From NCBI GenBank assembly GCA_025618425.1, contig CM046850.1:30164544-30228543 (forward strand): a DNA stretch of 64,000 bases, given 5' to 3'. The notes below the pieces were generated by a model that did no database searches, was not told the DNA's origin, and was given only the letters and a program-made list of their open reading frames with translations. Source of the stretch: Heliocidaris tuberculata. Taxonomy: Eukaryota; Echinodermata; Echinoidea; Camarodonta; Echinometridae. Positions within the stretch are counted from its first letter, which is position 1, and each line of letters starts with the position of its first letter. Of the stretch, positions 1 to 64,000 are shown one piece after another. The translations under genes were made by a program, and so were the position numbers.

Positions 1-715
1 GAGAAAGCGGATACGGACAAGGAGTATGGTGCCGACGCTTGAATAAGAAACGTCCGAAAGGGACGTTGGACGTACATGTAATAGATCTGGACTAGATATT
101 AATGTTAGATCTAACTTGTTAGAAATCATAACTTTCAATTAATAGTAATGTCCAGACCCCGCAAATAATTTAAGACTGCCAAGTGCCAACGCTTGAATAT
201 GAAATGTCCGAAAGGGACGAAATATAGATCTAACAAAGTTAGACCCCTAATGTTAGAAATAATAACTTTGAAGTAATTTCCAGGCCCCGCAAAAAAATTC
301 AAGACTGCCAACACTTGAATAAGAAATTTCTCAAAAAGATGTAAAATTTATAGAAATCATAACTTTCAAGTAATTTCCAGGCCCCACAAATAATTTTAAG
401 ACTGACGCTTCAATAAGATATGTCCGAAAGGGAGGTAAAATATATAAAGAGTCTAGAAATCATAACTTTCAAGTATTTTTCAGACCCCACATGTTGTTTC
501 AGAATACCAATGCTTGAATAAGTTATATCCGAAAAGGACATGAAATAGATAGAAATCATAACTTTTCCGTAATATCCAGGTCCCGCAAATAATTTAAGAC
601 TGCCAAAGCTTGAATAAGAAATGTCTAAAAAGGACGTAAAATAAGTCGTAACTTATAAGCGTTTTCCTGACCACGCCAATTGTTTCAGACTGCCAACGCT
701 TAATATATACAATAT
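1..715. repeat. Degenerate ~100-150-bp tandem repeat, about 7 units
   Basis: The block GCTTGAATAAGAAATGTCCG followed by AAAGGGACG recurs near 38, 190, 312, 407, 512, 608 and 695, alternating with TAGAAATCATAACTTTCAAG and CCAGGCCCCGCAAATAATTT blocks. Units are diverged and vary in length. No gene seen; the missing RYK first exon is not recognisable here. The array probably extends left of the window. Confidence 0.8.
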
Positions 716-1156
716 TTGGAATTTGTTTGGTCCTTAAATCAACTAAACAGTTATTTTTTTGTCAGACTTATCTTTAACTTTTACCGCAATTTTTCATTTC
801 TTTCTTTTATTTTTTTCTGTTGTTGTTTAGCTAATAGATATGAGGATTGGCAAGAGGGCATCCTTGATAACCCAGGACCAAGGTCCCTCAGCCTGATAGT
901 GGTGTGACCCATTGATGAGGAAACCCTAAATTTTTACTATTTCATCATGTCTTATCTTGTCTCTCCACTGATGCCCACAACCAAAGGAGTTGTTATTACA
1001 TCATGGCACTTTATGTGTTTATTTGGCACTTTTAATGTGTGTGTTTGTGTGAAAGAGTCTCTTATTTTTGTGCAAATGTTTCCATAGCAAGTATGGACAT
1101 GAGTCAAAGTGTACATATACTATCAGGCCCATAACTGGGGGTGTGAGGGGTGGGCA

Positions 1157-1191
<35 letters not shown>

Positions 1192-1380
1192 CCCCCTGCT
1201 AGCTTTAAAAAAAAAAAAAAACATTTGGGTCTTCAAAATTGTACCTAAAATGCAAATAAAACTTAGTTTTCAGATATATAAAAATGCCAAGATTACCCCT
1301 ACCCTTGGAGGGAGGCCTGACTATCATTACAATTCCTCGTCTGTCAAATATATTTCATTATCTTCTTTGCTGCTCTTCAG
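716..1380. other. RYK intronic or upstream sequence with C tract
   Basis: No exon recognised. A C homopolymer (about 1159-1190) with a following A tract sits in a GGGGTGGGCATCCCC context seen at other repeat ends. A short open frame at 716-907 is hydrophobic and Phe-rich but has no RYK resemblance. Confidence 0.5.
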
Positions 1381-11987
<10,607 letters not shown>

Positions 11988-14900
11988 GCCTCACTTTTCA
12001 ATGATGGGGTAGTTACTGACATCATGAGAGGAAAATATGTATAAAAAAACATTATAAAAGGTAACATATTTTGAAGGGAAATGTTTGATATTAAAACAAT
12101 TCTCATACTATAAAATGTTAACCTGTTGGATACAGCTTAATTTGGTATAACATCTATCTTTAAGTTACTCGAGCCCTATTTTTTTTGGGGGGGGGGGGGG
12201 GGGGACTTAGTAAACATGTTAACATCATGAATTGACAGTGATTCTTTATCAATGGTGCCCAAATCTCTTTAAATGTTTCTTTATATGACATATTGGTTCA
12301 CAACAGTCCCACTAGAAATCTGTCATTTCTTGTCGTATAACTCTAGAAATGGCCAAATGGGGGGTAACATGCTCAGTTTTCATATCTGAAAGGGAGTAAC
12401 ATATTCAAGGGTTGTGGAAATGAGCATTACCATTACTTGATACCAATCCTGGACTACTGTATATATCTATGTATATGCAGAGCTGTATGTGATGTAAAAA
12501 AAAAAAACAGCATAGCAAGTAAGAAGTGTTGCAAGATGTCTGTTGTTTGGTGTGCAGTAGACTAGTGAAGAAGCTGTTCTGAGTGAACTTGTGCTGTCAT
12601 TAATGTAACAAAATAGTCACTAAAGAAAAGAGCCATCTATGTACAGCTTAATGTAGACCAAATTATGATGGTTGCCCTTTTATATCTCCATTTTATTATA
12701 ACTCCTTGAGTTTCATTCTTCTAACTACAACAAGAACGCAAAGTATGTAGAGTATTAGAGTAGAGAACATATATCAAAATTTGATTGCAACATTAGAGTA
12801 GAGAACATATATCAAAATTTGACTGCAACATAGTCGTTTGTTTGATTTATGCAAGATTTATGCAAGTTTTATTCGAAAGCCTAGAAAAAGCATTTGTTTA
12901 TATTAGTTTGCTTTTGATACGTGGACTTTGTTGATGTTTATATTTCACGAAAGCTACTTGTACCCTATATTCCTAGTGAGAATGCATCCGGAAAAAAACA
13001 AGTCAGATTGAAAATGAAAAGGCTCTGTGATCTATTCTTATCAATGTTGGAGTACATCTTGTATGACAGGAGAATTTTTCACTTTTTATTTTCAGAGGAA
13101 ATTATGGAGATTGAATTTGACTTTGAATAATCGTGTAATTCTGTAATTGCAAAATACTTCTTTTTCAAATGATCCTCAAAGAAAGAATAAATATGGTTGA
13201 TATGTACTGAGCAAAAGAGAAGTGATTAGAATGCTCTCCCATTTTCTATTTGTGAATTCTCAGTACTGTTTTATCGCTTAATTGCTTGCCCTATAGAATC
13301 CTATTCTTTCAAAATATCTTTTACCTCAGGATTACATGTTTATAAAAGTTTAAGGATAAACCTCTCATGTCCAGGTGATGTTTTTATATAAATGTTTATG
13401 CTTAATTCTCCCTCTATGCATTTTATTTTTATAATAAATCTAAATAGTCCACAACCTTTCTTTTGAAAAAAAATGACAATACTTTAACTTTGTGTTGATT
13501 TGAGGGAATGTTTTGTCTTTCCACCCTCTGTGCAGTTATTCTGTTTGTAAATATATGACATTTTATATTTCTTTTGGTGCTTTAAGTTACTTTTGTTTTT
13601 GTATTTGTTATTAAGGATAGAATGCTTTGTTTATACCTATTTGTATGTACCCACTGATGTAGCATAGAAAGAATGATTTATGCTTTTGATAGAAATTAAT
13701 TCTTGTCCAATTGTACATGATAGGTTAATCACATGTCATAATCAAATTTTTGAGAAGTTGGTGAATTTTTAGAAATGTTTTGATGAATTTTGCTTTCAGT
13801 ATTTGACAGTTTTTTTAAACAAAAAATGCTTAAACACTCAAAACTCCCATTGATGTTACAGAGTATAGAAAGCTTTCCTACACAATGAACATGCATAATA
13901 TTGTTGAGAGCTAAACAGTGTTAATTTAATGGCATTTTACATAGAATATTATTCATCTGTTTCTAAGCTAACAATATGTGAATTTGAGAATTCAGAAGGG
14001 ATAGTTATTTCCATTTTTAAGTTCAGTAATTGGAGTGGAATTTGCATCATGTTACATTTAATCTATATTAATCATTTTGGAATGCATGAATTTATTGTAA
14101 ATCAAGTGTCAAGATATTTTCATCTGTCACCTTCAAATATTTTTTAGCTGCACCTGATTTTCTTCCTTGTGAATGTATCTGGAACACATGTTTTCTAGGC
14201 ATATTATTCATTCATTCTGGGGGGGGTCTCTCAAAAAGAAAAAAAAATCAGTTAAAACACCATATCTAAATTTAAAGATGTATTTGTTTTTAAAGACAGA
14301 TAAATCAGACACTTTGTTGGTTGTCAGGGCTATTTGAAAACAGTGATACATATTTCTTCTGTAATTTCAATTCACAATTCTCAATGACAACATGTGCCCA
14401 GGTGTCCTAGGCAACTCATTTTTTTCAGAAAATGACCAAAATAGTATAATTTGTATCAATAACTAGAAAACAGGGTACAGAATGATTTTTTGCATGTGAT
14501 ACAGAAGCTTCATTTGATACTATTTTAGCATGTAAATAATGCTGATGTTCTACTTTTGAAGTGTTTCTTACTTGGTTTGTCAAGTGCCAGCACTTTCATA
14601 TATATTTGTTGCAGAGAAGTTTATGCAACTACATGTATATTTGTAAATCTTCATTTTTTTGAACAATGCACAAAGCTCAGCTAGTATTGCAAATTGATAG
14701 GTAATTTATTAGGAAGAGATTTGATGTAGAATTGTATGCATTATCAAATAGATATTCATTTAGTTATGTTGTATGAGTATTAGTATCAGAAATAGAAAAA
14801 CAAAATCCTTATTGTTGATTGACAAGTACATAATCATTTAAAGTCTATTTAGTAAATGGGGTATTAAGCATTGCAAAGGGGGAAAAATGAGGGGCAATAT

Positions 14901-17900
14901 GCCAGATATGAACACTATACAAGAACCTACTATCATTATTATTATTATTATTGAAGGATATTACAAGTGCAGCATACGTAACAAAATAAAACATGGCTTG
15001 CCTTTAGTATGATTCACTTTATAGTCTTCAGTTCTGATACAAGCTAAAGATATTTGACGGAATCTGGTGAATTATTAACTTTCACTGTATGATATTTGTC
15101 AAACAAATATGATTTAAATCTTTGAAAGCCCAGTAATAAGCTTAAAAGATTCATTATTCTTGTCTGTGGAGTGTGTAGATTGTACACTATTTTTTTTATC
15201 TGGTATTAAGCAATTTTATGTAAATTAATTTACATCTTGCAAATCCAGTCAACTCTTATGATATGTAAATTCATTTGTTACTATACATCTATGAAGGATG
15301 ATTTTTTTTAAATGCATTTTCATTACTGGAAATCAAGATTATCTTTATTATTGTTCCAGATAATATGAAGATTAATTTGCAATCTCAGCATATAAAAAGT
15401 ATAATTCATATTAATAGTGTCTGCAGGTTAGATGTATACATGTAATCTCATTTGACTAATACAATTTTGCAACGGTATACTGCTCAATTCTATCCTCATG
15501 AATTCAGCTGTAGACAATAAATCGTATATGAAGCTCAGCTGAAAAGATTTCAGTTTTCTGTAGAAGTATATTCATTGTTGAATAGATGATTCAAGTATTT
15601 TTTAAAAATTACAAGGTCATGATTTAGGGTATATACTTGTAGTGAATGTGAATAGAGTTTTATCAAGCATAGGCTTTATAGTTTGAATTCAAAATTTTGT
15701 GTACAAGATTTTATGCTCATAGTACTACAATTAAGCTACTAGCACAATGTGTACAAATGTATTCTACACGTAATGATATGAAGTGTAATATATTTTGCTT
15801 TGTATAATGCATTTATTTATTTCTGTACAGGCTCTGTGTGTGTGTATATGATATCATTCAGGATAGGAACACTACTAGTTATGTCATGATCAGTATTTAG
15901 ATTTTGAATACATTAGAAGATATTTATTTGTATTGTAAACATCAAATATGTTCAAGTTGATTCATGTGTATAATGTTGTAATAGGAGAGCCTGCAAGATT
16001 TTGTATTGGGATGGCCCCACATTCTGTGATCGGTGTGGTGTTTTATAGACACACACTATGCTTCTGTCATGTTATTTTGCTGTGGCAGGTTTTTAGGCAG
16101 TTTACCACAGCTTACAGTGTGACCAAGGCATTAGATTGTCATGTTTTGAAGTAGAGATCATTTGGGGTGATGTATTGTCAAACAATAGCATTTAGGAAAA
16201 AATATCACTGAGTAAGGATCTGAGTAGGACCTAAAACAACATGCTATCCACAATATTTATCTAGGACAGCCCCAGGTAAGAAGGTACTCAAGAAAGAACA
16301 AGAAATATCTTTCAGTGTACAGAAAATGGAAGAGTTGTCCACAGTTATATAACAGTCCATGGACCAATTTTCAATTAACTGTACATACATTTTTGTGATA
16401 TCAATTTTTAAAATCTGTAACTTTATGATTTTCCAGCTTTCCTTTAAAGCAGCTTGCTATCAGGATTGCAATGCTTTCTGAATCTCATCTTCATTTTTTT
16501 TTTGTAAATAATTTTCAAAGTACCCCCAAGGATGTACAAATATATATTAGTGCTAGTATACACTTATAATATGTAGCAACGTGCAGTACACATACATGTA
16601 CATGTACATGTAGTACACTGTTCATCCGTTTTATGTTGTTAAGGGAAAAAAGAATTTGACTTTGAATCTAAATGTCCTTGAGGTGAATATTATTATAGAA
16701 GTTTTAAATCTTATGAAATAATGCTCATGATTACTCAATACATTATATGCAGCTCATGTTGCTCTGATAAGATATGGATTATGCCATCCCTTGCAAATGT
16801 ATTCAATTCAGAAAATAGAGAAAGCTTTAAAAAATAATCAGTATTCAGACCCTACATGTAGATGTAGGTGGAGTATTCAATTGTATATATCTATTATAAC
16901 ATGTTGAGAACCACAAGGATGATCCTTTAGCTTCTTATGATGTATTCAATTTCATGTATGCCACATACTTTAACAATTCTTCTTACCAAATCCTTCCTTT
17001 GAAAAATGGCTGAAAAATTGGTAATTTTTATATGCTGCATAAAATATTATTTTAAGGATATGGAGAATAATGAGACACATAGCCATTGGTGTACATGTAA
17101 TGTTAAAACATTTGTAATTGTTCTGTAGTTGTACACCGAGTAAAGCACCGCAAAATTTAAAGTAATTCCTTCATTTGCATGTGTAGAACTGTATGATGTG
17201 CAGTCAAAAGCTAATGTTAACAGAGCTTTTATAAGATACAAGTTGTTTGTATTGAAAATAGATTCAGAGCTAGAGAAATGTCAGAAATGCACCTTGTGAA
17301 ACACAAAATTTGATAACAAAATCATAATTACCTTGATACAATGAAAATAATCAGACTTCAGCCATATTGTCATAACTTTGTTGCCAAATGACAGATAAAT
17401 CGTTCTTCCAACTTTTTTTCTGTAATCTGAAATTCTTTTCACTGTCAGTGAAAGTAAATAGTGTTTTTTAATTCAAATGTAATGTTTACTGTACCTTTAA
17501 TGTACTGAATAATGTAAGCATAAAAATTGTTTGTCTCTTGTCCTTGCTTTAAAAATGCTCCTGTACTACTTTGAATAACTATAATGTGCTCAATTTTGAT
17601 ATCTTTGCAAGGTTTTAATGTCATTATCATTATGCAACTTGTTACAATCTTTGAAATGCTTAAGAAATGGAATGTATTATGAACACCCATCAGCAAAATA
17701 ATACTGACAAGAAAGTCTAAAATCAGTTGATTCAAACAATACCTTTTCATACAGTTTGCTTGCCTGTTTTATTTTCTAATTCCTGCATTTTCCCCCAGTG
17801 TCATATCATCTGTTGAGAGCAAGAAGGGCGTTAACTCTGTATGAGTTAATCCCTATATATAAATTGAAGGCAGACTTGGATTTAGCCAAATTGACTTTGT

Positions 17901-18400
17901 TGAATGCTGTCCTGTCAAAGGATTGATTCCTCATTATTTGTCTTAATTCTTCTCAGTAGTAGTATTCTTCTTTTGTCTTAACTGCTTCTTAATTGTATTC
18001 TATTAATTCTGCCTCTTCATTTCCATTTCTTTCTTTCATCTTCTTTAATTCTGACCTCAGACAGCTTTCACTTTTATTCTTGATTTTGATAAGAGTGATG
18101 ACCTTTACCCACTTGAATATTGCATGATATGATACATGTACATGTATATGTAATATTTTCCTTCATATTTTGTACATTTTCAAGTTTACTGTGTATAAAA
18201 AAAAAATGATCTTTTCTCCAATTTACTAAGGTATAATGTTCATCTACATGTAATAATGTATACAGTTTTTAATATCCTTTTTTTATTCACTATAAGTACT
18301 GTTCTTTGAAAAATGTTCTAAATCTTGAAATAACCATATTGACCATTAAACATATGCATGTTAGATTATGTGTCTTTGGATATATTTATTTGTATGATAT
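11988..18400 (+). other. RYK: 3' flank / probable long 3' UTR of RYK
   Basis: No credible coding exon. AT-rich and almost free of the transposon ends and C/G tracts that fill the rest of the window, apart from a G tract at 12187-12204. Poly(A) signals AATAAA occur near 13188, 13434 and 15518. Pumilio-type UGUANAUA words in the sense strand lie at 13546, 14531, 16503 and 16882. This fits a long UTR but no transcript end can be fixed from sequence. Confidence 0.45.
12752..12830. repeat. Direct duplication of ~39 bp
   Basis: ATTAGAGTAGAGAACATATA plus TCAAAATTTGAYTGCAAC occurs twice in tandem with one base difference, in the RYK 3' flank. Confidence 0.85.
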
Positions 18401-21400
18401 TTGAGAGTGATTTAATGAAAGTACCTCAGCTGAGGGTCAGAAGGGCTGTATAGTGATGAGTTAATTTCCTCTGCCTCTCGGCTCAGAAGACATGTATTTG
18501 ATCTTACTTCACACAATGTCAAAATGGTTTTTGACAAAGCAGAATAGATCAAGATTCACATAAAACTATTGTGATTTTACAGAGAGACATAGAGAGGGAT
18601 AGCAAGAAAGTAAGAGGAAGAGAGATTAAAAACAATGATTGGATGGAGAGGAAATTAATGCTATCAGGAATTCACAAACAAATGAAATGTAAGAGAGATT
18701 TTTAACAGTAAAAATAGATTCTTTGAAAATACAGGGTTTTAAGACATGTTTGAACTTTCAGCACATTTTGAGAAAAATTATTCTGAAGTTAAAATAGTAA
18801 AATGGAAATCCTAAATGTGTCACATGGCTAGTCTCCATTCCATGAAACACTTTAAGGGTATATTTATGAGGAGGTTCCTAGACACCCAAGAGGAGATGCA
18901 GAGAGGTGCACGAATGGCTGTGACCATGACAAACAAAGGACCTACGAATTGCAGGATTTGGCCCACAGCCGACCGCAGATGCGAACACGCATGTGCAAAA
19001 ATACACAATTTCTGTTGTTACCATAGCATTATGCATAAGAAAACCATATAAAAATAGTTTATACAGTACAATGACAAAGTAACACACAATCTCCTAACTT
19101 TTCAATTCTAATATGGTTTGCTATTGTAGCAAGCTTTTATTTACATCATGGAAAGTCTTCATAATCAATATACAAGACTACATGTTATTGATAACTGCAG
19201 TAAAATCATAATGCTGTAATTACAGAAACTAAAAAAAAAGAGAAGTACATGTATAATACCAAACTCTGATATGTAAGTGAGTAAATGTACAAATCAAAAC
19301 AAAGTGTAGTCATTTCTATAGCATTGTCATTAATACTAATTACGTCTGCTTCAGTTACTGAAGAATCTTAGCCATGTACAATGGGATAAAATACAATGAA
19401 AACTATATTGCATTTTTGCTATAACAATGTCAGGCAATTTACAGGAATATCCTGTTACTACAAAGTGACTTATTACAAACAATATAGAGAAGCCCTTTTC
19501 CCATACTGATTTATTCCATGGTAAAAAGAACCCTCTTCTAATGTTCAAGGGATATTACAGGTTCCTACATGAAATTCAAGGAGATGTCCTATCTTGCATC
19601 TGACATGCATACGAAAGAAAGTTTTTCACTTAGAAAGCAAGGAAATTCACACAAAAAATATGGCTTTACATCCCATCCTAAGGACAAATAAAAGACAGAA
19701 ACTTGATTCTCAGTTACAGGGTCAGGAGTTAGTATAATACATGTAATAGTATGTACCGTAATAGTATATACATGTACATGTACTTGTTACTCTGTAGCTC
19801 AAAATCCTCAAATCATTTATTTATTACACATTACAGTTATTCACAATTGAAGGTTTTCGGTAACATTACAGTTATACTAATATTGCATCATTGCTTGCTT
19901 GTTTGTTTGATCCATCTATCCTATACATGCAAATACAAAATAGACCTTTAGAATATACATTATACAGCTATTCAATCATTCTGGATTATATTATTACTAG
20001 GATCTACTAGGCACTGGCCTTATTTGTTCAAAATAAAGCGGGGAATCATCTCTATAAACTGAAAACAATAACCAAACATTTCTTACTTTCTAGAGAACAA
20101 AATGGGGGTTATTAGATATTAACATAGTCACCTAATCTATACCTTAATCTTTCAATAATCTTACATTACATGATCTGTAATCTCATGACCTAGTCATATC
20201 AATGCAATATGTACAAGCCTGACCTTGTGACCTTTGGCACTGCCCCACATACTGCCCGTCTACTTGTGGCTATCATTGAGCCAAACCTTTGGGCTACCTA
20301 TCATATCGTAAAATATATCATATTTACATATTTACATCTTTACTTCTTATACATCACTCCTCATGACATACATGTATATAAATAAGAACAAGAGCAATAG
20401 AATGTATGTGAAACCTAGAGCAGAACATATACATACATATACATGTATGTATGTACACAGAGTTGCAGCTTAGATGGCTACTAATTTGTTTTAGAATGCA
20501 AGAGAAAATATCCCTTCAAGTTTCACTAAAAACAAACAAAGTGGGGGAAATGATTTTAACTTCTAATCATACCTTTATAACTTTCATAACTTTAATAAAG
20601 TTCACAGAAATTATCTTCACTGGAGGAATGATTTCCATTTGTTCCATGGGATTGCCACCATCCATACAATCTTGCTTTCCTTCATATTTTGGACTGATTT
20701 CTACAAAGTTAAATAATACCTTTTAGTGGTACTGGGTTCAATACAATATAAAGAAGCATTTAATTTTGTGCAATCCAAAAATACAGCCTAACATACTTCA
20801 GTTCTTCATTTCTACAAAATGTATGGAAGGTTTTATTGTTAATACTGGTACACGTGTTACTTTCTATCACTGATATTCCATCAGAATAAATTAACCTTTA
20901 CCCACAGTGATGGGTAAAAAAAGGAGTTTTCACAACCAATATACTTTCTTATTAATTTCAATTTGTATGTATTTTGGTCAGACAGAGATCTACATGTCAT
21001 AGAAGAGCACTATAATTCTAATCATAGAGCACTACAGATTATTTTCAACAAAAAAATTATTCTGTAATAGATTCATACAAAATTAGTAAGAGGTCTACTT
21101 TAATTATTATATTTGGTACATAGACAGACAGATTCCAACAGAGTATTGATCAACAACATTGAGAAGAAAACCATTGGTAAGTAAAGAAATTTGGAAAGTT
21201 TTACTTTTGATAAAGTAAAAGAAAAATCAACTAAAAAGAAAACTAGACCATCTCAAAGTTCTGGCAAGTTTGTAAGATTTCCTTTCAAGATATCAGGAGA
21301 ATTGGCTCTATTTACATGCATTTGATTTATGCTTAGAAGCATAATTAATAAAGAATATAAATAACATCTTCAGAAGAGTTCAAATATGTTTACTTATTCT

Positions 21401-22584
21401 GTAAAAAGACATATTCAAAATATAAGCAAACATGTGTAGAATGTGAATTATAGTTCCATTCAGACAGGCATTAAGATGTTACCCTATTCCATTCTGAACA
21501 GTTTTAATACTCTGCTCGGCTATATCATTCAAAATGACTTTGAACAAAGACAGTACCATTTATGCATCCTAAAGTGTAAATGAACAATCCTTTTTCATGA
21601 CATAATCATTTCTAAATTGGGGTAGAATAACACATTCACTGGGTTAATGATACATCTGTAAAGCACTTAGAAACATTGTAGATGTATTAGGCGCTATATG
21701 AATCCAGAATATTAGCATTATGACAGATACTGTCCATCAAAAGTGACTTATGCACCCATCCAACATTTGAATTAAAGTATTCCACTATTTTACCCAGTGT
21801 AAACAATACAGCTTTACCACATATCACATTATTTGATAAACAACTATTACATTATCAAATCATTATCTTCTATAATCTTCAGCCTAGACAGCTATGGAAG
21901 CAACTCTATGAAACTCAAATTACTGACAGAAATAGAAGAATCAGTAAAACTGTAAAATAGCTACAAGTACTACAAACTCAGCATAAACAGGCAACTAAGG
22001 TACACAAAAATGCAAGTATTACCCATAAAATGCATTCTGTATGAAATACATTATTTAATTCTGAACACATGCTTTATATTTCTGCCCAAGTATGATGGAA
22101 ATAGTCTTTATGAATAGTCCACCTAAATTATATGTAAAAGAGAAATATCTTTTACTTGGTTGATATGATTGAAATAGACCTAGCTTATTCAAATATTGAA
22201 AAGTTAGACTATTAGTTTAATATGCATAACTTTCAACAACAATCTAAGCCTGAAACACTTTGAACACACAAACCCTGTACAGTTTTCAGACCTCTCTACA
22301 TGACACTTCTGCATTTCAATCAAGAGAACGATAAACAATATTCAAGAAATGAAATGCCTTGAAAGTCAACTAATATAAGATTAGTTCTCTATCTTATGCA
22401 AGCTGACCAGCAGCTCTCAACTAACCAAACAAAACGTGATTGTTAATAATATCGTATCATGTCATAAAAATCATTGTATAATCCAATCAAATTCACCAAA
22501 ACTGTTATAATAACATGGCTTCATGTTTTCAGTAATACACTAATGATTGCATTATCCAATAAACTTCACTATTGACTGCATCAT

Positions 22585-23065
22585 GGCTTCATATTCTGCT
22601 CACAGCACCAAAGATGGTTAGATGATCCCAGTGAAATTCACTCAAAACTCCTTAAAGACCACTTTAATCATCAGGGCTTTGAAGATCTTGTGCATGGTAC
22701 TACAAAGATGACTACAATGAATTTCACTCTATCTTCATAGCGTTTTGCATACAACACCAAAGATGATCCAAAGAATTTCACTCTAGCTTGCCACATGTAT
22801 TACATCAAGTTTTGCACACAGCATCAATGACGAACCAAAGAATTTCATTCTCACTTGCTATGTGTAATAGTCCTTAATGGCTTCACGTTTTGCACACAGC
22901 ACCAAAGTTGAACCATAATAACAGGAATTACATGTACATTCAAGACTGCTGTTGTGCCTCATTTTACACATGTATCAAGTTTGACCACACAATCCCATGA
23001 TTTTTGCTCTAGGACAGTCTCAAATTAGAGCCTCCTGTTTTGCACACGGCAGCAACAGAGATCCC
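22585..23065. repeat. Degenerate ~75-bp tandem repeat
   Basis: TTTTGCACACAGCACCAAAG and variants recur near 22593, 22744, 22812, 22886 and 23038, each followed by GAACCAAAGAATTTCA-like sequence. Strongly diverged. It lies in the presumed PABIR 3' UTR. Confidence 0.65.
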
Positions 23066-23452
23066 ATCACATACATGTATATGCTTTTGACTTAACGATG
23101 TTTAATTTTGCAGCTTTCCATTTCTTGACGTCGTTTTAACACATTTCCACAGCATATAAGCATTATGTATGATTGATTCTCAAGCTTAATAACATGAAAC
23201 AGCACATTATAGCTATCTTAACCTTCATTTTTACAGCATAATCAACATTTTGTTCTCTTGATATCTATTGACCTATCAGATACTTTTATCACTGTACATC
23301 CAACAATATAGTTAATGAGAATAAACTACAAAAAAAATCATATTTACATCTATTCACAGTTTTTGATCTATTTTTTTTCTTTCGTATTTTTCTTACTAAT
23401 AATCATAAATAAATATTAAAGAGTTGCACATCACAATATTAAAAAAATACAA

Positions 23453-23515
23453 TCTCTCTCTCTCGCTCTCTCTCTTTCTCTCTCACTTTATCTCTCTCTC
23501 CTTCTCCCTTTTCTA
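23453..23515. repeat. Imperfect (CT)n microsatellite
   Basis: About 60 bases of CT/CTCTTT repeats. Confidence 0.9.
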
Positions 23516-23721
23516 TTTCACATTACTCTTCACTTTTACATTACATACTTCCACACAAGTTAAAGCAGATTTTCAACTTTCCTTATAATATCCACAGCAC
23601 CAATCTACACTTAAGAATGCCATTAACCACTTCCCTTTCTTATAAATCCAGTATGGTTAGTATTGGAAGCTTCAAACCAAGATAATGTTCTTATCCAGTC
23701 ATAACACTACTCATTTAGAAG

Positions 23722-24470
23722 CAAACAAGATGAATGTGACTGCATCTCCTATATGCCTCCGCCTAAATTCAGTTGATGGCTCAAATTGTTCTTTAAATAT
23801 GTGATAACCAGAAGAAAAGCCTACAATTACATTTGTACATGTTAATTGACCTCATTTACATTTGACCTTACACCTTATAACCCCAGAGTCTGATCACTTT
23901 ATTTCCTCCTAGTCATGAATACAAAATAGTTGAGATATGGTGATAACAAAGCTAAAAAAATATTAATTTTACATATAATGACTTCTCTGATATGTCACCT
24001 TTGACATAGTCGTGAACAAAAATCAGTTCATCTCACAATGGTGATGCATACTAGTTCTAAGTTTGAAGTTAATTGTTCAAACTAAGCTTAAGAGACTGTT
24101 AACAAGGCAAAAACCTGAAATTTCATGGTAAATGACCCCCATGACCTTTGACCTCTGACCTACGTACCCCAAAATATATTCAGATCGTCTTCCTATGGTG
24201 ATACATACTAGCACCAAGTTTGAAGTCCATACCTCAAATGGTTCTTGAGTTATCACAAGAATGAGGCTAACACCTGCAATTTTAGAAATTGACCTATGAC
24301 CTTTGACTTTTGACCTATGTACCCCAAAATCTATTCAGATCATCTTCCTATGTTGATACATACTAGCACCAAGTTTGAAGTTCATTCCTCATGTGGTTCT
24401 TGAGTTATCGCGAGAATGAGAAAGCGGGACGGACGGACGGACAACCCGAAAACATAACGCCTAAAAAAAA
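23722..24470. mobile_element. Dispersed repeat rich in TGACCT half-sites, copy A
   Basis: Matches copy B at 27588-28210 block by block: AACAAGATGAATGTGACTGC start, ATTCAGTTGATGGCTCAAA, GATATGGTGATRACAAAG, GCACCAAGTTTGAAGT, GTTCTTGAGTTATCGC, and an end with GGACGGACGGACAACCC. Repeated TGACCTTTGACCT words. No TIR or coding region recognised. Confidence 0.75.
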
Positions 24471-25497
24471 TGATCTTTTTTTTTTCCAATTATTACAAGT
24501 GTTCAAATTAGGCCCACCTCCATGCCTTCAGAGATAAGCTATATTTGAAAGGTTATGTATCTATCATAATGAACTGTGTACAGCCAAAAATGTATAAAAC
24601 TTGAACGTGTCAACTCTTTAAATTTGTGTCATTTTGAAGATTGATAACAACAATACTACTCTCACTTTTTAAATATTCCCAAAAATTAATGTATGCACAC
24701 ATATTCATGCTACTATTTCAGGATTAATGACAATTTTCTTAGAGGATTATTCTCTTAAGCTTAACAAAAATTCATCCAGTTTTAATGGAAGGATAACCAG
24801 TCTTGGTTATTATATGAGTGATATAGCACTAACTCTGCATAATGGATATTTCCAAGATTTCACAAGGATAAAGAACTAACTTGTGATATCTGAACTTGAG
24901 ATGTTTAGGACCCAAACTAGACTTCAACATGAAATCATGAAAGAAGCAGCAACATAGCCTCAATAACTGCTCTTCTCAATACTGTCCACCAATATTGCAT
25001 ATCTACATAGTTTGACTGCCTTTCCCATGAAACGGTAGAAATACAAGTACTTGTAAGAAGTTAGCCTTTTATCTCTTGCAAAATTGTTACTCATCTTGAT
25101 AATATAGATGCTATATATAATATAGCCTGTCTTCAGCTGAACAAGAAAAACCCTAACACTGGGTTCAAGCTTGGACTCAGTGTGAGTCTAAAACAAAGCC
25201 ACAACTTTAATAGACCTTCACCTATGTGTTGAGTTTGTTCAATACAATTTCATCACTGTACATGTAAACCAAGACAAAAGCCTGAGATATCTTGGGAGTC
25301 ATCATCAAGAGACCTGTCAACCCAGTGTTTGTGTAGTAGTAGAATACATGTACAGACAAAAGACAAGAGGACTTGGGAATAGATCAAGACCTGACTCTAC
25401 ATTAGAAGGGACCAAGGTTTAACTTCTACATCTAGGGTTAAGATTAAATATCTGAATCATTCTCAAAGAAACCCTTTTCCTGATAAAAATCTTATCT

Positions 25498-25681
25498 TTA
25501 TACATGAGAGTTGGCAGAGAAGGTAAAACAGGATGATGAGGAGTTTGAGACAGTGTCAAAGGTCGTCGTAGCAGGAGTAAAGGTTGTTGAGGGAGCAAAC
25601 GCATTTGGGAGAAACGTTGAAGAATGCGTGGCCAAGATGCGCTGTGGAGGACTTGTCTCATCTGAGCTCATACTTGACATG
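25498..25681 (-). CDS. PABIR: PABIR exon 8, C-terminus and stop
   Basis: Acceptor tttactcag; completes a split Ser, then MSSMSSDETSPPQRILATHS to CFTFSANSHV and TAA at 25500-25498. Ser/Thr-rich and disordered-looking. I do not recognise homology to vertebrate C-termini; the exon is supported by splice site, phase and an open frame ending in a clean stop. Confidence 0.78.
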
Positions 25682-28600
25682 CTGAGTAAAATAAATCAAG
25701 AGAAATTACACTGTGAAATAGAATACAACATTGCTGTTTATACACATACTGCATGATAAGATATGCCCTAACAAAAGATCTACTCATAGTTACTTCCCTA
25801 TACTTCACTGTAAGCTTTGTTATCAAAGGCTCCCATTTAATTATTCAGACTGGTTGATAAACTTATAAAGAGTCGCACGTTCAATGTAATTCGGCTTGAT
25901 TACAGCTAAAAGTAAGTTTGATATTGATTTATCCCATCATAGGAACAGACTATTGAAATTGTGCAATTGAATGGAGGGCTTGTGATCAATTTGGATTAAT
26001 TACAACTCTTTGGTATACATGTACAAGGTGGTTATTATACTGGATGGTAAATATCCAAATTAGGCTACAGTTTGACGGGAATAGACTGATTGATTTGTGG
26101 GCATTGCTGTTAGTGGGTTTTAAACATGTAAGCATATTTTGTTTTTCAATCTATTTGGACAATCAGAAATAGAAGAATTGAGACAAAACAGATAGAGGTG
26201 ACAGATAGTTGTAGAGAATGTGCACATACCTGAGTGAGCTTGGGTGAATAGGTGAACTAAGGAGCTGCCTCTTAGAAGGAGTACATTCACCATCACTATC
26301 ATCTGTATATCAAAAGATAAACATATCAAGGTCATTCATGTCAAAATCATTTATATCATCTGCATTCAAATACATATCAAAAGATAAACATATCAAGGTC
26401 ATTCATGTCAAAATCATTCATATCATCTGCATTCAAATACATATCAAAAGATAAATATATCAAGGTCATTCATATCATCTGTATTCAAATATATATCAAA
26501 AGATAAACATATGAAGGTCATTCATGTCAAAATCATTCATATCATCTGTATTCAAATATATATCAAAAGATAAACATATGAAGGTCATTCATGTCAAAAT
26601 CATTCATATCATCTGTATTCAAATATATATCGAAAGATAAACATATCAAGGTCATTCATGTCAAAATCGTTCATATCAAGCTCATTGACACCAAGGCCAT
26701 TTAAAACAAGGTCATTTAGAAAAAGGTCAATGTGCACATCAGTTCCTATATAAGCTGCTATTTACATGAGGGTTATCTTTGTGAATTTTGCAAATTTTAC
26801 CAATTTTTGTACAGGAGTGAATTCAACAAGATAAGAAAATGAGACAGCAATGCACCAATAACATGTATTATACATAAAGTACATGTAAATGTAGTCTGGG
26901 TTAATTGCTGCCATTTAGCTTGCAACAATATCAGTGTCAAAACTGTGTATGAATGAATGGTATGAGGGGAACATAGCTCAATTTAACAGTCACCTCAAAG
27001 CTTCCTCAATGACCTGGGTGTTATAAGGTAAAAATGTGTAAAGCATATTATGCTTATTTTACTTAATTTTGCTTTAAGCCTGCAGTAATTTTTTTACAAC
27101 AAATAACCGGCTATGTCTGAATGAGCGTTAATTGATTTACAGATTTAAAACAGTACTTACATTTCCGTTTAAGAGAGGATGCAAGTGAGCTCGGCCTGAG
27201 AACAGGACTCATGCTACGTTTGGTGAAGGTGGACCTAGTAGGGCTTGGATTGGGACTAGGTGACATGCAGGGACTCCTCATTGAAATCTGAGGTGAAAAA
27301 CATTGCTGTAAGATAGAGAGAAGAGGAAAGTGTTGAATAAAAAAGTGGTCATAAATTACTGCACTTAATGAATAGTACTGCTAGATAAAAATGGAGAAAT
27401 CATGATCACATAACGTAAACAGCTCCTTACCTGAATAGCAACATACTGACAATCTTTAACCATTATTAAAGCCCAACCAGTTTACTAGTATTACAGGGGA
27501 AACTTGATATAACGAGGCCTTCAGGACCGAAGGGTTTCCTTGTTATAAGCCGTTATCTCATTATATCATTATCATATCGTTACATACATAAACAAGATGA
27601 ATGTGACTGCGTCTCCTATATGTCTCCACCTAAATTCAGTTGATGGCTCAAACTGTTCTTAAAATATTGTGATAACCAGAATAAAAAGCCTCTAATTACA
27701 TGTTAATTGACCTCTTTGACATTTGACCTTACACCTTATAACCCAAAAGTCTGATCACTTTATCTCCTCCTAGTCATGAATACAAAATAGTTGAGATATG
27801 GTGATGACAAAGGTAATAAAACATTAATTTCACACACACCTATATAATGACCTCTGTGACCTGTCACCTTTGACCTAAGTGAATAAAAATCTAATCAGTT
27901 CGTCTCACTATGGTGATGCATACTAGTTCCAAGTTTGAACCTCAAATGGTTCTTGAGTTATTGCGATAACGAGGCTAACACCTGCAATTTCAGAAATTGA
28001 CCTCTGTGACCTTTGACCTACATAACGCAAAATCTAATCAGATCGTTTTCCTATGGTGATACAAACTAGCACCAAGTTTGAAGTTAATACTCATATGGTT
28101 CTTGAGTTATCGCTAGAACGAGAAAACGAGACAGACTGACGGACAGATGGACAAATGGACAACCCAAAAACATAATGTCTCTGGCACGACCTTCGGTGGG
28201 CGTAAAAATTCACATATGGGACTAGATTCTACATGTACACTAATAATGAATGTACCTTGTTCTTCTGCTGCCACTTATATACTCATTTGAAAGCTATGAA
28301 TGCATTAATAATATGTTAAATCTAGATGCGAATTCACTAACAAAATATCAGATGTCAGAAAATGCGTGAAAAGCACTATTTTCAGACACTAAGTTACCGA
28401 CTAAGACTTAAGTGCATCACACTTTCGCATTGAATATGGGGACTGCCCCTGTACCATCAGCATAGCGCATACTCCTGGTATGAAAAAAAGTCTCATTCAT
28501 CCTTCGGGGGCTGATCTCCCTTAAGCTGTGATATAAATGAAAAGATGTTCCCTGAGCTGTGATACAGATAAAAAGACACTCTCTGCGCTGTGTGTGCGAT

Positions 28601-31600
28601 ACAAATAAAAAGATGCACCCCGCTTCGCATTGCAATCGACTACGGCCACCCAAATGCCTCTAATATATCTTTACTATCATGTGGGTGCAGATTCTTCAGC
28701 TGAAGAATTTTTGTCCATTTGAGGCACAGTGTAATTTGCTTGTTCGTTATAACGGGAATGATTACCAATCTTTCTTTTTTTTGTTTTAGAAGCACAAGTT
28801 TTAGCTCGTTATAGCTGATATCTCGTTATAGCCGACCTCGCTATAAAAGTCTGTGCCACCACAGAATTACAAGCAAGTATGTATAGCCGTTACCTTGTTA
28901 TAGCAGACCTCGTTATGTCAAGTTTCCCCCTGTACTATCATTGCCTCATTTTTCAACATCACAATCATTACCACTACCACAATCACTATCATCATCATCA
29001 TTACCATCATCACCATCATCACCATCATCATCATCGTCATCATCAATACCATCACACCTACCATCACCACTACCATCATCACCATCATCAATACCATCAC
29101 AACTACCATCACCACTATCATCACAACTACCATCACCACCATCATCATCAATACCATCACAACTACCATCACCACTACCATCACAACTACCATCACCATC
29201 ATCACCACCATCATCATCAATACCATCACAACTACCATCACCACTACCATCACAAATACTATCACCATCATCACCACCATCATCACCACCATCATCACCA
29301 CCATCATCATCAATACCATCACAACTACCATCACCACTACCATCACCATCATCACCACCATCATCAATACCATCACAACTACCATCACCACTACCATCAC
29401 CATCATCACCACCATCATCATCAATACCATCACAACTACCATCACAACTACCATCACCATCATCACCACCACCATCATCAATACCATCACAACTACCATC
29501 ACCACTACCATCACCACTACCATCACAACTACCATCACCATCATCACCACCATCATCATCAATACCATCACACCTACCATCACAACTACCATCACAACTA
29601 CCATCACCACTACCATCACCATCATCACCACCATCATCATCAATACCATCACAACTACCATCACCACTACCATCACAACTACCATCACCATCATCACCAC
29701 CATCATCATCAATACCATCACAACTACCATCACCACTACCATCACCATCATCACCACCACCATCATCAATACCATCACAACTACCATCACCACTACCATC
29801 ACAACTACCATCACCATCATCACCACCATCATCATCAATACCATCACAACTACCATCACCAGTACCATCACAAATACTATCACCATCATCACCACCATCA
29901 TCACCACCATCATCATCAATACCATCACAACTACATGTACCATCACCACTACCATTACCACCATCGTCACCACTACCATCACCACCACCATCACCACTAT
30001 CATCCAATCTAATCCAATCCAATCCAATCAGGGTACATGTATTCATAAAGCGCCAATATCTAGTTGCCTAATCAAAGGCGCTGTTGAGACTGAAAAACTA
30101 ACAAATGTCTGTTCATGATTCTAACTGGGAAAGATGAGAATATATGACTAGGTACAAGCAGTCTGAAATAGGTATGTTTTGAGTTGAGTTAATTACCACT
30201 TTCATCACCACCATCATCACCACTATCACCACTATCATCACTGCCATCACCATTGTCATCATGATCATCATCATGACATCCACTTACCTTGCCAGGTCTT
30301 GTCGGTGAAGGAGATGATGCTACGAAGGGTAGCGTGGGTGGTATAATACTTAATGGCTCTGATATACATGACCTTGTTTCTGATCGAGGCTCTGAACGTA
30401 ATGCTTTGATGCTTTCATCCTGTAAACAAAGAACAATAGCATGAAAGTTATTTTTCACTTCCTTACGCATTGTGTGTAGTTTTGATGTCCTAAGCACTAA
30501 TATTTCATGATGCTTCTTCTTCTCTTATGCTTTATGCATTAACATGTGCGTTGCATCATAAGTCACTTACATCGGACTTGTTGGAATCACCAATTAAAGT
30601 TTGTAAAATCTCACTGCAGCGAAATTTGATGGCCCTCAAGGAAATTACTCCAGCTTGCCTTTGAGTCTCATACAGTGTTCAAGAGAGGAAAATTTATGAT
30701 GAGTGGATCGGAACGCATGTTATGTTAGACCTGTCAATCATAAAAGTGGAGGCCACACTCTCTGTTTTCAGGTGAATACCCAAATGGTGGCAAATTCCCC
30801 ATGATAACCCTAGCTCATGAGTCTTGAAGTCATGTTAACATCCCCTCATACAATCTAACACATCAAGACCTTCATCTAATATATATTAAAGTGCAATTCA
30901 TTTTCAAAATCTTTACTATCCATTAGATTTTGCCAAAAAATTTGCACTGATTCTTTTGTTACTTTTACAGCCCATAAAATCAATTTTTATTTCCCTCTGT
31001 TATTTTCTTCAAAGTGACATTGAATGGAGAAGGTTTCATGGTTACTGGTATAATGAGTGGTTAATTCACTGACTTTAAATATGAGGTTGAGGGTTCAAAA
31101 CCCAGCCTGGCACTAATGTCCTTTGGCAAGACATTAATCTACAAAACTCTCCATCCAGGTATAAATGGGTACCTGAAACACTAGAGCACTACATATTAGG
31201 TCTCTCTACTATTAATGTTGAAGTGTCAGAAGCGTCACAGCATGACAGACATGAGTGCTATGCAAGCTGCTACAAATATTATTATCATAGTTTATTATAT
31301 GTACAACAATGAAGACTAATAACTGGCCTAAACTGTATTAGATTCAAGGGTGATCCTACATTTACTATGGGTCATATTTCTTTAGAGTTACTAGGTTAGG
31401 ACTTGGGTTGGCATTGAGTTCAAGTTTCGGTTTGGGCTTGGGGTCACCTGGCTTGGGGTCAGCCTGCTTGAGGTTAGGTCTAGTATTGTGTCCAGGATTG
31501 AATTAGAGCAGTATAAAAAATTAGCAACAGATATCAATTACAATTATAAGGCAGAAGCTTACCAGGTGTAGTTCATCCCAGGATTGACTCATCCTAAATG

Positions 31601-32381
31601 CTGACCTGACTTCCCTGAAAAATTAAAGAAAGAAAATCAACTGATAATCACACTTATTCTTAAGAAAACGATTAATCTACTGAAAACAAAAAATACTAGT
31701 AGCATCACATGCTGAAGTTAGATAAACTTGCTGAAGCCTATACAGTATGAATACTCTTTCACAAACACACTGGATGCTTTGTTGTGCTTTATCCAATTCT
31801 TTATAACGTTTATACATCTCCATATTTTGGTATCTATTATCATTCTTCACACCCTTCCCATCACTATTAATTGTTCTTTTGTCCCATCATTCAAATCTGT
31901 TTATTTTATTTGTTTGTTTTTTTCATTTGAAAATTTGTTTTGGACATTTGTATAAATTTTGGTTGACAATAGAAACATTTATTGACTCAATTGATTTTTT
32001 TCTCATGAAGTATTCTGATTTTCATGAATGACTTGAAGATAGGAGAAAGGGGTTTCTCATATAAAAGTCAGACAAGCATATACTGCTTAGGCCTCAAACC
32101 ATACCAAGGATGCCCACAAATTATCCTTGTATTCATGTACCTATGTCCAGCACAATGTATATAAGCAGGTAGCACAGAGCACATTATTACAAGTTATCAA
32201 ATAGACATGAGTGAAATTTGTCACTGAAGTACATTTTCTTGTGCACAACAGACAGAAAGGAGCTTAAGATGAAAGGAAAAGACTGCAAATTATGATTTGG
32301 TAAGGCTAAAGTCATCCCCCCAAAAAAAAAAAATTTTAAAAAAAATGAATAAATGAATAAATAAATAAATAAATACATACA

Positions 32382-32412
<31 letters not shown>

Positions 32413-35400
32413 AAATTTTAAAAATGTGCAAATGATGAATAAATTGGAATAAATGGAAATAGACAGGAAAAATGAAAATAAGTAAGCCATGTCTATGCAA
32501 TTTTCAGAGAAGTGAACATTGTCTTTGGGTCTTCACAGATGAGATTCTCAATTCAGTTTTAATCCAGTTCAATTCAAGGTTTATTAAAAACATATCTCTA
32601 GAGTCAGATGGCTGCATTGTAATAGTGTACAAATATAAAACATACAAAAATTATATTACACCTGCATAATTACAATGGATATGCATTGTAGTTTAATATA
32701 GAATCAAGAAGATAAAAAGCAAAATAGAAATACAATTCTTAACCTTCCTTGTTCATACATTTCTGTAATTAATTTAGTTGAATAACATCCTGCTCAAATA
32801 TGCATCATGCAGGGTACAGATAATATGAAATGATTGATATGGGTGTAAAGAAATAGTTTTTCAACCTGTGACTGCATTATACAAAGTGAATATGGAAAGA
32901 GGTAGATCATGATATTGTTTCAAAATGCCTTCAGACATATAAAAAAAAAAAAGTCACACCTGACTATTTATGTGAAGTTGATCAAGTGAAATCATTATAC
33001 AATTGATTTTATTTTTAAAAATTTTATTGAAAGCAATATCAAAAGACTTCAGGGTGTGTGTTTTGTTTGTTTTTTTCAAAAAATAGCCATGGATTAGACT
33101 CAAATTAAAAGTTAAGTCCTTGAAAGAAAAAAAAAGAAGTCAAGACAACCAAGATAATCCTTTGCCTGTACCCTAGTGAGATTCACTAACATGTCAGCTG
33201 ATCTTAAAGAGCTCTGATCCTACCTCTCATGTTCTGCTTCTTTGCTCCTAATGTCCAAGCTTTCTTCCTGTTTGATTTGAGATACTCTTGAAGGTATCCT
33301 CACAGGAACAGACATCTTTACAAAGAAAACCACATACATGCAAATGTTATTCAACTAGATAATCAGTGGAACATTTCTAAAGACATGAAAACAGAAGGAC
33401 ATGCAATGGTTTTCATTTATTTAGAAGTTTCTACAACTTTGATTAACATATCTAATATGGATATTGAATGGTAACAAGAGGACATATCTTTCAATGAGAT
33501 GAGACTAGGAATGTAGAAACTGAGAAAGTAACACCAACATCATATCCATGACATTATTCTAAAGTATCCTAAATACATGTACATGCATGGAATAACAAGT
33601 TTCAAGGGATTCTAACTTACTGTAAAACCAGAAAATTTCAAGTGTAGGAAACTTTTCCACATTTTGTGAGGGGTTCAAATTCACAGAAATTTCATGCCAC
33701 AAAATGATTGTATTACAAGAGTGAATACAGCAAGTTTTGCAATGCACACAAGTTAATTTCTGCAAAAATACCCATAATTATGTATATTATTAAATATATT
33801 AAAGAGTTTTCTGTTTTTTACAGTACTATAATAACAAAAGTCCAAGCAGTATAAGACTGGTAAGTCACCTTTGACCCACCATGACCCCCTCATCTGCTGA
33901 AAGCCTGAAGGACATTATCCTTTAACACAGAGTTAAAGGTAATGTGCAATTCTGGTAAGCCCTCAAAAACTTTTCATCAGATTTCTTTGATTTTAGATGA
34001 TAAATAGCAAGATACTAGCATAACTAAGCTGCTGTGAAGTTTTTTCCTCATCAAGATGAATATCAAACAAGTGAGAGGTAAAATATAATTTAGACACTGG
34101 GACAGGTTTGTAAACTCCTATAATAGCAAACTGTACTAAAACATGTAAAAACACATGTATTAACATATGGGGGACTGAGTATGCTATTCACACACTACAT
34201 GTATCTTCATGCGAAGCACAGATCTTGTTAAGCTGGCAGCCGTCGGGGTGGAAGAGTCCTAGAGTAGGGCCGTTATCTAGCATTCCTCACAGATATAATA
34301 CACCAAAATTCACCGTAAATCATGAATGGAATACCCAAAGATCTCATACATATATCTTTTTATACAAGGAGAACAACATGAGATTATATTTAACACATTT
34401 GTTTCCAGTTTCCTTTTTTTCTACCAAAACTGCAGATGACCTTTATGCCCATCTAGCTCTCAACATGCGTCCTGTGATAAGGTATATGGTATTGATGTTT
34501 GAAATGCATCTAGGACAGCTACCCCCCTGGACCACCAGACTACTACACCTAGGATAATTATCTCTCACCAGATAACTACCCACTAGGAAAACTACTCCCT
34601 AGGGTAATTACTCCAGTACAAGTCCCCCCCCCCCCCCCACCCCATAACTACCCCCTAGGCAGTTGTCCTGGGGGTAATTGCGGTTAAGGGGTAATTGTCC
34701 TAAGAGTGTGGTTTTTCTATACAGTGAAAGATTTAACTCACTGGTTTAGCTCCATTAGTTGTTTGAGCACTCATCCTCCGTACCCGAGGCTTTTCTCTAA
34801 TTGGTTGGAAAACTGGGGAATCATCACTGTCATAGAGGAAAGAAAAAAAATGCTCAGAATAACAATAACAGAATTCTTTAATAAACAATTTTTATAAGAA
34901 TTTCCTTTTAGAAAGGAAAACAAGAAAGACCTGGTACAGCCCATATTACTAAAGTAAATGAGTAAACTCTCATGCATCCACTCAACAACCCTACTGTGTA
35001 TCAACAAAAAAAAATTGTATAAGAAAAAAAACATATCAATATTGTGAAATTATGATTTTGGAGGATATTTTCAAAGTGTTGTACTCTTTTTAAACGCACT
35101 GTAGAATGGGGAATGGTACTCAGGTATAGTACTACAATAGAAAAACTTAGGTGACTTCAGAATATTTCTACCGACATATACATGAGAAGATATCACAACT
35201 GAGTAACTTAAAATCTCACATTTTCATAAAGAAAACTATGAAAAAGCAAGAAAAGTTTACATGCCAATGCATATTCTGCAGTCTGATTATAAACCCAGGT
35301 TTGGACAAGAAAGACTGTTTTCACTTTCCATATTACATCAACAAATAACTACAATCCCCTCTTATACAGACAGCTACAGCTATACTGCATAAAAATGTGT

Positions 35401-35572
35401 ATGGTGCTTACGTCATATTTGGTCCATTGAACATGGGTGCACTGTTGGACCTACGTAGCGTGCCCTCTTCCCTCACGCTGATAGGACCAGGGGTGGCAGG
35501 TCGACCCACATCCATGCGGTTCTCTTCAGGAGAGTCTGAGCCGCTATTTGCTTCGCTGTGAGCGGCAGCCAT
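25498..35572 (-). CDS. PABIR: PABIR/FAM122 family PP2A-B55 inhibitor, 8 exons, complete
   Basis: Spliced on the - strand: 35572-35412, 34826-34742, 33315-33224, 31614-31563, 30419-30288, 27305-27161, 26302-26230, 25681-25498. All junctions are GT-AG and in phase; 307 codons (human paralogs ~195-290). PABIR proteins bind the PP2A scaffold and B55 subunit and inhibit B55-dependent dephosphorylation, mainly in the nucleus, under CHK1/14-3-3 control. Seen: RRSNSAP (residues 40-46, a 14-3-3 mode-1-like site with Ser44), the B55-binding helix RVSQIKQEESLDIRSKEAE (92-110), SQSWDE, SPSPTRPGK, QCFSP, SPSPNPSPTRS, and a basic LKRKY nuclear-signal-like motif (~219-223). The long Ser/Thr-rich C-terminus is not obviously shared with vertebrates. 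The start ATG is preceded in frame by a stop with no other ATG between. I cannot say which vertebrate paralog it equals. Confidence 0.93.
26230..26302 (-). CDS. PABIR: PABIR exon 7 (73 nt)
   Basis: Acceptor gatatacag, donor CTCAG/gtatgt. Encodes (Y)DSDGECTPSKRQLLSSP to HPSSL. Phase fits exon 6 and exon 8. Its acceptor is the first of a tandem series of similar acceptors to the right. Confidence 0.85.
26303..26700. repeat. ~60-80-bp minisatellite starting at the PABIR exon 7 acceptor
   Basis: About six units of ATATCAAAAGATAAACATAT, CAAGGTCATTCATGTCAAAA, TCATTCATATCATCTGTATT. In the gene direction each unit end reads ...aatacag/ATGAT, copying the real acceptor gatatacag/ATGAT of exon 7. Confidence 0.85.
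27161..27305 (-). CDS. PABIR: PABIR exon 6: QCFSP and nuclear signal
   Basis: Acceptor tatcttacag, donor AAAT/gtaagt. Encodes QCFSPQISMRSPCMSPSPNP to SLASSLKRK. Several Ser-Pro sites and LKRK match the vertebrate QCFSP...PLKRK block. Confidence 0.94.
27494..28932. mobile_element. 1.44-kb TIR element, pogo/Tigger-like, with nested repeat
   Basis: Ends CAGGGGAAACTTGATATAAC and, inverted, CAGGGGGAAACTTGACATAA, followed by CGAGG; flanked by TA on both sides (27492-27493, 28933-28934). The CGTTATA word recurs in the right part. Such ends with TA duplication suit pogo/Tigger-type Tc1-mariner elements. No transposase seen. Copy B of the TGACCT-rich repeat sits inside. The whole is in PABIR intron 6-5 sequence, between exons 6 and 5. 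Confidence 0.75.
27588..28210. mobile_element. Dispersed repeat rich in TGACCT half-sites, copy B
   Basis: Homologous to 23722-24470. Contains TGACCTTTGACCT at 28007-28019 and further half-sites near 27711, 27850-27890. Ends CGACCTTCGGTGGGCGTAAA. Confidence 0.75.
28945..30005. repeat. 1.06-kb (CAT/CAC)-derived satellite
   Basis: Almost purely CAT, CAC, AAT, ACT triplets arranged in higher-order units of ATACCATCACAACTACCATC and CACCACTACCATCACCATCA type. It gives long open frames of His/Tyr, Ser/Pro or Asp/Gly in all phases, which are artefacts. It lies in the PABIR intron between exons 6 and 5, beside the TIR element. Confidence 0.95.
30288..30419 (-). CDS. PABIR: PABIR exon 5
   Basis: Acceptor tgtttacag, donor AAG/gtaagt; exactly 44 codons from DESIKALRSEPRSETR to ASSPSPTRPGK. 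The SPSPTR-GK end is family-specific. Confidence 0.92.
31036..31275 (+). mobile_element. tRNA-derived SINE, plus strand
   Basis: A box GGTATAATGAGTGGTTAATT, B box GAGGGTTCAAAACCC, then GGCACTAATGTCCTTTGGCA and AATGGGTACCTGAAACAC. Same family as the minus copy at 8935-9165. Tail runs into GAGTGCTATGCAAGC and ATT repeats. Confidence 0.75.
31563..31614 (-). CDS. PABIR: PABIR exon 4 (52 nt)
   Basis: Acceptor ttttcag, donor CTG/gtaagc. Completes the split Arg and encodes EVRSAFRMSQSWDELHL, matching the EVQxAMxxSxSWEE block of vertebrate FAM122. Confidence 0.92.
32324..32425. repeat. A tract and (AAAT)n microsatellite
   Basis: Poly-A followed by about 18 AAAT units, in the PABIR intron between exons 4 and 3. 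Confidence 0.95.
33224..33315 (-). CDS. PABIR: PABIR exon 3: B55-binding helix
   Basis: Acceptor tttgtaaag, donor GAGAG/gtagga. Encodes MSVPVRIPSRVSQIKQEESL to AEHE. The R-x-x-Q-I-K-Q-E-E segment is the most conserved part of FAM122 proteins and is the helix that docks on B55 and reaches the phosphatase site. Confidence 0.94.
33934..34420. mobile_element. Dispersed ~480-bp repeat, copy A
   Basis: Aligns along its length with 56345-56820: CCCTCAAAAACTT, AGATTTCTTTGATTTTA, GCTGTGAAGTT, GAGAGGT, the CGTTA/AGCATTCC-CACAGATAT part and TGAATGGAATR. No TIR or coding region found. In the PABIR intron between exons 3 and 2. Confidence 0.65.
34510..34705. mobile_element. Small foldback element of 15-bp ACTACCCCC repeats
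   Basis: Left arm has GGACAGCTACCCCCC, AACTACCCACTAGG and relatives; right arm has CAGTTGTCCTGGGGGTAATT and GGGGTAATTGTCCTAAG, in inverse orientation, around a C tract (34623-34638). Same family as 50949-51264 and 52309-52642. Diverged; no clear target duplication. Confidence 0.65.
34742..34826 (-). CDS. PABIR: PABIR exon 2
   Basis: Acceptor ctatgacag, donor CCA/gtgagt. Encodes DDSPVFQPIREKPRVRRMSA to NGAKP; D-S-P-V-F-Q plus a basic RRMS patch matches the family. Confidence 0.9.
35412..35572 (-). CDS. PABIR: PABIR exon 1: start codon and 14-3-3-like site
   Basis: ATG at 35572-35570. Encodes MAAAHSEANSGSDSPEENRM through LRRSNSAPMFNGPNM; donor ATGAC/gtaagc. RRSNSAP is the hallmark of the family: in human FAM122A the second serine is a CHK1 target that recruits 14-3-3. 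An in-frame TAG lies about 60 bases upstream of the ATG. Confidence 0.93.
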
Positions 35573-36012
35573 CTCTTCATCTGGCCATCCAGCTATCAGA
35601 CCAAGGTGTACTCCCTCTGACCAATCCAGCTCAAAAAATGGATGCTAACTCCACCCTTCTCAATAAAACAAGATGCTCTCTAGTCCAGTCCACACATCAA
35701 TTTGAAATTGTCAAATTTATCCACAGAATAGCAAAGAAAAAGCCAGCATAAGTTTAGGAATGCATGCCCTAAGTACACCTACTTGCATTAAATTTACTGC
35801 TGTCTAATTACCTAGTAATGCTTCAAAACACATCTGGGCAGGAAATTTCTATGAACATCTCAACTGGTTTCAATAAGAGTAAACAGGATCCAAAAGAGAT
35901 GTTAAAATCCTTTGTTGAGTTGCTTTTATCTTGATGTGTTTAGCAGGCTCTCTGGTATATAATTCAGAGTCTTTCAGACTGACGAACATTCCAAATATCA
36001 GTTGAAGCTCTA

Positions 36013-36072
<60 letters not shown>

Positions 36073-36640
36073 TTTTCTTTCCTAACTTTCAAGGAATAAT
36101 TGCATGAAAAGTCAATTCATGTCTATAAAAGTACTTCACTTAATTCAGATACCCTCCAGAGGTTAAAACTTGTAAATATGCAAACTTTCTTCTCCAAACT
36201 ACACACAGAGCTACTAAAGGGACTGCAGTGTTTCTGAGATCCAGAGGAGATGACTTCTGAACATGGTCTTTATCAGCTGCAGAGCAAGGTCTAAATATCC
36301 TGCACAAAAAAGGTAAATAAAGAACAGATATAGCAGCCTTGATTACTTAGACAACATAATTTTCATCATTAAGTACTCCTTTAGATTGTAGGTTGTATGA
36401 ATGATTAAAAACCCTTCCCTGGAGATGAATTATGAATTTTTGTATTTACTGTTAAAGTGAATAGACATAGATATCAATGAGAACAATTTTACATATCAGA
36501 AAAAAGAAGTCAACACATTTCTTGATGTGCATAAAAATATTTAATTCTTTGATCATGAATATCTTCACCAACCAACAAAAGAAACTTCACATTAACAATC
36601 CCTCATATACATGTAATCCAGGTAGCCCATCTGTGTAATT
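35573..36640. other. PABIR 5' flank, no gene seen
   Basis: Contains the presumed 5' UTR/promoter of PABIR; no TATA box can be assigned with confidence. A (CT)n microsatellite occupies about 36018-36069. Confidence 0.5.
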
Positions 36641-36747
36641 TACATTATACACTCTGAATGTTTAGTTTTTCAGGGTTACACCATGTAATTCTTTCAAGGA
36701 ATAAGAGCCCTGAAAAGGGCTGGTGAGCTCCGCTAAGAGCTCTGTGG

Positions 36748-36791
36748 TTCTCGACGTTTCGATCAGTATGCTCTGATCGTCATCAGGAGAA
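36748..36791 (-). ncRNA. Hammerhead ribozyme motif, unit 1
   Basis: Read on the - strand: stem I strand TTCTC, core CTGATGA, an extra C, stem II GATCAG/CTGATC with loop AGCATA, then GAAA, CGTC and GAGAA. GAGAA pairs with TTCTC (stem I), GTC is the expected cleavage triplet, and stem III is only the self-complementary ACGT, which suits a dimeric hammerhead. An extra base after the core A is known in some natural hammerheads. Activity not tested. Confidence 0.75.
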
Positions 36792-37163
36792 TGACTAGAA
36801 TACTGCCCAGTGGAGGCTATTTATTGCCTACGGAGGGATCCAATTCACAGCCTGATTGGCGCCAATCGGAAATGCCCGCGAATTCTATTCACGGCTGCAT
36901 TCTCATTCTGGTCACTGGTGGCGCTATAATTCCTCTAAACAGAGAAAGCACCGGACGGTGCCATTGTTTTCTCTGAATAAAGAACAAGGGCCAGATTTTC
37001 CGCTGAATGATTGCTCCCCTTAGAGCCGGTATTTAGTGAAGTATCAGCGACACTTTCATGGTGGAGATACTGAATGTTTAGTTTTTCAGGGTTACACCAT
37101 GTAATTCTTTCAAGGAATAAGAGCCCTGAAAAGGGCTGGTGAGCTCCGCTAAGAGCTCTGTGG

Positions 37164-37207
37164 TTCTCGACGTTTCGATCAGTATGCTCTGATCGTCATC
37201 AGGAGAA
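37164..37207 (-). ncRNA. Hammerhead ribozyme motif, unit 2
   Basis: Same 44-nt motif as in unit 1, 416 bp further on, with core, stems I and II and GTC site unchanged. Confidence 0.75.
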
Positions 37208-37579
37208 TGACTAGAATACTGCCCAGTGGAGGCTATTTATTGCCTACGGAGGGATCCAATTCACAGCCTGATTGGCGCCAATCGGAAATGCCCGCGAATT
37301 CTATTCACGGCTGCATTCTCATTCTGGTCACTGGTGGCGCTATAATTCCTCTAAACAGAGAAAGCACCGGACGGTGCCATTGTTTTCTCTGAATAAAGAA
37401 CAAGGGCCAGATTTTCCGCTGAATGATTGCTCCCCTTAGAGCCGGTATTTAGTGAAGTATCAGCGACACTTTCATGGTGGAGATACTGAATGTTTAGTTT
37501 TTCAGGGTTACACCATGTAATTCTTTCAAGGAATAAGAGCCCTGAAAAGGGCTGGTGAGCTCCGCTAAGAGCTCTGTGG

Positions 37580-37623
37580 TTCTCGACGTTTCGATCAGTA
37601 TGCTCTGATCGTCATCAGGAGAA
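37580..37623 (-). ncRNA. Hammerhead ribozyme motif, unit 3
   Basis: Same 44-nt motif, 416 bp from unit 2, unchanged. Confidence 0.75.
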
Positions 37624-37995
37624 TGACTAGAATACTGCCCAGTGGAGGCTATTTATTGCCTACGGAGGGATCCAATTCACAGCCTGATTGGCGCCAATCG
37701 GAAATGCCCGCGAATTCTATTCACGGCTGCATTCTCATTCTGGTCACTGGTGGCGCTATAATTCCTCTAAACAGAGAAAGCACCGGACGGTGCCATTGTT
37801 TTCTCTGAATAAAGAACAAGGGCCAGATTTTCCGCTGAATGATTGCTCCCCTTAGAGCCGGTATTTAGTGAAGTATCAGCGACACTTTCATGGTGGAGAT
37901 ACTGAATGTTTAGTTTTTCAGGGTTACACCATGTAATTCTTTCAAGGAATAAGAGCCCTGAAAAGGGCTGGTGAGCTCCGCTAAGAGCTCTGTGG

Positions 37996-38039
37996 TTCTC
38001 GACGTTTCGATCAGTATGCTCTGATCGTCATCAGGAGAA
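37996..38039 (-). ncRNA. Hammerhead ribozyme motif, partial unit 4
   Basis: Same motif in the truncated fourth direct unit, 20 bases before the switch to the inverted copy. Confidence 0.75.
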
Positions 38040-38201
38040 TGACTAGAATACTGCCCAGTGGAATTATAGCGCCACCAGTGACCAGAATGAGAATGCAGCC
38101 GTGAATAGAATTCGCGGGCATTTCCGATTGGCGCCAATCAGGCTGTGAATTGGATCCCTCCGTAGGCAATAAATAGCCTCCACTGGGCAGTATTCTAGTC
38201 A

Positions 38202-38245
38202 TTCTCCTGATGACGATCAGAGCATACTGATCGAAACGTCGAGAA
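38202..38245 (+). ncRNA. Hammerhead ribozyme motif, inverted copy
   Basis: On the + strand: TTCTC 38202-38206, CTGATGA 38207-38213, stem II to 38232, GAAA 38233-38236, CGTC to 38240, GAGAA 38241-38245. Two small hairpins follow (GAGCTC/GAGCTC and AGCCCT/AGGGCT), also present in the direct units. Confidence 0.75.
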
Positions 38246-38389
38246 CCACAGAGCTCTTAGCGGAGCTCACCAGCCCTTTTCAGGGCTCTTATTCCTTGAA
38301 AGAATTACATGGTGTAACCCTGAAAAACTAAACATTCAGTATCTCCACCATGAAAGTGTCGCTGATACTTCACTAAATTATACACTCTG

Positions 38390-40900
38390 TTCTTAAAAGG
38401 CTATTACAAGTTATTTTTCTTTCTTTAAAGAAAACTATTGGGAAACTCTATACATCCTTCATTAAAGCCTGGCTAATGACATGGCAATCAAATTTGCTTG
38501 CTGTTGGCAACCTACTTCCAAATTCCCACCACAAATTTGCAATCGCCAATTGACTTCTTTTTCATCCTTTTAGCTCCTTCTCTAGTTTCTAAAATAAAGC
38601 AAGAACTCTCTTATTACTCTAAGATACCAGTGCAGCCTCTTAACCATTTCATTTTTATATAATAAAACAATATACTAATACAGCTTGAAAAAAAAGATTA
38701 TTACAAATACAAGTGACCTTTGCCCCCCAAAAAAATAATTTTGGCCAAGATTAACCTATGTTATTATCATACCTTAATCTGTTGTTTATAATAAAACAAA
38801 ATAGATAATTATAAAATTTCTTAAAAACAAGGAATACAGTTGGCAATTGGTGATAGAAAATTACATTTTACTTGAATTACAAGGCTTAATCTTTTTCAGT
38901 CAATAAGATACAATGTATCTAAACAGATACTCTAATCAAACCTTTTTTTTTAATACAATCTACATTAAATTCAAGGTGTCATCACTTTCTTTGCATATAT
39001 TTGCATTAAAAATACACAAAATTAGATACTACAAATCATAAAAATTCAAAAGATTACAATAGAGTTAGAAGCAAATAACTTTTTCTTATTTAATATCGAA
39101 CATTACTAATTTTGTTAAATTTTTCATGATCAAATAATTCCTACAACTAAAAATGAGTGAGGAACAACTTATGGCAATGAAGAATCTGATTTACCAAACA
39201 AATTTTTCAATTTAGAACGCAAGATATATTTCTGAGACATCTACAGAAGTGAAAGTTAACAGTTGAAGACTCCACTATGTCGATATTCAATTTTTTTTTG
39301 TCCACAAAGAAACTCGGTATCGCACATCCACATTGATCTCTAAGATCGCGCACAAAGAAAATCGGGACTTCTACGTGTGCATGATAGGGAACAAATTTTT
39401 GACGACCAAATTGTTTGAAGGGAGATGTCAGTGCTCGTGGCGACCAAATAATATATACAATGACTCCGATACCCCATTTCCACAAAACTGACAGTAAATT
39501 ACGGATTTCATTTTGGAATTATCTTTTCCAACATCGATGAGTTGAATTTCTAGAACTATTTCATGGTCATGGATAATTGGTGTCGGTCTGCATTATATCC
39601 TGACTTATGGATCCTGTGGAGTACCCTCGTAGAAGTAGAAGTAGTTCAAGTCACTTATACATGTACAAGCTTATCTGAAGATAAGTTCAAGTTCAAGTAG
39701 ACCCACTTATACATGTACAAGCTTATCTGAAGATAACCTTGTACTCCAGACTAGCTTTTATGGGTGAATAGGCTTCAATAGCTTTTGTGTGTATCAGCAG
39801 GCCTTTTTCCAGGGTAGATCATTCATACAGGAGAGGAAAATAATTATTTAAAATTTCACTTTCAATTCTGAATCCCCTAATTTGTGGCACAGTAAGAGTT
39901 GAAGAGTCCATGAATCAGGTAATTAGCAAATTTAAGAAAATTAAATCTTGCTTAGAGCAATTTTGTTGTCTGTTTTTGACGGCTGCATCAGTGAATGTTG
40001 GACACGGTCCACTCACGGGACCATCACTATATGGAGCTGTGTCAATTTTGTCTTGTCACGACCTCAGAGTTGAAGAGGTAAAAACACCAATATAATCTGC
40101 AAAATTTTGAGAAAATGCTTCCTTCTACATTTTAGAATGACAGAACATCTAATTTCATGCCAGATCCTTTGATAGGATCTTTATCATCTTGATGAAGTGA
40201 AATTTTCAGGCTGTTTTTGGTCGGTGATCTTGCTCCTCTGCCGCACACATATGTGCAAGATATCACACACTTGCTATGGGAGGCAATTGCTCACGGTATG
40301 AAGGTACAGAGTGCGAGGTTAATATATAGTATTAACCTCGCATAAGTGTGAGTGGACACAGTCCCACATAGGCAAGGGCCCATGGCATGAGTGAAGTAGA
40401 CCTATCCATGTGCTATTTGTAGATCTAAATTAAATGCCAATTTTGAGTGAATGTTCATGACTTTTGTGTAGTGGTGTTTGAAAGTATTGAGGTGTATGTC
40501 TGTCCAAGAGTATACATACGAAGTATAGTAATGCCGCTATGAGTGTTTTGAAGGGCATTCAAAGACACATATTGTACATAGCCATAGGTACGCGTACTAA
40601 CACAGAATGTCACATATGGGACTGGTATCCTGCTAAACAATAACTTATTTTAAAAATAATTTATGATATTTATTTTATATAAGACATATACAACATTTTC
40701 TCTACAAAACAATAATATTAGAGATATACTCACTATTTCAAGAGAATATCTTCTGTAAAAAGATTGCTCTTACTGAGATATCTGCGCAGATTCATGCCTT
40801 TTCCTCTTCAAAACAGTGAGTGACCGAGAGAAGAATAGTCACATACATCTTTATGCAAATGAGGCTTCGCAATTCGCAGCAGCACGATATATACTCGAGC
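38390..40900. other. No gene recognised
   Basis: AT-rich, no credible exon. A ~45-bp direct duplication (ACTTATACATGTACAAGCTT plus ATCTGAAGATAA) occurs at about 39653 and 39710. A 12-bp perfect hairpin GCGAGGTTAATA/TATTAACCTCGC lies at 40313-40341. Confidence 0.5.
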
Positions 40901-40975
40901 TATACGCTAGAGAAGGCGCCTGGCGGCGCGGCCCAACCTAACTGTTTGAGGGGGGGGGGGAGGTTTACACTGCTT

Positions 40976-41482
40976 TATATATATATATATATATTCTCAT
41001 TTACTCTTTCTTCGTAATTTCTATGCCCATATAGCGAAAATCATCCGTTAAACCAACAACAACAACAACAACAACAACCATAGGCATTTCATTTTTCTTC
41101 ATTGAAATCAACAGTCTATTAAAACTAGAAATATTACAATCATGAATAAAGTATACACAGAAAATTTTACAATTTACAAGTAAATCTGAACTTATACCGA
41201 AAAATGTATACATTCATGGATCAAGAACAAAGAATTTATACATACCGGTACATGTAGGCTACTTGTAATATTCACTTTAAATACTTGAATTATACAATTA
41301 TACAACTGAAAATATACCTTTACCTTTCTGGAAAAATGTATACATTCATGGAAGAACAAAGTATTTATGCAACTCAAAATATGCCTATACCTTAAATACA
41401 ACTGTTCCTTTTATGTGTTTTTTTTCACTGAAGAAAAATTCAAGAAAGATAAAAATGAGAAGGAAAAAAAAGAAAAAATGAA

Positions 41483-41530
<48 letters not shown>

Positions 41531-41912
41531 AAGAAAGAAAGAGATAGACACACCCGCACATCCAACAATACCTCACCACTTCCAGCCTCCCAGCCTCCCC
41601 CCCCCCCCCCCCCCCCAACCCCTTCCCCACCCCAATGAGCGCCCAGCTCCACATTCCGTGACTTGCGTGAGAAGCAGACTACGGCAGAACAACCAATGAC
41701 ATAACAAAGGCATTATAGGACGGAAGGAAGTACAATCCACTTATAGTTCTTAAGCATATTTTATCCATTGCGGTTCGCATCCAAACATGAGACTCCTCCC
41801 TTCATCCGAAATCAAAAGCTTCCCATTTATTTAAGTGTAATGACAGGGTACGTGTTAAGATCTAGTGCTATCTTTTTTACTTGATTCCCTACCAATATTT
41901 GTCTCAGGAGTA

Positions 41913-41944
<32 letters not shown>

Positions 41945-41954
41945 GTAGTAGCAT

Positions 41955-41994
<40 letters not shown>

Positions 41995-42010
41995 CGTCGT
42001 CATCGTCGTC
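40976..42010. repeat. Cluster of microsatellites
   Basis: (TA)n 40976-40995, (CAA)n 41054-41079, (GA)n 41489-41526, C tract 41599-41616, (TAG)n 41912-41995. Between them a direct repeat of AAAATGTATACATTCATGGA at ~41201 and ~41334. No gene. Confidence 0.85.
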
Positions 42011-42014
42011 ACTG

Positions 42015-42440
42015 GCGTAGACAGGGGGGCCCAGGGGAGCCATGACCCCCCCCCCCCTATTCAGCCACTAAAAAATAAATAAATAAATAAAAAGGGAGAG
42101 CGAAAAAATGGCTTAAACGTCAAGGTTTTCGCGCTTCGCGCGGGAAGAGGGAAATAACTCCCCTCTCCCTGCACCCACCCCTGTTACATACAGTGCAGTA
42201 TTGCGTCCAAATAACTGAAAAGCATGCAGCCAGTGCGTCGAACTAACTTTCCGCCTAAAAAAGGTGTTACGAGCCGTTATCTTTCTCTCAGATTTGCTAT
42301 AAAACGTAAGAGCTTTCGCGCTTCGCGCGGGAGGGGGGGGAGAACTCCCCCTCCCTGCACCCACCCCTGTTACATACAGTGCAATATTGAGTCCAAGTTA
42401 TTGAAAAGCAGTCGGGGCGTCGAACTATAACTTTCCGCCT
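42015..42440. repeat. Tandem ~190-bp repeat with CGCGCTTCGCGCG hairpins
   Basis: Blocks CCTGCACCCACCCCTGTTAC, GCGTCGAACTA..CTTTCCGCC, GCCGTTATCTTTCT and TTTCGCGCTTCGCGCGGGA occur twice here and again at 43.95-44.3 kb, each with adjacent C or G tracts. The GGGGGCCCAGGGG start resembles the repeat end at 43.9 kb. Unclassified repeat. Confidence 0.75.
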
Positions 42441-42943
42441 AAAAATTGATTGCTACAAGCCGTTATCTTTCTTTCTTTGTATGTACCCGGGGCATATGGG
42501 TTTTCACTACTCTGACGGGCCTTTAAAATTCGATCATCGCGTCCCGCACTGCTGAGAACAAAATCTTGTTTCTGCCTCTTGACATATACGTTATAATTAT
42601 GAAGATCAGCAATCTTTTTAGAGTTATTCAAGTGTGTGTAGCCATTACAGAAATCCACAGTTCTAGTATGGAAACTCTTCCTCTTTCTGACTTTCAGACT
42701 AACTTGCCTGATAAACCAGAGTACATAAGAACACTTGTAATAAAAACTATTTGCATTATTTGCCAGTCCAGCTTGTTTTCAGCCCTAAGAATTATAACAT
42801 AGTCCTAAGGATAAGGCACTATAATGCCACTGCCACACCAACCACGTTTTCACACAGAAGCCAATTCATTCTAGGAGTCTACATAACCATCATGTCCTCA
42901 AGTTGAAAGTAAGCCTACATATAGCCTATAACCTATATACCTA

Positions 42944-42958
42944 CTTTGACTTCGAAAA

Positions 42959-43056
<98 letters not shown>

Positions 43057-43513
43057 TATATATATATATTTTTTATTTTATTTTTTTTTACATCATTGGG
43101 TAAACCATCTTTCACCGAAGAGAATGATATCAAGATCATTGAATTTGGTAAAACAATTTAGTGATTCTATGCACGTTTCTTAAAATACAGTCATTTTCAA
43201 ATTTCGCATGTTTTTTGCGACCGATGAGAGTAGAATTGTGTCGGGAATGGCCTTTCATAATCATAGCATGTACAATAATTAGCGTCGTTTCCACTTTTCC
43301 CCGAGCTGCAGCTGACTAAAATCCATTCCCGACACGATCTTACACTCATCGGTCGCAAAAATCAAGCGAAATTTGAAAATGACTGTGTTTTAAGAAACAG
43401 GCATGGAAGTAAAATTACTGAACCAAACTCAATGATCTTGTTATCATTCTCTTCGGTAGAAGATGCTCTACCCAATGATGTAAAAAAAAATTATATACTT
43501 TTTGAAGGCAAAG
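42944..43513. mobile_element. Foldback MITE with TA target duplication and (TA)n expansion
   Basis: Ends CTTTGACTTCGAAAAGTATA and, inverted, CTTTGCCTTCAAAAAGTATA, flanked by TA. The arms continue inward (ACATCATTGGGTA, GAGAATGATA, TTTTCAAATTTCGC, GTGTCGGGAATGG) to a centre near 43290. The left arm alone carries ~100 bases of (TA)n. Confidence 0.8.
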
Positions 43514-43679
43514 TACTGAAAATCCGCCGTTCCTCTTTTGGGGGGACACCCGGGTATATGAATTGTGTATAATTATTGAGACTATCTTTTGTTATTTTTC
43601 TGCGAATCTTTTGCTGCGTTAAATTTGCCAAACGAACATCATTACAAACTTGAGCTTCGGAACTGAAGCTGAAGGAAAA

Positions 43680-44440
43680 GAGTTCACCCCTCCCCCCCCC
43701 CCCCCCCCCCCCCGCCCCCTCGACCCAATAGGTGACAACCCCTAGGGTTTTTAGGATTAAACAATGTTCAGTTCCTTTATAATATTTTCCGTAAAAATTG
43801 ATGAATGTCGAAGTCAAAACATAAAAGCAAATGTTAGAAATTAGCTCCGGAAACAAGTCAACTGATACTTGCGATTCAAGGATTGATGCCCGTAGGCGTA
43901 GCCATGGGGGCACAAGGGGGCCATGACCCCCCTATTTAGCCCCTTAAAAAAATAAAAAGCGAGAGCGTAAAAGCGGAGAAAAGTGAGAGAAAAAAGCCTA
44001 ATAAGGCGCTATCTTTCAAGCCGTTATCTTTCAATCAAAATATGCTAAAACGTCAAAGTGGGAAGGGGGAAGTAACTCCCCCCCCCCCCCCCCCCCCTGC
44101 ACCGACCCCTGTTACATACAATGCAATATTGCGTCCAAATGACTGAAAAGCAGTCAGGGCTATAACTTTCCGCCTTAAAAAAAATTGTTTGCTACGAGTC
44201 GTTATCTTTCTCTCAAAATTGCTATAAAACGTCAGAGCTTTCGCGTTTCACGCGGGAGGGGGGAAACTCCCCCCCCCCCTCCCTGCACCCCCCCCCCCCC
44301 CTTGGGAGCACGCTTTGCTTGCTCATCACCAATTTCGCACGCTTCGCGTTCTCACAATCGTCCCCTCCCCCTAAAATGAAATCCTGGCTACGCGGTTGGA
44401 TCCTTTACGCTTGACCCCCCCCCCCCCCCTATTGAAATAT
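43680..44440. repeat. C-tract-rich repeat cluster
   Basis: C tracts at 43687-43713, 44080-44097, 44269-44277, 44289-44300 and 44415-44428 among third copies of the CGCGTTTCACGCGGGA and GTTACATACAATGCAATATT blocks, and fragments GGCTACGCCATTG / GTAGCCATGGGGGC. No gene. Confidence 0.75.
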
Positions 44441-44606
44441 CCTGGCTACGCCATTGTTGACGCCTTTGTATGAAACTGCGTTCCTGGCTCCGAAATTTCA
44501 ATTAGGCCTACTGGCTCATTCCCTCTGAAATTTGGGGTAATTATGCCTCTGTATTCAATGTTTGAAAGTTAAAGATTACGGACAAACATGCCTTACAATT
44601 TTAAAC

Positions 44607-47600
44607 GGATGTATGACATTTGCTCCGGCGACAATTGCTCCTGCGACAAATGCTCCTAAAAATACGACATTTGCTCCGCGACAATTGCTCCGCGACAATT
44701 GCTCCCTCGATAATTGCTCCGACGACATTTGCTCCCGCGATAATTGCTCCGACGATATTTGCTCCTGCGACTATTACTCCTGCGATATTTGCTCCTGCGA
44801 CAATTGCTCAGGCGACATTTGCTCCGATCGAGCGACAATTGCTCCGCGACAACTGCTCCGCGACAACTGCTCCGTCGATAAAAATGAATATATGCGACAA
44901 TTGCTCCGCCGACATTTGCTCCAAAAATCGATTATTGCTCCGTCGATAAAAAGGAATATGCGACAATTGCTCCGCGACAATAAACTCGGTAGATTGAAAT
45001 GAATAAGCGACATTTGCTCCTCGACAATTGCTCCGCCGACATTTGCTCCGGTTACACAAGCTCCGGCGGAAAGCGCTCGATCCGCCAACATTTGCTCCAT
45101 TCGAACGACAATTTACAAAATACACTAGATGATTTATAATGTACACCTATACTTGCAGAATTATAGCAGATATAGTCGGACACCTCGCTGCAAAAATATT
45201 ATGATATGCGGGCATCTGCTGCTGGAATGAGAAAGATTGCTGATCGAAAACATCTTGTTTCTAGATTTTATAAGCGGGCAAAAAATTTTTTTTTTTTTAA
45301 ATACTAAGAACCGGTTTAAGCGTATTGTTTCGATCCCTTCTCGTGATTTTAGTAACGTATATTTATCGGCATCTTCCGTTTTACACAGAGAGTATGATCA
45401 GGGTGTGATGTAACTATCACTTTATGAGTTAAAGAATTTGACATAAATATTGGACAGAGAGACAAGATGCAAACCTATTCCCTTTCTTAAGAATGTTTAT
45501 ATAACCGGAATTGGTTAAGATAGTGAAATTAAGTGAGCGAAGCGAGCGACGCTTTAAATCCAATTCAATTCAATTTATTCAGTTCAGCTTTATTCAATTC
45601 CATATATAAAACAGTATCATTAACATGCAATAAATATTATATAGTATAGTGTGCTCAGACATAATCATTAAAATTACATGCAATTATCAAAATATTAAAA
45701 GACTGACAATAAAAATAGGAATTTGGTTGCTGTATAAAAACCCTTGTGGGTTTGTCTTGACAGCCACTTTCAGGTTTTCCCTTCATTTTCATTCCTCTCG
45801 TTCCTTTCTCTTTTCCTCTCTTTTACATTATTATTTCTTGCTTAAAAAGTGGGGTATATTTGTACACGCCATCCCCCTTCTTCTTACTCTACAAGCGATT
45901 ATTTTTTTAAACGTCTTTATGGTCTAATTATCACACTTTTTACCCAAATATCACATTTTCTTGCCCTAAATATCATTAATTTGAAAGTCTCCCACAGCCC
46001 CCTGGGTCGTAGCCTATGTTTCTTTGTACCCTGTAATGATTTTCGCTGTAAAAATGACCGTAAGACAAGCATATTCAGACAGATGTCACAAAAAGTTACG
46101 TTTTATTTTAAGATAAAATGAAAACAAGCAAGGAGACACAACTGAACTTTCAAAACAAACTATAAAACAGTTGTTCATAGGCTACAAGGCTGAATGCAAA
46201 CTCTACGCTCACTCACAAAAATTATAGAAACTGGAGGGTTGATCAACCTGGAGAAGTCCATCCTAGCTACGCTATAAATGCAAAACAGTAAAGGACAGCA
46301 ATACTTTGTAGCCCGCGATGTAATTTCAGAAATATTTTTGGCCCACGGATAAAACTAATTAAGAATCTGGCCCCTACATGAGTACGAGCGAGCGAAGCGA
46401 GCAGCCCAAAATTATCACTCGGGAAATGGGCATTGAACATGAAAGTGAGTGAGATTAAGAACATCATTTATTTGAAACAGGCATTTTGACGTGAATACTA
46501 GCGAAGCGAGCAAGCTTTAAAAAATTAACGTTTTATTTTTTTTTACCCCATTATTAACCGGGTAGCAACTGCTCCCCCCCCCCCCCCCCCCCATCACAGG
46601 ATCTTCGACGCACCTGCTTCATTTTTCTATCTATCTTCCTTCCTTTCTTTTTCTTTCTTGACTTCTTCCTTGCACTTTCCTTTGTTTCTTCCTTCTTGTT
46701 TTCTTCCACACAACCGAATGTATACCGACACGGGCATTGTAGTACCAACGGCAAGTTTTGAGGGGGAGGACACAGCCACAAGTTCCCCCCCCCCCCCCAT
46801 ACGCCACTGGACTCAACGTACATAGGCCTTTGGAGGTTTTTATTTTTATTGTTCTTTTACTTTGTCATGGTGTATGTATTTGCTTTCCCTGTCATAAGCT
46901 TGACGTTTGCTCTGATTCTTGTCTGTGTTTTGTTTTTTTAGTTTTGGTTCTAATATAAGCCGACACCAGTTCAGCGCGGCAGGAGCCGGGGAGCTGGTTC
47001 CAGGCATAATTATGACCAGCTTAGAGAGAGAAAAAGAAACCTGTACAGTTTAGTCAACATTTGTTTGTTTTTGTTTGCAAGGCGTTTGCTATTTAGAAAT
47101 AAATGTTCGCCATCATTCACTCAGTTGTGTTAAAAATGTCCAAAATAAAGAACGAGAGAGAGAGAGGGGGAGGGGGGGGGGGAGAGTAACAAAATAACAA
47201 AACATATATATGAATGATTAAGACAATATGCCAAATTAGAAAGGAAAGTGGTAGAAAAAAAAATCTTTAAAAGATTTATTGCCGAATCCCAAAACACCAA
47301 CAACAGCTATTGTTCTGAATTCGTTGTGTTCGCTTTTGATGAGGAGTTTATAAGGTTGTCGTTGGAGCAACAGACCGCTTCGGTAATGTATTCAAATCTT
47401 ATGCATACCTTTCAAACAAAGGTTGTTCTTGACAACCTGAAAGCTTGCCCAAGGCTTGCCGGACATAGCAACAAGTAATATATGCAAACTGGATTCCAAG
47501 CAATGAGGCTCATTTATAAAAAGCAGTTTAATGGAATAGTTCGTCACTAGGTGCTCAGAGAAGAAATGTGAATAAATTTGAATACATTACAGAGCCGGTC

Positions 47601-47968
47601 TATTGTCGCATATATAAGCATTTATCGACGGAGCAGATGTCGGCGGAGCAATTGTCGCATGAGCAATTTAAGTATTGTTGCGGAGCAATGATATTGTCGC
47701 ATATATTCATTTTTATCGACGGAGCAGTTGTCGCGGAGCAATTGTCGCTCGATCGGAGCAAAAGTCGACGGAGCAATTGTCGCAGGAGCAAATGTCGCAT
47801 ATATTCATTTTTTAGCGACGGAGCAGTTGTCGCGGAGCAATTGTCGCTCGATCGGAGCAAAAGTCGACGGAGCAATTGTCGCAGGAGCAAATGTCGCATA
47901 TATTCATTTTTTAGCGACGGAGCATTTGTCGCAGGAGCAATTGTCGCCGGAGCAAATGTCGGTTCCCC
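44607..47968. mobile_element. 3.36-kb TU-like foldback transposon
   Basis: 8-bp target duplication TTTTAAAC at 44599-44606 and 47969-47976. The arms (about 44617-45110 and 47628-47961) are arrays of ~14-15-bp GACAATTGCTCCGC units in opposite orientation; the outermost 42 bases of the two arms match exactly when one is inverted. Sea-urchin TU elements have this structure: long inverted arms with outer tandem 15-bp repeats and 8-bp duplications. The centre holds no transposase ORF I can recognise, but contains a nested MITE (47371-47602), C tracts and GAGCGAAGCGAGCGA words. Non-autonomous. Confidence 0.8.
47371..47602. mobile_element. TIR MITE family M1, copy 1
   Basis: Ends CAGACCGCTTCGGTAATGTA and, inverted, TAGACCGGCTCTGTAATGTA, then TTCAAAT. 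Shares the core AAAGGTTGTTCTTGACAACC and AAACTGGATTCCAAG with copies at 61389 and 62153. Confidence 0.75.
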
Positions 47969-48027
47969 TTTTAAACAGGTATATAATTTCATGCCTTATC
48001 CATTTTGCAATGTTCGCGATACAGAAG

Positions 48028-48930
48028 TTACATAATTACCAGGGAACCTCGCTACTCAAATATGTGGATAGTCTGGAACCTCGCTGCCCGAATGTGAAGT
48101 GGTGGTTGCCTGAATATCGGAACATTGGAAATACTCGAAGGGGGGGGGGGGGGTGCAACCCAGCATTGCCGAAGGGGACGCCTTTCGTCCGAATATTGAC
48201 TTTCCATTGTTTTTGCGAGCGAGCGAGGAAAACATTTGGCCAGTTTTTCCTTTCTTTCTTTTTTCTTTTTCTTTTCTTTTTACTATTCGCAGTGATAATG
48301 TACATGTTACATAATTATCAGGGAAACTTGCTACCTAAATGCGTGGATATTCTGGCACCTCGCTGCCCGAATATGAAGTGGTGGTTACCTGAATATCGGA
48401 ACTTTAAAAATCCTCAGGGGATGGGGGGGGGGGGGGTGCTGCAGGCCTTCAGCCCAGTGTCGAAGGGGGACCCATTTTGCCTGATTATTAAATTTCCAGT
48501 GTTTTGGGGAGCGAGGAAACAGTTTTTTCCTTCTTTTTAAAAATATTTTTCGTAGTGAAAATGTACCCAAGTTATAATAAAACACGATAAAAACTACTTT
48601 CGAAAAATACACTCAAGACAATTTCAATAGCCCTGTCTATCACCTTTAGAAATGTGCGAACAGTATAATGGTGTATTACGTAATCCGAACCTGATTTCTA
48701 TGGGCAGTACAATAGGCCTTTGAAATTGCCCTTGAGTTTATTTTTTGAAAAGTAGTTTTTATCGTGTTATAATAGTTATCAGGGAACCTCGCTACCCAAT
48801 TATGTGGATATTCTTGCACCTCGCAGCCCGAATATGAAGTGGTGGTTGCCCGAATATCGGAACTTTGAAAATCCTCGGGGGGAGGGAGTTGCAGGGGGAC
48901 GCCTTTTGCGTGAATTTTATTTGCCAGTTT
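48028..48930. repeat. Three copies of a G-tract-bearing repeat
   Basis: CAGGGAACCTCGCTACCCAA, GTGGATATTCTGGCACCTCG, AATATGAAGTGGTGGTTGCC, GAATATCGGAAC and a G tract recur at about 48038-48160, 48315-48440 and 48780-48900, all in the same orientation. Confidence 0.8.
48580..48766. mobile_element. ~187-bp MITE between repeat copies
   Basis: CACGATAAAAACTACTTTCG at the left is inverted at the right (GAAAAGTAGTTTTTATCGTG); inner arms ACTCAAG..AATTTCA / TGAAATT..CTTGAGT. TTATAATA flanks both sides (48572-48579, 48767-48774). Confidence 0.7.
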
Positions 48931-49694
48931 TTCTTCTTTTTCTTTCCTTCCTTTTTTCTTTCCTTCCATTTTCCTTTCTTTTTTTTTCTCTCTTTTTGTA
49001 TTTCCTTCCTATTACCATTCTTTTTTCTTTTCTTTTTTCTTTTCCTTTCTCTTTCCTCCTTTTCCTTTTGTTTTTCCTCTTCCATCTCCCTTCCCCCTCC
49101 TTTTTTTTTTTTTTTTTTTTTTTGACTACAGAGATGGCGCATTTTCCGACAGCAAATTTGAGTGGTGGAGGTGTGACAACCTCCCCCCCCCCCCCCTCCC
49201 CCTTCTAGCGACGCCGCTGTTTACAATTTTGTGGTGTTTATATAATTATACAAACATATTATCATGTATATATACATTTTCGACCTTGCCATCTTAATGA
49301 TTGCTTATGAGTTTTAATATTTCAAACTAAAAAGGGTACACACACCGTGAACCATTGCCCTCAATAGTATGCCCAAAACAGAGACATCATTCTCTGCTAC
49401 ATGCCCACAGATAGATTTTGCGCCCTCTCCCGATAGAAATGCTGTAATCCCTCCGAGGTATGCGCCACCAGTTTACGAGACCTACATCGAGGTCTAATAT
49501 AATATTTATCAACACGCAATCATTTTATTTAAAAAGTGTTAGATGAAGGTTTTAAGAAAATTTCCAGGATTATTTACAACCCCTCCGACCCTTTTAATAC
49601 AGTCGATTTCTATCTCTAAGTCTTTTTCGTTCCTCTCCTGATATCCCCCCCCCCCCCTACTCCTCTTTCCTCCGGACACCCTAACTCTCTGCCT

Positions 49695-49751
<57 letters not shown>

Positions 49752-49880
49752 ATAAAAAAGACATATCTTTGAAATTAAATAAAAACAAGAGATCAGCAAA
49801 TTTAATGATACAAATTGTAGAAAACTCAGCGAGAAAGAGAGAGAGGGGGAGAGGGAGAGGGAGAGGGGGGGGGGGGGCGA
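48930..49880. repeat. Pyrimidine-rich and low-complexity stretch
   Basis: 48925-49125 is almost all C and T; T tract 49102-49123, C tract 49184-49196, (CT)n 49698-49750, GA/G-rich 49830-49877. Open frames here are artefacts. No gene. Confidence 0.85.
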
Positions 49881-49936
49881 CAGATCTAGATGAAAAATAA
49901 ATATATTTTTCTACTGAACTTTACATACTATAGTTA

Positions 49937-50943
49937 CGTTCACACAATGGGAGCTAAACTTTAAGTTTCGCTTGTAGTTTTAAAACTTTAAGTTTACTTG
50001 TATAGTTATCTTGTAGTTTCAGCCCGTATAAACGGACTCGTGGTTTCAAAACTTTAAGTTTACTTGTAGTTCTAGAACCACAAGTGAGCTCGTGGTTAAG
50101 GCCGAAACCACGAACAGCGGGGGTCCTCCATCGCAGTCACGGCCCATGTGAACGGAATAAACTTTAAGTTTCGCTTGTGGTTAAGGATGACCTGGCTGTT
50201 CATGTTAAATTTCCGGGTCATACCCTTTGCGCGAATTATGAACATGATGAACACAGGATCTCTATGTGTACTAATCAGTACAAAGAGTAGTATTTACTTC
50301 CGGGGTTAACCACAAAGATCGCTCGGCTTGTAGTTTCAGCTCGTTGTTTCAGGCTCGTGTGAACCCTCGTTGCGGTTAGGGAGTCTTGGTTTCGTTAACT
50401 TAAAGGGGGTACCCAATGCTGAAACAATATTAGTTCATTTAAAAGATCATGATTTTATTGGCAGAAAATTATCTGCCTTAAGTTTTTTAAAAATTCGTGT
50501 TGCCAGAAAATCCCCGAAATATGGTAAGATTTCAGGATATTTTGGCCCCTCAGCTGTGTCCCAATTTCAGCTAGGTAACCACAATGACGTCAAAGTGGTT
50601 ACCTTGTCGCGCAATTCTAGCAAAATGCGCGCAAGGTATAATGCATTTTGTACAGTCTAGCGCGCAACACATCTGCAATACGCGAACCTGGGTAACCACT
50701 TTGACGTCATTGTGGTTACCAAGCTGAAATTGGGACACAGCTGAGGGGCCAAAATATCCTGAAATCTTACCATATTTCGGGGATTTTCTGGCAACACGAA
50801 TTTTAAAAAAAAATTAAGGCAGATGATTTTCTTCTAATAAAATCATGATCTTTTAAATGAACATCGTTTCAGCATTGGGTACCCCCTTTAAAGTTTCGCT
50901 AACTTAAAGTTTCGAAACCACAAGTCCCGTATGAACGTAGCTT
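49937..50943. mobile_element. Composite inverted-repeat element
   Basis: ACGTTCACACAATGGGAGCT with AAACTTTAAGTTTCG at the left is mirrored by CTTAAAGTTTCGAAACCACA and GTCCCGTATGAACGTAG at the right; ACTATAG / CTTATAG flank it. The left part repeats AAACTTTAAGTTT words. Its right half contains the hairpin element 50401-50890. Confidence 0.55.
50401..50890. mobile_element. ~490-bp near-perfect hairpin element, copy 1
   Basis: Arms of about 235 bp: AAAGGGGGTACCCAATGCTG, AGATCATGATTTTATT, TTGCCAGAAAATCCCCGAAA, GGTAACCACAATGACGTCAA on the left, all inverted on the right. Each arm carries the palindrome TGACGTCA (50585-50592, 50702-50709). Centre GCGCGCAAGG...CTAGCGCGCAAC. Confidence 0.85.
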
Positions 50944-50948
50944 ATAGT

Positions 50949-51264
50949 ATGACACCCGGGCCCAAGGGACAACTACCCCCCAGGATAATTACCGCACCCT
51001 CCCCTCCCCGCCAAGTATACCTCCCGGACGATATACCCCCAGGACAATTATCCCCAGGATTATTACCCCAAGACAATTACACCCCAGAACAATTACTGGT
51101 TGGATGGGGGTGGGGGGGGGGGGGGGTAATCGCCCTGGGGGTAATATTCCTTGGGGTTATTGTCCTAGGGGGTAATTGTCTGCATGGGGTTATTTTCCGG
51201 GGGTAAATGTCCTTGAGGGTAGTTGTCCCCGGGGTAATTGTCTAGGAGGGTAGTTGTCCTAAAA
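50949..51264. mobile_element. Foldback element of 15-bp ACTACCCCC repeats
   Basis: Left half GGACAACTACCCCCC and relatives; right half GGGGTAATTGTCC, GTAGTTGTCC in inverse orientation, joined by a G tract at 51107-51126. No clean target duplication seen. Confidence 0.7.
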
Positions 51265-51571
51265 TCGTATGTATTGATGATCTTTTTTAGGGAAAATAAA
51301 ACCAACCAACCAACTGAGGATATTCACACCAAGGAGGTACTAGGCAAGCTTAGTACCTTCTTGATTCACACGTACTCACAAAGGTATACCTTCAATAGGA
51401 TATTAAGGCCTCAAAATGAAATCTAGGACTATAGGTCTACATAGATTCATTTTTTAATAAAAAGATCATCGATACATACATATAAATATACATGTGCAAG
51501 ATTATTTAAATCAAGCATTAAATCAAGAATTAACAAAAAATAACGACTGGAAAGTTCTATTCAGAGCCATT

Positions 51572-52072
51572 AACTTAAAGGGGGTACCCAATGCTGAAAC
51601 AATGTTAGTTCATTTAAAAGATCATGATTTTATTAGAAGAAAATCATCTGCCTTAAAAAAAAATTAAAATTCGTGTTGCCAGAAAATCCCCGAAATATGG
51701 TAAGATTTCAGGATATTTTGGCCCCTCAGCTGTGTCCCAATTTCAGCTAGGTAACCACAATGACGTCAAAGTGGTTACCTTGTCGCGCAATTATAGCAAA
51801 TGCGCGCAAGGTGTAATGCATTTTGTACAGTCTAGCGCGCAACACATCTGCAATACGCGAACCTGGGTAACCACTTTGACGTCATTGTGGTTACCTAGCT
51901 GAAATTGGGACACAGCTGAGGGGCCAAAATATCCTGAAGTCTTACCATATTTCGGGGATTTTTCTGGCAACACGAATTTTAAAAAAACTTAAGGCAGCTG
52001 ATTTTCTGCTAATAAAATCATGATCTTTTAAATGAACTAACATTGTTTCAGCATCGGGTCCCCCCTTTAATG
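51572..52072. mobile_element. ~500-bp near-perfect hairpin element, copy 2
   Basis: Same family as 50401-50890 and nearly identical. CCATTAACTTAAAGGGGG at the left and CCCCCCTTTAATGG at the right. TGACGTCA at 51761-51768 and 51877-51884. Confidence 0.85.
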
Positions 52073-52308
52073 GCTATGTTCTTCCTAGAGGTTCAGAAAA
52101 AGTAAAACAACAACAACAAACAAAATAACATATATTAACAAATATTTAAAAAACCAAAACAAACAACCCCCCCAAAAAAAACAAAATAAAACAAAAACAA
52201 AAACAAAAACAAACACAACAGGCAGAACAAAAAATAGACATACATACTGTAATACAAAATATAAGAAAAATATCAGCTCAGTGTCTGTTAATAGTAGAGC
52301 AGCTCTAG

Positions 52309-52642
52309 CGTATTCGGACAACTACCCCCTGGACAACTACCCCCTAGGACAATTACCCCCAGGAAAATTACCCTCAAGACAACTACCCCCAGGACAACTA
52401 CCCCCTAGGACAACCACCCCCAGGACAATTACCCCCAGGACAACTACCCCTCAGGACAACTACTCCCAGGAAAACTACCCCCAGGACAATTACTTCCTGG
52501 ACACTCACCCCCCCCCCCCCGGACAACTACCACCTGGATTCTGGAGTAGTTGTCCGGGGGTAATTGTCCTGGGGGTAGTTGTCCTGGGGGGGGGGGGTAG
52601 TTGTCCAGGGGTAGTTTTCCAGGGGATAGTTGTCCTAGTATC
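52309..52642. mobile_element. 334-bp foldback element with 8-bp target duplication
   Basis: AGCTCTAG occurs at 52301-52308 and 52643-52650. Left arm: GGACAACTACCCCCT/A repeated about a dozen times; right arm: GGGGGTAGTTGTCC repeated in inverse orientation. C tract at ~52508-52519 and G tract at ~52586-52597. Confidence 0.8.
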
Positions 52643-52819
52643 AGCTCTAGGGTGTACCTTTAATGAAAAATCTCGTTATTGTTATCGTTATCGGACAAAA
52701 TGTGGCCAGCCGGCTGTGATTGTATAACAGGGGCGACGGAGCGTTTAGATTTGATTTCACTCATTAAAGACAATTTTCGAACCCTTCAGTTCTGAGGTTT
52801 TATGAAACGTGTCTACTCA

Positions 52820-53105
52820 AAAAAGTGGGGGGGGGGCTGCAGCCCCAGCCCCCCCCCCCCCCCCGGTTTTGTGGCATATGTATATCAATTGTTCATTACC
52901 TATGTATAGCCGTACATTACAAAGTTTCATAGCAATATTCAATGGTTTTTTTCAATGGACAGTATGTGCTCTCTATGTGATTTTAAAAAATAAATGTTCA
53001 TTTTACATAATACTCCCCCACATATATCCCTACCGCTTTAAAGATCACAATTTGAATGGACTTTGAGCCTGGACGCCCCCCCCCCCCCCAGGCCCTACCC
53101 CGGCC
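52820..53105. repeat. Repeat with G/C tracts at both ends
   Basis: GGGGGGCTGCAGCCCCAGCC followed by a C tract at the left, and GGACGCCCCC...CAGGCCC at the right. Unclassified. Confidence 0.5.
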
Positions 53106-53853
53106 CGGAAGGAGGATTCCCTATTGATTTGACTGTTTTGTTTCTAATATCTGAGAAAATGTCCACAATTACTGATATCACTTTCACCACCCATATTTTT
53201 GACCACCAGAGAGATCACGCGATGAGAAAAGTTCGTTGATTCATTGTGTAAGGGGCGCGCGTACAATGCGGAATGAATCATCTGAGAGTTCAACAAACTC
53301 TCGATCAGGCCACGAAAGTCCAAAATAGCTGCTTTCTTCATTTCGAATTCAGTTTCCATTTTTGTGACTGAATCATTGAAAAATTACTAATCATTGATAA
53401 TTTCAATCATAGTAAAATTATGTTTTGTTCACTCGAGAATTATACTTTTATGTGTATCTAAATTGTTCATTAAGATTAAAAAGCGTTTATTTACAAGAGG
53501 AATATAGCGCTCATTTTGCACTAACAATAATTATATGAATATTCATAGGGCAAGCATTTTGCATTGTTGACGTAGGAGAGATGAGGTGATCGACACAAAA
53601 TTTACACATGGATGCTCAAAATACCGGCATGTGCATGAAAGACAAGGTTGAAACTCCAGCATAAGAGCATTGAAGAAACTGCCGAAAAGTATCGTGAGTA
53701 GACTATATTAGTATGTAGAGAGGTATATGAATGAAATGTATTTTAAGTTACAATTTGCTTGGATTTTAACTGGTTTAGTCATATTATGGCATAAGCATGA
53801 GATAAGTCATGCGACGTCTGTACCATGTGTACGGTAATTGTAAATTGTATGAT
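53106..53853. other. No gene recognised
   Basis: No repeat or exon I can support. A 71-codon minus frame at 53144-53359 has a plausible composition but no recognisable family or splice context. Confidence 0.4.
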
Positions 53854-54302
53854 GGGGGGACCTAAAGCTACGCACTTTGTTTCCAGCGGCTAAAAAGTCA
53901 CATTTTCAATGATTTATGCGAATTTCTTTTATATATCTTGGTTCTACATACTCTTAAATTAAATCCCTGAGAAAATTACGACGGACAAATTTTAATAACA
54001 TTAATTTTCAAGTCGATGTCGATACCCATGTCGAATTTGGTCGAAAAAATGAAAGGGTCCTAAAGCTACGCACACGTACCGGTAATAAATGAATGCAAAT
54101 CTTGATTTTTAAGCTGACTGACGTGAATTTGCAAATAGTGATAATATCACCAAAAAATAAATGAAAAGTACTCATTCTTTTTGGCGAACGTAAATGATAA
54201 TATCGTTGCTTAGTCACACCAAAAGTTTGGCGCATTGAACGCGTCGCATTGCGCGTATTTGCCGGGTGCGTAGCTTTAGGACCTGCGTAGCTTTAGGACC
54301 CC
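53854..54302. mobile_element. TIR element GGGGGGACCTAAAGCTACGC, copy 1
   Basis: Left end GGGGGGACCTAAAGCTACGC; right end TGCGTAGCTTTAGGACCTGC followed by GTAGCTTTAGGACCCC, inverted and doubled. An internal GGTCCTAAAGCTACGCAC lies at ~54056. No ORF. Confidence 0.75.
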
Positions 54303-54392
54303 TGACCATAATAGGACTACAGGCAGAAGTGCCTTGGCTTGCTTGGTAGTGCAGTGCATGCTATGCACTGCACTGTGTAATCACTATACCAC

Positions 54393-54853
54393 GGGGGGAC
54401 CTAAAGCTACGCATTTTATATCCAGCCGCTAAAAAGTAATTTTATTCAGGGGTTTATGCGAATTTCTTTGAATATCTTGGTTCTACCTATTCTGAAGTTA
54501 GACTGCTGAGAAAATTACGACGGACGAATGTCAGTAACATTCATTTTCAAGACGATGTCCGGTGCCCTTGTCAAATTATGTTCACAAAGTCAAATGCCAT
54601 GGACATGGTCCTAGGCTAAAGCTACACACACACGTAATAAATGAATGCAAATCTTGATTTTGAAGCTGACTGATGTAAATTTCACCCCGATTTCCAAATA
54701 GTGATAATAATCATAAAAATGAAGGGAAATTACTCGTTCTTTCTGGCAAACGTAAATGATATTCCGTTGCTTTAATAGTCACAGCAGAAATATGGCGCAT
54801 TGAACGCGTCGCATTGTGCATATTACTATAATTAGTGGGGTGCTTATCTTAAG
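54393..54853. mobile_element. TIR element GGGGGGACCTAAAGCTACGC, copy 2
   Basis: Same order of blocks as copy 1 (CCAGCCGCTAAAAAGT, ATGCGAATTTCTTT, GAGAAAATTACGACGG, GCATTGAACGCGTCGCATTG) but a decayed right end (GTGGGGTGCTTATCTTAAG). Confidence 0.7.
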
Positions 54854-56169
54854 TGTAAGCTGACCAACTTTCTCTCTTTCTCTGCACTGCTCTATACTTC
54901 TGCTTATACATATCAAATTAAACTCTTGCTCTCCTACAGTAAAAAAAAAACATGCTATAGATCTACTATCTAACTGAAGAAAGGAAGATAAAATAAAATA
55001 GTCTTTACTAGACGAGATCCTGAGTTGCACTGACTTTACTAACAGAAATTCAACTTGAACAGATATCCACATAAATTAAATCATCAATTAAACAACCAAT
55101 CAGTTATAAGAAAAACGGAACTGTCTACAAAATGGACTAACCCAGAGAGAAGCAAGAACCAATAATCAGCATGGAAAGATGGTTATGAGATGTTCTGAAT
55201 ATGAATGAGAATGTAACAATAGAAACATGTGGAGTGAAGGTGGAATGTAAAAGAAAGTATGGGAGATGGAATGGAATGGGAGAAACCAGGTGTGGCTATG
55301 GCAATGACATGTGAGGGTGGAGAGAGGAAATGAAGGTCATGAGTTGGAATGTAAATAAACGGCAAAATGTAAACATTGGAGTATGGGAAAGTAAAATGTA
55401 AAACTGCCAAGAAAAATACATACTGCAAAAATCTGTTACATGAAGGACCAGGGTGCCATTGCATAAAGACTTACTATTATAGTAACTTTGCCATCAATGG
55501 TAACTACCATGGTAACGTTGCTCAAGAGCCAATCAAAATCCAGTATTCCATGAAAAGTTACTATAATAGCAAAGTTAATAGCAAGTTTTATGCTACGGCA
55601 CCCTGCACAACTTTAGGACCCCTTGCCATACAGTGAGTACCGTACGGCTACCGGTAGTAGTGATGTGTCATTGTTGAGCCGATACGATGCAATGCGATGC
55701 TGGGTGATGAACATGATGAACGATCTGGTTCAATGAATTGCAAGCCTTTCCTTTATTTTGTCTATCCTGCAGCGTATATATTGCAGGGATTGAGAACATT
55801 GAGTGTTGAGCATGTTGAGAACTGTAAATCGTCTTGGATCTAGACAGTCTTCTAGAACTAATGTTAGATTCCATCCAGATTAAGACAGTTGTTTACAGTA
55901 AAAAGAGTTTAAAATATTAATAATTTTGACATTTGACTGAGTTAGATCTATTTTTAATTTAGTTTTAATATCAATGAAATGGATTTCTGTATGAAATCAA
56001 CTCCTTGCTCAAAGAAGTATAAAGAAGGGTTACAAACTAGTAACAACTTACAATGTATAGTCAAGGATTGTATTTCCGAACAGCATGGTATTACCAAATG
56101 CGTACAGTTAAGTGCATAAAATGGCTTTCATACGCATGGGACTACATGTATGTTCTCCACACTATTAAT

Positions 56170-57607
56170 TAGGCCTGAGTCATAACGGGTTTTTTTTTTG
56201 ACCAGTGCCCGCCGGTGATTTTTCGGCGGAGACCGGCGAACCGATGAAATTTCATGAAAAATATGCGGTGCAAAAAAGCTGCATATAACGCGCCGCCCGC
56301 ATCGGGAAAGTAGCATGTTTTTGATTGTTGAAGAGGGAAAACATGAGAGATCTTAAAGGCAACAGATAGTTTTGGGAGGCCCTCAAAAACTTGTCGTGAG
56401 ATTTCTTTGATTTTACTTAATAAAAAGCAGGGTACTAACATAACTAAAATGCTGTGAAGTTGTTTCCTCCTCAAGTGAAATATTTACTGAATGAGAGGTG
56501 AAAAGTAATAAAAATCCCTGGCCCAAAAAAGAGGGGATGTAAATTCAAACAACGGCCACACACACTACTCACATTAGGATTGCTGTGTGTATAGAATACA
56601 CTACGCATAGTGCGAATCGCTGGGTTTATTGTGCGGGGAACCTTCGGGTGGATATGGTCTTAGCGTGAGGCAGTGAAAAGCCGTTACCAAGCGTTTCTTA
56701 CAGATATTTACACTAAAATTTGTTCGAAATCGTGAATGGAATGTTAAATAATCTCGTACATGTGTCTTATGATAAAAGGAGAGTAGTGTGTGACTATGTT
56801 AGATAAGTTTCTTGCCAGTATGATTTTTGCTACCGAGACTGTCCATGAGCTTTAAAAGAACATAATATTTATATTACAAGTAGGCTTGAGTCATAACGGT
56901 TTTATTTTTTTTATTTTTCGGCGAGACCGACAGACCGTTGAAATAAAGAAATACCGGTACATAAAGAAATTCAGTGTTAATGAAAGACTTTGAAAATCAA
57001 CCAGTTTAAGAACTAAATTGCCTTATGCTTATCTATATTAGAACTTTCTCATGATATTAAATTTCAAACCATTAATCAACCAAGTGGGACTATGGAAATA
57101 AGATTACCGAGCAGGGTTTCTCAATTTTCTTGCTTGAATTTATCGGCCCGTAACATGATGATATTGTTGCATTCTGTATACGTGTATGGGTGCTGCCATC
57201 TTTTATCTGTTTGTTTGCAACTCGTGATTACTCCACTAGAGTTAGCCTGGAGTTAGCGCTATCTCGGGGCAAGGTGCGCAGAATTGTACCAGCAGCGCTC
57301 ACACAGAATTCAACAATAATATACGGGCCGATGAATTCAAGCAAGAAAATTGAGAAATCTTGCTCGGTGATCTTATTTCCATAGTCCCACTTGGTTGATT
57401 AAAGGATTGAAATTTAATATCATGTGAAAGTTTTAATATAAATAAGGAAATTTAGTTCTTAAAACTGGTTAATTTTCAAAGTCTTTGACACGTATGTATT
57501 CTTATGTATTTCTTTATTTCATCGGTCCGCCGGTGTACATGAAATTGCACCGGTGACCGGCTGCATCGGTCGGGTGCCGGTGGACCGACCGACTCGACTC
57601 AGGCCTA
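56170..57607. mobile_element. 1.44-kb hAT-like composite element
   Basis: 8-bp duplication CTATTAAT at 56162-56169 and 57608-57615, fitting the NTNNNNAN hAT preference. Ends TAGGCCTGAGTC and, inverted, TAGGCCTGAGTC. The right half (56883-57607) is itself a foldback with arms of ~230 bp (GTGGGACTATGGAAATAAGA, TTTCTCAATTTTCTTGCTTG). Its left half carries copy B of the dispersed repeat. No transposase. Confidence 0.75.
56345..56820. mobile_element. Dispersed ~480-bp repeat, copy B
   Basis: Homologous to 33934-34420 over its length, nested in the hAT-like element. Confidence 0.65.
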
Positions 57608-57644
57608 CTATTAATATTGAAACAAAGAACAACACGGTACAAGA

Positions 57645-58001
57645 TCATAAAATGAGGCAAAAAAAACATGATATCTTAGGAACTGCTCTCTGGTTACCCC
57701 AGTCGTCACCCCGTTGGCCCCAAATTGGGGTAGGTTGTGTGTCTTTTTCCCATAGGGGGCATACGTTCGGTAATACAGTACCCTTTTCAAGGGACCAAAA
57801 CACAGCGTCATCGAGAAGGGGTTTGCTCGGAAGGGAATATCGTATTAGATCTACGTTGTCTTTTTCAAATTCCACCAATTTCTTTTTCTGTAGGACTTTC
57901 AAGCATTCATTATCTACATTTGACAGATATTCGTTTGATATTTTATTTGCTATCTTTGATTTTCTGAATAGTGTTCGGATATAGGATCCGCTACCATGCA
58001 T
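57645..58001 (-). CDS. Unidentified ORF, possible first exon
   Basis: 118 codons from an ATG at 58001. The first ~80 residues (MHGSGSYIRTLFRKSKIANK, then a Lys/Glu-rich helix-like part, then a YSLPSKPLLDDAVFWSLEKG stretch) look like real coding composition; the last ~40 look like read-through into intron or repeat. A possible donor (AAGG/gtactg) lies at the end of the SLEKG segment. I recognise no family. It abuts the hAT-like element ending at 57607. It could be the 5' exon of a gene whose other exons were lost or lie beyond the transposon, or chance. Confidence 0.35.
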   Translation of the reverse strand: MHGSGSYIRTLFRKSKIANKISNEYLSNVDNECLKVLQKKKLVEFEKDNVDLIRYSLPSKPLLDDAVFWSLEKGTVLPNVCPLWEKDTQPTPIWGQRGDDWGNQRAVPKISCFFCLIL

Positions 58002-61000
58002 CTGAACCTGATCTGAATCTGTGTGTGATATATGTGATGATGCCAGTTTGATTTTCAGTGTTTGTCACAAAATGTCAGTTTTGTAATGGGCATGCAGGGT
58101 TGTTGTGATTAAAGAAGTTTTTTATTGTTTTAATGAAACGTTTTCAATCTTTTTCTTTTTCTTTTTCTTTTTCAAGGAAAGTGCTGTCACAACGTTAATG
58201 CAATTAATTTTATGAAAATTGCTCATTCTTTGCAGTAAAACACTTATAAATGGCCTTTTATGTTATAAATAATCTTTTTAGATCTGATTAAAAAAATAAT
58301 GACCTAATTATAAAAAAAACAATATTTTGCCACTAAAAAGTACATATCAGGAAAAAGGAAATATTTTTAAAAATATATCTTCACCCTACAAGTACATACT
58401 ATCAAAGAGGGTAAAAATATGTTTTCTAAGTGATACTATAGCATCCATCCATATTATTATACATGTACACTGTAAGTGTTGTATTCATTCAATAAGGCTT
58501 GAAGACTAAAAACGGACATTACAGTAGAACAAAGGCCCATAAGACCGATAACAGCAAGACAGACAGCTCAAAGATACTGACAGTCAGCGATTGTAGGTCT
58601 TGAGAACCCTGGCCTCAGATAACTTTTCAGAAGGCCCATGCGACCAACATTGTCAACCTCATGAGCTGTATACAGTATACAAAAAGCACAGCAAGATACA
58701 AAAAAATTTCTTATAGTCTAAATTAATCAGCTTTCCCTCCTCAAATTGGCACCAGTTTTTTTCATTTTCCACTTTTGCATAGTTTGAAAAAAAAAAAGGG
58801 TATATAAATGAACCATTCTGAATGAAAATTGCAAAATCGAACAGAAAAATTGCCAATTTTTACATTGCCTTGTCAATCTAGAGACTTAAAAGATTGATAA
58901 ATGCACTCAAAGAACCATTCGTACATAGCCTGGAAAGGCTCTTTGAATAGTAAAAACAAAAAAAGCTGATGCTACTCTAATAGAGCCTGGTAAACAAAAG
59001 TATTTTTATCTATCTCAGAAACATAGTAGCCATTATAGAATCTAAAGAACCTCTTGAAAATTAACCAGCTTCTCTCAACTCCACTTAACCAGAGCTTTAG
59101 AGTATTAAAAGTTTTAAAACCCTTGAATTACCCTCAAATTAAAAAATATCGAAAACAAAAAGTGAAATATTAAACAGTACACGTAGGTTCGATATTGTCC
59201 GAACTCACCAAAAAAGCCTTTGCTGCGCTCTTAGACAAGGAAGTGTCGCGTAATTTCTGGGATATGTCATCAATTCACCATCACTCACATGATTTTCAAA
59301 TCCACCGTATACTAGACAAGACCGCTACGAGCGGGCCTCGCATAAATTTGGCATGCACTGCTGAAGATGCCCAGTCCAAATACATGTAGGTGCGGGATTG
59401 ACTGGCACAGCGGTTCTGTATAAGGTATGGTGGATCTGAAAGAGCCTTTCCAGGCTATTCGTACGTGGGGCAGTTTCATTGATGTATGATGGGGAGCCCT
59501 AAGTGTGCACTCCTAAGATTGACTTGAAATTGAACAAGGATTTCTTTTACTTTCCTGTAATGAGTAATCTTTTGTTATTCCTGATTATTCTAAAGAGTAA
59601 GTTTATCAAAAATCTTGTTAAAATTTGACCAAGAACAATGTTATTTTCAACAAAAAAGGCATGCAGCCATGTCATTTGACATTGAAAAAACGAAGGTGTC
59701 CATGTCTGCACACTCATTCATTTTACACACAGATCAGGATTTTTAACAAGAAATACAGTATTTCAAGGCTTGTATTAAACAAGATGACTGAAAAAACACC
59801 TTTTCTCAATATTTTGTCTTCCTGTTTGCCGCATTATATATTGCTGTAATGGAGACTAACATTTTGTGTTCATTGCACGTTTTGTTTCTCCAGAATCGTG
59901 CAGACATGGGCACTCTGACCATACACCTCTCGGTTGCATAGGTATATGTAAGCCATCTTAAATGCGCTAGAATAATCAGCAAAAATCAGAACATACTTGC
60001 CTCTTACAAAGAATGACAATGCACTATCTAATAAAATTGTGTATGTAAGACAATAGCCATGTATCTCTATCATTCTTGTTATTTGTTTGTTTTTCCCCAT
60101 GGTCTTGCTTCTGAATAGCCACCTTGAGTTTTCATTACACCCTCACCTATTCTAGGAAGTCACACCAGTAGGCTGTATGGGATTATCCCAAAGATCATCT
60201 CGCACTTTTACAAGTTGATAAATCTGACGTCTCGTTACCCTAGTTTTCAAGTTTTCAAAGTTTAAAAAGATTAATGCACAGTTGCAACAAATTGTCAGAA
60301 TAATTTGATAAATGAAAAGTAATGCTGATTTTAATAGTCTGATCAAAGTGAGAAAATGAAGCTACTGGCAAAATATCTTCTTTTTTTTAAACATAATACA
60401 TCATTTGCATACATGTTGTAGAGTGATGAACAGTTGTAATTGTAATTGTTATTTCATTAAATCTTTAGGTTTGACTTTAAAATTGTCATAGACAGCAGAA
60501 ATAATAGGTAGAATAAGCTGCATAGACGCTTATGTCTCAGAGATTTCTTTTTCTTTACCGTAAAGGGAAATCCACCCTTAATGTCACATACGTGTGATAC
60601 TGATATGTTAGCTAATTCTAATTGAAGAAACTTTCACAAGATTTCTGTTTAGTATACTTTATTCTTTCCCTTTTTAGAGCCTTTCCCTCACCATTTGCAA
60701 TGCACTGCACATACAGTATAGCACACATTGTTACCTGTATTAAAGCAAGTAGGTAGTAGGCCCTTGATCAAAGTCATCTGAAGGTGATTTGTAATGCCTA
60801 AGCCTTGTTGTTGACTCACTGTGAGAAGTTCAACCACAATAACCCTAAACCCCGTCTTGTATCCTGTCTATGATTCCTGTTTCATCTTCTCAAGGGTTAC
60901 AAGCCAGTCTCTTATCTAGTAAACTCATCTCAACTTCAACTTTGCCATTGTCATTCCTGGCTGTTGTTAATTTATTTTTAATGGTACTTTTTCAGTGTTG

Positions 61001-61330
61001 AATATTTACACCTATATGTATACATGTATGTACATGTATATGTACATGTATATATGTATCTATATTCTTCCTTCAGTCTAAGATGTCTGTGTATCTTCTC
61101 AAAGGTTACAAGGCAGTCTCCTTCAAAACTCCACTATTAATTTGTTTCAATTTCAAATTTGTATCAATATTGTCTTCTTCCAAGCACTATGTCTCTTATT
61201 GTACAGGCTATCTTCTTCCAAATTCTTGTTATTAAGGGGAGTTGGTGTCCTTCAATGTTCAAGGTCTACTATTTTATTCTTTTTTTCTCTTTGAAACTTC
61301 TCATTCTCTACATTGTGCATGAGGGAAATG
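58002..61330. other. No gene recognised
   Basis: AT-rich. Inverted fragments ATAGCCTGGAAAGGCTCTTT (58926) and AAAGAGCCTTTCCAGGCTAT (59439) suggest the ends of one ~550-bp TIR element at 58915-59466. TACATGTA-type low complexity at 61015-61065. Confidence 0.5.
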
Positions 61331-61335
61331 TGGGA

Positions 61336-61388
61336 AGGGGGGGGGGGGGTTCTTATATGTATTGGGTATGCTATACAGAGATGTGCCA
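61336..61388. mobile_element. Relic end of the G-tract TIR element
   Basis: A G tract followed by ATGTATTGGGTATGC and AGAGATGTGCCATAG matches the left end of the element at 2055 (TATATTGGGTATACGGGGATGTGCCGCTG type). Only one end is present; a M1 MITE follows directly. Confidence 0.55.
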
Positions 61389-61624
61389 TAGACTTGTTCA
61401 CAAATATATTCAAATTTTATGCATGTACTTTTAAAACAAAGGTTGTTCTTGACAACCTGAAAGCTTGTCAGAGGCTTGTCAGACATAGCAACAAGTAGTG
61501 TATATGCAAACTGGATTCCAAGTATTGTAGTTCATGCATTAATAACAGGTTAATGGAATACCTCCTCATTACTAGGTCCCCAGGAAAGAAACCAGAAATT
61601 TGAATAACTTTGTGAACATGTCTA
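61389..61624. mobile_element. TIR MITE family M1, copy 2
   Basis: TA at both edges; ends GACTTGTTCACAAA and TTTGTGAACATGTC. Core AAAGGTTGTTCTTGACAACC, AAAGCTTGTCAGAGGCTTGT. Confidence 0.8.
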
Positions 61625-62152
61625 TTGATTGACTATTTCAGTAAATATCTTTAGACATGGCTTCACATTTTCATTTAGATCTATTTTTTTCAACAAAAAT
61701 GTGATTCTTGCCTGATAGACTTCTGAAGTCTGATTATAGTTGAAGTAATTTCATTTCATTTGTTCTTTATTTGCTTTAAAAAGCACATATGAAAATACAG
61801 AAATATACAAATATAAGCATGTACAAAGAAACACAAACAACAACGATATACAGTCTTCTACAAAAAGGCACATTCACAATACTATGTTGTTTATTTTTGT
61901 TTGGTTTTTTTTTGGTTTTTTTTTAATGTAGCATAAGGGTAAAATCAGAGTGTAAATAAAAAAGGTAATTATACCATCTGATGATGATAAAATCATAGAA
62001 GGCAAGTAATTAAAACAATGATAATGTTTTTAATGATCTGACATACAAATTATTAGAGATATAACTGTTAAATTCCTGTTTTATTGGCCCTCCAGTTCTG
62101 AAAAAATTATCATGATCAAACATAACAGCTCATCAATAAGTCATTTACCCAA

Positions 62153-62373
62153 TAGACCTATTCACAAATATATGCATATGCATACTTTTAAAACAAAAGT
62201 TGTTCTTGACAACCTGAAAGCTTGTCAGAGGCTTGTCAGACATAGCAACAAGTAGTGTATGCAAACTGGATTCCAAGTATTGTAATTCATTCATTAATTT
62301 TAATGGATACCTCGTTACTAGGTCCCCAGGAAAGAAACATCAATAAATTTGAATAACTTTGTGAACAGGTCTA
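62153..62373. mobile_element. TIR MITE family M1, copy 3
   Basis: TA at both edges; ends GACCTATTCACAAA and TTTGTGAACAGGTC. Same core as copy 2; the two are ~760 bp apart in the same orientation. Confidence 0.8.
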
Positions 62374-64000
62374 TTCAATAAGGCTGTTAACCCAGAGCTC
62401 CAGTACAGGTTTCAAGTATGGATTTTAAATGAAAAAAATAATGAAATAAAAATTATTAATTATTAGCTTATCAGCAGTGAGCATTCCCTTTAATGCTCTG
62501 AAATAATCTATACCAGTACTGCAATTGCTATTAGGATGGATTATGTCATACCAGTACCAGATTGTATTTATTTCCTTTTGTATGGGAGATTATGGCTGAT
62601 TATCAGATAAGCAAACATTGATAACTGATCTCGTCAGTCAATGTGATTTTGAAATCTGCGGCTTTCATTCAACCAGGTTCTATGAATCGCATGTCAAAGT
62701 TGTTTGTATTGTAATCCTGTTCATTGTGAATGATGTCATTGACCTGGTTGTCAAAATAGTTCTTTCCTTTCACCCAAGTGAACTTAGTTAAGTACAATAT
62801 GCACTTTTTTTTCGGAAAAAGGGATGTGTGATTACCTACATGTAACAAGAAATTAGTTGGTAAAATTATGGTTCCAAGAATCCTTGGTGACTAGCTACAT
62901 GTACATTGTGTATGTACTTTGCATTCAATTCACCTGTTATGTATGATAGCATTTGTATCAACGGAATCGATTCACCTTGCATGCATTAGTTATTGCTATA
63001 TTAGGCAGTCTTGAAGGGCATTCGGTATAGCCACAATCAGGGTGCAAAACCATTTGCACTTGGGTCCAAAAATGAAGTTTGCAATGGAGTTGTTTCATCA
63101 ACCCCAAATTGTTCATGAATACCCTTGGGTTAACACCCTGCAATATCCTGAAGGAAACTATCTTGGTTATCATTTTATGAACAGCAACACAACGGGGTGA
63201 GGTAGGTGTTACGGACACTACGCAAAGCTACAAAAATGGAATTTTCCAGCATTATTTACCTTAATACTAAAATATTTTGCACTTCTTTTTGGAATTTAAT
63301 GGCAATTTGTGAAAAATAAAACAATTCGCACTCACTTCAGTCCATAAAATAGATGCAGTATACACATCAGTGGCAACAAAAGGTCAAATCTCATAAATGC
63401 CAGTTATTTCAAAACCTGAAACTTTTTAAAAAGCCAACCAAACACTGGTAAATGAGACAAATTCCAAACTTTAGTCCCATCTGTATACATATGAAAACAA
63501 ATGAACTTGCTAGGAAGGCTTGTTCACTATCATAAGTTGTCCAAAATAACTTATGTACAATTTCCAGTAGGGTATTACGGACACTACATAGTATACATGT
63601 TATTCATTGGTGCAATATATAAGTTATCCATTGGCTTTTTTCCTGTCATTATTGTTGTTGCTGCATATCTTGATGCCTAATTACAATTTTAAATCCAATA
63701 GAGAGTATCTTTTCAAATCTGTTCATTGCAATTTCTCAGTCTGAGGTACAAAAGCTGAAAAAAAACCAGTAAAATGCATCTTCAAATTGTTAAAAGTTGA
63801 TAGAATTAGTTAATACTACTAAACTTTTGTACCCAAAACATACTTTTACACTACGTCCATATAAAAAACAGACACTCATTCTAATTTAGTGCATATCCTG
63901 CGCTATATGATGTCAAGATTAAGTACTTTACAATTGACTTTAGCCTGTTACGGACACTACAGGTCACTTTGTTATTGACATATATTCATTTATCAAGTAC
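62374..64000. other. No gene recognised
   Basis: No supported exon. TTACGGACACTAC occurs at 63209, 63575 and 63948 (spacing 366 and 373). An 86-codon minus frame ending near 62958 has no recognisable family. Confidence 0.45.

Follow-up and report, generated by a model that had tools for sequence, protein, structure and literature searches.

Animal retrozymes and Penelope-like elements (PLEs) share type I hammerheads and occur together, for which reason PLEs have been put forward as the likely mobilisers of retrozymes (PMC7229834; PMC7761336); retrozyme repeats are described as having no conserved motif that would reveal the mobilising element (PMC7761336). Hammerheads acting as dimers are known from amphibian retrozymes (PMC7229834). 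In rotifer PLEs, the inverted pLTRs are mostly head-to-head with a 31-bp tail on one of them, and self-priming was inferred from palindromes at the inverted junctions (PMC3846280). The protein of an Anolis PLE cuts and extends both target strands, and its reverse transcriptase (RT) uses two internal start sites that match the 30-40 bp tail (PMC11167929). Frangieh et al. report that the start site is alike on both strands in vitro, that hammerhead cleavage is dispensable in vitro, unprocessed RNA being inserted, and that the hammerhead was cleaved only when the protein was present; the steps of PLE integration that follow the first copying are described there as not yet validated (PMC11167929).

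The element analysed here is a 1725-bp insertion at 36654-38378 of a 64,000-nucleotide stretch of Heliocidaris tuberculata DNA (the window). A COX1 copy elsewhere in the genome (C11:430956-432296) has AAA codons where COX1 carries asparagine (FPRMNNMSFWL), consistent with the echinoderm mitochondrial code and with a sea urchin as the likely host. A direct repeat bounding the element had been claimed in a preliminary description of this DNA, and we find it as a 13-bp target-site duplication, ATTATACACTCTG, at 36644-36656 on the left and 38377-38389 on the right; the last three bases of the left copy, CTG, can also be read as the end of the element (microhomology). The left arm (36654-38062, sense strand minus) was resolved by repeat mapping into 3.39 tandem units of 416 nt, and Tandem Repeats Finder, run on the window, returned a 416-bp period, 3.4 copies and a 100% match over the same interval. 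The right arm (38060-38378, plus strand) is an inverted 0.77 unit of 319 nt, or 322 nt if counted from 38057. The arms meet head to head at 38060-38062, where a GGA microhomology of 3 nt is common to both and unit positions 360 and 241 are joined (in the numbering of the 421-nt unit described below). The outer 3´ end of the left arm falls at unit position 99 of 416 (104 of 421), the short site, and that of the right arm at position 138 of 416 (143 of 421), the long site. The 39-nt tail between the two sites is thus found at the outer end of the right arm (38340-38378, plus strand), and the left arm ends before it. No differences were detected among the left-arm units (0 of 1728 compared sites) or between the left and right arms (0 of 1127). 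The unit has a GC content of 46.6%, and the longest stop-to-stop frame within the element is 86 aa, repeated per unit. An ORF with RT and GIY-YIG endonuclease domains was looked for inside the element and is not present; given this and the absence of any frame above 86 aa, the element is non-autonomous. The tandem and inverted array in the window, with its hammerhead motifs and target duplication, is confirmed as a real observation.

The surroundings of the element are briefly as follows. Candidate PABIR/FAM122 exons were picked out by eye at 35408-35644 and 27111-27380 (both minus), and the element is located 5´ of the first of these. The assignment of this neighbour, made in the preliminary description, stands as a by-eye likeness to RRSNSAPM, which we take to be a mark of PABIR/FAM122, and Pfam gave no family for it. 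Exons of a protein kinase that resembles RYK lie at 9382-9660 and 10656-11039 (plus; PF07714, E 8.6e-9 and 1.8e-10). A 1-kb array of the CATCACCAC type at 28993-30004 has long open frames on both strands and is most likely a simple, non-coding repeat.

Five copies of a 44-nt hammerhead motif were located in the element by motif matching, at 36748-36791, 37164-37207, 37580-37623 and 37996-38039 on the minus strand and at 38202-38245 on the plus strand, with cleavage predicted after GTC. They are identical letter for letter, follow the 416-bp unit and occupy both strands, all as previously proposed; four are on the minus and one is on the plus strand. On the sense strand the motif reads, 5´ to 3´, TTCTC, CTGATGA, an extra C, GATCAG-AGCATA-CTGATC, GAA, ACGT, C and GAGAA, giving a stem I of 5 bp and a stem II of 6 bp; its spacer is 19 nt, and a pattern with a 20-nt spacer matched nothing. 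The letters CTGATGA, GAA and GTC form the hammerhead core and are intact in all five window copies. The hammerhead layout first put forward needs correction at one point, as it had omitted the extra C that separates CTGATGA from stem II. An additional nucleotide in this position also occurs in natural hammerheads. Because ACGT is self-complementary and has no loop, two motifs must pair with each other to build stem III, and the earlier view that such a stem calls for a dimer agrees with the motif layout. A dimer-type hammerhead ribozyme is accordingly predicted in every unit. Small dimer-cleaving hammerheads are reportedly found in PLEs, going by the title of Lunse et al. 2017. A 34-nt piece of the motif had no exact match among viral contigs.

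An alternative is that the motif no longer cuts itself and has been retained only as an RT-binding hairpin. The check with hammerhead covariance models suggested in the preliminary description came out negative, as the Rfam hammerhead models had no match in the window either at the gathering threshold or at E<=5, and the extra core nucleotide likewise fits a lost ribozyme. (A weak Rfam match to the Histone3 hairpin, E 0.82 at five places, was taken as chance.) In RNA folding, the minimum-energy structure pairs GAUG with CGUC and so breaks the hammerhead core, and for the 44-nt motif the double-hammerhead fold reached -21.3 kcal/mol as compared to -34.7 kcal/mol for the best dimer fold. Since the competing fold is preferred, any activity would need a dimer, tertiary contacts or protein help, and cleavage confined to conditions with protein, as for the Anolis PLE hammerhead (PMC11167929), can be read in the same direction. 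Against loss of self-cleavage, the core is preserved in every window copy, and a second hammerhead family in this genome keeps core and pairing despite a different stem II, as judged by eye. We therefore regard loss of the ribozyme as unlikely.

Allowing up to 3 mismatches, the motif was matched 859 times in the 897-Mb genome (69 contigs), 429 times on the plus and 430 times on the minus strand. The reversed-pattern control gave 0 matches in the same genome, so this abundance is not due to chance. Among the matches listed, 100 places on contigs C1-C3 were clustered by eye into about 54 loci. The 40 loci on C1 and C2 were read and hold 41 insertions, which together with the one in the window make 42 mapped insertions, all chosen for carrying the motif; segments no more than 1500 bp apart were merged as one insertion, with the exception of L017, counted as two. 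A duplication of at least 8 bp flanks 30 of the 42 (24 of 26 two-armed insertions, or composites, and 6 of 16 single-armed ones), compared to 13 of 1722 mismatched flank pairs used as a control. The duplications of composites are 10-16 bp long in 24 of 26; L034 and L035 have none. No 8-bp duplication was seen at 10 of the 16 single-armed insertions, although one of these, L026, has a 12-bp duplication when some additional bases are permitted. The genome survey for copies and flanking duplications that had been proposed thus returned both, and with tandem units, a motif in every unit, dispersed copies and duplications, the claim of a retrozyme-like element is well founded.

Full units (n=36, from the mapped loci and the window) measured 416 nt in 18 cases (4 loci), 421 nt in 14 (6 loci) and 418-419 nt in four. 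The 416-nt unit lacks CTACA beside the short end site relative to the 421-nt unit, and the marker of this subfamily has 72 matches in the genome; the 416-nt unit originally reported is present, but it is incomplete as a description of the family, being the subfamily without these 5 nt. When the best 40 of 1588 candidates from a search with the end module were scored, 40 full-length matches were obtained, all at 100%. We also observed a cluster of at least 16 perfect module copies over 42 kb at C18:30031520-30073443, possibly a local hot spot or a satellite-like expansion. Two composites, L025 and L028 (C1:60.48 and 65.91 Mb), are one insertion that was duplicated. The same composite spacing recurs on one contig at distances of 0.5-5.4 Mb for L025/L028, C20:821991/1966781, C19:12212312/12755950 and C2:9255778/9988632, and either segmental duplication or haplotypes that the assembly failed to collapse would account for it.

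Both orientations are present in 26 of the 42 mapped insertions, and in all 26 the minus arm precedes the plus arm, 5´ to 5´, with the 3´ ends outward. An inverted partial copy, which the preliminary description had called unusual, is therefore the prevailing form, and its value lies in the combination of a short and a long 3´ end in the same insertion. This pairing was found in 25 of 26 composites: in the 421 numbering, short ends lie mostly 100-105 (range 87-110) nt and long ends 139-146 nt after the predicted cleavage site, with the classes set at 85-112 and 132-148 by limits chosen after the ends were known. The exception is L034, which has one end at 63, and as L025 and L028 copy one insertion, the independent short/long pairs number 24. 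The outer end of the 16 single-armed insertions is short in 11 and long in five. Twin priming of the L1 type, in which LINE machinery lets the second target strand prime inside the RNA and a 5´ inversion results, gives an inversion with microhomology at the 5´ junction and an inverted outer end at variable internal places. The 5´-junction inversion and microhomology seen here are similar, and a LINE-1-like RT fragment lies inside one related locus, but in 25 of 26 composites the arms terminate outwardly at two constant positions separated by 39 nt, a different one for each arm, inversions are the majority, and no poly(A) is seen at the insertion ends inspected. These differences make LINE twin priming very unlikely.

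An arm overlap of 0-5 nt was measured at the junctions of 20 of 26 composites (1-5 nt in 17); the others have a 15-nt overlap (L041), a gap of 1-3 nt (four) or one of 60 nt (L019). Most junctions join distant unit positions, such as 360/241 in the window and 171/20, 278/101 and 405/76 elsewhere, and six of the 26 (L014, L015, L021, L023, L047 and L048) are near-symmetric about unit position 380. These six would fit the formation of the mirror image by self-priming, or hairpin fold-back, of a single cDNA, a process inferred for rotifer PLEs (PMC3846280). Fold-back should, however, copy equal ends from the template arm, yet the ends differ in 25 of 26 composites, and the joining of distant unit positions at most junctions also speaks against it; we find it hardly probable.

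Five composites (L019, L035, L038, L045 and L046) contain inserts that do not belong to the element. Three of these inserts, at L038:3430-4672, L045:3058-4391 and L035:3059-3800, are 0.7-1.3 kb long and located at unit position ~369-419, and L038 and L045 retain the outer duplication despite the insert. Such inserts suggest template switching by whichever RT acts. A 27-aa frame, MAEKDSTKKVTKKKPATHPPAAEMITS, was noted inside composites at L046:2825-2905 (minus) and in part at L019:3860-3930. We take it to resemble the N-terminus of histone H1, a reading for which Pfam (with a 37-aa piece) and PDB searches gave no match, and it was probably captured by template switching onto an mRNA. Amplification at the DNA level, as a satellite spread by unequal exchange and inverted by recombination, could produce identical tandem units and a cluster such as that on C18, but dispersed copies, duplications of 10-16 bp, fixed 3´ ends and non-element inserts inside insertions render it extremely improbable. 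The two-armed form is most likely the common product of a two-strand, two-start insertion bearing the signature of Penelope elements.

The sequences at the insertion sites were tallied for 23 composites with the short side set left (L028, L034 and L035 were left out). An A was found at flank position -2 in 21 of 23, a strong positional bias, and at the first duplicated base in 17, and duplicated base five is a T in 18; to the right of the duplication, T is present at the first base in 14 and at the second in 16. The positional bias of A at -2 and T at the fifth base indicates that the insertion complex appears to be oriented on its target. The duplications of the 23 composites are 75% AT and their flanks 71%, a mild enrichment given that the window itself is 59-70% AT per 4-kb block.

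Comparison of arms was carried out for 18 composites, dropping L028, arms shorter than 100 nt or below 93% identity, and overlaps of fewer than 60 sites. Within an insertion, the two opposite arms were found to differ at 22 of 4463 sites (0.49%), compared to 1175 of 66175 (1.78%) for arms taken from separate insertions; in a permutation test, 0 of 5000 trials were as low as the opposite-arm difference. Among all unit pairs, differences were counted at 70 of 27753 sites within arms, 98 of 28485 between opposite arms and 1137 of 39215 between loci, the last count using one unit per locus and including old copies. The arms of L030, 6.36 and 4.78 units long, show 0 differences in 12734 compared sites, and those of L040 (3.35 and 4.52 units) show none; other insertions differ by up to about 5% (L046, 44 of 901). 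The low opposite-arm difference favours one RNA per insertion. This template was probably a single RNA, often circular.

The 5´ ends of the arms bear on the form of this RNA. Of arms up to one unit long, 17 of 45 have their 5´ end at 378-392, a short way upstream of the motif, compared to 0 of 22 longer arms (Fisher p 5.8e-4, a generous value because each arm of an insertion, and each member of the L025/L028 duplicate, entered the count on its own). A TATA-like sequence, ATAAATAG, starts at unit position 350, ~30 nt upstream of this cluster of 5´ ends in the arms of other copies, and TCATTC has its A at 382; in the window the TATA-like sequence is located at 36817-36824 (minus), with repeats at 37233-37240 and 37649-37656 (minus). 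Metazoan retrozymes are said to seem promoterless (PMC7761336). From the position of the box and the cluster, we infer a transcription start near 378-392 driven by a putative TATA-like promoter, in which case linear transcripts would have given rise to the short insertions, and RNA lacking this end to the long arrays. The same bilateral insertion might also proceed throughout from linear multimers or from two RNAs of one source locus. The 17 short arms that end ~30 nt below the TATA-like box fit linear RNA, as does the insertion of unprocessed RNA by the Anolis PLE in vitro (PMC11167929), but no arm longer than one unit ends there, and both L030 arms are identical over 11 units, with which a uniform linear multimer is nevertheless compatible. 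We consider the linear or two-RNA form of bilateral insertion a serious minority possibility. A circle would account for repeated passage over the template, although a uniform linear multimer fits too.

Evidence for the candidate machinery was obtained from the PLEs of the same genome. At least 109 GIY-YIG matches were found with 150 of 384 candidates scored, and among the scored matches, examined by eye, opposite-strand pairs less than 6 kb apart were divergent in 10 of 10 cases; of the pairs 6-10 kb apart, one was divergent and one convergent. Outer flanks were read for two of the 10 close pairs, and both (2/2) combine a short with a long outer end 44-45 nt apart, at positions 881/926 in one pair and 926/882 in the other on the PLE repeat in L049; the duplication is unreadable at both because of surrounding TA repeats. 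A comparison of the retrozyme unit with the terminal regions of three PLE repeats, L049-L051 (the first two almost the same in sequence), returned nothing beyond a match of 10 nt, in L051 (E 4.6), and no autonomous PLE sharing the retrozyme end module was found among these three. The interval between two identical module copies on C3, 5.6 kb apart, had been considered as a place for an autonomous PLE; the 1 kb read there (L060, C3:18730100-18731100) holds a retrozyme piece followed instead by a LINE-1-like RT fragment (RVT_1 E 5e-25; LINE-1 ORF2p E 3.4e-22). The second hammerhead family, with a stem II that differs by eye, comprises about 36 of 90 pattern matches by eye (reversed control, 8). 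Its insertions end 49/89 and 85/40 nt after cleavage and have 9- and 17-bp duplications at two of three loci, L053 being the exception. By eye, an extra nucleotide between CTGANGA and stem II is also seen in the hammerhead-like motifs carried by L049-L051 and in both hammerhead families, and it may be general in the PLE-type hammerheads of this genome.

Taken together, we think it quite probable that the element is a non-autonomous retrozyme inserted by PLE RT/endonuclease machinery, with one RNA primed from both strands of a staggered cut. Transcription would begin at the TATA-like promoter just upstream of the ribozyme; multimers would be cleaved by hammerheads paired through the ACGU stem III, and a host ligase would circularise the products. 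The PLE RT/endonuclease, probably as a dimer, would then bind the RNA in the module formed by nt 1-144 downstream of the cleavage site and cleave the target with a stagger, leaving two 3´ overhangs that would prime at different places, one at the short and one at the long site. Both enzymes could copy their way around this one RNA, in many cases repeatedly if it is a circle, and the two cDNA 3´ ends would be joined, usually by a microhomology of a few bases, and filled in. The expected outcome is a mirror-image array with a flanking duplication. A more specific version, that each insertion is the footprint of one PLE RT dimer on one RNA circle, with protomers at fixed sites 39 nt apart, priming by one strand each of an oriented staggered cut and several rounds of copying, is offered tentatively and with slightly less than even confidence. 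Running counter to the PLE reading, the pairing is strict here and the start sites of the Anolis Poseidon element PAc are alike by strand, with hammerhead cleavage dispensable in vitro. Also against it are the 16 single-armed insertions, the composites and single arms that lack a duplication, the convergent GIY-YIG pair at 6-10 kb, the lack of a common end module in the three PLE terminal regions compared and the LINE-1-like fragment at L060.

PLEs as candidate mobilisers of retrozymes are already in print; the paired ends are new evidence. The short/long pairing, the oriented target and the common template link the question of what mobilises retrozymes with that of how PLEs integrate, and the linked problems yield sharp predictions for experiments on a single purified PLE protein together with a 144-nt RNA. 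The paired ends also argue against a self-priming origin of the inverted repeats of PLEs. If the version with one RT dimer on one RNA circle is correct, animal retrozymes would accompany PLEs as non-autonomous partners with a circular RNA, and the course of PLE integration could be read from their arrays.

No description of head-to-head two-armed retrozymes or of paired short and long ends was found in the open-licence literature consulted. Plant LTR retrozymes, as characterised in PMC7229834, are non-coding and carry a hammerhead in each repeat, as here, and have RNA circles as intermediates; they differ in having a type III hammerhead, LTR, PBS and PPT, a 4-bp duplication and Gypsy machinery, whereas the present element has a type I layout and a 13-bp duplication. 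The metazoan non-LTR retrozymes (Cervera and de la Pena 2020, PMC7229834) are closer. They are described as arrays of 150-450 bp repeats that contain type I hammerheads, with GC below 50%, no LTR, PBS or PPT and many dispersed copies, all as here, and as having target duplications of more than 4 bp, compared to at least 8 bp at 30 of 42 insertions in our set. In contrast to them, the hammerhead here is like the minimal PLE type in lacking a closed stem III, and it has an extra core nucleotide. The likeness to PLEs extends to the architecture: rotifer Penelope pLTRs (PMC3846280) and Anolis PAc (PMC11167929) occur as head-to-head inverted copies, with a tail of 30-40 nt on one copy (39 nt here) and duplications of 8-10 bp (PMC3846280, PMC11167929), and PAc carries a hammerhead as do the retrozyme units (PMC11167929). 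Unlike PLEs, the retrozyme has no ORF and no sequence match to the resident PLE repeats compared, and it combines a strict short/long pairing with an oriented target motif, whereas the tail of PLEs is called optional (PMC3846280, PMC11167929).
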